NCBI GenBank assembly: GCA_950295325.1
Contig: OX485803.1
Coordinates: forward strand, 5,704,001-5,768,000
Length of the DNA: 64,000 bases
Direction: 5' to 3'
From: Polytrichum commune
Lineage: Eukaryota; Streptophyta; Polytrichopsida; Polytrichales; Polytrichaceae
The notes below the pieces were generated by a model. That model was given only the letters and a program-made list of their open reading frames with translations, had not been told where the DNA came from and made no database searches. The position numbers and the translations under genes are program-made. This document shows, piece after piece, positions 1 through 64,000 of the stretch (within the stretch, counting starts at the first letter, position 1; each line of letters opens with the position of its first letter).

Positions 1-828
1 AGTGGAATGTTTGGGTACCCATAAATTCACCTTCGGGTAGCTTGAACAGTCAAGAATGGGATAACCAAGGCGTTTACATATTTCCATTTGTTGGATTTAC
101 TCAATTTATGGGCATGCTATGCAAGTGAAACCAGGAAGATAATAAAAAACTGTCATATTTATAACATTCTCAACACTGGGGAGCTATTTCACCCCTTTTT
201 AGGGTTTGCAATTCTTTCCTGTGTTTATTTCTGACCTACTGAATAATGTTCATGGGACTATCCTTTGACCTTGAAAAAGTAATTGCTCCTAGTAATCCCT
301 GGCATAGTTGTGTACATATTTACCGGAACAAGGAATTATAGTAGACGTGCCTAACTTGGTTACTAATCTTAATTGGACACCTATACTTGAGTGGTGTGTA
401 TCCAATAATGGACACCAAAAAGACATATGTTGAAAACAGATTGGACTAAATGTTTAGAATACATTAAGCGTTCTAAATTCAACAGTCAACGTAATTGAGG
501 GGAACCTGTATAAGCACTTAACGAGCACAAGAATCTTCACTTTGACAATGAGTAATATATTCATGTGAGCTCCAAATTTTTTGAGGAAAGTGGTTACGGC
601 CTCGATTTAGATTTGCTAACCATTTCGCACTAATTGTGTGTTTCCTATCCTAGGAGAAGTAGGCTACTCAGAAAAAGTAATTACTCAAGACCTATATACC
701 TTAGTTAGATCAATGGGCTAAGTCATGTATGGCTTTGTAGTCAAAACTGAGCTTGTAGACTGAAGGAATTTTGGGTTGTCGATTTCTACGTCCACATATC
801 TGTGACTAACTCTTCTTATGCATTGCAG
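1..828. other. Left-edge stretch with dispersed repeat, no gene seen
   Basis: I see no coding exon here. From about 540 to 730 the sequence is recognisably similar to 33340-33540 (both contain the words 'tcgcactaatt' and 'gggctaagt' in the same order), so it is a diverged dispersed repeat. An earlier exon of the downstream gene may lie before the window or be hidden here. Confidence 0.5.
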
Positions 829-3800
829 AAGTAGGAGGATATCGATTATCAAAAGCAGTCAATCGCCTGCTATGGAAACCAAGAAGGCCTTAGAAGTGCC
901 ATCTGGTAGGACTCCTTTGGAAATGACATATCTTGAGGTTAGTTCTTGGACTCAGAATTCAACTTCTGTACCTTGTATGGTTTTGACTGAAGGGGCCTTT
1001 ACACAGAACTCGAGTGGTTGTGGTTATGGTTCAGGCCCACTTTCAACCACAACGACAATATCAATTAATCAATATATATATGCTTTGGCCTTGAAGTTCT
1101 CTACTGGTGCCACATACTGACTGCAAACAAAATATAACCAAAGAAAGTAAATTACAACCATTGCAACCACTCTCAAGTACACCTTATATTGGAGTCGTGA
1201 GGGGTGGCTTAAACCCAAGGCCTTAACCTGGATCCCATGCGAACTCTGAGAATTAGCCACCTAAGGCTGGAATAGTGCTTGGATGGGTGACCTTCTTAGC
1301 ACTTAAGTTTTGGTGCCCCCTCCCACATGTGGTCCACCCAAAACTAGGTGGGGTAATCCATGTGAACCGCATATTTTCAACCAACCATGTGGGAACCTAG
1401 GGGCTTGCCCTTGGGGGCAAAAGGAGCCAGCCAACTTCTCTGTGCAGGTTTTCACCTTTGAAAGGAGGCAATAGCCTTTGGGTACCTTTTAATTTTTGTA
1501 CTGCTCGTTTCGGGATTACATATAGACTTGAACCAACTTGAAAATGAAGCAGCGCCACAATTCACGCTGGTGGCAACATCAGAGTCACCTTCCTTCTTTC
1601 TAGAACCATCTACCAGGATGGTGGTTGTGTTCAAACGCCCTTTGAGAAACCAAACCTAGAACTTGTTTGAATTTAAAGTTGCACGTCATTCTGGGGATGT
1701 GGTCTTTTCTGATGGGGATATTATTTTCTCTGCAGGGAAACAGTTGGCTTTGGAAGCTCAATGGCATGAACATCTTAGTGGACCCAGTTCTGGTTGGGAA
1801 CTTGGATTTTGGTATTCCTTTCCTCTATGATGCCGCCAAGAAGTCGGAGGTCATGAAGAAATTCACTGTAAGTAACGTCCTTCTCTTTCTCATTGCCACA
1901 ATTTGTGAGAACCTTCGAGTATCAGAAATTGTGAATTTGTGTCAATTGGTTCAGAAGATGGATTCAAAGTGAGGTGGGTCAGGACCAGCGTTGGTCTGGT
2001 ATACAGGTGAATGCACGGTATCAAAAATTAACATCAATAATGGTATTAAAAAACCTATCCGTGGGTATCAAAATTGTAATACCATTCAAATATTGATATT
2101 TGGTGGGTATCTCAATGTAAGAGAATCTTTGAATACGTGAGTTATTATTTGGGCAATACCATTATAAACCATATTGATACTAGGGGGATGTTGCCTAGGT
2201 ACAAAGGTCCTTGCATGGTATTGGAATGGTATTTTAAAAAGAAATACCATCAAATACCTATCCATATCAGACTGGTATCAGAAAATGTGAAATCCTCATT
2301 ATAGTATTAGATGTTAAAAAAAGATGATACCAGACTGACACTGGTCAGGACTAGAGAATACAATATGATATCAGGACAGCTCAGCAAGCCTTTCTCTTTG
2401 TCTTTGGGTGCAGTTGGATGACCTGCCAAATCTCGACTGCATTTTGATCACTCAAGGCTTTGATGATCACTGCCATAAAACGACCCTACAAGCTATGTTG
2501 AAAAGGTTCTCTGAAGTCCGTGTTATTGCGTCTCCAAATGCAGAATCCATCATGGGCAAACTGGGATATCACAATGTAAGTAGGTCTAATTCACTTGCTG
2601 TGCCTGCTTCAATTTGAGCCTGTTACAGTTCACTGAGTGTGTTGCAATTCATTCTGTGCACGTTGGCTGTTTGCAATTTGTATCACCTTGTTATTTCGAA
2701 GCTTCACTTTTGTGGAGCCGAGGCCAACTTTACACCATGAAAATGTGAGGGCCCTTTGACACTCGTCCCGTACCCTGGGAAATTGAAATTGGATTTTGTG
2801 TGGTAAGTGTAGTGTGAAGAAAAAACATGACTAGGCTCTCAACTGAATGCTATATCCATACCATCCTATTTTTGTGAACCCTTCTACACAATGAGTTATA
2901 TTAAGTCAAGGGCTGTGAGAATTTGAAGTGCCATGGTCTCCCATTTTTTGTGTTAGACCCTCCTCTTTGAGGTAGACTTGACACACAATATGGTAGACCA
3001 TGAAACATTATTTATTTCACGCCACGTAGTAATCCATGTAGGATATTTGTCCATTCATGTTTCCTTGGTTTATTAAGCCCTCAAGCTCTAGTTTAAAGTG
3101 AAGTGGGATAGTCTTGACTTTCCACCAATAAGAGATTCTAGATTTCAATGGTCATGGGCCATGAAGCTTCAGCGTAAAGTGCCCCTTTGTACACAAGTTC
3201 AGAATCACTGGTTTCTAACAGAGATCGGTAGGACAAGGTAAAAGAATTTTGGCAATGACATGTGCCTAATCTTGAGGAGCTTGGTTTCAAGGTTGGTCAC
3301 TCTTTTTCTGGTCAAAGTGTTTGTTTTCAACCCCCTTCGAAAACGAAGGTTCTAAATGTTACAAAACCTTACCAAACCAAAAGCACCATCTTGAATCAGA
3401 GTTGAAAACGGGTGTTCATTCCCAATAGATGAGGGACCAACCTTGAAACCAAGCTCCCCCAAGGTTAGGCACTTGTCAAGGCCGAAATTCTTTTACCTTG
3501 GCCCACCAATGTCCATTTCGAAACCAACGTTTTTGGAATGTGAGTGGCCTCCCCTTCACTTGTTATTTCAAGTTTCCCTTTCGTGGAGCTGAACCTGCAA
3601 GGTGAGTCTGATCCAGGATTCACGGCATTGCTTCATTGAGCTATCACATGCAACTTATTGTCAAGGCTGGTAGTAAACTTGACAACATGCTGGGTGGGTT
3701 CCAAACATGTGCCAAAGGCTGATCACGTTGGTTCCATTCTGTTGCAAAGAAATCTAACATCAAATATTGGGAACTTCACCATTGCAGGAGTTGCAGGAGT

Positions 3801-5772
3801 TGCAATCTACAAAAATGTTGTCAGGTCTTGATGTATTTGTGTGGCTGTACATTACCCATAGGTCACCTACTTGGAGCCTAACGATAGTACCACTCTGGGT
3901 GACATCCATGTTCGTGCCACGAAAGGCCCTGTGCTGGGCCCACCTTGGCAGCGGCCAGAGAATGGGTATGCTTAAAACCTGCATTTACCAGTGTTGGTCT
4001 GCTGTTGTCTCTCTTTTTGATATTATTCAGGCATCTATAATGAGGGGTCTGCATTTTTTGATACCAGTAGGGCATGGGTGTTTGCCAGTACTTTTGTTTA
4101 CGATATGATACCATTCGGGTCTATGAACCACGCAAGTGCTTTCATAACTAGACAAAATCGTCCTACTATCAATATGGTTTTAGAATGGTATTGTCCAAAT
4201 AATAACTTGGGTATACAAAGATCCTCTCACCTTGACATACCCACCAAATATCAATATGTGGCTGATATTACAATTTTGATACCCATGGGTAGGTTCTTTG
4301 ATACCATCATTGATGTTGATTATTGATACCATGCACCAATGAACCAACACTGGTATTTACCTTGCATTCTACCCTCTACATTTGTTGACATGTGCGGAAA
4401 GAGGAGGAAGTGTATTACAGGAAGAATCTTGTTTCTGTGTTACCTGGATATCTGTTTCCTTTGAAGACTATGGATGGTAAATGAAAGGGTTAAGGAGTGA
4501 CATAGACAGTAACATAAGTTTTATGTGGGAGTGAAATAACATTAGTGCTATGAGCAGGCCATTTTAAGATTCAGTTAGTTTCAAGGATATTACCCACGAA
4601 CTGCTTGTCTGTGAGAGAATTCATAGTGAAAAGTGTATGTGTGCAGGTACTTCTTAACGGTCCCGAACCCAAAATATGTACTGTATTATGAGCCTCACTG
4701 TATTTTTGACAAAGCCAATTTGGATAAAGAAAGGGCAGATGTAATTGTGACACCTGTCAACAAGCAAGTGCTGCCTGCATACACACTGGTGTCTGGCCAA
4801 GAAGATGCTGTGAAGCTTGCCAAGTTCCTCCAGCCCAAGTAACAAATCCTTCCTTCAAGAAATGTAGTCACAATTTTGTCTGTGCAGTGTATAATTGTCC
4901 TTGTCAACTTTCTGTAAAAGGGTTGTAGATGGTCGAAGATGCCTTTTCCAATGGGATGTTTCATATGAATCTTGACATATGAGCAACTAAAATGTAGTTA
5001 TTACATCACAATATGAACTTGAGTAATATACATTGGTGTGTACTCAGTTGATGCAGCATAACTGGCCACTCTTTAAAGAAACCTCTTAGACCCTAAACCC
5101 TAGATCCTAAACCTTAAACCTCAAACCTGCAGAGATTCAGGCAATTCATCTGGCAATCTCATATTTTTCTCGTGGTCTGGCAGATATTTGGTAACTATGA
5201 AAAATGCAGAGCTTGACAGCCGGGGTCTTCTGTCGATGATTGTTTCTGAGAGAGGAACCGTTGAGTCATTCAAGGTACTACATCACAAACTTCCAGAGAC
5301 AAAATTATAATAATGTCTAACCAATAAAATATGAAAATTGATGTCACTGATTTCCAATGATTGTTGTGATAATTGCATGATTTTCTTCTATGATGTACGC
5401 TGCTGCGAAGAAAATTGTTCCATAAGATTGATGTGTATGTTATATGAAATAACCACACTATACACCAGTAGGTATAATTATAACGTTATAACTACATTAT
5501 ACACCATCTGGAATTTTGTGATCAGTATGTTAATGTCTGCACTTGAGCTATTTTGGACTTGGGGAAGATGATGTTTGAGCGTCATGTAATTGCTCTGGAA
5601 GCACTTTTCTGACTTCTGGTTTCTCTGTGGCTCCCAGGAGATGCTCTATAAGGAAGTTCCAAATGTTGAAGTTTTAGAACCCTTACCCGGACTTCCTTTC
5701 GAAGTACCCATTGAGTATGGTAGGGAGTACGTAGACATTGAGAACCTGGACAGTCTGCTCAAATACTATTGA
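829..5772 (+). CDS. Metallo-beta-lactamase-fold protein (At1g29700-like), 7 exons visible, 5' partial
   Basis: Exons read at 829-937, 1736-1867, 2414-2575, 3862-3965, 4647-4838, 5184-5274 and 5638-5772 (TGA). All junctions are GT-AG and the phases join into one frame of about 308 residues. Recognisable blocks are GNSWLW, ILVDPVLVGNLDFGIP, ITQGFDDHCH, GPPWQRPENGY, YYEPHC and LVSGQEDAVKLAK. From memory of the family this resembles the plant metallo-hydrolase/oxidoreductase type (Arabidopsis At1g29700), usually with a plastid transit peptide. The canonical HxHxDH zinc motif is replaced by a DDHCH version, so zinc chemistry is uncertain; I recall the same change in plant relatives. The first visible exon begins after an acceptor at 826-828, so the N-terminus and start codon are missing or unseen; an in-frame ATG at 873 is the only internal candidate. 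Introns 1 to 4 carry several small transposons. Confidence 0.85.
1190..1430 (+). mobile_element. 5S-rRNA-derived SINE (SINE3-like) or 5S relic in an intron
   Basis: Bases 1231-1295 align by eye with plant 5S rRNA: GGATCCCAT, then GAACTC, then a TTAGC-type box A region, then TAGTGCTTGGATGGGTGACC, which is close to the 5S box C segment. The 5' third of 5S is poorly conserved. The sequence continues past the 5S part with unrelated DNA containing 'ccacatgtgg', as expected of a 5S-headed SINE rather than a plain 5S gene. It lies in the first visible intron of the metallo-hydrolase gene, in sense orientation. It cannot be a working 5S gene given the many changes. Confidence 0.6.
1985..2344 (+). mobile_element. 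MITE copy 1 in an intron
   Basis: A 360-base element with imperfect terminal inverted repeats of about 18 bases (CCAGCGTTGGTCTGGTAT at the left; the right end reads ATACCAGACTGACACTGG). It is flanked by a direct repeat TCAGGA at 1979-1984 and 2345-2350, taken as the target duplication. It has no coding capacity and is rich in 'ggtat/atacc' words. It lies in the intron between exons 1736-1867 and 2414-2575. Confidence 0.7.
3227..3507. mobile_element. Foldback element in an intron
   Basis: Two arms of about 78 bases (3227-3303 and 3429-3507) are imperfect reverse complements, including GAGCTTGGTTTCAAGGTTGG against CCAACCTTGAAACCAAGCTC. They are separated by a centre of about 125 bases. There is no coding potential. 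It lies in the intron before exon 3862-3965. Confidence 0.65.
3988..4353 (-). mobile_element. MITE copy 2, inverted relative to copy 1
   Basis: A 366-base copy of the family at 1985-2344 in opposite orientation. Its reverse complement starts with CCAGTGTTGGTTC and shares the series 'ggtatcaa-taa-caacatcaatgatggtat' and the CCCATGGGTATC block with copy 1. A near-match ATTTA is present on both flanks. It lies in the intron after exon 3862-3965 and begins only 22 bases downstream of that donor site. Confidence 0.65.
5088..5130 (+). repeat. Interstitial telomere-like repeat
   Basis: Several degenerate copies of the plant telomere heptamer CCCTAAA (ccctaaaccctagatcctaa and onwards) stand in the intron before exon 5184-5274. 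Shorter versions occur at about 22326-22345 and 24904-24920. Confidence 0.55.
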
Positions 5773-8073
5773 TGTAAAGAACTTGGCAGTACATTGATTT
5801 TGCATGTAAAATCTACTTTTTTAACAGACCCAACTTATGTTTGGGGATTTACTCATATAAATAGTGTTTAAGAATTTCCTTTCAAAGATAGTTTTAAATT
5901 CCTCTTTTGCTCCAAATCGCTTGAGATGTGGCTTCAATAGTTGAAACGATGAGTTGCATAATGTGGTGGAGAATGGCAACCACATCAAGTCGATAATTTA
6001 AAAAAATGTCTCCGTCAATTAAAATTTGTATGAATAAATGTAATTTGTCCAAACACGGTGATTCAAAGGCCACCCGTTTTGGAAAGGTTGAATGTTGATG
6101 GGCTCACCACCCATGTGGCATTCTTGCTGCTTGACCTTTCCAAAATGTAATTTTAGATAAGTTATTTTGAAGGAAGTAAAATACATATAACAAAAAGTGC
6201 AAATTATCATCAAGAAGTAACCATTGATGTCCCTGCTTGAGCCCAACCTTGCATAATTTCCATCAATCAAGTGTCTATGCAATGTGATTCATAAACAAAA
6301 ATCCATGCTTACAATGTACATAACAATTTTGCTATACACAAACTTAGCTTATCCTCGAAATGTTATTTTTCATACAATTGACACCGAAATTAGCTTTAAA
6401 GATCTCAAATTAGTCTAGTCCAAGACATTTGAGACGAATCAAACCTATAGGGCTCAAGTTTTTATGTTGGATAGATGGAAAGTACACTTGTATGCGATGC
6501 TTCCCTCTCTCTCTAGGTGCATAACATTATTAAGCAGTGTGCGTTCGTTCATGCGAGTCTTGAGAATATAATTAGAGTATTCTTGCACTAGATTGAAACA
6601 TCTCATGGTTATATGTCTAGGGCCCACATGAACGAATGCACATTGCTTTATGATGTTACGTGGACCTCAAGAATAGTTGAATGCCCACTTACCTCACTCT
6701 TGCAAGGAGTAAGAATGGAAATTGAGCCACACATCCTCTATCATGCACCTCTCATGAACCCTCACCTATATTAGAATCTAGCGTATAGGTACATATCCAA
6801 GTCTAATTGTACAAATCCGAAGAAAACCACAAATAGGTCACCTAAAACTTCCACTTCAAGAACCACAACACATTCGCCTTCACCCCAAAAATAACAAGAT
6901 CAACTCTCACTTCCCTCATTTGGAATTTCTACTATGGAATGTACTAATGTACTCATGCCCTTTTACTTTTATTTTTAATTTCTACTTTTAGTTATATCAA
7001 ACCTCTACATACATATGTTGAATTCCAAAAAGTGCCTACAAGTACATTGAAGGTGCCCTCACTCTACTCTGTCCCCCAAGCTTTGTGCTTACTTCACCGA
7101 TCAACACACCGCAATTCTAGAACATTCGAATCTTCGAGGTTTTACACACAAAGCCTCGCTTTCGTGCTTCAAGTTCAAGTTGTGTGTGCGCAAATTTGAT
7201 ATTAAGTTTTGAGGGTGACGAAGCTTGTGGCAGGTTGTTGCAAATGATGGGAATCGAATCAAGGTGAGCTTGGTCATCCTGGTGATTGACAAAAACTGGC
7301 AACAAGGATCTTGTGATGAGCTTGGAATTTTGGGGATTCAAACTTGGAGATTGATTTGTCACCCTTGTTTTGTGCAGTCTGTGAAGTGGTGTAGGCAGCT
7401 CCAAAAGAGAAGGGTTAGGGTTTAGGGCACGAGTTTTGTGTGGGTGGGGGGTTTTGGGAGCATGCTTCTGAAATCATCACCATCAGCAGCACCCGGGGTT
7501 ACAAAATCGATGATGAAAAAGAGGGGGCTTAACGGTGAAAGGGCGATGGAGCTAAGCCTTCCAGGCGCATGTGAAAGATGTGGCAGACAAGACAAGCTTG
7601 GCAGATAGCATGTGATGATGGCCGCATGTGAGTCTTGCATCAGTTGTGAGAGATGTTGCGTGTTTTTGGTATGTCTAGAGAGGAGATACCAAAATGTGAG
7701 GGCATGATGGCAAGGGACGAGGCTTGTCAATCTGTACAGAGATTCAGGGCACCATAGTTGCCCTAAAGCAGTCCTTGGATAAGTCTGTGTGAAGGTTGCA
7801 TCAACCCTCTCTTTCATTCTGGTAATATCATTTGCCGTCTCTTAGGCCTTGATTGGAGCGTGGTTTCCCTAAAGCAGTTGTTGGATAAGTTTGTGCGAAG
7901 ATGGCCTTCCTGGTGAATTTGGCGTATGCTTGGCGTTGATTAGATTATGGAAGGATGTGAGGGAAGAGCAGTTCTCCAATATTTCCGGGGTGCCATTTGA
8001 TGGTAAGGGTGATGAAGTTCGTGCATCTTCTTTTTATTGTATCCGAATTGAGGTTGTTGATGGAGTGAGAGCC
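5773..8073. other. Intergenic region and probable 5' leader of the next gene
   Basis: From 6380 to 6520 there is a dispersed repeat also seen at about 12960-13120 and 53000-53090 (shared words: 'ctcaaattagt', 'aacctatagg', 'atgttgga'). The stretch 7400-8073 is probably transcribed leader of the gene at 8074. It contains a short duplicated segment (ccctaaagcag and ggataagt at about 7758 and 7868). No other gene could be supported. Confidence 0.4.
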
Positions 8074-9405
8074 ATGGCACCTGAAGTGGCAATTCCAAGG
8101 CCTTCAGGAGGGAGGTCGAAGATGAAGGGCTCGAAATCGGAGGGGAGGATGAAATTGGCTGGGGTGCCACCCCGACCAACTCCCCTCTACAGTGCGCGGA
8201 ACTTAGACCTGTGCACACAGCAGCTTGGCCACTGGAATCCATTTGCAAGCTCAGCTGGTGCGAGCCCCGAGCAATCTTTCGGCACTCGAGGAGCGGCGGG
8301 GTCTCCGAGGTCAGGGTTGGGAGGAGAATCTCCTCACTCGGAGTTGAACGGCAACGCAAGCATCGTTAACAACCCAGTGCTTGCGGCGGTTCCTGAACCA
8401 AATTGCAATTGCAGATGCAAGCCCTATGCGGAGCCTATGCCTATGATGTCCTTTGGGGCGGTAATGCATGGGAAAGAGGAACATCAAAACCAAGCACTTT
8501 CATCGTCGGGGATTCCGAAACTTTCCTGCGAACGCGCAGGGAGTGTGCACCCGATTCGCCAGAGAAATCTGCCCGGATGCGAACCAGCTGCTGCTGCGGT
8601 TGCTGTTCTTCCTTCATTCGCCGGCGAAGGCTGGTTCAGTTGCCCTAAAATGAATGGAATCGACAAGGAAACGTCCGGGAATGGGAATCCTCCTATGCTT
8701 AGGTCACCATGTCCATGGCACCATCGATCTCCTCCTCCAAATCTGAAATTCGAGGTCGGGAATGGTAGGTTGATGCCAAATGCAATTGCGCGCTCGGGGC
8801 TGCCTGTGCACGCGGGGCGACGAATGCAGGGATGGAGTAAACGTCGGAAGCAGCTGTCGCACGCGCTTGTGCGAGGTTTGTGGCGATGGAAGGACGGATT
8901 CCACGCGCGTAAGCGGATGAAACGATCCGGCCCCGGCGCGACGCACAATTCGGGGTCGGACAAAAGCAGCGACCGGGCGCCCTACGGGGTGCACGCCTCC
9001 GATCCGTCCACGGCGCCGACGTCGAAGGCCGATCCCTTTAAATGGTCGGATTTTCCCATCACCCCGACAGATTCGAGCGGGGAGCTCTTCTATGTCGCAG
9101 GAGGGGCAAATGCAAACGGTGCAGGGCAAATTTTGCAGCCGGAACTGAACTCGGTGGCCAAAGAATGGTCGGCAAAGTGTTGCTGCTGCCTCCATGGAAC
9201 CAGCGGCACTGTGATCGCCGAAGATTGTGATCATCGATGGCTTGGGAATGAAAATAACAGTGTGGAATCTGGCTACGGCAGTGAACCTGGGTACCGAGGT
9301 GACGAAGAATTAGAGTTTGGTGATATTGATGAGCAGGATGAAGAGGAAAAGGAACCTGAACATCTGCGAATTTGGAGAGAAGGGATGTCTCGAAGGAAAC
9401 ACTGA
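8074..9405 (+). CDS. Unrecognised single-exon protein, 443 aa
   Basis: The reading frame is open well upstream, but the first good ATG is at 8074 in the context GCCATGG, so I start there. The region is clearly more GC-rich and less repetitive than its flanks, which supports real coding. The protein is basic and Ser/Pro/Gly-rich in the first third (RPSGGRSKMKGSKSEGR) and carries a CNCRCKP cysteine cluster near residue 110. It has arginine/lysine-rich stretches in the middle and a CCCCLHG cluster near residue 380. It ends with a strongly acidic tail (DEELEFGDIDEQDEEEKEPE) followed by LRIWREGMSRRKH. I see no signal peptide or membrane span. I do not recognise the family; the low-complexity, charged layout would suit a nuclear or regulatory protein, but that is inference only. 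Confidence 0.7.
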   Translation: MAPEVAIPRPSGGRSKMKGSKSEGRMKLAGVPPRPTPLYSARNLDLCTQQLGHWNPFASSAGASPEQSFGTRGAAGSPRSGLGGESPHSELNGNASIVNNPVLAAVPEPNCNCRCKPYAEPMPMMSFGAVMHGKEEHQNQALSSSGIPKLSCERAGSVHPIRQRNLPGCEPAAAAVAVLPSFAGEGWFSCPKMNGIDKETSGNGNPPMLRSPCPWHHRSPPPNLKFEVGNGRLMPNAIARSGLPVHAGRRMQGWSKRRKQLSHALVRGLWRWKDGFHARKRMKRSGPGATHNSGSDKSSDRAPYGVHASDPSTAPTSKADPFKWSDFPITPTDSSGELFYVAGGANANGAGQILQPELNSVAKEWSAKCCCCLHGTSGTVIAEDCDHRWLGNENNSVESGYGSEPGYRGDEELEFGDIDEQDEEEKEPEHLRIWREGMSRRKH

Positions 9406-9477
9406 GGCCCGCTGAAGGTAACTTTGCGGGCTTAAACCTCAAATTGTGACGTGAGTTCCTGTCCAGCACGATGATGT

Positions 9478-10060
9478 ACATTTCACTGACCTATATAACT
9501 CATTATCCACGTTCCATGTTCTCTAGACAAATTTGTGATGATGTTTTTTTAATTCATTGGTTGATCCCTTTAGTCTGGATTGTATTTGAATAACATGTTA
9601 TAAGAGTAAAGGTTTCTGTCATATCAGCTGTCTGAGAACAGTACATGAAGCAAAGTGCTTCATGCCTTTCAAACTGTTTACACATTCATTGCAGATGTCC
9701 TTTATTTGAATTGGGTAGGTCAGTCTCTTGGATAGATATTTCACTGACCTATCCAACTCATTCTTCACATCGCAGAATCTTTTTTTCTTGGGCCACGAAC
9801 CATTTATGCCTCTTAAAGCGGGATGAGACCCTCAAATTGAGCGATGACAAATTTGTGTTGATACTTTTATTGACTGTGTGATGCCTTCGGTCTGCACTGT
9901 ACTTGAACAGCAGGTCATAAGTATTCTGTCATATCATCTTTGTTCCTGAACAGTACATGGAACAAAGTGCTCTATATCTTTCAAACCATTCATATACTGA
10001 TTGCAAGTGTACTTTTTTGCAATATTGAATTGGTAGTTCAGTCTCCTGGATCTCTTACTT
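9478..10060 (+). repeat. Diverged tandem duplication behind the 8-9.4 kb gene
   Basis: Two copies of about 260-310 bases (roughly 9478-9738 and 9742-10060) share in order: 'atttcactgacctat', 'gacaaatttgtg-tgat', 'catatcat/cagct', 'cagtacatg-agcaaagtgc', 'tttcaaac-ttca-a', and 'tcagtctc-tggat'. The second copy carries an extra segment near 9770-9840. The first copy probably includes the gene's 3' UTR. Confidence 0.6.
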
Positions 10061-13000
10061 GGATGAAGCTTCTTGCAGTCTCAAACCTTATTAATATCCA
10101 CTCATGAAGAGTCTTATCATGAGTTCTGAGCACCAGCATTGTCACATTGGCCTTCCAGCACTCTGCTCAATAACAAGGATACCAAGTTTGATAATTTTGG
10201 GCCCCCTTGGGTAGAAATGTCTGTCATGAATTCAATTTCCGGAGATCAAGCTAGTCAGCTGATTTACTTTCACTTGTGGATGAGCAGGTCCAACGACAAA
10301 GCTCTGCTGACAGAAGGAACTCTAGCATTCTGTTGGATTACCAACATACTTTAGTTGCATTGGAGAGTGTGTGGGGTTTGTAAAGCTGCTGCCTGATCCA
10401 ATCCTATACTAAGGTAAGTGGGCCTGAAATGGACACTATTAGCTCTGCACCCACTTCTCCGCGGATATCAAGTACACGCTTAGTACGAGATAATCAGCAT
10501 ATCCAAATTGAGGCCATAGCCATTTCCCTGATAATTTGCGGAGCTCATATGAATATCTTATTTGTTGTTCAAATTGATGATTTTCTTATTTCTAAAATGA
10601 TCATATAGGTAACAAAATTTTGTATCAAAAACTCTCGAACTTAAAATAGTCAACAAGTTGACAACTGTTAACTTTGCAACTATTAACCATTAATAGGCAA
10701 ATATTAACCACTGTGTCTAGGTTGCCTATTATGGCTTTACTTCTTGCTGCTAGGCCAGATTTGTGATTTCTAATGGTGCCTGACCAAATGTGTGGGGTTC
10801 AACTACCAAATTGCTACATGAATTGTGCAATTAATGGGGTTTTTGAGTGTAGCAAGCCACCCTGCTAACATTTGCTGTCAATTGAATCTAGGATATTGTG
10901 TAAAGTGCCCCATTCAACTTAACCTCAAAACTCCTGCATCTTTCCACCTCTTGAATATTTGACCATGAACCTTATTTCTCTTGCCACAATTCCATTTCTT
11001 ACACGACATGTTGCACTTAAAACGAAATGGTGCAGGTGGTCAGGAGGTGGGGGTGCCTATTTTTTTGCAATTTTTTTAACTTCCTCCAGATGATGGATGG
11101 TGGATGGTGAGTTGACGATCTCTTATTTCCTCTTCGCCTATGCAAATTTATTACAGCTTTGTACACTGCAATTGAGGTGTGCATGTCTGAAGCAAAGAAT
11201 TGATGTGAAACGTAGATTCATTTAGGTTGAAGATGATGAAACGAAAAGAAAACAATTATCTCTAATGTGGAGATTTGTGCAGGTGGGTGCCCTGAGAGAC
11301 CATTGAGTTTTTTGAACAGGACAATGGAGAATAGTAAATTTATGCTTGGATGCTGGAGCTAATCTTAGCTATGAGAGTCTTCAATAGAAACAGACACTTG
11401 GGTGAAACAGGTGGTGGAGTGAACCCCTAATGTCCACAAGGTTTTGTTCATTCTTCAGATTGGTTAGGGAGCTATATAACCATTATTCCATTTTAGCCAC
11501 ACTGATGATAAGTACTCAACATTTAAAATAGAAATGATGCAATTGGTGTCATGAAATTCAATCCATGTTCAACCTGTCAAAAGATGTATAAGAAGGTACA
11601 ATTTGAAGACCATACTTGGAGTTTGCCTCCAAAAGAGTGATGGAGAGTGATTTATAGACTATATCCATGCAGTTGAACACACGACTGATTTGGCGTTGAT
11701 TGCCATCACCAAATCATTTTACAAGCAATTTGTTGAAAAAATGAAGCATAATTTCAATGATGATTGATATCACTTGAAGTGTGATGAAATTGGCTGAAAT
11801 TTTGAGCTTCAAAACATGGTTGAAGTTGGGCGAATATCACCATCTCAAGAACTTCATTACCATCTTGAGTGTAGTGAGTTTTGTTACAAAGAAAAATTTA
11901 AAGATTGGTAGTAGAGATTGCATGTATAGAAATTTTAGGTTGTTATAAGCTGAAGCAAGAAGTGATGTTATGATTAAAATTCTTGTAGAAACTATCTTTG
12001 TATGTGCTACGGGAGGAATGGATGCAGTAAAGGCTGAAATCTTTAAACAAAGATGCCTTCTTCTAAGTTGTGAAGCTTGAGAACATGTGGCGAAATGATT
12101 GTAGCTAGGGCTAGATAAGTGAAGAGAGGTTGAGCTGCATGGGTAAGCTGCTGAATTTGATTCTAGCATGCACAAGCATGTGGGAAGTAAGCTTTTATGT
12201 AGGTGAAGTGAAGATTGGAGCGATCTAGAGGATGGTATGTGGACACTTATATAATTGTGAAGTTTGAAGAAGCCATGTGGCAACTTAATAATAAATGAGC
12301 GTTTTTTTTTAATATAGAATCTATTACCCAACATATGGAGTTGCATCCCCACCAATCTTACCTAAGGTGAAAATGACCTGAATCAGTCAAATTGCACCCA
12401 ATTGGAATGGATTTAACCACAACCCTATGAGTTGCAAGTGTTAATAAACCTCTTTGAGATTGGTGGGGTCAGCTCAAAAGTAAGACATCTCAACATTGCA
12501 CTCTTCAATCTCCCCAAAAAATGCTCTACTTAGATAACTCCTATGTTCATAGTAAATTTAGTTTTTCTTTCTGATAATCGGCATTTGAATCTTTTTGGGG
12601 ACAATCTCGCATGCTCGTTTCATACTTAAAATCCATGCACATCATAGCTTTTCATTGTCCATCTTCAAATCTTTTGACACTGAGTTCTTGATAGTGGTAA
12701 GGGGTTTGGAGGGTGGTCTTTCTTTTAGTAAACATTGGGCGATAGTGTTCTATAGAACATCATGTGGGTTCTGTGGGATTTTGTTTCACAACATCTGATG
12801 TGGAGGCATAGTAAAAACTTACCCCTTATAGGTGTCATGAAACTTTATCTAACTTTGTGGGTAGGGATGAGGGAGAGAAAATAATAATCATATACGAGTG
12901 TACCTCTCATTCATCCAGCGTAATTGCCTTGAAATAGTATGCAGCCAGGAGGTTGTTTTTTAAAGTTGATTTGACATCAAAATTAGTTTTGAAGACCTCA

Positions 13001-14290
13001 AATTAGTTCACTCAAGGTCATTTCAGATGAATTGGCCGCAATAAACCTATAGGAGGTCAATTTTTTATTTTCTATGTTGGATGGATGAGAGGTACGCTCA
13101 TATACCATAATCCCTCTCTACGTAGGATGAGCATGTGGCCTCCCCCATCCTTGCCCCCTTGGGTAAACTAAACAAAGAACTAATCTTTTTGCTAGACTTA
13201 CAACACTATGATGGCACCTTGATGGGTCCCACATGGAACAACATTTTTGACAAGCTCATGGTCAAATTCCTAACGTACCTTCATGAGGTAGGTTAGGAGT
13301 TTTGACTTTAAAGAGCTTGAGCTCTCATTTTACAGGGCCCAAGGCAATGGGCTTTAGAACATTCTTTCATTGATTCATGTCATGATTGCTCCTTTGTTTA
13401 CTTTATCATACCACCTTCATATCTCACTTTGAGCATGGGCCATTTTCCACTTGGTCAAACTATTGAGCTCTTTCAACAGAATTGATCAACCTTCAATAGT
13501 TTGAGGTTTTGAGCTTTAGATAACAACCTTTGTCAATTCCAAATATCAATTTCCCGAAAATCACATGGTTTGCAAGCTCTCAACTTGAACTCTTCTAGTG
13601 TAAATGGGGCCTTACGGTCCAAGACTAAAGGAACTTCAAAAAGTAGTGATCCTATTGCCCAAGAGCAAAAATTGGGACCCAAGGAGTTTACACTAAGGCC
13701 AAGGTCCAAGAACCAAAAAAATGAAGTGACACTTATCTCGCGTCATTTTCCCACCAAATTTGGATGTTCCCAACCCAAGAAAATGCTCCTCCTAGTTTGA
13801 GAAACTGACCGCTAACCTTGGGACCAATCTTGAGTACAAAAATGAGGTTGTTTAAGGTGTGTGTTTTGGACCCCAAGTTTCTTGGACCTAGACCTTAGGG
13901 TGGGTTTACAGTGTATCCTTTTGTTAAAAGTGTTGGTTTGACATCACCTCCAAAAGAAACTTATTTTAATTATAAACCCTTATAATCATTGCCATACGGT
14001 GTCCAAACGATGTGTTCTTTAGTACGTCGGAATGCTCACGATCTTGCCATGAAAAAGGGAAACACAATTGACCGTTCTAGCTAGGTCACGATATAAAATA
14101 TGGTGAGCACTTGCCTATTCTGTCGGTTTGAGGTATGTTTACTTTACCTTATCCTCCAACTGATTTGCTTGAGTGACGTGTTGGAGGTTTGATTTGCCAA
14201 ATATCAAGGGGGAGGCATGAACTGACTCCGGAAGCACCCGGGCCACTGCATAACTAGGCTAACTTACAGGCCGGGCCGGTGGGCGCCACC
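10061..14290. other. Gene-poor stretch
   Basis: No gene is supported. A 172-codon minus-strand frame at 11837-12355 lacks any recognisable motif. From 12960 to 13120 lies the dispersed repeat also seen at 6380-6520. From about 13686 to 13915 an imperfect inverted repeat (AAGGTCCAAGAA at 13706 against TTCTTGGACCTAGACCTTAG at about 13880) suggests a MITE remnant. Confidence 0.4.
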
Positions 14291-14299
14291 TGCCACTCT

Positions 14300-14612
14300 A
14301 CTGTGGCCCACGTGGCACCTCCTCCACGTTTCCAGACAAGCCACGTGTCCCTCCCACTCTCCCTTATAACGTGGCCTCCACTTGTCGTCTCCCTCACTTC
14401 TTTCTTCGTGCATCAGACGCTTGACCTTTCTTCATCCTCTCCCAATTTGTGCTAAGGTTTCGTGGGGGCAAGTATTTTTCATGAATTTTTATTGATTTTG
14501 AAGGATTTAGAAGGAACGTTGGAAAGGGTTGGGGTCAAGGTTTAAGTGGAATCGTCAAGGTCACCTGCCAGGGTTTGTGAGTTGGATCGCAGTTGCAAGC
14601 TAGGTTTTAGAG
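14300..14612 (+). promoter_or_regulatory. Promoter and 5' leader with G-boxes and TATA
   Basis: Two CACGTG cores (about 14309 and 14342, the latter as CCACGTGTCC) and an AACGTGG stand within 70 bases. A TTATAA follows at about 14364, and the start codon is at 14613. In plants CACGTG is bound by bHLH and bZIP factors and the CCACGTGTCC form is ABRE-like; regulation by light or ABA is inference. Confidence 0.6.
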
Positions 14613-16747
14613 ATGGCGCAAGTGTTGCCGGCCGGGGACAAGATCAAGGATTATGACTCGAGAGTGGATCCTGATGCGCCCCCAGAAGAAGCCAAGGTAG
14701 GGATCAGCCCGTCTCCCACTTGGATTTTGTTGACCTAAAAATTAACTCATAGTAGTTCTTGTTCTGACCATGGTTCTCATGTCTGGAAGTGGGTGGAAAA
14801 CCTTAAAATCCAGTTTTCCCATGTTTTTCTCGTTCGACGGAGTAGATGCAGCTCGATGCATGGCAGATGGCAGGTAACATGTGGTTACAGTTAGTTTGCT
14901 CCGAGTTGTGTCTTTGATCGAGAATCTCGCAGTTTGTATACACTCGGGCTTGGGGTCAAGTTGTTGTTGGTGCTGTAATATGTGTAGTAGTGAAGTGCAC
15001 ACCCTTTTGGGAACCCTCTGTATTCGATACATTAGATGATGTTGTTGTTTCATTTCTGGAAGTGGTGCCCACAAAATAAATCCCCTTCAAACATTTACTC
15101 TCCATTTATTTCATTCGACGCATTAGATGCAGCTTGATGCATCGTAGATAAGGAGTTACAGTTAGTTTGCTCGAAGTTGCATGTTTGATCGAGATTCTCG
15201 CAGTTAGTTTTCTACTCAGGAGTGGGGTTAATCTGTTGTTGGTATTACAAGTACAGTAGGGAAGTGCACATGTAAAATATTTTGAAACCCTCTGCATTTG
15301 GATATATCAGATGCGGTTGTGGCCTTCTGTACGTACAGTAGGTTTTGTAGTTGTTATTTCTTACCTGGATTGGTGCCGCAAGTTCCAACCCTTTGAAACA
15401 TTTATTTCATTCGACGCGTTGGATGCAGCTCGATGCATGGCAGAGAAGGAGTTGCAGTGTATTTATTCTTAAAGTTGTGTCTTTGATCGAGAATCTTGCA
15501 GTTTGTATGTTCCCAGGCTTGGGTTAGTCTGTCGATGGTGTTACATGTGTAGCAGTGCAGTGCACATGTTAAGCCTGTTGGAACACATTACATGCTTATG
15601 TTTCTTTCTCATCATCCCGTAGTTTTTGTTGTTTTCTTTTTTTCATGTTTGGAAGCGGTGTGGTTACGTACGACGTAAAACCCTTCTGAGATTTTACCTC
15701 ATTCGATGCATTAGATGCATGGCAAGGAACAGTATACTTGTAGGTAACAGCAAGGAACGGAGTAATCTGATTCTCAACATGGAGATTACATTCTGCAATA
15801 TGCATTTCTTGTGATTTTCTTTCTTGTTGAAGTGCGCACCTAAACCCTAACCGAACGCTCCAGATTCGACACTCTTTACATGATCCTTTACAGTATGTGC
15901 TCCCGGAGTTCTGTTGAATCTGTTTTGGTAACTTGACGAAAGTTTCCAAATAAATTTCGGGTTGCTGTCTTTAATGATTTATTTGCAATTGCAAGGGATA
16001 ATGAACTTAATTTTGTGTGGATGTGTGCAGGCGCAAGCAGCGCATCGACAAGCCAAACATGGACTGTTCGGCTCATTCTCCTTGGTGCAGTTGCACGTTA
16101 CTACATTGGTGCTTGTGCTCACATCCAGTGGTCTTGTACCCCTGGATGACATAGCCTTCGCCATCTTCACATCAGTATACATGTTTGTTATGAACCGGAC
16201 GGTGTTCAAGCCTGTAACCAAGGGGACTCCTCCCAACGTGATGGCTGGGAACGGCATTGCACAGAAGTACGCCATCTTGACAGCAGGAATAGGGTTAGTG
16301 CTACCTGCAGGATACATTCTCGGTGCATTTGTGCACGGAGACCAGAAAGCTCTCAGGGCAGCCTCACCACATTTGTTCCTTCTGTCTTGCCAGATTTTGA
16401 GTGAAAATGTTGCATTCAGCCATGATGGAATCTCCCTTCCCATCCGAGCTTTGGTGCCTCTATTTTACAACACCCGCCGTCTGTTTACCCTCATGCAATG
16501 GGTCAAGATTGACATGAACAAGGGTTTGGAGAGTGTTGGAATGCACGGAGCTGGAGTTCCCATGACTGCTGCGCAGTGGATCATGTTCGGTAGGTACTTG
16601 GCCATGGTGAACATGGGTGTGTGGACATTTAACCTCTTCTTCTTCCTCATTCCTGTGTTCCTGCCGAGAACCTTCAAGAAATACTACGAGATGCAGTCGA
16701 TGAAGTCGGAGAATCGTGCCAAGGATGCGCATGACGTGAGCTCGTAG
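14613..16747 (+). CDS. Plant multi-pass membrane protein of unknown function, 266 aa
   Basis: Two exons, 14613-14696 (28 codons, starting MAQVLPAGDKIKDYDS) and 16031-16747, joined in phase 0 across a 1334-base GT-AG intron. The protein has a short charged N-terminus and about five hydrophobic segments: near LVQLHVTTLVLVLTSSG, IAFAIFTSVYMFVMN, AILTAGIGLVLPAGYILGAF, a PHLFLLSCQILSE stretch, and WTFNLFFFLIPVFLP. It ends in a soluble basic/acidic tail. Conserved-looking polar motifs include PVTKGTPPNVMAGNGIAQKY and RALVPLFYNTRR. It resembles a plant-specific DUF family (possibly DUF7733); I am not certain of the name. Organelle-membrane location is likely but unproven. The last codons plus the 3' UTR have been copied repeatedly downstream. 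Confidence 0.8.
14750..15760 (+). repeat. ~290-base tandem repeat inside the intron, about 4 units
   Basis: Unit starts are marked by CATTCGACG-x-x-TAGATGCAGC-x-CGATGCATGGCAG or close variants at about 14829, 15112, 15409 and 15700 (spacing 283, 297, 291). Each unit also contains 'tttgatcgaga-tct-gcagtt' and 'gtgcacatgt'. Units are diverged by roughly 15-25 percent by eye, so the array is old. It fills most of the intron of the membrane-protein gene. Confidence 0.75.
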
Positions 16748-17572
16748 ACTTGATGAAGTTATCGATGATTCAATTACACCTCAGGTTCGAAGAAGTTGTG
16801 TCGGATGAAGAAGAATCCACAGGTTACAAGGAAATTGTGTAGATGGGTCTATCCACAGGAGTGAGGGAGGAATCTGGTGCCATGTGCGATTCACATTTCT
16901 GTAAATATTGCGAGTTTTAATTTTTTTTCCAACCTGAATGTGTTGGTACTCTTGAAAGAATCTTGAAAACATTCTCCATCTTCTAGTTGATGAATAGTGT
17001 CATTTCTCTCGGCACTTTTTTCATCTCTGTACTTTATGTGTCTTGTATATACGATGTCTTGTTTTTGCAACAATGCTTGAAAATGCTATAAGATGGAGAT
17101 GATAAAGTCGGAGAACTGTGCCAAGGATGCGCGGGATGGGAGCTCGTAGACAAGGTAACAACTCGACCACACTGCAGAATAGAGGAATTCGTGCAGGACC
17201 TTAAGTAGCAGATGAATCTTTCACATTGACAATCCTTTCTGTGCATATTATGAGTTTTAAAACATGTTAACACTGAAATTGCTGTTTTCTTTCTAACATG
17301 ACTCATTTCCAGCCGAGAACAATGTCACTACTCTCAATCCTATTTTCACCTCTCTAGTGTAGTGTACCCGGTGTCTTGTGTATGTGATGTTTTGTTCATG
17401 AAAAAATGCTAGAAAATGCTATGAGATGGAGATAATGAATATGGAGAATTGCGTTAAGAATGGCGCATGATGTGAGTTTGTAAGCAGACTTGAAGGTAGC
17501 AATTCAATGACTGCAGATTACAGGCAATCGTGTAGGGCGTTCATTGGCAGATGAATCACAGGAGTGACTAAG

Positions 17573-17942
17573 TACACTAAATATGGTATTTAGTGTCACC
17601 AATTCTATTTGTCTTGCTCAATACTAATTGTAAACCGTGGCATAGTGTCACCAACACTAAATGTTAACCCAACATTTTTTGTAAATTCCTTTTTGGGGGG
17701 ATTATAGATTTAGAGTGTTTGCAATTACTATCATTTACCAAGTACTTTTCCATCCAAATTTCAATCAGCCATGACAATATTTCATCACAAGTTGCTGACA
17801 AGAGGAGGTAGGGTTTTGGCCAATGGGTGAACTCGTCCATCACCCATGACAATATTTTTTCACTGTTCATAAGAAGTGTCATTCGAAGAGTTACCATAGA
17901 GACATTGAATACCATATGACACTAAGTATCATGTTTAGTGTA
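17573..17942 (+). mobile_element. TACACTAAA-type MITE inside a tail copy
   Basis: The ends are TACACTAAATATGGTATTTA and, in reverse complement, TACACTAAACATGATACTTA, an inverted repeat of about 24 bases. The uninterrupted tail sequence can be read across it ('cacaggagtga' before, 'gagtgagcgg' after), which gives GAGTGA as an apparent target duplication a few bases outside the inverted repeats. The interior (17690-17860) also occurs at 31686-31850. A relative is at 33658-34080. Confidence 0.6.
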
Positions 17943-18599
17943 GTTTGTTGATGAGTGAGCGGGAAATCTGGTGACACAAAGAATGCATGCTGATTGCGTC
18001 CTTTCTTTAAGTTTCACATGGACAGTTCATTCCATAGATATTGTGAGGATTTGCAATTTCATGACATTCTCACCTTCCAGCTGAGGAGGATGCTGTTACA
18101 GGGTGGAGACCCCCTTGTCGGGATCTGAATCATATGAGGTAAAGGGGTATTTTCCAATGTTGTATTGGTGTATCGATCTAGCCCAGTGTATAAGCATTGG
18201 TTTATGGTAATAATATGTGAGAATATACCAGTATGGTATGTTAAAACTCAATAGCTTGTCAAATAACTTGCTTGCCAAGGTACATTGCTGTGTAATATTG
18301 TGCTTTGTAATATTGTACCTAGCATAGTTTGTCCTGAAAAACACTGGGGTTGAAACCATTACAGTTGATGACATATCTTGAGAATTACTTAGGTACGAGT
18401 ATTTCAGGTTTGTCAGCATATTATAAATAGGAAAAAAAAATTGCGGTGATTAAGTGCTCCCTCCTAGGGCGCAACATGAGTTGCATGTGTGGGTGGGTGA
18501 ACACAATATTGGTTACTGTAATGAAGATGCAAGTGGGCATCAGCATGTGAATTGATTTTGGATTGAGTGATGGTTGAGGTAATTAATTGAAAGGTCTGC

Positions 18600-18790
18600 A
18601 ATATCCGTACCTTGGGTAAGAGAATCTTAATACCAATACCATACTTATATGTAGTCTTGAAAAATCATATGCTGCCAATATCATACCTGACCTTTATAAA
18701 ACAACATCATTACCATACCTATTTGATCAATTTTTGGAACCTTTCTTACTAGGAGTAGTCTGGTATACCATTAATTATGATACTAGTCCA
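18600..18790. repeat. Possible third, degraded copy of the ggtat/atacc MITE family
   Basis: It shares 'taagagaatctt', many 'taccatac' words and a terminal 'tagtctggtata' with the elements at 1985-2344 and 3988-4353, but the ends cannot be placed. Confidence 0.3.
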
Positions 18791-19030
18791 GCATTGTTAT
18801 TTCAAAGGGGCTATAAAGTAATGTGCACATTCATTGGATATTCCAAACATATGTTGATTATTCCTAAACATACCTAGTATATTATCAAACTGAGTGACCT
18901 ACCTGGGCGTTACACACACAACTCTGTATTTTATGCGTCAAGGTGTTGTAGATATGATGTTTTTATTGCATAAATGCTAGAGAATGCAAGAAGAATCATA
19001 GAAGGTGGACATTGGATGAAGTGTATAAAA

Positions 19031-21290
19031 TTCTAGTGTAGAGGATAATGCCACTCACAGTACCACGCCGTATCTGTGACCAACTCAAGCTTCCCACAAT
19101 CAAAATCCAAATGTTCTTAAAACAGCTCCACACCACATTAATATGTTCCTTAGCTGCACTCATCCTCAACAAAGGAAACCTGAGACCAAACCGACACCAC
19201 TCCAAAACAGACATAAGCCATCCACATCCGCCTGCAAGAGTTACAAAGGTAAGGTAGAGCCGTCCACAACTGACCACTTAAGAGATTCTGCACTAGATCT
19301 GGAGAAGAATAAGGCGGTGCAAATATTTCCCGAATTGGAAAATAGAAATCAGGAGAATTGCATATTTTTTGGTATTTTAATTCTTGTATTGAAATTATTG
19401 TGAATTTTTTAAGTCAATAGTTGGCTCAAACACATAACTAATGTCTAGAGTCAAACATAATCACTCATTTTGAAACAAATTCCTCCTCACTTAAGCACTC
19501 AAAACCAATGACATGTGTCATGGCACTTTCGATTCCATGGTGATACCATTACCGAAGTCGGAGACAAAGAAACCAAGTTGGTCTACATTATGTTCACCAC
19601 CATCAAATCCCTCACGTGTTGTTGTGACTTTGCAACCACATCTTAAGACTCATGTGCACATATTTTTCATTCCAAACCTACCAAAGTCATTTGATTTTCC
19701 TGCCTGAGGACAAGTGACACATGATAAATGATGGATTCTCTTGGCTCTGGTGTAAATGCCTTGCTCACTCAAATATCAAGTCAAGTTGCTGAATGTCTAG
19801 AGTGATGTGTTCCGTTCTTGACTCATACGCGACCTCACCCTTTCTGAGAATTATGTGAACGAGTCCTAGTTCCTCTTAGATGTACTGTTTCAAGAAATAT
19901 ATCTGGCTTCACGATCATTGTTCAATTAATTTGCATTAGCACTATGGGATTAACATACTCTCTCAAAAACTCATGAGGTGTGAGATATGGAGCAGAGAAA
20001 GATCGAGAGAAGCGGAAGAAAAGAGGTGAAGATAGAGGTGAAGGAAAGAGCAGCCACACAATAGATTAACGAGCCGCGACCGCAAAACACAACACACCGA
20101 TATACCACTGACGCCACAAGCAAGATGTACACCAGATCCTATACAAGCCAAGAAGATGGGACACACTGAGCGACCAGAACAAAGACACATGAGCGTGGAA
20201 CAATACAAAACCTAGACACAAGATGGCAACGCGAGATCCAAATGCGGAGAAACCAAAAGTTCGGTACCCCAATGTACATGTACTGCTCATATTACTTGCG
20301 GTTATACAAGTGTTTTTAGCACTGATCATCAATACTTCCACAATCTCACTCCATTTCTCCTACCCGAACATCCATCAAGAGTGCCCAATAATACAAGATC
20401 TGACCCCTTTTCTAGCCTCCCACAATCGCAGCTCCAACCAGCTACTCCATCTCCGCCAGAACTTCATCACAACGTCAACAAGGAGCCCCGGAGGCCTTCC
20501 CCACATGGAAGATGCGGGGAGTGTGGCATGTTCCCCATGTGCCTTGGAGCCTCCAAGTGGGGATTTCGTTTCCCCACTTGCGACAACTTTCTATATGCTG
20601 GACAATTTTGCATATATATGTCGGAGAAGTTTTGGTGTGTGCTTTATATTGTGAGTGCTCAAGATTATGAATTTGTGATTTCTGAAAGGGTTCTTTCCCT
20701 CGGCCATCAAAGACAGTTAATCCAAAGATATGTGTAAATCTCTAAGACCTATTCCTCCATTGCTTTGAAAAGTTTGGGGAAGAAAATGTGTTTTGAATTC
20801 TGAGCTTTTTTGTGCCCACGGAGCTTACGATGCATAGATGAAAATGTATGGCGTGGAAATACAGAACAAAAGAAATATGAATCGCAAAATTTTCTGTGCC
20901 ATGAGAACAAAAGAAGGGAAAAAGGATAATTTCCATATTGGGCATTTATTTTCCAAGTAGAATACATTTTGGTTCCACCAACATGATGGTCAACATAGTT
21001 TCTTCTCGCCCTAGTCAGTACTCACACAGCACTGACGTTGTGAATTTCACTATGCTACACCCACAAAAAGTACATGCCAGCTTTGCCACCCAGCTTCATG
21101 ATGTCATCCTTCGCACCAAACAAGGTTACATCATGATGTTTTGGTTTTTGGCCTGTTTGCGGATCGGAGCCCAGAGTACAGATTTCATTCCACCAGTCTA
21201 CAATTGGAAGGCGAGTCTTGGATAGCAGCAACTACTTATTCCAGTTATTTGGTGATCATTTCTCCACCAGAAACTTTGTGATCAACTGTA
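19031..21290. other. Gene-poor stretch with one weak frame
   Basis: A 143-codon frame at 20223-20654 begins at an ATG in good context (aagATGG) and has one strongly hydrophobic segment (VLLILLAVIQVFLALII) near residues 20-40. The rest has no recognisable motif or codon pattern, so I do not call it a gene. Nothing else is supported. Confidence 0.35.
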
Positions 21291-21306
21291 AAAATGTAGT
21301 CAATGC

Positions 21307-23010
21307 TTACATGCCCACGGCACTCGGCTGTTCATCGCGGGTGCGGTAAATATTTGCTTGCTGGAGCTCCATGAGCACACCCATGTTGTCTTTTGGGTGC
21401 ATGAACATGGCAGGGTTTTTCTCCAAGCTCGGCTTCGGCAGGCCACCGCCCCAACCATTGACACCCACTTCACCCAAATAACCAGCTGCGGAGTGAAGAT
21501 CGTCGACCTGAAAAAAAGAGGAAAATAGCCCAAGAGTTGCCATTGTTTAAGCTTAGTGAGTGTAAGAAATGACTCCAATAAATCTTGGTGTTGTTTGATG
21601 CATCATCTTTGAGTTAGTCTATGTCTAAGGTAAGCGACGCATTCCCGACCCCCACCCCATTCTCAAAGCTTAGGCCAACCTATTTCCGTGCAGCACAATA
21701 TCAATCTCTAATCATTCTTGACATGTCATGGTTGAAATCCAACGTAGCCAAAGGTCGACGACGAAGTTGACAGCTTGTTGTAGATTACAAGCGACCATAA
21801 ATGCTTGACATGAACAAGATTACTTCATAGCCTTCATCGGCATTTGAGAACAATTTAATTGAAAGAACAATATAGTCGTAAGGTGCATCAGTGAGTATTA
21901 CTCACTGCCCTTTGCAACCAGGCAATCCATTCATCCTTGAGAGCTAATAAAGATAATTAGTCACAATCAATTGTGCAAATAAATGAAGCAATACATGATT
22001 CAGAATGTGCACGCGAGCGAGTGAATGGATGGATGGCAGAGGAGATGGGGCAAGGATTACAACTCACCGCGAGAGACACATGGTGTAGGCCGCCGGACGG
22101 ATTGTTTCGGAGGAATTCAGCAACTGGACTGTCTTTACCCAGTGGATGTAGCAGCTCAATGCACACGTTTGGCAGTTGCACGAATATTTTTATAACCTTA
22201 TGTTCAAGATACTCCTGCAAATAGCAATCACATTTTTATCCAGCTTATGAACATGAAAAACTGCGGGTGTTCCCACAAAATAAGTACGTCTGATGACATG
22301 AAACAAACCAAAAACTACAAACCTCTAAGAACCCTAAACCCTAAAGGGTGAGGTGCATCACAAACCTTCTGGAGGCTAAATCATCACATACATCCAAAAA
22401 TTAAGTTGTAATAGCATCATAAATTCATGAAGGCTGTCATACTAATAATAATTACATGATTTCCTGTTATCTTCCAATATGTGCCACATTTTGCTACTAC
22501 GAAGCAAATAGCTACATAAGATGATTACAATATACACCACTAGGTATAGTTTCTTCGCAATAATTATATGAAAATGTGTGATGCGCATAGACTCCGCCGA
22601 AGTTGTACACTTGATTGAGTGCAGAGATTGTTCAAAGAGAAAGAGAAGAGAAAAAAAATGCAAACATACCACAGGATCCTGTGATATGCGATAATGCTCG
22701 GCAGCAACCGCAAGGTCAGGTACCACAATGGCAATGTGTCTCAAGCCCTTCACTGCATAGGGAATGTTGTTGGGTGGGCTTCAAACAGCCCAACCCCCAC
22801 ACCGACCACAAGTATGCGCCCATCCTCATCTGCGTTCGTGAGAGCAAGCACAAAATCTGTGAGGGCATGGAACCCAGTAAGGGCACTACTTCCCTGAGAG
22901 AAAGAATCTTTTGTGGCACTGTTTCTTGGTTGCAATGCTACCCTTTGCTCCAAGATTACCTTCTCTCCATAGCTGATCACCTAAAGCAACCAAGTCTTTA
23001 GATGTAGCAT
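21307..23010 (-). CDS. MCEE: Methylmalonyl-CoA epimerase (VOC fold), 4 exons seen
   Basis: Minus-strand exons at 23010-22960, 22752-22670, 22214-22068 and 21507-21307 (TAA) join in phase across GT-AG introns. The order of motifs matches MCEE: DLVALGDQLW, KGLRHIAIVVPDLAVAAEHY, PNVCIELLHPLGKDSPVAEF, GGLHHVSLA, AMFMHPKDNMGVLMELQQA. The enzyme interconverts (2S)- and (2R)-methylmalonyl-CoA in propionyl-CoA breakdown, normally in mitochondria. The metal-binding His of RHIA, His of LHHV and Glu of MEL are present. Compared with human MCEE, six or seven residues are missing just after AEHYR, at an exon end near 22670; either the loop is shorter or a tiny exon is unseen. The transit peptide and start codon are not placed. 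A Met-led frame MRGTVHSVTALFSSC in exon 23438-23516 could be a transit peptide, but needs a weaker donor site. Confidence 0.82.
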
Positions 23011-23437
23011 CTGTTAGTCCACGAAGGATTGATATGTATTGGTAAAAGCATCGAGATTGGAAACAATAGACCAGGAAGAGACTTGAATGATTGTCTTTAG
23101 CAGAGGTTAGTTCAGGATATTTTATCAGGGAATGTTTGTCATCTTTGACCCTAGTGTAAAGAGCTAGTCAACAGGAGAAACACTCTAGACATACTGCTGG
23201 TGTGAGCTGGCTGTAGAAAGACTTTTACTGCACAATAATTGAGATAGGGCAAAAAGAAGAAGTTATTCTTTTTTAATAACCAAGAAGGCCCAAAATGTAG
23301 CAAACAACACAACACTGGATATCTACTCTCCCTTGAGCTATTTGTGGCCTGACATCTAATACAGAAAATGTTCTCTTCAGGAGCATTGAACTCTACATAG
23401 GCATTTAAGTTTCAAGAAAACAATGCTGCCTACTTAC

Positions 23438-23877
23438 AGATGCTCTTCTGTCCTCGCTCTCGGCACATGAAGAAAACAAAGCGGTAACAGAGTGCACAGT
23501 TCCGCGCATCCAAGTGCTGAAAGACATGCAGCACATGCATCTCAACTATCAGTCCCACCTTGGACCTCACAAACAGTAGGAAAAGACTTGAAGTATAAGC
23601 CTCCCAGAAACAATCAAATTCTAGTTCTTCTTAAAGTATGATGAGGAGGAAGAGTCCCCATTTCATATCTAACAATCAACATACCTTCCACTTAGAGCAA
23701 TCACTCGTGTCTATCGCATTAAGAAACTCAGTTACAGACCTACATCACATGCCATACTATTGAGGCAAATCCAGGAAACTAATATATGGTTGTAAAGCCC
23801 AAAAACAAACATATAGATATAGTACCTCAGGTTGTAGTCGAAAGCAAAGACTCCGAAGTCCATCAAATGCAGCTTGC
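23438..23877 (-). CDS. Two exons resembling DCN1-like/AAR3 (neddylation E3 family), fragment
   Basis: Minus-strand exons 23877-23826 and 23516-23438, both with AG and GT borders, read FDGLRSLCFRLQPE and then LDARNCALCYRFVFFMCRER plus GQKSI. This matches, from memory, the FDxLxxL...YDFVFFMCRENGQK block of plant AAR3/DCN1-like proteins, which promote cullin neddylation. The rest of the potentiating-neddylation domain (the AWxLVL and GAWPVLIDDFV blocks) is not found downstream. The exon ends with one base over, which is exactly the phase needed to join the epimerase exon at 23010. So this may be a truncated gene, a shared leader, or a fusion. A further possible exon at about 24408-24450 is not phase-compatible with this reading. 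Confidence 0.5.
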
Positions 23878-24399
23878 CTGCATAAGATCAACTCCGTTCA
23901 TCAGAATAAATCCCATAAAATAACCGGTATGGGACCAGAATCCAAGACTGAGTTGTCATCAGGCAAGTAACCAAGCAAGAATATCAAAGAGTGCATTCTC
24001 TAAACAGCTGTTTGATGAGAATGCAAAGTTGGTGGTAACACCTCCACAATTTTGCAAGGTTACATTTTGAAGAAAAAAACCTAAGCACATCGAAATGGAT
24101 ACTCCAAAGAAAAATCCTTTGCCAACATCAAATGATCTCTAATACAATTGCTCCGACCCACATGGAGAGTACAAAGAAGACGCACCCAGTCAAGCCCTGC
24201 GATTCTGCAATCCCTGACAGAACAGAAAGTCTTGCTTTTGTCTTGTTGGGTTAATCATCTGCAGGTGCTGTATCTACAGCAGAAAATTACCATAATCAGG
24301 CATAGACGCAGAAATTCTACCCAATAACTCAAAACATCACTAGTATGTCCACCTGTGTGGGCATACATATACTACAGGACTTTGTAATGTGATCTCACC

Positions 24400-25060
24400 G
24401 AAAACATTAGCTTTCCGGGCTTTGCCCGCTTCATTTGCTTCATGCAAAAGAAAAGCAGATATTGAAAGGAAATATTCATGAAGTTTTCAAACACCCAGAA
24501 CTGTCATGTTCCATATGAGAGGCACCTGAATACTCAGTATACAGATCCCACATCCATGTGTCACCACCTCCTCTTCCAAATGTGTGAGTTATTGGCATGG
24601 CAGCCATTGTCTGATGAAAGAACAGTGACCACGACCCTCTCATGCTCTGCTGCCAAACCCCTCTAACTCCACCAGTAGAAATAGTGGCATTGATCCTGCC
24701 TCCAAGCTAGCTGGTACTATTGGTGATTTACTGTTACCAATTCAGGTGACTATTGCTCCATGCAGACCTTGTGGACGATATTGCTCTCTTTGATGTAGCC
24801 ACGTAGCTTGAATAAATTGATGCTATCTATCTTCAACGAGAATACAAATTCATTTATGGTCATGACGTATTCAAGCTTGCAAATTTGGAGGCCATCAACA
24901 CTTTAGGCCCTAAACCCTAAACGACCTCTCAAATGCCATCAACAGTTGCACTACTCCCTGCCGACCTCGTCCGCCGCTGAGATACACCAAAATCCTCGCA
25001 CTGACCAAACCCTAGCTTCTTCACAAAGCACTTCGAACGATTTGACTCACCAAAATGAAA
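24400..25060 (-). other. Possible upstream exons or 5' leader of the minus-strand gene
   Basis: In reverse complement the stretch around 24960-25050 looks like a plant leader ('gctagggtttgg'). Around 24760-24880 there is a short open frame (MTINEFVFSLKIDS...) ending at a GT donor. At about 24408-24450 another exon-like piece ends at a GTGAG donor. None can be joined with confidence to the epimerase or AAR3-like exons. Confidence 0.25.
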
Positions 25061-25523
25061 CCCCAGACACTTCAAGGCAACAGCCTACACAACGAGAAGA
25101 AGCACAATGACACCTTGACGATGAGAGCGATAATTAACTTATATTTATGTACTGTATATCCATGGATTGCACATTCGTTGTGTGGTGCTCCATAGCAAAC
25201 CGTCACCCCTCCTTCACTTTCACTTACAATCGTTGCTGCCCTTCTTCCCACTCCACAGGTAAACCTTCACAGAATCTTATGGCCCTCATATCAGACTTTA
25301 TCTGCAATAAACTATGCCAAGACAATGTCGTACTAGGCTGCGAAGGGGCCTCGAATTTGCAGCTTCGAGGCCCTCGTCGTCGGAGGTAGCTCACATCAAC
25401 AGCGCCCACTAAGTGTTCTTCCTCTTGCAGACGACCAAGATTTTCTTCAACGGGTGCATGTCTAGAATTTTTGTCATGCACCTTTCTAATTGCTACCATA
25501 TTCAGTGCATTGTCACGCTCTCC

Positions 25524-28187
25524 TCACACTACTATTACATCTCCGACCACAGGAAATGGAGGGCAAAAGCCGGGTTCACCCACATTTATCAAGTGTTTTC
25601 TGGGTACTGGATCCTCCAATTCATAAGCCACTAGAAATCGCCTTCCACCACTGTCCGCATCTAAGGGTAAAGGCATGAATCCATACAATAGTTGACTGAC
25701 TGGCCTCACGCACGTTTCCACTGATTTGGAATTCAAAATTTGCATGCCACTCAATTCATGAACTAGTGGTATTGTGGAGCTCTCATTCATTACTCTCTGC
25801 TCATAGTATGCCCCCCTAAAGAAGACATCCTGCATCCCTTCAAATTCATGAATGAAAAATTCCTCGATTTTTGCTTTCCACATCCATTGGTGGTCGCCAT
25901 TATTGTTCTCTTCGTCTGGTGTAACCACAACATAACTTCCAATCCAATACTCGCGTCCTCTGAAAAGCAACGAACGGAATTTCCATATGTCATCTCGAAA
26001 GAATTGCGCATTGTTGTCTGTGAGCACCATTTTTTGCCTCCAGTAATTCAACAGGTACGTCTTTGTTGAAGCTTGCATTGGCAGGGGTCATTCTCTCATT
26101 CCCACAACGATACCCTTCATTTTGATCATCTCCGAACATTGGCAGATTTTTATGCATGGAAGCATACCCGATATTTCTCTTGCTAATTGTTGTGATTGAA
26201 CAACCACAATACAATCTTCATGCCAAACCTCACAGACAACCATATTTTCCATCGGTGTCCTGTACAAATGACTCGGCAGTCGTAGATGTTTGTGTATTTC
26301 TCGTAACCCCCTACTATCACTTAGAAGTCCATCTAGATCTTTTTGAATATTATGGTATGTGTTTGTAAAACACTGCCGTAAAAAATATGAGGTATATGAA
26401 ATTTCGTTCGACTTGTTATTCGTTCATATACTCTTGTATTTTGCAATATCCCGTTCAAAATCATAACACCAAAAAACATCGTGTGAACCGTGTCGGACGA
26501 TATCGTCAAACAGCTCACCGCTCCCTGCATTGTAAACAAGTACGAGAAAAACACTTGTTAGCATACGTTGATAGCCAATATACAATTACAAGCTTAGTTA
26601 CATAGTGTTTCCAAAACAATGATCGAGTTATCACACCTGCTATATGTTCCAGAGGTGAATTATTAGGGCCCAAACTTTCCTCCGACCGCACCCTCCATGC
26701 ACACAACAACATCCTCCCAATTGTCATGCTGTCTTTAGTCCACCCATGCCTCCGTGTATGTACGAAAAAAATCTTCCAATCTCTGTAAGCAAAATATCTA
26801 AGCTCCCTAGGACTGAATATTTTTCGATTCCCAACTTGTCCAACACAAACGGTAAACACCACAACACAAAGTTCGTGTACTCTTCGGCTTTAAAAAAACC
26901 CAATGTGGTCATTGATATCGGCCATCGCTGCCCTAAACCTTTTGGTCTACATGTCGGTTGCGATATAATATGTAATGCTTACTCTAGCTCACTCTCTCTT
27001 CCCATTTCTGTCATATTCTTTACGAGAAGATGTACATACTTCTTAAATATACATAATGCCAATACATGCATTGTATTGTATACCAAGTCCGTGGACAAAT
27101 TGAAACCATATAAATCATACAACCTCCACATAATAGAATGCCCCGATATACCACCAAGTCTTCCCAATCTTGCTCGTTCTACTCCTTTGGCATTGTTCTC
27201 CAATTTGTCAGAGCTTCTAACAGACTTTCCGTTGTTCGCCGTGGTGGATTGAAATGCGCATGTTTCCTGTTCTGCTCATATAAAATTTTACCACGATCTG
27301 CTGACATATCCTCCATACATGAAAAAAGATCATGTCTTCTGCACGCCAAATATCCCCCGCCTTTCAATAAACCAACTTTCGACTGTGTAGGATGATCGCC
27401 CGTAAAATTTAATAAAATTGCTCTTAGCAGTACAACGTCCCCAATGTTGTGCGCTTCAACACTCTCGGAAATTGTTTCTAATTTGTATGAAAATAAAGTT
27501 TTAAAACCTTCTGCAAAAATTTCTTCCAACTCTGTCACAAATGGCTCCAGACATGCTCTCAACACATTGCCACTATTCTTGTGAATGAGTTTCGCGCAAC
27601 TAATTGGAATAAATATGATGGGAAAAGAGCACGGACGAAAATGCTTTCCAGGGTTCAACACTGATATTTCTAACGTCCAGCAGTCACGTTGACGAGTCCT
27701 TGCACTCTGAAATCCATCCCAATGCGCCATAAGAGCGATATTCCTGGGATCGCCCTAGTTGAAACAATATTGCACGATTAGTTCCTCATGCACTTGAAAT
27801 TTTGAAGTTCCTACACCTTACTATGATATATGCATCAGTCCACAGCTACAAAGTCATGTATTACTTATATGTGTATACCTTCATTTTGGAACATAACAAA
27901 AATATGCATCTTGCAACAATTACAACCATAAAACAATAAGATATATTCGAAACTTGTTGTTACATATGTAATGGAACGCGATTTACCTTGTGCCAAATTC
28001 GTTCACCCTCGACGAGCATCCCACATTCTGTACATGGAAATGAGTACATAAGTCTGTCGACATCAAAATTCTCACGCAACTCGGTACACTGCATAGATTC
28101 GGGAAATACTCTGTACCATTTTCTGCACCCTGTTGTTTTGCACCGTTGCGGCCCTTCCCATGAAGCCACGGGGTTCCAAAAGTTTTG
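25524..28187 (-). pseudogene. Transposase core and C-terminal region, with a frameshift
   Basis: An exon of about 28187-27987 (WNPVASWEGPQ ... CPCTECGM-like paired cysteines ... IWHK) joins in phase to 27754-27179 (GDPRNIALMAHWDGFQSA, LRAILLNFTGDHPTQ, GLLKGGGYLACRR). The HWDGFQSA and TGDHP(A/T)Q blocks are typical of TNP2-like transposases. At about 27205 the frame must shift by one base to continue as GRLGGISGHSIMWRLYDLYG and MHVLALCIFKKYVHLL, down to 26979. A 184-codon frame at 26078-25524 and a 91-codon frame at 25499-25224 in the same direction are likely C-terminal pieces without a recognised domain. The shift suggests a dead copy. Confidence 0.55.
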
Positions 28188-28222
28188 ATATTCTCATATT
28201 TTTGCCCCATGCCAAAATTGAT

Positions 28223-29404
28223 TTATGTTTCCTGGTTCAAAATTTGAATCGTGTCCGATCCATTCTCATGATTTCTCCATAATTCTAGTACTTCATGACA
28301 CCACGTTCGACTCTTGCACATACAACCAATCCAGTTTTTTATCTCCATATATTCAAAAGAAATTGCATATTTTCTAAGTCGGTTGCATATGCCACATTTT
28401 TGTCCGCACCCAATGCAGTGTCTTGTGTGTGTTGCACGAGATTTTGGCGAACAACAACACTCCAATTTTAAATCCAATATATCTTCTTCGTGTGGCGGCA
28501 TCACTTGTGGTTCATGTTGACAGTTGTCGGGTCCCACACATAATCTCCATCGCTGCGACATTGGCATGCCTAGTGTTTGATACATACTGATTAATTGTTT
28601 CCATGACGTCGGTATTGACATACCACCCAGGTCGCCATTCCAATCTTTCCCTTTCAATGTCAGAAGTTCTCCCAACAATAGTTTTTCGACATCCAAACAA
28701 CCCTCATCATTTTCCACACGTTTTCCAAACGACCCAAATAAAAGTTCCAAAATTTCACTCTGCAATGCCATCGACATGTGACTTTTATCAAAAATTGATT
28801 GCAATTCTATGGTGCGAGTCAACAATGCCTCATCAACTGTAGGGCTTCTTTCGTTGTCCAAAATCCTTGTTTGTACATATGCTTCACCATGTGTTTCACA
28901 TGCGACAGCCTCCTCATTAGCGTCAACACATGCTGCATTAGAATTTTGTGTATTCTCGATGTTGTCCCCATTGTCCCTCGCATTGTCCACGGATACCGGA
29001 ATTCTATCATGCGTACCAAACATTCTATCTTCATTTTCCACAGTTACGTTTCCCTCACCGCTTGTATTTCCTTCCACATATGATGCAGGGCCTGAAAGGC
29101 CAGTTCTCAGTAACTGCGAACGTAGATGCTTTGCGACCGTAGCTCTACTTCTCCATTTTCTGCCTTTACAAATATGGCACATACAAAGAACACATTCTTC
29201 ATCCCCTTCTCTGCTTGTCCCTGCATTCTGCACAGAGGAACCTTGCCCATGGAGAGTACATCTAATACATGAATGCACTTTGCCTATTGCGGATAGGCTC
29301 TGATGATTGAGCCAAGTTCTACGAGAAACCCAACTATAACCTTCAGGCAAGTGTCCACATTTATATGAACACGAGCACCGCATGCGTGCATTTGGAGGCC
29401 TCAT
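28223..29404 (-). CDS. Transposon N-terminal ORF with cysteine clusters, 393 aa
   Basis: It starts at an ATG at 29404. The N-terminus is rich in paired Cys/His (RCSCSYKCGH; CVLCMCHICKGRKW with RATVAKHL behind it, which looks like a zinc finger). Near residues 320-360 a second dense cluster follows: ECCCSPKSRATHTRHCIGCG, then CGICNRL and CMCKSRTWC. Cysteine-rich domains before the catalytic region are usual in KDZ-type and some plant transposases and probably bind the transposon ends; that is inference. The frame ends at a stop just before the next exon (about 28187), so the last few codons may really be intron. Confidence 0.65.
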   Translation of the reverse strand: MRPPNARMRCSCSYKCGHLPEGYSWVSRRTWLNHQSLSAIGKVHSCIRCTLHGQGSSVQNAGTSREGDEECVLCMCHICKGRKWRSRATVAKHLRSQLLRTGLSGPASYVEGNTSGEGNVTVENEDRMFGTHDRIPVSVDNARDNGDNIENTQNSNAACVDANEEAVACETHGEAYVQTRILDNERSPTVDEALLTRTIELQSIFDKSHMSMALQSEILELLFGSFGKRVENDEGCLDVEKLLLGELLTLKGKDWNGDLGGMSIPTSWKQLISMYQTLGMPMSQRWRLCVGPDNCQHEPQVMPPHEEDILDLKLECCCSPKSRATHTRHCIGCGQKCGICNRLRKYAISFEYMEIKNWIGCMCKSRTWCHEVLELWRNHENGSDTIQILNQET

Positions 29405-29915
29405 TTTGCTTCCTAATCATATGTGGAATATCAAAAGAACATCTGCATAGACACCAAAAACCCTACATTTCTAGCCCCCTTCATCTGCCCCGTTTGTAAT
29501 ATCATATATTCGGGCATGGAAAAGGCTTGCAGTCTTCTTTTGTTCGTTCTGTTGTGTGCTGTGCTTCTGTGGCCCACGAAAAGTGTTGCATTCTCCACAA
29601 CACCACACGCTCATATGTGTTTGTGCAATACTTTACCACGCAATCACGGTGGAGTATAAACTACGGCATCCAAGGTCCGCCGACAAAAACACCTGAATTG
29701 CATACATGGCTAAAACTTGGCAAAGCATGCCTGGATGTCTGCAGTATGCAATTTTATGCTTGCAACGGTGGAGGCTAAATTGAAACAACACCGATGCATT
29801 TCATAATGAGCCTCTTCGTGTGCAATCTGGAATACACATATGCGCAAGATCATGTGACCTGCTCTCTTCCAAACCCCGGAAATGCTTTATAAATTAAAAA
29901 GATTGATCTGTAATA
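29405..29915. other. No gene seen
   Basis: About 500 bases between the transposon gene and the next minus-strand gene. I see no coding signal or repeat, only short frames without motifs. Confidence 0.4.
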
Positions 29916-29919
29916 GTTG

Positions 29920-30890
29920 TCATCAATGGAGAGAGAGCTCAACGTCAACAAGCTGGAGAGGTTGCACAAAAAGCTGAATATTGAAATATATGCCTATAAC
30001 CACCTGCATGCAAAGAAGTGTGTCATGTGGAGCCCACGAGCTGAAGATATCTTCACTCTCAACATACACAGGCAACACAAACTCATGTTCACGGGCAGAG
30101 AACAAAGTCTGACTCGGCCAGAACCAAATCACGAGTACATGGCAACGGAAATCTCTGTTGCTGCGGAGTAGAGAATGTGACAAGGGCTTGCTGACTTCCA
30201 ATCACCAAAGTCAAAAATTAAAAAACTTATTATCATATGTCGAATTGCACATACCTAGTAATGCCGTAGCAGACTCCCCCCCACAGATTTCTCGGAAGAT
30301 ATTGCTGAAAAGACTTTCTCGTGCTCTGGACATCTGTTCTGCTTTCTCATATGCATATGCAAGTCGAGGAGGGAGGGCGGGAAGCTCATCATTCTCATCA
30401 CCGATTCGAACACGGCAACCTCAACCTGCATACTTCTCACCTGCCATGGAAGCAGCGAACATGTCGGGATTAACAAGCAAGAGAGCAAAATCAGACAGCA
30501 GCTACATGAACTTGTCTCCGCGCCTCCTTATTCCTTTCCTTACCCGTGACTTACACCACGCAGCTGCTGCATGCATTCCACGCTATCAATGTTTCTTGTA
30601 ACCCTAAACACGACTCATATAAGCAGAGATTGTATCGTCATACCTCAAGAAACCAAGTGCAGTCCGGACAGGCGTTGAGTCTGACGAGAGGTGAACATCG
30701 AATTTGTCAGAAGAAACATTCGGGAATTTAAAGCCATAAAGGAGGTTCATACGAACGTTTTTGATGTCTCCAGTGCCTGTGGTCACGAATTTAGGGATGA
30801 CAGTTCGCTGCCCATAGTTGGATCGGCAGGCGCTACACCGTTAGGAGGAGGACGACTTGAAACGGAGAGTGAGTTGTAAAATGTGAACAG
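29920..30890 (-). pseudogene. Unrecognised minus-strand gene with an in-frame stop
   Basis: Three exon-like blocks run on the minus strand. Around 30820-30655 a frame contains TVIPKFVTTGTGDIKNVRMN and LLYGFKFPNVSSDKFDVHLS and ends at a GTATG donor. Around 30515-30258 a frame with LSDFALLLVNPDMFAASMAG and later GDENDELPALPPRLAYAYEK ends at a GTATGT donor. That second frame is interrupted by one TGA at about 30430, which sits where a CGA arginine codon would fit. Around 30201-29923 a third frame reads to a stop (VYVESEDIFSSWAPHDTLL). The phases between blocks 1 and 2 do not join simply, so an exon is missing or the gene is broken. I do not recognise the family. Confidence 0.35.
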
Positions 30891-31284
30891 GTGTGAGTGT
30901 GTTGATGTCTTCCGTTTTCCTCCGCTTTCTTTACTTTGCTTTGTTAGTGCCGCTGCCTCCTCCGCCTTCTCCTTTTGTCTTTTTCTCTCCTCTACACGTC
31001 CTCGTATTACGTGACTCCTCCCTGGAGCCTCCTACATTTCCTTAGCCGTTACTCATACCAAGCAGCTGTTGTCGCTTATATCATCCATTCAACTAATTTG
31101 TTAAACTCTTTTCTTCACTCTCTGTCCAGCCACATTTGGAAATCACCTATACTGACCTCAACTAATTCCAGTCACTGCATAGACAGACATCTTGAAGTGT
31201 CAATGCTATCGAGTGGCTGCAGTTATTATATTGCCGCAGTGCGATCCGGTTCACTTTTGCAGCCTTCCAGATATTGAATTGGAG

Positions 31285-31341
31285 ATGGCGGAGGGTGTCC
31301 TATTTCAAGATTCAGTGAAGTGTCCGGGTTTGAAAGTGCTC
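31285..31341 (+). other. Possible orphan first exon
   Basis: An ATG in fair context (ggagATGGCGG) opens a 19-codon frame, MAEGVLFQDSVKCPGLKVL, that runs straight into a GTAAGC donor. No matching second exon was found downstream, where transposons follow. Confidence 0.25.
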
Positions 31342-31685
31342 GTAAGCTAAGTATATCTGTCGGCGGACCGCATGGTGATGAAATGTGATCGAAAAAAGTA
31401 TGTACACGCGGAGTCCGGGAAAGACACACAAAGAGACATTGGTAGCCCTCCCTCACTTCATCATACCAGGGCCACACCAAGGGCCCCAGCCGGGCCAGCA
31501 GCTAAAAAGCCCAGCCCTGGTTTCCAGCCGGGGCCCCGGGGCGACCTTTTCCGTCACATTTAGGCGCTGGGGTGGCTGGGGGAGGGGTATGGGGCTGCCA
31601 CCAGCCACCAGCCACTCTGCCCGGCTGGTGCTATGGGGCAGCCCCAAAAAGCCAATTTTTGCTGCCCGACGCTGTTTGTATGTAT

Positions 31686-31915
31686 GGGGAGAATTATAGA
31701 TTTCCAGTGTTGCAATGACTATCATTTACCAAGTGATTTTTCATCCGAATTTCAATCATTCACGACAACACTTCATCACAAGTTGTTGACACGAGAAGAT
31801 AGGGTTTTGGCCAAGGGATGAACTCATCCATCATCCATGACAATCGTTTACGGGGAGAATTATAGATTTCCAGTGTTGCAATGACTATCATTTACCAAGT
31901 GATTTTTCACTCAAA
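31686..31915 (+). repeat. Short direct repeat shared with the MITE at 17.6 kb
   Basis: The segment starting 'ggggagaattatagatttcc' occurs at 31688 and again at 31853, and the intervening sequence ('aagggatgaactcatccat' and neighbours) matches 17690-17860. It is a rearranged piece of the same dispersed element. Confidence 0.6.
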
Positions 31916-31970
31916 TACTTGGTTGCCTAAACCCTTGGTTCTCTCAAGGATGTGTACATGTAACTGCTGA

Positions 31971-32780
31971 CTTGCAAAAGCTACGATCTCAACCGGTTAT
32001 GCCCAGAAAATCTCCCCAATCACTCGGGCAGGCAACTTTTTTCGCAACCAAGGCCAGCCCCTAAACCCGCTCACAAACAGGGTCACACAGGAGGGTCCGA
32101 AAAGTGCAGCCTGTGGGTGGGGGGTGGTTGGCCGAACCAAATTGGTGGGCATGGCGGGGGTGCAAGGGAATTTGGGCCATGGAGGACGGCCGCACTTCAT
32201 TGCAGCACATGGGCTGCCTTGATGACATACAATATTTAAGGTAGGGGTGGCAATTTCCGTCCAAATTTCAGATGTGCCTAGTTGGGATGCTTAAACTATT
32301 TTTTTGATAAATTTTGAGCGCTCTGCAAAGCTGGTGCAAGAGCAACTATGAAAAATCCAAAATTTTCCACCATGTTTATGATTTCCTACAAATTTTTAAA
32401 GGAAACCTTGTAGAGTGGCCAACACTCGCACATAGGGTACGTGGTATATCCACAGGGTGGATTTCTAAAACCGACCGCTGGCAGCCAATGAAATGTTGGC
32501 AGCACTGTGAACGGTAAAAGCACCTTGATAGGTGCTTTTGTAAACCCAGGTAAAAGTACCTAGAAAGGTGCTTCCGACATAGGGGTCGACTTTAAGACCC
32601 GCACGGAAATTGCCACCCCTACCTTAATGTCAGTATTTTATGTTTGTATTGTAGATACTGGCTTTGTTTAAGCGACAAATGTTACCTGGGTCCTGGGAGA
32701 TTCTTGATATGGGGCCCATACAGCAGCAGTGATCGGGGAGATTTTTGGGCATAACCGGTTCAGATCCTGGTGTTTGCAAC
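31971..32780. mobile_element. TIR element of about 810 bases with ~50-base inverted ends
   Basis: The left end at 31971-32023 (CTTGCAAAAGC ... AACCGGTTATGCCC ... AATCTCCCC) is mirrored at 32728-32780 (GGGGAGATTTTTGGGCATAA ... GTTTGCAA). A third copy of the left end stands alone at 36281-36332. No ORF is present; the length and long inverted ends suggest a non-autonomous MULE-like element. A second transposon is nested inside it. Confidence 0.6.
32240..32623. mobile_element. TTAA-flanked MITE with perfect 21-base inverted ends, nested
   Basis: The ends are the perfect inverted repeat GGTAGGGGTGGCAATTTCCG(T). Both flanks carry TTAA (32236-32239 and 32624-32627). TTAA target sites are characteristic of piggyBac-type elements, so this 384-base element is best read as a piggyBac-like MITE; no transposase is encoded. 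It contains smaller internal palindromes such as AAAAGCACCTTGATAGGTGC at about 32517. Confidence 0.7.
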
Positions 32781-33657
32781 TCCAACCGGTTACATGTTCA
32801 CATCCTCTGGTTTTTTTATTATTAAATTGGGGTATATTCTACAAATTCCTGTAAAATAATCGGTACTTTTCCTGCAGTCTTCAACTTCAACCGGTTTTCT
32901 CTGAGACTCAACCCACTGTTAGTGGGGCTACGTGACAAGTGCTTCCTCATATACAGAAAGCTTGGCCACTGTTTTTGCCTCCATATTGAATCAGGCATGC
33001 TGTGCTATGACTGGTTTTTGGATAAATTCTTAAGGTTGGAGTATCCAAAGTAAAGTTGGTCTTTGATTGTCATTTCTGTGGAACAAATGTTAGTGTTTTA
33101 GTAAAACACTAACAGTGCTCGGTAACAATGTAAGGATGTGTGTTTTACTGATATGGTTGTGAAGGCCATGAGTAAATCATCTGTGACCGCAACGGATGGA
33201 GGGGCCTTTTATTAAGAAATTATATAATACATGCATTCCCCTTATGAGACCTTACACGATTTCGAAGATTTTCCAAGAAAATTATATTCTCGTACTTGGG
33301 GATGCCTAAATGATATTTGTTTTAACTAATCGAATGTTCATTTTGATAGTGAATAGAATATTCATACGAGCTCCTCAAATTATGACGAAAGTGGCCACGG
33401 GCACAAATTGGATGTGCTAATCATCTCGCACTAATTGCAAGTTTGACATCTTAAGTATCTTAGAAATAGAAGTGGGTGCAAAAAGAAAATGTCCATATAA
33501 GACCTGGTTACCTTACAATGTTGGGCTAAGTTGGAAGTGCCCGTATTGCTTTCAAGTTGTAAATTCATTTAGACTTATTAGTGAAATGACCCAGCCTTTG
33601 TCACTTGTCAAGTAGGCCTAACCAACTAGTCATTTAGTAAGTAGAGTAAGGGTAACC

Positions 33658-34080
33658 AACTACACAAAATATGATATTTAGTGTTTGATTGTATTTAGTG
33701 TTGTTACCACCCTATCATGTTAAACACTAAATTTCAAGTCTTTGATAATTAGTGTTGGACATAAATGCCCCACCACCTTCCCTGCTACCGTGTCCCTTCT
33801 CCTTTTATCATTGTTAATTTTTTTTCATGTAATTAGTGTTAGACATAAATGCGCCGCCACCTTCCCTACTAGCATGCCCCTTCTCCTTTTATCATTGTTA
33901 AATTTTTTTCATATCCTTACTAGCACTATATTTGTGCATGTGACTTCCACATATTACCATAGTTGAAATTTAGTGTTTGAGTTTACAGTTAATGTTACTT
34001 ACTTTCATAGGGTTAGTGATATTTAGTGTATGCATTCGTGTTTAGTGTATCTAATACTAAATATCATACTTAGTGTAGTT
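33658..34080. mobile_element. TACACTAAA-type MITE, second copy
   Basis: Inverted ends AACTACACAAAATATGATAT and, in reverse complement, AACTACACTAAGTATGATAT. The interior contains a direct duplication of about 90 bases ('ttccctgctaccgtg' / 'ttccctactagcatg' with 'ccttctccttttatcattgt' following both). It is related to the element at 17573-17942. Confidence 0.6.
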
Positions 34081-34224
34081 ATTTAGTAAATAGAGTAAGG
34101 ATAACCAACTGGTTATATAGTAAGTAGGCCTAGCCACCGGGCCCACCTAGCCACTAGCGCCGACACCACCTTAAATCCGGCCTTACCAAAAAAGACATGA
34201 CGCCCACGGCCCCACCCCGCCTTG

Positions 34225-34265
34225 TTGGCAAGCACCACCCCCACCCCCACCCCCACCCCACCTGA
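34225..34265 (+). repeat. (CCCCCA)n microsatellite
   Basis: About five tandem CCCCCA units in a run reading ccacccccacccccaccccc and onwards. Confidence 0.8.
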
Positions 34266-34284
34266 ACCCTTAAATCAAAATCGG

Positions 34285-34385
34285 TGTGCCGGAAGGTCGC
34301 CAAGTCATGCGTTGTACGGTTGGTTGTTGAAAGGCGTTGTATCGCAAATACACGGTCCGGGTTTGATTCCTGCTGGACCCGTTTG
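34285..34385 (+). mobile_element. tRNA-like SINE head or tRNA relic
   Basis: It contains a good B-box (GGTTTGATTCC, seen here as GGGTTTGATTCCTGCTGGAC) about 60 bases behind an A-box-like GTCGCCAAGTCATGCG. It does not fold convincingly into a complete tRNA and lacks a clear anticodon arm, so a tRNA-derived SINE is more likely than a tRNA gene. Confidence 0.4.
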
Positions 34386-34399
34386 AGCATTGATGGGAT

Positions 34400-36280
34400 A
34401 CAAGTGACTTGGTGGTGCTAGTGAGCATCGAGGCAGGAAATTTGCACCAACCACCCGGGCCTATCCTACCCCCTAAGACAAGTGATCAAACTGAGCTAAC
34501 AACATCAAAAAATAAACAGTGGTCTTCACCACTACCCCCAATTGATGTTGTTGTTTTTTTTCATGTAATTTTTTTTTTCTCTTTGATTTTTTAATTCTTC
34601 AGTGCTTCATCAAACAGTGTATTGAATGTCAACAATTCTAGCCATAGTGTTGAATAGTATTTGTAAGGAACATTGTGAGTCCCCAAAACATGGTGTGGAT
34701 GTGAACAATGTCATGATGGAGGTGTGTTGTTTGCTTAACATATAATATGATACTATTGTTCTCCCTCGTTAGTGTGACACGTTTGGGAAGCACAAATGAA
34801 GCCGTAATATCGAGGTGTCCTATTATTTTGCGACTAAGAAAACATAAGCAATATGAGCTAAAAAATATACACAACAAGTTTAAGCAATATAGAGGGTACG
34901 GAATAATAACTAGTAATAACTCCAAACAAATAGAAATATACTCAAGAACTCTTGACAAAACACTGTAAAGATGTTTGGTGTTGCGTACCCAAGTTAGCAA
35001 TTGTCATCTTATCAAAATTTCCTTAACACCAAAATATGAAGAGTGCTCTAATAATAAAGTAGACAACATACATGCATGACATTTGGCATGAAGATATTGG
35101 CGATGCTATATCACCCGTGTACAAGGCAACATAGTACGCATGTGGCCACTATAACCCCAACCATATCCATTGTGCACCAGTCACATTGAATTCTCATAAA
35201 GTTCCCAATGATAAGTGAAGTTCCCAAGTAGCCCCCAAGTGTAAATGGATGTATTTTGGACGTACATACGATACATGAAAAGAATTTTAGCATGAACTAC
35301 CTCTTTAAGATGGCAAAATGGAGATTTCAAATGTCGCATTATCGAGTGTCGTAGTCGCATAAGAGAGGGAGTTGTCAACTCAAAATTTTGGTCGCACACA
35401 AATATGTCGCAATATCGAGGGTGTCATATAAACGAGTGTCGTATTGAAGAGGTCAGACTGTACACCTTCTATTCAATTCAATTATCTTGGATATTGTTAG
35501 CACATTCCCATAAGGATAGTATGTGCAATTGGGTTGCCCCGCGATGCTTCACCAGCATGCCACAATACTTCTCATATGTACTGCCACCATAACACCATTT
35601 GGAATTCATTGTTAAACTATCATTGTTGTGCACCCAAACAAAGAAAGATATAAGCTTGTGGAATACCATGAACGACCTAAATTCACGGTGGGTTCTGGCC
35701 TTTGTGTCGAACTTCACAGTTCCTGAGCCATTCAAGTTTGAGCACCATTTTTGGGCATGTTCTGAATACGTGCATTTATACACATGCTACATTAATTCTG
35801 TAGTATCACACATGTATGTTAGCACTGCAAAACTTCATAATAGCTCGTGCACTTTGCTTGCCGCAAGGGTGACAGTACGGAGTTGACAATGTAGTGGTGA
35901 CCAGGAGGGGGGCCAATGAAGTAGACTGTTTTCCCATTCGCAACAAGCAGAGGATAATATTACTAAGCTTGTAAAGAACATCTTCATAGCCATGTGCACG
36001 CCTGCCTCACAGGGTTTTTCTGTAATGCATAAGGAAAGGAGCGCGCGGCGGTTCTCGCTTCTCTGTAGGAGCAGCACGCGTGGTTTTGGAGGATCATATG
36101 GGCGACGAAGTGGAAATCTTTGGTGAGGAGCGTCAGTTGTTGTTTCCTGTTTCGTGGATGGAAATCAGTGTATGGCAATGGAGTTTGGCAATTGAGAGTG
36201 TGGGAGCGGTAGGCGGGGTTTGGGTTGTGGAGAATTTGTGATCGCATGTTGGGGGGGATGGGAACATCTCACTGCTTGGA
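34400..36280. other. No gene supported
   Basis: AT-rich sequence with short frames in all directions and no recognisable motif, domain or intron-exon pattern. Confidence 0.35.
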
Positions 36281-36409
36281 CTTGCAAACACTAGGATCTA
36301 GCGCGATTATGCCCAAAAATCTCCCCGGTCAGCGATCAGGGCTGCATCTTGGGGCATGTGGCGCAACTGCGCAACCACTCTGAGGCATCGTGCTGACTCT
36401 GAAGAAGCC

Positions 36410-38253
36410 CTACTGGTCCTCATTTCTTCGTTGTCGATCTCGCAGAGAAGCTTGAGAATGCAGTTCTCCTTCAGCTAGGGGACACGATAGGCATACCAGT
36501 TGACAGCTGTGAGGTTCTTGGAAAACATCGTAAGTTGCCCAAGTCATGCCCAATCTTTGGAGGCAGACATGGAAATTGCAGGTGACATCAGTATAATGGC
36601 TGACAGCCACTATTGATATCATCCTGCACCTGGAATGTTGGCTCCTGTAAAGTGGAAGCAGGCGGGGGCAGGAATCCCTACGTTTCCCTATTTGAATTTT
36701 GAAGGACGCTCGGTGGTATGAATTCGTGGTCCATGGAGTTCGTCGAGCTCCGGGCGGACAGAAATTGGAATGGGCAAAGGGAACACCACACTGGCATACA
36801 ACATGGCTCAAAACACCTTTCATGCCTACAAGAAAGACAACCTGATGGATTGCACCGTGGTCAGGGTCTTATGAGCTTAGAGAAGTCTTGAAATGTATTG
36901 CGATGGGAGGCTCGGCAATGAACAGGCCGAGGGCAGTAGATTGTAAAAGGGGTTGCGATGATGTGGGTTTAGTAGCTGTCATCTGCAATCGTATATCTGC
37001 AAGAGTTGAACGTAATCGGGAGGCATGTTGATGCTTTCTGTCGTCAATTCCCACTGCCAAACTTCAGTGATTTATTTGTTGTTGTTTGGTATGTACTTGT
37101 TTTGCAGGCTTAGCAGACGCTACTGCAGATGCGCATTGTTTTGACGTAAACAACAGGAAATGGTCGAGGTCAGTTTTATCACAATGGTGCAAACTCCATA
37201 TAGCAATTGACTTTATTGTGGACAGTGTTGGATGAATTGGGTTGTCCACATTGTGCTTGGACAGTGGACTTGTTTAAAGTCCCTCCTACAACATGGCCAC
37301 TGTGAGGAGAAGAGTGTGTGTGAGAAACACATGGCATACCACCCATGTGCGTAGCAAAGGGAGTTTTGGATGAATAAAGTGAGTTGCCGTATGGTGTATT
37401 TATCTGCATAGTTCTTGGACGGAGCTGGTAGAAAAATAGGGATGTGATATCCAAGTTTTGATGTCCGTGAATTTCCTCAAGGAAATGATGAAGGGAATTT
37501 TTTAAGTTCCGAAAATGAACCTCCATCTCAATGTCAGGGTCTTGGAACAAGAATATGTTTTGCAAATCGACAGAGTCATTGTTGTTGGGGATCCTCCTAC
37601 ACCTCGAGCAGCACATGTAACAAATGTTGCAGGCACGATGGTCGTAGATCCGGTATAATATGCAATGAAATTCCCGCGCTTTCATTCTGTGCCGATTAGG
37701 AAGCTCGGAGGTGTTAGGAATTTACTGTGTAGCACTTGTGGATGGTTTTGTTGAAGAGTCTAATTGCAGTGGAGTTGACAGAGAGCGAAACGCTCGAAGA
37801 ACAACATGATAGGAGTGGAAATGTTTGCGTTGTGGAAGATGCACACTGACCCCCGTAGTGGAACCAAGTATTTTTACAATGTGGAAAGTGGAGAAGTGCA
37901 GTGGGATCCGCCCAGAATGAACATAAGTACAGAAGCAGGAGGAGAATGAAAATGCACAATAGACCCAGAATCATGTGAAAAGGTCCGCCCCCAATTTTTA
38001 ACTACCATTGTAAACCATGGTGCCCAGATAATGATGTTAGGCCCGTACAGGGAGGTGAGAATTTTTTTGGACGTACTTGCTCTCAGGAAATTTTTTTTTT
38101 ATGCGCATGCAAGATATATTACTACAACGAAGTATCAGGTGAAGTGACATGGGAACATCCACAAACGTTGTCTCTATGTAACAGAGTGGGAACTGCTAAT
38201 ATGCCACCCGCGCCTAGTACGGAGGATTTTGCGGCCTTCGCATATGACCAGTA
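36410..38253 (+). pseudogene. Mosaic of gene fragments: kelch-phosphatase exon and two WW modules
   Basis: An exon-like block at 37108-37168, bordered by AG and GT, reads LADATADAHCFDVNNRKWSR. This resembles the LAGATADVHCYDV...KWxR exon of plant BSU1/BSL kelch phosphatases, but no neighbouring BSL exon is found. At 37828-37950 a frame reads LWKMHTDPRSGTKYFYNVES then GEVQWDPP, a clear WW domain, ending at TGA. At 38102-38253 a second WW-like module reads KIYYYNEVSGEVTWEHPQ and runs to TAG after APSTEDFAAFAYDQ; its first Trp is missing. Around 36760-36870 another frame (GNTTLAYNMAQNTFHAYKKD) looks coding. The pieces belong to unrelated proteins, so this is either a broken gene cluster or transposon-captured fragments. 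Confidence 0.45.
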
Positions 38254-38489
38254 GAACATGCTTTCCAAATAAAAAAATATAAAGTTATTGTCTCCTTTAT
38301 ATCAGAGAGTATAAATTGTAATGATGAATTCTACTTTGTATGGATTGAGGACATAAGTCCGAGTTCACATTTTCATGTATGAGCCATAATGGAGCTCAAA
38401 ATTGTCAAACAATGTTGATTGTGTTTACGTTGGATAAACATTCATAGTTGTGGTTTCAGGATGGAGGCATGCCACCACCCACATATGAG

Positions 38490-39296
38490 AGGATATTTAA
38501 ATAAAAAACAGTTAGAATGAAAGATCGTAATGAAAAATATGGCAAATTGTATTTGCGAGACTACAAGCATAGCGTGGCTTAACGTGTACACTTAAAGAAC
38601 ATGAGGATTGTTAGGGAATTGTGATTTAATCCTACGGAACCGAAGGCGTATAGATTTTTAAAGAGCAACGTGAAAAACAACAAAAAACTTCAAAGGGAGG
38701 TGAAAGAATACATAAAAAAGAAGTTGGATGCAGAACCTTCAGCATTGTATCGTTATCACCTACATTGTAATCGAAGCGTTATGACGTTGTCATGGGAGGT
38801 CGAAGAAATCTATGAGTATTTCAAACAGATGAAAGCTGACTATTTAAAGAAAATAAGCAAGGCGCACTTGTTAACTTAGAGGGTAAAAGAACCAATGAGC
38901 GACATTTTGTCAGCGATGAGAATATGGCAGTACACGAAAATGAGAACAGAGTTTGTGAGGAAAATAATAGAGATTCCGATGAAAATGGTGGCCACGGTTA
39001 CTGCCTGAATGTGCAAGGGCCTTGCCATGAATCCAGAGTCCAACTTCTGTTGGAAAGAGAAGACAGCGGGGAGATCTAGGTATTGCGGCGGGTGGAGGAG
39101 GAGCGGAACGGGCGTTTGCATGAAGTTTTGGCTGTTATAGACGACTATTATATGGAAAACATAGCACACACAAATGAGGAAGGAGTGAAACCCCACGATA
39201 AGAAGTCGCAAAGTTCGAGAATTGCACAGACATTATGGAGGGAATAGAGCATGCTGTGGAAGAGTATTTTGCGTCACATGGAGAATGCGGACATAC
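38490..39296 (+). other. Short lysine/glutamate-rich frames on the left flank of the retrotransposon
   Basis: A 69-codon frame at 38670-38879 (QREVKEYIKKKLDAEPSALY) and further open pieces up to the insertion point. One frame reads across the reconstructed empty site into the right flank. I do not recognise the protein; it may be an older transposon. Confidence 0.3.
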
Positions 39297-39727
39297 TGTC
39301 ACGTGAGGTGACATCGAGGGCTAAGTTACGTCAATTTAGGAGTAAATGGACTCCAGTAGGAGTCCATGTGTGTTGGGATGAATAACGGACTCCATTGGGA
39401 GTCCTAGTTAGTTGTTCATCCACTCCATAGATGAACTCCACATAGGATTGGGGTTGTATGGAGAGGAAGGCCTCTTGACTTGCCATTGTTGTCAAGTCAA
39501 GTCTTGTGAGTGTGTTTTGAGAGAGAGAGAGCTTGTTGTTGCTTTCTCATGGCTATGGTGTAGTAGATTACGAGTAAAGCCTTTGCATTCTTTCTCCACC
39601 ACTTGCACTCTTGGATTCTCCCTTCGTGGAGTGAGAGATAGCTTGACTCTTGTGTGTGAATTTTAGAGTTTCTTAAGTTTTGTAAGGAGACATTTTAGTT
39701 TCTTAAGCTTGGAGAGAGAAACCCTCA
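39297..39727 (+). repeat. Left LTR core (431 bp)
   Basis: It starts TGTCACGTGAGG and ends AAACCCTCA. It contains the palindromic G-box CACGTG at its very start, a GAGAGAGAGAG run and a TTTTGTAAGGAG segment. If the full LTR is 538 bp (see the permutation finding), this copy lacks the first 107 bases. Confidence 0.9.
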
Positions 39728-40983
39728 TACTTGACAACAATGGCTCAAATTCTTCATTTTTGGTTGTATTTCTGAGCTAGAATGGCCCAGTAATGAGAAC
39801 AAATGAGTGATACAAGTGTTTGAAAGCTTAGTTTGTCATTTCTTGCAACCCTCAAGAAGATTTTGAGAAAAATCTTCCCATTTTTCTTTTGTTGTCTCTT
39901 TGTATTTTCTTCAATTGTTGATGGTTGAATCTTGAGATTCCATTTAGTCTCAAGATTCTCAAGTCACATTTTCTTGCTTGCAAATTGTGAAAGCAAAGTT
40001 TAATTCAAATACAAACACAAACTAAAATTAATATCCAATTTGTTTTTAATTTTGGTTGAGCTCCGGACGGATCCGGAGCTCACCAGACCCTCTTGGAGCT
40101 CCTGGAGCTCCAATTCTGGGAGGACCGGGGGCGGGCGGGTGTCGGCCGGGCCCCACGGGCGAGCGGGCGCCAGCCAGGCCCTGGCTGGCAGGCAGGTAAG
40201 CCCACATTTAAGGCTGGCTTAAGGCTGGCTTAAGGTTTGTTTTTTTGTTTTTTTTGTTTGTTTTTTTGTTTTTTTGTTTGGTTTTTTTGTTTTTTTTTAA
40301 AATAAAAACAATTATTTTTTACTTTTACTTTTTATTTTCACATTTTTAATTTCAACTTTCAAATTTGGCATTCGAATTTCACAAACTTTGAGGTTCAAAT
40401 TTGGGGGCATACTAGCTCCGATTGGAGTGAAATTTGAGCCTATCTTGTGTGAAATTTGCCAAGGAATCCAATGGTGTAATTGGATTGTTGATTAAAATTC
40501 AAAATCATTGCTGAAATTGCTAATTTCAACGCTGATTTTTGTTTTTGGTAGCAAATTAACTCCGATTGGAGTGAAATTTGAGCCTATTTTGTGTGAAATT
40601 TGCCAAGGAATCCAATGGTGTAATTGGATTGTTGATTGGAATTCAAAATCATTGCTGAAATTATTAATTTCAACGCTGATTTTTGTTTTTGGGAGCAAAT
40701 TAACTCCGAACGGAGTGAAATTTGAGCCTAATTTGTGTGAAATCTTCCTAGGAGTCCATTGGTGCACTTAGTTTGTTGATTGGAGTCCATAATCACCTTG
40801 GAAATGAGCCTTTTCAACGCTGATTTTTCATTTTAATTACCAATCTCAAACCTTTGCACAATTTTGGAATTCTGGGGGCATAAACACTTGGCATTTGGCA
40901 AGGGATTGCCATTTAGATAGCCCGCAACAGGTGCAAGTTGCCATTACCTTGTAGATAGTTGCAGGTACTCAAGTGATTATTTT
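39728..40983 (+). other. Retrotransposon leader with tandem repeats and T-rich tract
   Basis: There is no ORF. A T-rich tract (T7-9 blocks separated by G) occupies about 40232-40305. From about 40395 to 40800 a unit of about 147 bases is repeated three times, each marked by TCCGATTGGAGTGAAATTTG or a variant (at about 40419, 40561, 40706) and AATTTCAACGCTGATTTTTG. No convincing tRNA primer-binding site follows the LTR; the nearest TGG is at 39741. Confidence 0.7.
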
Positions 40984-42573
40984 ATGGTGCAAACTAGGAG
41001 CCGATATTATCGATCTCCATCACCAGATTACTTGGAGGACGTGCATACGACAAATCTTGAGCCAGAGGTAGATACCAACGAGGCTTTTGAGCCTATTTCG
41101 GCGTTGGACACTACTAGTAGGCTTCGGATTTGGAGTGTCGGCACGTTCGACGAAATGGAGGACGATCGCCACAATTCAGTGCGTGATCGGTTTTCAGGTC
41201 GAGCTGGGGGCATTTCCTTGCCCGATTGGAAACTCCGGTTTCGTACCTGGATTAAGGAGAAACGCCAAAGGTCTTCCAATTTCAATGATTGGTATGCCTT
41301 TGAACTTCTGCCTCAACATTTGGAGTATGAGGCACTCCAAACTTATGAACGCTGGACAGAGGGTCATCAGCGACAACTTCGGGAGGTGGAGCAGTATTGG
41401 GAGGCTCGGGTTGAGCTCATTTCAGCCCTTAAGGATGGGGCGGTTGCTACCTTAGCTCCACCCACCTTAAAGGAGGAGGAATCGCCGGCGGAGTCTAAGG
41501 ACACGGAACTGGCACTTGGGCCAATGGTGGCTAGCAGTAGCACGGCAACCCTTTCACGGGTGGCACGTGCTACACAGGCAGCATTGACGGCCGTTGGTCC
41601 ACCACCTCCGTTTAATCCCCTTATTGAATTTGTCGCACATTTGGAAGTGAAGTATGGTGGGTTTCGGCGAGACCAGATGCAGCGCATCCAGGATTTCCGC
41701 CGAGAGAAGGATGATACTCCACGGACCATGTATACGCGACTCGCGCGATTTGCTGTGGAGTTGGGAGGTGTTTTTGCTGAGAGTCAGCTTGTTAAAATGT
41801 TTTTGTCTAAGATTGACAAGCGACTACTTGAGTTGGCATCACCTCGGATTATCCTCGACTACGAGGGCCGAGCTACGCTTGCACAAGCGTTTGCCGTGGT
41901 TGAGAGATGTGATCGGGCTCTTTGCCAACATGATGCCACGGATATGGTATCTTGGATGACAGAGAGTCCGAAACCAAGAATAATTGTCACAGCTACTAGT
42001 AGTTTAGCTGAGACTCAACCCGTCAAGGAGTAAAAGATTTTGCATTGTTGGGGTTGTGGAGAAGCTGGTCATTCGAAGAATGATCCCAATTGTCCTAAGA
42101 AGAAGAAAACTCAGCCTTTGGGAAAATTAAAACAAAAGATGGAACCAGTAAAGGCAGGGGACAATTCTAAGAAGAGACAATTGAAATGTAACCATTGTGG
42201 TGGCACTAATCACGATGTGGATCATTATTTCCAACTTCATCCTGAGATGCGGCCTGCCAGTTATGTCACTAGAAAGTCTCCAAGGGAGCAGAGTCTTGAG
42301 GCTAAGGTGGCAGAGCTTGAGCAAAAGCTCAAATCTTCTGCATCTTTTGCTCAAATTTCTGCGCCGCATGTGGGTGGTGGCACCTCGGGTTCGAACATGT
42401 ATATGTTTGGAGTAGCTGGAGAGGTGGTGGCGGCGGCTTCTACTCGCTCACAAACATTGGCAGATGCGGTGGCTTCCACGAGTGGTGGTAGCAACGAGGT
42501 GCTACATCCTCGCCATGCCGGACCAGCTGATCAAATTGGTCAAGCCCGTTACCTCTTTCATTTGAATTGGTAG
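40984..42573 (+). pseudogene. gag: gag (capsid plus zinc knuckle), one in-frame TAA
   Basis: It begins at ATG 40984. A retrotransposon gag domain lies at about residues 200-335 (FVAHLEVKYGGFRRDQMQRI, RTMYTRLARFAVELGG). An in-frame TAA at 42031 separates it from the nucleocapsid part, which continues in the same frame with the zinc knuckle CWGCGEAGHSKNDPNC. A second Cys/His motif, CNHCGGTNH, and a short coiled-coil-like EAKVAELEQKLKSS follow. It ends at TAG 42571-42573, overlapping the start of the protease frame, which is in the -1 register. The TAA could derive from a CAA by C-to-T change. Confidence 0.8.
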
Positions 42574-43757
42574 ACACCATTGTTGTTGGGGCTAAAAACC
42601 CTGTACCTTTGAGAGATGGGGATTTCATCTCGAAGGATGTTACGCAGGCATTGGCATATAAAATTCTCCATATGCCAATTTTCTCGGGTTCGGAGTTTAT
42701 GGCTTCGGATTTCAAGCCTGCTGCAGTTTTTCATTTAGCTGGGAGAATGTTAGAAGGTAAGGCGGATTTGCCATCCCTTCAAGTATCCCAAGTTGTGGTT
42801 GACGTACCTGTGGCTGAGGAGGTGGAGGACTTAGCCAGTTTGCGAGCGAGTCTTGCGGATGCGGCGATCATTGCTTTTGGTAAGCAAACTGATATTCCTC
42901 CAGCATCAATTTCAGCAGTGGATACGTCATTTGCGAATTATGCGTCGGGAGCGGCATATCTTGCAGACATTTCTGCAAGGCCTGCTCGCGAACGGCATAA
43001 TTTGCAACCTGGAGTTGTACGGCTGATGAACGACAAATCTTTGTTTGTCGTTTCATGCACGGATATGCCCACTATCCGTGCTACACCACTGAGAGTTATG
43101 ATGGATTCCGGTGCTCAACCGGTTATGATTGGCAAAGGACTTGCTGACAGTCTTGGATTGACGCCAGCAAGCTTGGATCCTTGTCCATTCACTATTGTGA
43201 CTTCAGTAGGGGGCACTGAACGTGCAACAGGTTACACCAAGGCACCTCTACGTTTGATTTTTCATGTGGAGGCAGGGCCTACTTACACTCATTTGTCAAT
43301 GAAATGTGTTGTTACTAATGCTACCAACTATGATATACTTGTTGGTCAGCAAGCTCTTTATCCACTTGGCTTTGGTTTGGATAATTGGACGGAAGAGGCA
43401 TGGATTAGACCGGGATGGTCCACTGGAGATAGTAGGAAGGTATTTATTCCCGTCACATTTGCAGCCACTGCTATGACTATGGTTGCGGAGGCAATGTTTG
43501 GTTGCAGCGGTTCAGTTGCAGATTTGCCTTGTGCTCCAGTTTTATTGGAGGAAACAATGGACTACACTTGTAATGCGGCAGAACAACAATTTTTACCATC
43601 TTTTCAAATTCCTGCTCGACATTTCAAGGATCCACCTCCACCATGGCGAACTCCTAAGAAGTTATCCGACCATTGTCAACACATTGTAGCGGATTTGGAG
43701 CTTGGAGAGGCACCTCCAACTTCATCCTCATTTTCTTTTGCTCAACCCATTCGTTGA
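42567..43757 (+). CDS. Retroviral-type aspartic protease region of pol
   Basis: This frame is -1 relative to gag and has no clear ATG, so it is probably made by frameshifting. The protease core lies at about residues 175-270: the active-site triad is in RVMMDSGAQPVMIGKGLADS and the second half contains YDILVGQQALYPLGF. About 170 residues of unassigned sequence precede it. It closes with a TGA at 43755; the same frame continues without further stop straight into the methyltransferase, so the TGA (a possible CGA derivative) looks like a mutation and PR and methyltransferase were one protein. Confidence 0.8.
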   Translation: MVDTIVVGAKNPVPLRDGDFISKDVTQALAYKILHMPIFSGSEFMASDFKPAAVFHLAGRMLEGKADLPSLQVSQVVVDVPVAEEVEDLASLRASLADAAIIAFGKQTDIPPASISAVDTSFANYASGAAYLADISARPARERHNLQPGVVRLMNDKSLFVVSCTDMPTIRATPLRVMMDSGAQPVMIGKGLADSLGLTPASLDPCPFTIVTSVGGTERATGYTKAPLRLIFHVEAGPTYTHLSMKCVVTNATNYDILVGQQALYPLGFGLDNWTEEAWIRPGWSTGDSRKVFIPVTFAATAMTMVAEAMFGCSGSVADLPCAPVLLEETMDYTCNAAEQQFLPSFQIPARHFKDPPPPWRTPKKLSDHCQHIVADLELGEAPPTSSSFSFAQPIR

Positions 43758-44788
43758 CAACCATTACCTGAAGGTATTGTCCTTGTGGAGATCTTTGGAG
43801 GCATTGGCACAGGTTTGGCGGCAGTGTTGGAAGCTGGAATTACAGTTTGGCGATATATTCATGTGGACAATGGGTATGTAGCCAACAGAGCCGTCCGACA
43901 CCACATCCAACAATTGTTGTTGAGATACCCCGCACAAGTGTCAGCCTCTGCCATTCATGGATGTTGTGGTCAACTTCCTCAAGATGTCACTATGATTAGT
44001 GATGAGGATTTGAGAAGGTTGGGCCACGTGAATTTGATTATTGCAGGATGGCCTTGTCAAGGCCATTCGCGGGCAGAAACTGGCCAGGGATTGGATGATC
44101 CTAGGTCTAGTTTGTTTGCGGATTTGATGCGATTGACGTAATGGTGGTTTACCCACCAATCAACTCCGCCAGGGTACATTTTCGAAATGTACCATTATTG
44201 GGTGATACCCGGCACAAAGTGGTGAAGGATGGTGAGTACATTAACCAAATTCTGGGTACTCCAACATTTCTGGATGTTGCATCTTTGGGATCCTTTGCTC
44301 ATCGGCCTCGTTGGTTTTGGACCAACTTGGTATCACCTCGGGTGCTTTCAGCGGCGATTGCCCCCATTCCCCGCCTTATGGATCGCAAGGTGGATGACAT
44401 TTTAGATAAGCATCGTGTTTCCTTGGCAGTTACCAAGAATGACACCTTGCCATTTGCATTAATTAACAAGGTGGGAATTCTGAGAGGTGCACTACATACT
44501 TTTGTGACATATCCACAGTCTTTTACATTTCGATCTCGTGGACTTGGTATGGTTTGGGATTCAAAATTCCAAACTTATGAGGAGCCTACGGCAGATGAGC
44601 GGGAACGCGCCATGGATTTTTTTATAGGTACCACGGCTGCTCACGGGCTTCAGGAAGGTCAGAGACGTTTCCTATTGGGGCAAGCTATGGATCTTAATAG
44701 CATTGTGTGGATAATTGAAATTTGTCTTGCTGCTCAACAACGTATGGATGACCAATTGCTTACTATGAGGGCAGAGAACAATGGTTAG
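43758..44788 (+). pseudogene. Cytosine-5 DNA methyltransferase domain inside the retrotransposon
   Basis: C5-methyltransferase motifs appear in canonical order. Motif I is VEIFGGIGTGLAAVLEAG (S-adenosylmethionine loop). Motif IV with the catalytic cysteine is IAGWPCQGHSRAETGQ. Downstream come SLGSFAHRPRWFWTN, a target-recognition-like stretch, and a motif X-like QRRFLLGQAMDLNSIVWI near the C-terminus. The domain sits between protease and reverse transcriptase. It is broken by TAA at 44139 and by a one-base deletion near 44186 that falls on the ENV motif (VI); the remainder reads on from 44141 in another frame to TAG at 44786. The domain resembles DNMT3-like enzymes in organisation, but I cannot assign the subfamily without a tree. 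Confidence 0.85.
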
Positions 44789-45079
44789 GGGGCAATGGAG
44801 CCGCAATCCAAGGATTACATTGAGGTCAATGACATCGAGGGATTATTTCCTTTGAAACTTCATGTTGCGGAAGAGCTTCGAGCCCAACGTGTTTTTTCGG
44901 CTTTGGCCTTAGAGTTTGGGAAGTTGGAGGCCCATAAAATGTTTCCACTTCTATTTCTTGGTGATACTTCATATGTGGGTAGTTATTTAGCTACACAAAC
45001 TGATTGTAGTGGAGAGGATACGCATTTGGATTCAAGTGCAGATGATGGGGGCAAAGGTGTTGCCCTCTCCACGGACTAG
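44789..45079 (+). pseudogene. Linker between methyltransferase and reverse transcriptase
   Basis: It continues in the same frame as the distal methyltransferase after TAG 44786. It reads 94 codons (IEVNDIEGLFPLKLHVAEEL) with no recognised domain and stops at 45077, just before the reverse-transcriptase frame. It probably belonged to one continuous pol. Confidence 0.5.
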
Positions 45080-48000
45080 CAATCACAGTGGCACCAAGTG
45101 GCAATCCTTCTATGAAGAAGAAAACCACGGAGTTTGACGATTGGCCAATTGAAGTGGGGCCAAAGCTTACTGGTGCCGAAGCACGAAAGATACGGGCATT
45201 TATTCGCTCTTACCGTAATTGTTTTGCCTGTAGTCTTCATGATCTTGAAGGATATAAAGGTAAACCTGTTCGTATTCAACTCGAGGACGACCACCCTATT
45301 TTCAGACAGCCGTACAGACTTAGTGCATCTGAAAGGTTGGGTGTTCAAACTCGATGTCAAGAGTTATTGGCAGCGGAATTGATTGAACTCTCAAATGGAG
45401 AGTATGCTTGTGCCACGGTTATGCTATCAAAGAAGGATATCTTTGGCAACTGGACGGAAAAACGGATGTGTGGTGATTATCGTCCAGTCAACCGCAAGAC
45501 CAAGTCGGATCGATATCCAATGTCGATGCCGGAGGAGTTGTTTGATGCACTGGGATTTTCTAGAATCTTCAGCACTCTGGATTTGAGGTCTGGTTATCAC
45601 CAATTACCTTTGTTGTTGGGTGATCGGGTGAAGACCGCATTTTGGGGAATTGATAAAGATGGCAAGGATCAACTTTATCATTGGAAATTTCTGCCATTTG
45701 GTCTCAAGAATGCACCAGCTGAATTTCAACGGGTGATGGACCAATTATTGGCTGGTTTACCGTTTGCTAGATGTTACATTGATGATGTTATCATCTTTAG
45801 TAATAGTCCACATGATCATGTGAGACATTTGCGAGCGGTATTTGAACGACTTCAACGGTGGGGACTCCGTTTACATCATGGAAAATGTAAGTTTTTCCAT
45901 GATCAATTGCCCTATTTAGGCCACATGATTGTTCCTGGTGGTCTTGGTGTACAACAAGCGAAGGTGGATGCTTTGCACAAAATTCCCGCACCTAGTGATG
46001 TATCACGGCTTCGTGCATTTCTAGGATTGGCAAATTATTATAGGAGGTTTGTCAAAAATTTTAGTTTGATTGCCAAACCTCTTACCATTCTCACGGGAAA
46101 AGACCAACCATGGATTTGGAGTCGGGAACAACAACAGGCATTTGATACATTGAAGCAGAGACTCGGTTCAGCGCCAGTGCTTCGACGCCCGGATGTGTCT
46201 AGAGCTTTTCAATTGCACACGGATTGGAGTGCAGTGGGATTGGGAGCGGTATTGATACAGAAATATGAAGAGGGAAAGGAATATGTGGTGGCTTATGCAT
46301 CTAGAAGTAATAATAGTGCTGAATCTAATTATTCTTCTTATGAAGGCGAGGCCTTGGCGGCCGTTTGGGCCATTGCACATTTTCGACCTTATTTGTATGG
46401 GCAGAAGTTTATTTTGGTGACTGATCATCAGCCTTTAAAATGGCTTATGGAATCAGATAAGCTCACCGGAAAACTTGCTAGGTGGACATTATTACTTCAT
46501 GAATATGATTTTGAAGTTGTTCACCGAGCAGGAATTGCCAACTTGGATGCAGACGGATTGTCTCGCAATCCAAGTCCTTCAGATGAGGATTTAACTGGAG
46601 CCAGGTGGCATGGAGATTGTGATCGTGAGGCAGTACCGGGTTGGCATGCTGCCACATATCTCACAATGATGTCGGGATTGGCTGCTGAGATCCTTGTAGA
46701 AGAACAAGATGAGGAGGTTGATAAATCTCTCGTTGTTAGTGATGTGTGGGAAGACCAAGCAGTCTTGCACAAACTTCAACAAGGGATATTTCCTCTTGGA
46801 CTATCTGCTATGGAGCGAGATAGAGTTAGTCACCGGATAACAAGGTTTCGTTGGGCAAACAGCTTGTTATTTTGTGTGTGGCCGAACGGAACGAGGCGCA
46901 TCGTTCCAAGGCCAGATCAAAGAGCTTCTTTGGTGCGGCAAGTGTACGAGGAGCTTGGACATTTTGGAGTGCGAAGGACGCACTCTATATTGCGCAACCA
47001 ATATTGGTGGACTGGTATGTATCAACAAGTTGCCACTTATGTTTCTCGGTGTGAAGTATGTGACCGGGTCAGGTCAAGTTTTAATACTTTGTCACCTCAA
47101 CTTCAGCCTTTACCTATAATGGGCTTGGGATATCGTTGGTCTTTGGATTTTGCCGGATCGCTTACTATCACTCCACGTGGTTCCAAGTATGTGCTTGTGA
47201 TGGTGGAGCATTTTAGTAAGTGGATTGAACTCGTGGCTCTTCTCCAAAATTCCTCAGAATTGGCGGCTATGGCATTTCTTGATCGAGTTTTGGCACGGTT
47301 TGGAGCACCTGCAGAGGTGTTGACGGATCAAGGGAGAGAATTCCTTGGATCTTTCGAGGCTTTGTGTACCAAGGCTTTGATTGATCATCGGACAACTTCC
47401 AGAGATCACCCTGAGGCAGATGACTTAGCTGAATGAGTTGTTCAGACGGTTAAGCGCGGTTTGCGCAAGTATGGATTGCTTCATGGCAACCATCGCGATT
47501 GGGACTTGATGTTACCATGGATAGCAATGGGTTATCGTTTCAGCAGGCAAGCATCTTTGGCATCCTATAGTCCTTACCAACTCTTGTATGGACGGGAACC
47601 AATTTTACCTAGCTCGGTGCGAAAGAAATTGGCTCCCGTGGTAAACTTGGATGATCCAGATGTTTGGGCTCAATGTCTTCATGACCGAGCAACGTTCTTC
47701 CAAAAGGCCATGCCTATGGCTATGGAGAACTTAAATATTGCTCAACATCGTGATACATTACGGTATGCCCGGATCCGCAGTAGAGCTTATCGACCTCAGG
47801 TTCATAGATTTTCCAAGGGGGATTATGTTTACTTGCAACGGGAGGCGCCTACGACATTGGATGTCAAGGCTGGGCGTACGATTTTGCGGGTAAAAGATGT
47901 CTTGCCAAGTGGTATATTATTGCTTGAAGGTAAGGATGGACGGGAATGTCGTGAGCATTCAAAGAATTGTGCTCCATGTCACCTTCCCATCGACGGCTCT

Positions 48001-48216
48001 GTGCATCCCGAGTTGGCGGTTGTACCACAGGGTCTGCCTTGTTATGTTTGTGGAGAGAAGAAAGGAGCTGCAACAATGTTATTGTGCGACCAATGTCAAC
48101 GTGGATGGCACATGGCATGTTTGACACCTCCCCTTTTTAGTCTTCCTTCTGGCAATTGGGTTTGTCCTCGTTGTCGGAAAGCCTCTCATTCCGTGGCCGT
48201 TAATGGTCATGATTGA
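45080..48216 (+). pseudogene. pol: Reverse transcriptase, RNase H, integrase, PHD finger (one in-frame TGA)
   Basis: The RT has MCGDYRPVN, STLDLRSGYHQL, FGLKNAPAEFQRVMD and the catalytic CYIDDVIIFSN. RNase H has LHTDWSAVGLGAVL, YEGEALAAVW and TDHQPLKWL. Integrase has the zinc motif (GHFGVRRTH, CEVC) and the D-D-E core (WSLDFAG, LTDQGREFLGSF, HPEADDLAE). A TGA at 47434 follows that last Glu; the frame is open again from there to 48216. The C-terminal 50 residues form a PHD finger, C4HC3: CYVC, then CDQCQRGWHMAC, then CPRC. The frame has no clear ATG and is most likely part of a larger polyprotein. The TGA could come from CGA. Confidence 0.88.
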
Positions 48217-48542
48217 GAATTTTGTGGATGTTTACTACATGTTTTAGTGGTGAAGTTGTTATTTAGTTGGTTGGAAATTTTATGGAATTAAGACCACATT
48301 GAAAGAGTTATCCAAGAATTCAACATAAATTGTTGAAGGCGATTAAGGATGGGGCTCACATTACACCCAGCCTACAGTTCTTGGATTACTTTGTCAATCA
48401 TGAGTTTAATTCCTTCGATTACTACTACCCAATTAAATATGTATAGATGTAGCAACAACTTCATCATGTTCAACAACTCTACCGATGAGTGTGTTTGTTC
48501 CTAGCCGATTGGAGGGGCTCCTTATCTGCTAGTGGGGGCACT
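48217..48542 (+). other. Non-coding tail of the retrotransposon with polypurine tract
   Basis: No ORF. It ends with the purine-rich AGTGGGGGCA at about 48530-48539, the natural priming site for plus-strand synthesis directly before the LTR. Confidence 0.55.
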
Positions 48543-49080
48543 TGAAGAGGTGGTTGTTTAGCATTTTAGTTTGCTATTTTATTTTGCTAATTGATGTTGA
48601 CAACGACACTCGATCTGTTGTGTTTAACGATCTTAGTTTACACGACAGCTGTCACGTGAGGTGACATCGGGGGCTAAGTTACGTCAATTTAGGAGTAAAT
48701 GGACTCCATTAGGAGTCCATATGTGTTGGAATGAATAACGGACTCCATTGGGAGTCCTAGTTAGTTGTTCATCCACTCCATAGATGAACTCCACATAGGA
48801 TTGGGGTTGTATGGAGAGGAAGGCCTCTTGACTTGCCATTGTTGTCAAGTCAAGTCTTGTGAGTGTGTTTTGAGAGAGAGAGAGCTTGTTGTTGTTTTCT
48901 CATGGCTATGGTGTAGTAGATTATGAGTAAAGCCTTTGCATTCTTTCTCCACCACTTGCACTCTTGGATTCTCCCTTCGTGGAGTGAGAGATAGCTTGAC
49001 TCTTGTGTGTGAATTTTAGAGTTTCTTAAGTTTTGTAAGGAGACATTTTAGTTTCTTAAGCTTGGAGAGAGAAACCCTCA
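48543..49080 (+). repeat. Right LTR, full-length reading (538 bp)
   Basis: Read as one LTR it starts TGAAGAGGTGG directly behind the purine-rich tract AGTGGGGGCA at about 48530-48539, which would be the polypurine tract, and ends CCCTCA. The part 48650-49080 is the 431-base core shared with the left end. The first 105 bases followed by GC form the segment missing at the left. Confidence 0.65.
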
Positions 49081-49188
49081 TCTTAAAGAGGTGGTTGTTT
49101 AGCATTTTAGTTTGCTATTTTATTTTGCTAATTGATGTTGACAACGACACTCGATCTGTTGTGTTTAACGATCTTAGTTTACACGACA
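49081..49188 (+). repeat. Extra copy of the LTR's first 105 bases behind the right LTR
   Basis: From 'aagaggtggttg' to 'acacgaca' this is identical to 48546-48647. It is joined to CCCTCA through TCTTA and ends directly at the target duplication ATAC. This is the sequence expected if the LTR-LTR junction of a circle lies here. Confidence 0.8.
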
Positions 49189-49192
49189 ATAC

Positions 49193-49640
49193 AGATGGTA
49201 GCATGTAGAAAGAGAGGCCGAAAAGAAGAAAAGAGAATTGCAACGAGGAGGAAGTACCACGAACCAGACAGAAAATGAAGGAACGAGCCTCTGCATTATC
49301 GATGCAAAGTGAAACAGTGAAAGATAGTAATAGTCAATTGGAAGTCCCAATTGTTGACATTGGAAGATTTTCTGAAGTATCCAAAAAAATTATTGTAAAG
49401 CATGCCATGGGATGTGATAATTTGGTGGAAGTCATGAAAAGCATATATGCATTTGCCAAACAGATTCATGGGTACAGAAAATCAGATTTTGTGAGGAAGA
49501 CTTTAAAAGAGCGAAGGACATTGGAGTTGGAGTTTGTAACAAAATGGTCACTCGAGGAGAAGATTGTTCTGAAATATGTTGATCTTTCCAAAGGTACAGG
49601 AATGATCAACGTTCACTCAACCATGGTGATCGATAAATAA
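49193..49640 (+). other. Interrupted reading frame on the right flank of the retrotransposon
   Basis: A 121-codon frame at 49275-49640 (VPIVDIGRFSEVSKKIIVKH, HAMGCDNLVEVMKSIYAFAK, RKSDFVRKTLKERRTLELEF) ends at TAA. Just before it, another frame of basic residues (RKRGRKEEKRIATRRK) continues from the left flank across the reconstructed empty site. I do not recognise the protein. Confidence 0.35.
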
Positions 49641-52600
49641 ACAAGCATGGATGAGGTGTTGCATGCGTGGAATGCACAAGTGCTCGTCGATGACCGCAAT
49701 GACTGCGCAACACATCTTGTATGTCTGCGCGAAAACATCTCAAACAACTTTTAATAATCAACTTTTTTTTCTTCCTTTCACCTTTTTATCGCTTCCCAAC
49801 ATCAAATCACATTTGCACTGGTTTTAAGAGATCTTCGTTTTCCGTCACTTAGCGATGGCTTAACTTAACTTAGCTTACCTATTCGCCTTTCGTTGTGCTA
49901 GCTTATCCATGTGAAAGACGAAGCGATCACCTATGTACACTACCAGTTTGGCAATGGATGAAGGTTTTGGTGACACAAGAGTTGTGTGTTAAATGAAATG
50001 GCGTGCAAAAGGAGGCGAGGATTATTGAAGAGGTGGCAGCCTGAGAGTTGGAGTTTCGTCCCTCGAACTTGTATTTTGCGACTACCTGTTTGATTTGGTT
50101 CAACAACCTCCTTACGATGGTTATCGGAGTTAGGTTTGTGGATGCAATTGAATGAGTTGTGTGTGCGGCGATGGGTCTGAAAGGGTTTGGAGCGGAAATG
50201 GATAGTTCAGTTCAAAGTTGAGCAGCATATAGATTGTAATGCACGCGTCTATAAAATTGCGAAGGGCGTTCAGAAGGTATGAGCTACATTTTTTCCCCCT
50301 CTCTTAAGGATATATGTTTGTCGGTTGGCGGTTTGTGGTTCTTCGGAATCCGGATCAATTTTGCACCATTGTGAAGGTAGTGATAATTTGACTGCATTTT
50401 GGACGACACACATGACCGAGACTGTGTTTGAAAATAGGTACCTTGTGAGTAGGCGGAGTAATGTAGTGCTCACAATCCTAAAAGTAAGTTAAGTCATCAG
50501 TGCAGTCTTACTTTGGTGTATTGGTGGCAAGAAAGTTGATATCAGATGCAAGGAAGGAAAGCGTAGTGGTTTCCTTTTCCAATGGAATCGTGCTTTCGCA
50601 AATTTCTCTAGTAGCAACAAAAAACCTGGAAAGTGTTCCCAGTACTACTGTTATTGGTTGACGGAATGCTTATTTCTTGCTTATTGTTGAGAAAGATGTT
50701 GCACGTTTCTCGGCAGATCTTCTCAAGGAAACAAGACAACGCTGCTGAAGTTGCGGCTTTCTTGATCAATGTGGGGGACATTCCACCCCTTGGGTTATAT
50801 ATTGGGGTTTTGGCCATAAGGGATCCAATTACTGGACCCCTCCTAATTTAATAATAACATCAACACATTGTTTTACTTGAGTTTTCCAGCATGAAATTGC
50901 CAGTGTTGTGTTTTGTTGTGAGAATAAATAAAATGTAATTATGTATAAAATTTGGCTAATTCTTGGTCCCAACATACATATTTAGGTGAATAATGTTATG
51001 TTGCCTACCCCATCATACAACCTAGAAAAGAAATAATCACCTAAATGGTTAATAAATGTGTTGATTGTTGGTCCCCCTTAGTTGTGGGCCATACATATGT
51101 CACCTAAGGGTAGTCGAGTCTAAAAGCGACACTTTAAGAAGAAAAATAAATAAATTCAAGCAAGTTAAATAGCTTGGATTTTTCCAAAAAAGTCTCTTAG
51201 ATTGGCAAAGTCTATAAAATAATTCGATAAAAAAAATCCATATGCAACCTACAAAAATTTGCAAGTTGTTTTTAAAAAAATGATCTTTTACTCTCCACTA
51301 GAGGGTCCTTTGATGTTGGATTGCTAGGTGATTACTTACAGGGGGGAGACATCTTTTGGGAAAGGTGGCATGTGGAGTCCATTCAACGGCATGTGGCGGC
51401 ATGGGAACAACACTTGTGGATTTTAGGGAAGACAATAGAGATATCCATTAATTAAATTGGACTTTGGTCGGGAGTTGTTTGTTTTGCATACGATACTTCC
51501 CATGTTTGGTAGGTTTTTGGTACATGCTTGGAGTTGGTGGGGAGGTTTGAACACATAACTGTTTATATTGGTTTGTTAAGGGCCAAACTCATTTGGGCAT
51601 GCCCAGAGTTGCCAAAATGAGTTTAGTCCCCAATGAATTGATATGAAATATTCTTTGTTGAAACCTTCACACCATCTCCAAGCATGCATCCATAACTTAC
51701 TGAATATGAAAAATATTGTATGCAAAATAACCAACTCCCAATCGAAATTCCGGTTTAATGAATGAATAACTCTAATATTGATTAAGGATTTTAGGGCAAA
51801 TTGCATATATATATATTTATTTATTTATTTATTTATTGATATTATGAATTTGTTTAGATGTAAAGTTGTACTAAATATGTTTGTATAATGTGAACTTCTG
51901 TATGATTTTTATGTGTTAAACATTTAAAGGGGTTCATGAAACACATACACCAAACAACCATAAAGTATCTCACAAACTTAGTTCTCAACAAAAGGCAACT
52001 TGACAACCACACAACCACTAGTGGACCCACCATAGGTATTACTTAGGATAATGTGGAACTTAAGTGAGCCCACCTTTTGAAAGGAAGGAATTGATCATAC
52101 CAAGAGCTTAATAAAACATGACCAATGTAGGATTGAACAAACTCCCATTCATGTCTATGTGAAAGGAACAAACAAACATTCTTTTTCTTTATTTCTTCTA
52201 AGTTTCTAAGGACTCCTCAATATACCATGGAGGGCTCATGTGTTGGAATGTAGTTTCTACATGGGATCCAAGTGGGTAGTGGCAAATGTGAACATGACAC
52301 ATGGCAATATTTGAGGGAAAAATAAACATTTTGTGTCAGAATAGGGAGCCCTCTATAATACTACAACGGTCATGAAGGATACATATGTACATAGGATATA
52401 GGTGGCCTTGTCTAGGCCGAGAATATAGATTAAAAAAGAATTAAGTATGCATGTGTTATTTGGTATAGTTTTGCATGTTCTCTAACTTCTACTGGTTGTA
52501 AGACTTACACAACAAACTTGTGTTGCATTAGCAAATCTATGATTAAGATTCAACACAAATTGGATTGAAAGACGGACCTTCTCTTATTTAGTTATGGTAA

Positions 52601-53270
52601 GTGGAAGTGCCCATTTCTTGATTTCTAAACTAAATATTAGCTCTCCCAATTGTGTTCACTATTGAGTGCGAATTAATTTATAGATTTTGGAGACATAATC
52701 CAATGTATTTAAAACATGTGTCTATATGGTGTTTGTTCTTTGATCCTCACCAAACCACACACCAATCAAATATGGGTGTTTGATTAAGAAAAGTAACCAA
52801 ATAACACCCACATACCTTAGAAGAAAAGAGAAGAAGATGGAATTTGAAATTGCATTGCCTTATGTGTAAATTACAACAAAACTTCCATCGAGAATCCAAG
52901 GCTAGGGATTTGTAACGTCCATGTAAACCCATAGCGAAGGTGAAACGCAATGAACTAAATTATAACATATATTAAATGACTATATTTAAACGAATTGATT
53001 ATGGAATAGAATTAGAGACCCCAAATTAGTCTAAAGGAATCATGTTGAAATGAATCGGCCAACCCTAACCTTATAGGAGACTTCTTATTCACTAGAGCCC
53101 CTTCATCCATGATAGATGAGGTTACATGGATGCCACGAATCCCAAGTTGGAATCCCAGGGTTGGTTTTGACTACAACGAGGAAGAATTTTAGCTCAAGAC
53201 AAGGTTATTTGAGGCAATAGTTGTTATGGCAAACAAAATGGAAAAAAACACCAAATTAAAAAGTGTCTCA
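49641..53270. other. AT-rich gene-poor stretch with microsatellite
   Basis: No gene is supported. (TA)n followed by (TTTA)n stands at about 51806-51838. The dispersed repeat of 6.4 and 13 kb recurs at about 53000-53090. A 72-codon frame at 50633-50851 has no recognised motif. Confidence 0.4.
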
Positions 53271-53358
53271 CGTTGGAGTTCTCTTGAGGCCAAGTTTCTT
53301 GTCCAAGAGTTCGAGGTTGCCCAAGAAACTTGACCTCCAGAGAATTCTCCCAACAAAA
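53268..53358. repeat. Stem-loop-forming inverted repeat
   Basis: GTTGGAGTTCTCTTGAGGCC with AAGTTTCTTG behind it pairs with CAAGAAACTTGACCTCCAGA and GAATTCTCCCAAC, giving an imperfect stem of about 30 base pairs and a loop of about 20. It could be a MITE remnant or a small-RNA hairpin; no precursor evidence is visible. Confidence 0.5.
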
Positions 53359-53699
53359 AAGTGTGCCTTGTTGGCTGCCATGTCATTTTTTCATTGATGC
53401 TTGAAGTTTCCCGCTGGAGAAGTCTTGGCCATAGTGTAAATCCCAGCCAGTGAAGAACCCATTTCATAACCAATCATATCGCTTCGTTCCTTTAAAATTC
53501 TTGACTGGTGCACTTCTTCATTGTAGTCTAAACCGGCCCTAAGATGTGTGTACGTTAACACAATGGCTTCTATGTCCACAAAGTTTGAAAAAACCCCCAG
53601 CGCCCGTACCTCCAACATTTAAATTTCAAACTAGGGCTTAGTAAAACCCCTGTTCACACCAGAGTAATAAAGCCAACTGGAATTATACCCAAAAGGACG

Positions 53700-53937
53700 C
53701 TCCAGTTTCCCTGGCCCCTCATATAACGGCCGCACCCGGCCCGGCCCGGCCGGATCGTATCGCGGGCGGCCCGTCCTCGGCTTCGTCCTCCTGAGCTCCT
53801 CTCGTCCGAAGCCCTGAGAGGAGGATTGCCAACGCAATCCCGAGCTTTTTGTTCGCATCCGCCATCGCCATTTGGGCTGATTTTTGATGTTTCTCAAGCT
53901 TCTTTTTAATCTCTAATACATCTTGAATGCACGGCAA
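53700..53937 (-). other. GC-rich island with a minus-strand frame
   Basis: A short very GC-rich patch (cccggcccggcccggccgg) in AT-rich surroundings. The minus strand has MADANKKLGIALAILLSGLR in frame, preceded by a charged coil-like stretch, but no continuation is found. It may be a promoter/CpG island for the gene at 54.6 kb or an orphan exon of a divergent gene. Confidence 0.3.
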
Positions 53938-54621
53938 TGCGTGTGTCCTCTTTTTTTTTGACTGGTTCGCTATCGCTCAACTTGGCTTTGCATAGCTGCT
54001 TCTGTTCCATTTCCTCCCGCTCACTGGAAGTTCCTTGTAGCCATTTTTTTTTTAATTGTTGTTCCATCTCTAATTAAGATATATTTTTTTTACCTCGTTT
54101 TATGGACTTTTGTTTAGGTTGATTGCCTTGGAACCGCTCAACTTGGCTGGTTGAGCTGGTTTGGTTGTTATTGGTTTTGGTTTTGGTTTGGTTTGGTTTG
54201 GGTAGGGTTTGCTCCCAATGCACTCATCCAATACATGCATCGCTTTTCGCTTCTTCGATGCACTCCATTGCATTTCTCGCTAGCTTAATTGTTCTGGATT
54301 TGATAAACTTGTCCTTTTCCTGAGCTGGTTATTTGAGTGGGAGTTATTTCCATCTGTTTTGTTTTCTGAGGTGTAGTGTGTTTTGTGACGGAAGGAGGTT
54401 TTGGTTGTGACGGTTTGGAATCTTTGAGTGGACTTGGATTCCGGATTGAGTTATTTTTGTTATTTTTGAGCGGAGGTGCGAGCGTCTTGAGCATATTCAG
54501 TTGCTACTTTGAATTTTGTGTGTACCTAGAGAGGATTGTGGTTCTTGAGCCTAATGAGCCCGAAGCCCTGGAAACAAGAGGTTTCCTAAAGGAAGGAAGA
54601 GCGCAGTGCCCTTTGTAACAA

Positions 54622-57600
54622 ATGGACGCGCAAAATCGGGTCGCATATCGACGGAGAGGTTTGAATTACCCTGGGAATCCTTCCGAGGGCCACCAAATTG
54701 CAATAGGTGGAAGCGAGAGATACGCTCAATCATCACAAGCTTCAAAATCATCGTCGCCAGCAGCATTGTTCTTCTCTTTGCTGCCTTCTATGTTTTTGCC
54801 TTCGTCCTGGACGTCAGCCCACCATGGTGAAGGGATTTGGAACAGAAGGCCATCTGAAGGAAACATATTCGGAATTGTGGGAATTCAGGGATTCTTTACT
54901 GGAGAGTCGGCGACAGATATTAGCGAAGTTACACCGAGCATTAACCCGGTAGTAGAGGTAAGCATCTTGTGTATTCTGATCTTTCAGATGGGTATTGTCA
55001 TATTAGATTTAAATCTACACGTTTTCGGTGATGTGCTGTTGGCAGCAGATTGTGGATGATGCCCTCTCGATATAGCTATTGAATCCAGAATAGGTGTAGC
55101 TTCTGTAGATTTCAATGAACCACTTTGCTGGGACTTGCTTCCAGACTGCAGCACTCTCTATCTGAATATTGCCTGAGTGGGTGTTGGTTGGTTTTCAGGA
55201 AATTGGGGACAATTTGTCAAGAATCAATCAAACCACTTTACGAGCTGGGACTACTTTAAATGACTGCAGCATCTCAGTGCTTCTTAGAGAAGATGCGTGC
55301 TGGTGGGATGGAAGCTCATGGTTTGATAATCCTCCAAAGCCTGTCTATTCAGAAGGGACGATAAGGGATTTTGTTCACGATTCTCATGCGATTCACCAAG
55401 ATGAGAAAACCACTGATCATGAGCAGGAGTTCTTGGTGGAACATCAAGAATATTTGGCAGAGAAAGGCCCTGCAGTGCAATTTCAACAGATATTACAAAC
55501 CTTGCAGGTGAGATTTCCCAATAAAGCATGGGTGGGTCACTCCAGGCTCTGCTTTTGTGACTTTGCAGTATTTGAAAGTTCTGAAGAGCTACTCGAGATA
55601 ATATTCGTAGTTGAAGGAAACTTTACTCACAAAATACATAACTCCCACCATTCAGGTACCTAGCAGAAGGGCAAAACATACTACACCTCTTCTATTAGAG
55701 GCTATGTCACAGTCTGTAAGACTTGATTGTGGCCCTGGAGCAATGCCATTTGAGGCCATCCTTGCAGCCTCAACTTCAGGAAGGGTTGAATCTGAATTCT
55801 GGAATGGGAGACGGAAAAGCTGTAGTCAAAGCTTGTCTTCACCAATAGGGGTGCTTTATTTGGTTGATGTGAGCATCTTCACTTTGTTCTATCTCACCCT
55901 TTAAGTTAGGTTGCAGGTCAAATTTTCCTGCAGTTGACTGTTGTCAATTTGCATTTACAACTTGCAAGGAATTAACTTTCACTAAAGATGTTGTATATTT
56001 GCTAGGAAGGTCTGTCAAGGTCCTGCTTTGCCTTGCAAAAGTTTGTAGGTATCACATACGGCTTGTGATGCATACACTGAGTTTGCACACTGAATGTGAT
56101 TTATTGGTCACTTGTTCTGCAGCCAGACAAGGATGTATTTGCTTTCAGTGAGCTAGAGCAAGGAAGGAAGTTGGAGGAATACACATCAATAGGCGAGAAC
56201 CATTCAGGTTGACTACATATGGCTATTAGGTGCTGAGGAAGCCTGCTAATCAAATCATTAGTACTACAGTTTATAAAGTTGGTAGGGTTTGTGTATAGCA
56301 TCTTTTTGTATAGTTTCTTTTTGTACTGAAGTTGAAGTGTCTCTTGTTTGCAGTTTCAACATGCTTTGAGCAAGGGTGTTTAGGGATGGACAAGTCTATA
56401 TGGATGTCAACTTCTCATAAACTTGATGCAAACAACATACTTGCAACACATTATGCAAACGATCTGAAAGGAGGTGAGTCACAAGTAGCTGCACTGACAA
56501 ACTTGATTGAACAATCACGTCATGTTCTTTCTGAAAGGAGGTGAGTCACAAGTAGCTGCATTGACAAACTTGATTGAACAATCACGTCATGGTCTTTCAT
56601 TGCAACTCATTTGAACTTTGTAACAGAATTTATCCTTTTGTGTGTTATTAACATGATGTCATCATGACATCATGTTACTTCAATCTAATAGTAATATGTC
56701 TGTTTTTTTTAACAGGTGCAGATTTCACCTTCAATACCTCCCATGTCATAGTTCCAGCCTCAAGACTTTCAACATGGTACAATTTTTCTGCTTGACTTGT
56801 GTTGGACTATCAGTGTGGTTTGGATGTAGTGGGACATTTCCTATGCACTCTTTTGTCTTTACATGGTTGCTAACTCCAGCAAGCTCCAGCATACCCTAAG
56901 CGATGCACATCATAAACCTGATGGTTCAGGATTGCGTCTACTTGGATCAAGGTGAATGTGTTCACTTACTTCATATCCATTGAGGATGAACTTGAATTTG
57001 CTATACAATCAGACCTTGATTTGTATGCTTTACTTTGGTTCCAAAGTTGATATGTCAAATAAATTGTGTTGTATGACAGTTTCCATACGGCCTCCTTAGG
57101 AGATCCCACACTGGAAGTGGAGTTGGAGCAAGAGAAGGAGACAAAAAAAGTGAGGCAATCTAAAAACCTTGAATCATGAGACAAATATTGAGAATTCAAG
57201 GGAAATGATTGTTCTGCATGTCCTTTTTTGAGATGTTTCAATTTTTACATTTTATTGCAATGCTGGAGATCAAATGCCTTGCCTGCACTCAGCTGATTAA
57301 AGAATCAGATGGGATGGGATGACAAAAGCCTGCAATCTTACAGTTTTAGTTGTCCTTGAATACAGGTGTCAAACAGTTTGATTGCCAATTTAAGGACAGG
57401 AGATAGATTACTGCGGCTGCAATCAAAGAAGACTCTCAAGCACAATATGACTCTAAGCAACTCCTATATGACTAATTTAAGGTATGCATATTGCCTTTCT
57501 GCTGCATGTGATCCTTTTTTCCCAGTTCTCTTGGTGTTGCCAGCTCTCTTGGTTCTTCATCATTACCTTTTCAATGAAAGTGGAATGTTGCTGGATGTTT

Positions 57601-58745
57601 TCATTGCATTGATCACATATTGGATCTCTGTTTACTAACAATACATGCCCTCTATATTGGTAAACTTTAACTTATGTCCTTTCTGACTGGTTCAGTGGCC
57701 AGCATTCAGTTAGACTGGAGGCTGCTGTTCCGATTTTTGGCTCAGGACATATCTCAAACAGGTGAATAGTACCTTCTACTGCAGAGGAATTTGTGATTTG
57801 AAGCAATGAAGGTACCGATGAAAGTAGATCAAGAAGAGTAGTCTTTCAAGTTGGCTCCTTTTCTTGTCAATGCTACCAAAGAATGTTTTGTGAATAGTTT
57901 GCTTGTGTGCAATTGCAACAGCTTCACCACCGACTTTCGAGACAGCCATGAGGTGTGTGTGAATGGACAGCAGCGCATTGGTGATCGAAATACATTAGGG
58001 ACTTCTTTCACAACAAATTTTGATCAAAGTAATCATATATGGTATGTACCCATGATGGTGGCTATTGTATTTGGCATTTCAGTTTAGCAAGATGCAACAC
58101 AAAAATATGAAGTGTTAGTTTGCATCTCCTCTAAGGTTTTTGATTTTATCAATAAGTACTCAATGTAGTTGTATGCCAGTACTTATAATTATTATTTTCC
58201 ATGGTAGTGTGGAAGCCAAGCACGTGGCACAAGGTGCTCTGGAGGTTGCCTTAAAAGTCACAAATGACATGAGTGGATCAACACAACTCAATGTGACCAC
58301 CTCGCACACCAGACAGCGCAATCAATGGGGATGGAATTATAGGTCAGAATTTTCTTTGTGCTGTTTTGCTCGCAAAGTAAAATGCATATACGTTCACCTT
58401 GCATAAAATCCTGTTTATTCTGATACATGTGGGTTTCAAAACATTGTGTCAACTTTACATGGCAAGTTAAAGATTAGTGTGGCAGCCTTAGTGATGTACA
58501 ATTACACTGTAATCGTGTGGCACCTCTGTATACATTCATAGAATTGGTTGCCTAGATTGACAATGCCATGAATGATTACATGGACTTAATATGAATTGCC
58601 CTGAAACAGGAGGGCATCAGGAGAGGCACAATCACTAGGAGTGGAATGGAGACATGAGGTTGCCCAAGACAAATTCTTCTCAGTGCGAGCATCTACTAGA
58701 GATTGGACATGTAACATATATGCAGAACTGCGCATACCCTTCTGA
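54622..58745 (+). CDS. Unrecognised 13-exon protein, 612 aa, beta-strand-rich C-terminal half
   Basis: Exons: 54622-54957, 55199-55507, 55656-55868, 56123-56207, 56354-56473, 56716-56776, 56880-56951, 57080-57149, 57366-57481, 57696-57761, 57922-58041, 58208-58342, 58610-58745 (TGA). All borders are GT-AG and every phase joins, which is strong evidence for a real gene. The start ATG has context acaaATGG. The N-terminal third has a basic/serine-rich segment and one hydrophobic stretch (AALFFSLLPSMFLPSS), then LREDACWWDGSSWFDNPPKP and a Glu/His-rich region. The C-terminal half is made of alternating short polar/hydrophobic segments (VRLEAAVPIFGSGHISN, TQLNVTTSHTRQRNQWGWNY) ending with CNIYAELRIPF. 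This looks like a beta-barrel or beta-sandwich, possibly an organelle outer-envelope protein; that is inference. I do not recognise the family. Confidence 0.75.
56464..56593 (+). repeat. 66-base tandem duplication including a splice donor
   Basis: The block GAAAGGAGGTGAGTCACAAG and the following 45 bases are repeated immediately (starts at about 56466 and 56532) with one or two differences. Both copies contain the exon-5 donor G|GTGAGT, so two equal donors are available 66 bases apart. The first gives the in-phase join to 56716; the second would add 22 codons in frame. Confidence 0.8.
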
Positions 58746-58969
58746 CATCAAAGGGTGTGAATATAGATATGTTTATTGAAGTAATTGTGACTACAATGAA
58801 CATGTGTACCACAACAGGACCTAATAAAAAAAAGGTGCTCTGTGCTGGAGCAAATTGGAATGCACGCCTGTCTTACAAGTGACTCATTGCCTCTCCAACA
58901 GCATAATTCTAGAAAAAAGAGGCACACCCAATTCTCTAATATATAATATTTTTTTTCCAAGAAGTACAT

Positions 58970-61330
58970 GACAACAGCCTCAAAAAATTATCCTGGGGCA
59001 AGGCCCCGAGTCCTGACAATATCACAAATGAAATAATCAAGGCATTACCCCCCTCATGCCAAGACATGTTCTTCTTTTAAGAATGCTACAAATAAAGAGA
59101 AATATCAATCTTTTGGAAACACAGTAAAAATGTCCTACACAAAAAAGATGACCTCCTCTTGCTCTCAAACTACAGACTAACCAACAAATTGTATATGAGC
59201 ACCCTCACATCTCTCCTAACAAGTTGTGGTGAAAAACACTGGCTTCTACATTTCAACCAAGAAGTATTTGGGTCACAATGAAATATCACATGACAAATCC
59301 AAATGATCCTCACCATCCTCGAAGACACCAAATTAACAAACAAAGACACATAGTTAACATATACGGACTTTCAAAATGCATTCAGCTCCATCAACCACAC
59401 ATGACTACTAGCCTTAATGGAGGACCTAGGGTGCCCCCAAGATTTAGTTGAACTAGTGGGAGACATATATGTGAACTCCACATCATTCTTTGGTAGCCAC
59501 TTTGAAACCATGCCACCCATACAAATAAGCAGAGGCACCTTCCAAGGTGACAACTCTTAGCCCCTACCTTTTCATCATGTTCCTAGAACCCCTTTTATGA
59601 TGGTTAGAAAAAGACAACCTAGGTTACCACTTCACCACCTCCCAAGCCACATGCACCACAACCGTATACAAGGAAATCTTGCAATAATCACAAACGACAT
59701 CCAAGCAATACAACCACAAATCTATAAACTTCAAAAGTTTGCGGGATGGTCCCACATGAACCTTAACTTCTCCAAATGCACCATCTCAAGATCCCCGAAC
59801 AAATCCAAACTCAAACTCAAACTCAATAATGTTAAGGCATACATCCAAACACACAACATTATCTACAAAAACAAAAATTTCCCACCCTCACCCAAAATGA
59901 ACTCACATATACCACCAACAAGGTAGATATATGGCCACAATCACCATAGAACACATGCCCTAGCTTTGGAATAGATACCTATGCACCAACCTACCCAACC
60001 TTACTCCACCCCTCCACCCTCCCCCACAAGACTTCAAAATGCTATGGCTAATACAAACACAATTATCCTCCATGTCAACCAACACAAAACCATGCACCCT
60101 GAAATCACAAAACTATTTACTGAATAATTCAATACCACACACTCCTACTACTCCTCCCCCCTCACATGCCCTATACAACTAACACAATACCACTCACCCC
60201 ACAAACGCGACATCCTATTCGAACCTATGGGACACTCTCAAAACTCCAAATGAACCAGTATCAGACTGCCACACCCAACCGACCACAACACCACCTTGGA
60301 AGCCATACACTGGCTAGAATGGTTGCCAAGGAAGACCACAACACAACAACCATACTAATAGTCAACCACTGAGATTGGTCAAACCAACACCTCCCCCTCA
60401 CCCAACATGTAGATATCCACACAATAACCACTATTCCACCTTAAGCCATATGCTACAACCCCACACTGGAATGGCCAAAATACTACCAATACACATAGCC
60501 ATCCATCACATCCATAATCTACATCCACAACCAAACACACCCTCCCAGCAACATGCAAACACCAAGATATCTTCAACAAACCCTACAAAAAATCCACAAT
60601 ATCCACATAAATACCCATCATAATCAACCCACCCTATAGTATACAATGTTAAATTCCCAAATGCATGGAAATCCACACCCCGAGTAGACCTCCCCCGCAC
60701 CACAACCTCAACAACACCCCTCCCACATGCATATTCATAGGCGACTCATTCATCCCCCCCCCCCCCCACCATAACTCCAAGAGAGATATAGAAAGGAAAC
60801 ATGGCCGGCTTAGGAATCTATAGCCCCATCAAAACACACAAATATTATAAAGACTCCCTGGATATCAAAACATCCTACAAGCCGAACTCAATGCCATTCT
60901 AATTGCCATAAAAACCATAAGAATCACCCCCGTCGACACTCACATCGGTACAAATAGTCTCAACAACATATTCCTAATCAACAACCCCATCAGGCACCCA
61001 TTCTCACAATATCATCTGCTAGACAAACTCCTCATTGTAGCAATCATACATCAAATATATTGAGCCACACACAAAATCTCTGTCCACAAAGTCCGAGCAC
61101 ACATAAGAATCATTGGAAATGAGAAGGCAAATGCCCTACCAAATGAAGGAGTACACAAAGACAACAACACCCCCAATCCACACATACACATAACCCACAC
61201 CGTCCCCTACTCGCTAGCTAGTTGCCCAACCACCACACATGATGGTGCCATCTGCAACCTTCATATATTCATTCACAAAGAACACAAGAAGCACGAAACC
61301 AATGCCGCCAAAAATAACACTATATTCGTT
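58970..61330 (+). mobile_element. Decayed LINE with reverse transcriptase and RNase H remnants
   Basis: Despite many stops and shifts, LINE blocks are readable on the plus strand. SWGKAPSPDNITNEIIKAL corresponds to the GKAPGPDGI region, then SNYRLTNKLYMS, YTDFQNAFSSINHT, a YVNSTSFFG stretch, and ISRGTFQGDNS corresponds to RGVRQGDPLSP. Near the end, around 60940-61310, an RNase H-like segment reads LINNPIRHPFSQYHLLDKLL and HKVRAHIRIIGNEKANALPN, followed by THDGAICNLH. The reading strand is strikingly poor in G and rich in A and C. No poly(A) tail or target duplication is evident. Confidence 0.7.
60756..60768 (+). repeat. Poly-C run
   Basis: A run of about twelve C in the LINE remnant. Confidence 0.8.
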
Positions 61331-61720
61331 AATCGGAGACTTTTGAAAGTCTCAAAATAAAATATGCCCATAGTTTGGGATGCCAATATTGTGGGCATAT
61401 GGAATGTTGGGAACATCAAGAACATGACAATTTAAAAATTCGCACGTAAAGAATATTCCTAATACTAAAAATAGAAAATTGCAATTATAATGAAAACGTG
61501 AACTCCATGTGGAAAATAACAAGCGAATATAAAAAACAAATGGTTTATGTCATTATAGAGTTTGGGGTGCGCATCCCATAAGTAAGGTTCTTATGGTTTT
61601 GGATGGCACATCCCAAACGTATACCACAATGGAGTGTGACAAGTCTACTAAGTCTATTAAAAACCAAGACTACTAAGTACTAATGTTTTTTCCCGCCGTT
61701 AACTTTCACCTATGTTATGT
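61331..61720. other. Spacer between LINE and the minus-strand transposon-like gene
   Basis: No coding signal. It contains the small palindromic pair 'atgcccatagtttgggatgc' and 'attgtgggcat' and a second 'tttggggtgcgcatccca', possible end sequences of the neighbouring element, but the boundary is not proven. Confidence 0.3.
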
Positions 61721-64000
61721 TTACCCATCTCCATCTTCCGCTTCATATCCATTCTCGGCGTCATTTTCCGCAGCTGCAATACGTGCCAAGTTGTCTTTGG
61801 CAAAATCTATATGTTTTTGGGGGATGGTCATTGCTTCTGTGTTGGAACCTTTGCGCGGCTTCCAAGCACAAAGTATAGTATCCGTGTTTATCCAAACCGG
61901 TGTGTACGCTGAGTCCACTGTCCACTTAAAATTCTTTTTGGTGTCCCAACCTAAATAAGTGCGGAGCACGTTGTGGTCTTTAGTGCTTGGACGACAATAT
62001 TCCACCTCAATTTGACGAAAGTTGGGGCTAGTTCGAACAAAATTGGGTGAAGACAATGCTTTTACCAACCAAATTGGCTTGGGATGCTCCTCATCCCCAG
62101 CTCGTACGAGGACCAAATACCCTTCATGGCAATCAACACCTACACGAAACGACGGTGCCGGTCGATTGCGGGCAGGGCCAACGTAATGCTCGTCCATTGC
62201 GAACTCTTCACGAACGTCTCCATTGCTGAAAAACATAGTATCGGACTCGACAACCGTCAAACGACTTTGTGGCCAAAATCCTTGTGTCAAAGTCGTACGG
62301 GTGTCGCCACCAAGTGTCATCAAGGCTGAGCGAATGCGATCCCAATACGCGATCAACGGTTCATGGGTATCTCTAACACGTCTTGTGATGTCCTCCTCGC
62401 ACAACTCTTTCCAATATTCAATGAATCCGGATATGCCTTTGATGATTTCCGGCCCATTCCTCATGGGTTCGGGTTTGCAAGGCTTTGGTTCCCCATCCGG
62501 GACCAAACATTTCCCATCATTGTCTTGACGCCATACGAGTATACCATCATCCGGGCCCCAATTAGGAGATGTGCACAAAAGCTTGAATTGCATGGCCGGG
62601 AGACCATCGTCCCTCATATAAAATCGGAATTGTTGTGCTTTGGTATGCCCCACCAAACGGTCCCCTCCCTTCAACATGTATGGCTTGATGAAGGCCTTGA
62701 AATTTGGTACTTCCTCAATCAAGTGCGGAATTACTGGCATATGGTCCAAATCCATATACGATTTCATAAGAAGAGGTATGGTTGGAAAATCTTCTTCATG
62801 CAACTTCATGCTCCACCGTCCGAATGATGCATCAATGTCGTCGTGTGTATGTCCCACCATCAAGAAAGACACAAACACCTCCTTGAAGATTCCTTTCGCC
62901 ACGAGCAATGACCAAAAACAAAATACGTATCGACATTTGTTGTCCTTCGCACAATTATCAAGTTGAACGTGGAGAGTTGGAGGCAATGGTTTTGCACAAA
63001 TGGGCTCTCCGGGTGGTTCTGGCAATGACGACATACAAACCTCCTTCCCCAAAAGCACTGCCTCATAAAGGGATGTGGTTCCACAACCATCAAAAAGTGC
63101 ACGGGAAGAATGTACCGGTGGCTTCTCAAGATCGCGCAACAGTTTTGCAAATGAACCCACCGTGTGGTTAGCATCCCCAGGGTAAAAATCCAAACCATAA
63201 TGGGCATACTTTACGTCCCCATGGCCGTGGGCAATCATACCTGGAAAAAACAAACGATGCGTGACCAAAATAATCAAATAACCACTAAACGGATGTATGG
63301 AGTTGGACATTTGCCAAACACACCCAAGAAAATTGGATAGACTTTAAACACGTAGTTGTGATTTCATACAAACCTGTGACAGCTACGGGCAACTTGAAGA
63401 GACCATCCGTGGCCTTTATTTTGCGTGCATAACAAGGGCATGCGGTCTTGGCGTGGTCCATTTTATCATGGATGACTGTTAGAACTTCTGTGGGCCTCAT
63501 TATGGATAGAGCACGATTCTTATAGTAATCTTGACGGTGTGCCTCTTGATTGTTGACATGTTCAATATATTTTTTCTGGTGTCTGGAATGAGATTCAGTG
63601 CCTATGGGGTGGGCGTCTCGAAGACCTTTGTATTTTTCACACGTCGTACATCTAGCGAACTTGTCCCCGGGTCTTTTCAGAATGTATTCCGCAAACTGCT
63701 GGTTTTTAATCACACTCAACTTGGACAAAGAAATGGGCCCACATCCCGCTATGCGACCCACTTCATTGATGTCCGTTAAGATGTTCTTCCATTTTGTGCC
63801 CGTGGGCAACACCATTTGAACAACCTTCTCCCCTGACGACAATGTCCTCGTCTTGTGGGGCATTGCATCGGCCAATGGCACTATGATGGTGGATAGTGTC
63901 GCGGACGCTTGCAATGTAGCCTCCCTAGGTTTCTTTGTGCCCGAGTTGCCATGAAATCGAGAGCGGCGACCCAACGATGAATATTTTCGAAACCTATAAA
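61721..64000 (-). CDS. DUF7869-type putative transposase gene, 5' end outside the window
   Basis: Two minus-strand exons: from the right edge (open past 64000) to 63374, and 63240 down to the stop at 61721. They join in phase across a 133-base GT-AG intron (T-G-M-I-A-H-G at the junction). The upstream exon has a Cys-containing stretch (FARCTTCEKYKGLRDAHP; KTACPCYARKI). The second has VQLDNCAKDNKCRYVFCFWS and VGHTHDDIDASFGRWSMKL, the hallmarks of the widespread DUF7869 family, which is thought to be transposon-derived with a D...HTHxDID catalytic-type core. The C-terminal 250 residues are not assigned and end in an acidic tail (NDAENGYEAEDGDG). The 529-residue second exon has no stop, so the gene may be intact. 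Confidence 0.75.

What the first reader, a model, noticed from the sequence alone, without database searches (positions are those of the whole stretch)
43758..44788. Retrotransposon that carries a cytosine-5 DNA methyltransferase
Seen: motif I (FGGIGTG), motif IV with the catalytic PCQ, and downstream methyltransferase blocks lie between gypsy protease and reverse transcriptase, in the same frame as the protease apart from one TGA. Known: methyltransferase acquisition by retrotransposons has been reported, as I recall in dinoflagellates and the charophyte Klebsormidium (de Mendoza and colleagues). A land-plant element of this design would be new to me. Inference: the element may methylate its own cDNA or copies, as self-limitation or to hide from other defences.
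Basis: partly seen in the sequence, partly recalled or inferred. Interest (0 to 1): 0.93.

Follow-up and report, generated by a model that had tools for sequence, protein, structure and literature searches.

The report
Plant jumping gene carrying DNA methyltransferase
A many-copy family of plant retrotransposons carries, as a fixed and conserved part, its own cytosine DNA methyltransferase, so a mobile element of the kind that plants normally silence by DNA methylation itself encodes a DNA-methylating enzyme.

Summary
Window 43758-44788 encodes a C5-cytosine DNA methyltransferase (Pfam DNA_methylase, E 2.5e-7) between protease and reverse transcriptase of a Ty3/gypsy element. This copy is broken, but in the same 408-Mb genome 54 of the 57 scored best reverse-transcriptase places have the methyltransferase just upstream, and a related intact element sits in a mis-binned metagenome contig. 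Catalytic motifs are invariant in 14 of 14 aligned sequences; older divergences show purifying selection. It is a family trait, not a one-off insertion.

New anatomy: the methyltransferase ends the Gag-protease polyprotein before a UAG in tobamovirus-type leaky context (20 of 20 copies that reach it, plus the window and the metagenome relative), so it should be made in Gag-like amounts. A PHD finger ends the integrase frame. Termini are split direct repeats (A-body-B-A-B, sometimes A-body-B) with exact 4-bp target duplications in 20 of 21, pointing to integration opened at a circle-like B|A junction.

Closest known: KnitGypsy-Dnmt3 of the charophyte Klebsormidium, same described design. Likely function, inferred: methylating its own cDNA. 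Host probably a land plant (unproven); ancestry of the enzyme (DNMT3 or phage-like) unresolved.

The parts
39293..39296 (.). target-site duplication ATAC, left copy
   Evidence: identical to 49189-49192
39297..39727 (+). split direct repeat A1 (5' terminus, begins TGTCACG)
   Evidence: 98.6% identical to A2; coordinates read
40400..40834 (+). three tandem 144-bp repeats in the untranslated leader
40921..42573 (+). gag region with CCHC knuckle (about 42046-42093); interrupted in this copy
   Evidence: ORFs; homologous to the open frame of L001
42531..43757 (+). aspartic protease region, ends at an in-frame TGA in this copy
   Evidence: Asp_protease_2 E 7.4e-5, gag-asp_proteas 2e-4, both under cut-off
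43758..44788 (+). C5-cytosine DNA methyltransferase domain (motifs I, IV PCQ, VIII HRPRW, IX-X-like end); one in-frame stop and one frame change inside it in this copy
   Evidence: PF00145 2.5e-7; 95.6-97.0% nt identity to subfamily I siblings
45077..45085 (+). UAG-CAA-UCA, leaky stop context (CARYYA type) between Gag-PR-MTase and RT
   Evidence: same kind of site in L001 and in 20 of 20 genome copies that reach it
45086..47436 (+). reverse transcriptase, RNase H, integrase zinc finger and core
   Evidence: RVT_1 9e-30, RT_RNaseH 5e-37, Integrase_H2C2 6e-16, rve 1e-12
47437..48216 (+). rest of the integrase frame ending in a PHD finger (48040-48174)
   Evidence: PHD 3.4e-11; PDB PHD fingers; present in 10 of 10 copies looked at
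48531..48540 (+). G-rich tract just upstream of B1 (polypurine tract candidate)
   Evidence: sequence; also in the 6 other copies printed
48541..48647 (+). split direct repeat B1
   Evidence: 99% identical to B2
48644..48653 (.). palindromic B1|A2 junction GACA-GC-TGTC
   Evidence: also in L001
48650..49080 (+). split direct repeat A2
49082..49188 (+). split direct repeat B2 (3' terminus, ends GACA)
49189..49192 (.). target-site duplication ATAC, right copy

Best explanation
The window holds one decayed copy of a recently active Ty3/gypsy family whose gene order is Gag - protease - cytosine-5 methyltransferase - leaky UAG - reverse transcriptase - RNase H - integrase - PHD finger, flanked by split direct repeats. 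Shown by sequence: the order, the invariant catalytic motifs, purifying selection, the leaky-stop context, the two terminal forms and the target duplications. Inferred: the methyltransferase is made in Gag amounts and goes into the particle; after reverse transcription the cDNA passes through a circle-like form whose B|A junction (GACA-GC-TGTC) the integrase opens; and the enzyme methylates cytosines of this DNA before or at integration, so that the newcomer arrives looking like silent host DNA rather than naked foreign DNA. The PHD finger would tether integration to particular chromatin.
For: Domain: PF00145 in 14 of 14 aligned open domains (13 genome copies and L001), best 8.8e-14; their profile finds DNMT3A at 5.8e-14 in the PDB. 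PCQ, ENV and HRPRW invariant in 14 of 14. Family trait: 54 of the 57 scored RT places; L001. Selection: dN/dS about 0.12 across subfamilies (96 pairs, dS near saturation), 0.23 at dS 0.1-0.3 (27 pairs), 0.57-0.65 in 75 young pairs, as expected if selection acts while copies are active and decay follows insertion. Leaky stop 20 of 20 plus window and L001. Split repeats: window plus 16 of 20 copies long, 4 of 20 short; exact 4-bp duplications in 20 of 21. Precedent: PMC5890265 (abstract, sections 9, 11, 15 and passages seen) reports de novo CG methylation by retrotransposon DNMTs, though its LINE-type enzyme did not methylate DNA in yeast (section 11).
Against: No methylation, expression, protein or cDNA data; nothing shows that this enzyme is active or what it methylates. 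The single-sequence fold was uninformative (pLDDT 34). Non-methyltransferase retrotransposons get by without it (argument made in PMC5890265, section 11). The short A-body-B form could be a later B1 x B2 deletion rather than a replication product. Circular cDNA is inferred from repeat geometry only. A tRNA primer site was looked for by eye only and not found.
Confidence: 0.55

Rival explanations
1. Self-limitation: the enzyme methylates integrated copies (or the host genome near them), lowering transcription and sparing the host, which keeps the lineage alive.
For: Copies carry an excess of C-to-T singletons in CG, CHG and CHH contexts (subfamily I, 11 copies: 85 C>T on 1076 C/G sites against 14 T>C on 1240 A/T sites; subfamily II, 8 copies: 164 on 1202 against 43 on 1101), as expected of germline-methylated DNA. 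PMC5890265 section 11 offers slowing of transposition as an option.
Against: Host enzymes methylate silent transposons anyway, so the signature does not single out the element's enzyme; it could also reflect a general mutation bias (no control region was measured). Selection for self-restraint within a multicopy family is hard to maintain.
Confidence: 0.17
2. Protection of cDNA from a host nuclease, deaminase or DNA sensor rather than imitation of silent chromatin.
For: Gag-side position after the protease and ahead of a leaky stop suits a particle enzyme acting on cDNA; a protective role against deamination is suggested in PMC5890265 section 11.
Against: No such plant restriction of retrotransposon cDNA is known to me (recall); not testable here.
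Confidence: 0.15
3. RNA methylation or a structural, non-catalytic role in the particle.
For: The second half of the domain shows no significant match outside the family (44111-44788: 0 PDB hits), so target recognition is unknown; RNA methylation is suggested for LINE-type enzymes in PMC5890265 section 11.
Against: Invariant catalytic PCQ and ENV in 14 of 14 argue against a purely structural role.
Confidence: 0.08
4. A one-off host-gene insertion or dead passenger in this copy.
For: This copy has a stop, a frame change and further breaks.
Against: Siblings and L001 have the domain at the same place, often open; purifying selection.
Confidence: 0.01

Closest known systems
KnitGypsy-Dnmt3 of the charophyte Klebsormidium nitens (de Mendoza et al. 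2018, PMC5890265; abstract, sections 9, 11, 15 and found passages seen; figures and supplements not seen)
   Same: Gypsy domain set with a C5 methyltransferase in the polyprotein; unrearranged motif order; purifying selection; the legend of Fig. 4 says repeats arranged as in DIRS elements with gypsy domains.
   Different: Sequences could not be compared here. The main text has no match for readthrough, circular, split direct or PHD, so the leaky UAG, the PHD finger and the short A-body-B form are not described there under those words.
SymbioDIRS-Dnmt3 of Symbiodinium (same paper)
   Same: Retrotransposon with C5 methyltransferase; DIRS elements have circle-style repeats (recall).
   Different: DIRS reverse transcriptase and tyrosine recombinase (recall); here a DDE-type integrase with 4-bp target duplications.
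PAT-type DIRS elements with split direct repeats; methyltransferase domains in DIRS elements (PMC4157794, passages seen; adenine type per PMC5890265 section 11 and PMC6338049)
   Same: A1-B1-A2-B2 split direct repeats; some DIRS elements encode a methyltransferase.
   Different: Those have a tyrosine recombinase and no integrase, and their enzyme is the unrelated adenine type.
Orchid Ty3/gypsy with AlkB m6A demethylase (PMC9289625, abstract and passages seen)
   Same: Plant gypsy element with a stable extra nucleic-acid-modifying enzyme.
   Different: Removes RNA m6A; the paper on its screen of 121 angiosperm genomes has no match for DNA methylase, cytosine or PHD in its main text.
Host DRM of the same genome (L070)
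   Same: C5 methyltransferase of plants.
   Different: Rearranged: the ENV part lies upstream of motif I; 25-29% identity to the element's enzyme.

Membership tests
C5-cytosine DNA methyltransferase (PF00145) | significant profile match | tested here: met
   window piece 2.5e-7; 14 of 14 open domains
C5-cytosine DNA methyltransferase (PF00145) | catalytic PC (motif IV) and ENV (motif VI) | tested here: met
   invariant in 14 of 14
C5-cytosine DNA methyltransferase (PF00145) | enzymatic activity | not testable with these tools
   no assay
DNMT3 proper | unrearranged motif order I to X | tested here: met
   profile positions 8-200 align colinearly to DNMT3A (motifs I to VIII); the match at motifs IX-X is only suggestive (a -3.8-bit stretch)
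DNMT3 proper | groups with DNMT3 rather than with phage/bacterial enzymes | tested here: inconclusive
   blastp of L001: four phage enzymes 52-65 bits, a viral-contig enzyme 58, DNMT3A fragment 53, host DRM 38; a tree of 12 sequences puts all of these outside the element clade without resolving its sister
DNMT3 proper | PCN in motif IV, as in DNMT3A and DRM | tested here: not met
   PCQ in 14 of 14; PCN in DNMT3A, tobacco and host DRM
DRM | rearranged motif order | tested here: not met
   against L070
Ty3/gypsy | PR-RT-RH-IN order and IN core | tested here: met
   (protease just under its cut-off)
Ty3/gypsy | ordinary LTRs at both ends | tested here: not met
   A-body-B-A-B or A-body-B in 21 of 21 places examined
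PAT/DIRS | split direct repeats | tested here: met
   window and 16 of 20 copies
PAT/DIRS | tyrosine recombinase, no integrase | tested here: not met
   integrase core found, 4-bp target duplications; no recombinase match in the 8 ORFs scanned
KnitGypsy-Dnmt3 | sequence kinship of RT or methyltransferase | not tested
   no Klebsormidium sequence reachable; protein database off
land-plant element | host is a land plant | tested here: inconclusive
   rearranged DRM and DUF7733 gene (a plant family by recall); species unnamed; two of the four small contigs sampled look like contaminants

The most novel reading that the evidence does not exclude
A gypsy lineage with an integrase has adopted the DIRS way of life: its cDNA passes through a circle that integrase opens at a palindromic B|A junction, and it packages its own cytosine methyltransferase at Gag level through a leaky UAG to mark that circle. 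DNA methyltransferases would then recur in circle-forming retroelements (DIRS with adenine or cytosine enzymes, Klebsormidium gypsy, this family) because long-lived free DNA circles need the mark.
Probability: 0.3. Interest if true: 0.9.

Novelty: new member of a known kind. Interest (0 to 1): 0.72.

Why it matters
Plants silence retrotransposons by cytosine methylation; a family that keeps its own methyltransferase under purifying selection must gain from it, and a genome with many young copies (repeats 99.4-100% identical in the six pairs) makes the question of why directly testable. [quoted passage not shown] a land-plant host would amend that. The anatomy also offers a natural case of an integrase element with circle-style termini and a Gag-level accessory enzyme.

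Tried and rejected
Rejected: chance or pseudo-match; one-off insertion; an ordinary LTR element (the apparent 5' LTR lacks B and the 3' end has an extra B). Three of 57 RT places gave no methyltransferase hit in the 401-bp piece taken: two of these pieces match other repeats or other fetched stretches, one matches nothing held, so they read as nested or truncated copies; not followed further.

Led nowhere: single-sequence fold of the L001 domain (pLDDT 34); a second fold with genome copies was not sent because the tool's list of admitted sources does not name them. Viral-contig scans with the methyltransferase piece and with the RT gave no relative; with the alignment, one distant relative, 34% identical. 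Phage records: 452 with matches, all under 60% identity. Host DNMT3 search, count of B|A junctions and a full methyltransferase census did not complete. A paper search for a seven-chromosome moss assembly gave no usable name. The script stopped before L071, which was never looked at.

Rows dropped: of 28 genome loci (L002-L029) 21 were used: L004 dropped as the same place as L011; L003 and L010 (one place), L002, L005, L006 and L007 dropped for stops or frame changes in the domain. In one search, of 24 loci listed, L005, L006 and L009 stop earlier and L004 is a duplicate, leaving 20. Ends were taken for 20 copies chosen because the domain was open, so the 16:4 split is not a random sample. My script mis-set the terminus in L022, L013, L020 and L028; searches give the right reading. 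In one search twelve of 210 genome pairs had undefined dS.

Results against the reading: the second half of the domain finds nothing alone; three of four phage enzymes score L001 higher than the DNMT3A fragment does; PCQ is not the DNMT3 motif; the protease match is just under Pfam's cut-off.

Full report
What is there. The segment 43758-44788 matches Pfam DNA_methylase at E 2.5e-7 in its first part. It lies between a protease region and a reverse transcriptase, RNase H and integrase of gypsy type. A read-through of the domain alone, X at the breaks, aligned to DNMT3A from motif I to motif VIII at E 2e-6.

It is a family trait. The window lies in a 408-Mb assembly. A PF00145 search there scored 123 of 353 candidates, each at E below 1e-8; 18 of the 123 lie in stop-free frames of 1356-1386 aa. 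At least one of the 123 is a host gene (L070, a DRM); I read the sequence of 26 other places. From the other side, an RT search scored 57 of 3783 candidates, at 94-100% identity; 27 have a listed methyltransferase 0.9-1.6 kb upstream, the window copy makes 28, and of 29 further places read directly 26 have it, 54 of 57 in all. The RT search ranks the closest copies, so it says nothing about more distant gypsy lineages of this genome.

A relative elsewhere. A scan of prokaryote genome contigs found one relative, 71% identical over query residues 1-126: CADCWO010000201.1, titled as a cyanobacterial bin. It is a 9285-bp contig whose first and last 127 bases are identical, as a circular assembly would be, with open frames for gag-PR-methyltransferase (in two pieces, at either end of the contig) and for RT-RH-IN-PHD. 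It must be eukaryotic in origin; its true host is unknown.

Selection. Twenty-one open genome copies and L001 were compared over 328 codons. The genome copies fall into two subfamilies (12 and 9) about 64% identical in protein; the window copy belongs to subfamily I, 95.6-97.0% identical in DNA to its members. Among pairs with dS 0.1-0.3 (27) dN/dS is 0.23; in 75 younger pairs it is 0.57-0.65; across subfamilies 96 pairs give 0.12, with dS near saturation, and 12 further pairs are undefined. Against L001 dN is 0.21-0.29 with synonymous sites saturated. PCQ, ENV and HRPRW are identical in 14 of 14.

Which methyltransferase. The profile of 14 domains finds DNMT3A (5.8e-14) before tobacco DRM (5.6e-7), HaeIII (1.4e-6) and HhaI (1.1e-5) in the PDB. 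The order of motifs is canonical, so it is not a DRM, whose rearrangement is visible in the host gene. But it has PCQ where DNMT3A and DRM have PCN, and three of four phage enzymes score L001 at 61-65 bits (the fourth 52, a viral-contig enzyme 58) against 53 for the DNMT3A fragment; a small tree does not resolve the sister group. The source, host DNMT3 or a phage or bacterial enzyme, is open.

Expression. In the 20 genome copies whose frame reaches it, in L001 and in the window, the site after the methyltransferase is TAG followed by CAATCA, CAACCA or CAATTA. In 16 of the 20 the same frame then stays open to the end of the piece held (200 aa or more); in the other four it is broken earlier. 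UAG-CARYYA is the type I readthrough signal used by tobamoviruses (PMC5382211, passages). So the element should make Gag-PR-methyltransferase as its main product and the RT-integrase extension by readthrough. Readthrough itself is inferred.

Termini. The window copy has A1 at 39297-39727, then at the right end B1, A2, B2. Of 20 other open copies, 16 have this long form and 4 have only A at the left and B at the right. The outer ends read TGTC...GACA, and an exact 4-bp duplication flanks 20 of 21 places, with one mismatch in L008. The G-rich tract lies before B1, so in terms of reverse transcription the repeat unit is B-A, yet integration uses A-start and B-end. This is the geometry of split direct repeats (PMC4157794, passages), in an element with an integrase. 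B1|A2 reads GACA-GC-TGTC, a palindrome, also in L001; cleavage of palindromic two-LTR-circle junctions by integrase is known to me from retroviruses (recall). The short form may be a one-repeat circle opened at B|A, or a later B1 x B2 deletion; the data do not decide.

PHD finger. The integrase frame ends in a PHD finger (PF00628 3.4e-11; best PDB matches are PHD fingers), kept in 10 of 10 copies looked at and in L001. In the search (12 of 38 papers listed; titles and starts of abstracts seen) no title or abstract start names a PHD-bearing gypsy integrase.

Methylation traces. Singleton changes are biased to C>T in CG, CHG and CHH contexts: subfamily I 85 on 1076 C/G sites against 14 T>C on 1240 A/T sites; subfamily II 164 on 1202 against 43 on 1101. 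This is compatible with methylated copies, but no control region was measured.

Literature. KnitGypsy-Dnmt3 (PMC5890265, abstract, sections 9, 11, 15 and passages) is the closest case. Twenty papers hold its title phrase and 19 were listed (itself and its correction included), none about a land-plant element by title; searches show no such report among the titles and abstract starts listed. PMC6338049 (section 1, parts 1-2 of 4) states that such transposons are not present in land plants such as tracheophytes. PMC7466625 on Physcomitrium transposons has no match for methyltransferase, methylase or PHD in its main text. The library holds open papers only.

Host. The plant-type rearranged DRM points to a streptophyte. 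A land plant is likely; seven large scaffolds would fit some mosses (recall), but no call names it.

Verdict. A real, recently active, selected family of methyltransferase-bearing gypsy elements with circle-style termini: a new member of a known kind, with features not described for the first case in the text I saw.

Noticed in passing
L001 (CADCWO010000201.1): A contig deposited in a cyanobacterial metagenome bin is a circular-looking assembly of a eukaryotic retrotransposon; a binning error or an extrachromosomal circle.
   Followed up: partly
L014, L023, L025, L029 (ends L032-L033, L038-L039, L046-L049): Copies with an open methyltransferase and exact target duplications but no A2 or B2 (A-body-B); finders that need terminal repeats would miss them.
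   Followed up: partly
window 44786-44788 and L009: The same TAG after the methyltransferase is shared by the window copy and L009, so some defective copies may descend from one another or have been mobilised in trans.
   Followed up: no
L016 ends (L052, L053): The A repeat has a partial internal duplication (131 bp) at both ends of the element, so it was copied through reverse transcription.
   Followed up: no
window 61721-63343 (-) and 28223-29416 (-): Frames with DUF7869 (4e-40) and a weak Transposase-associated match under its cut-off: probably other transposons; DNA 66% identical to the first lies upstream of one RT copy (L091).
   Followed up: no
window 15932-16747: Host gene frame with DUF7733 (6e-73).
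   Followed up: no
G000 contigs C9 and C10 (L078, L079): Small contigs look like a fungal-type mitochondrial piece with an intron endonuclease and a 66% GC bacterial piece (read by eye): likely contaminants of the assembly.
   Followed up: no
L070: Host DRM-type methyltransferase gene with the rearranged order.
   Followed up: partly
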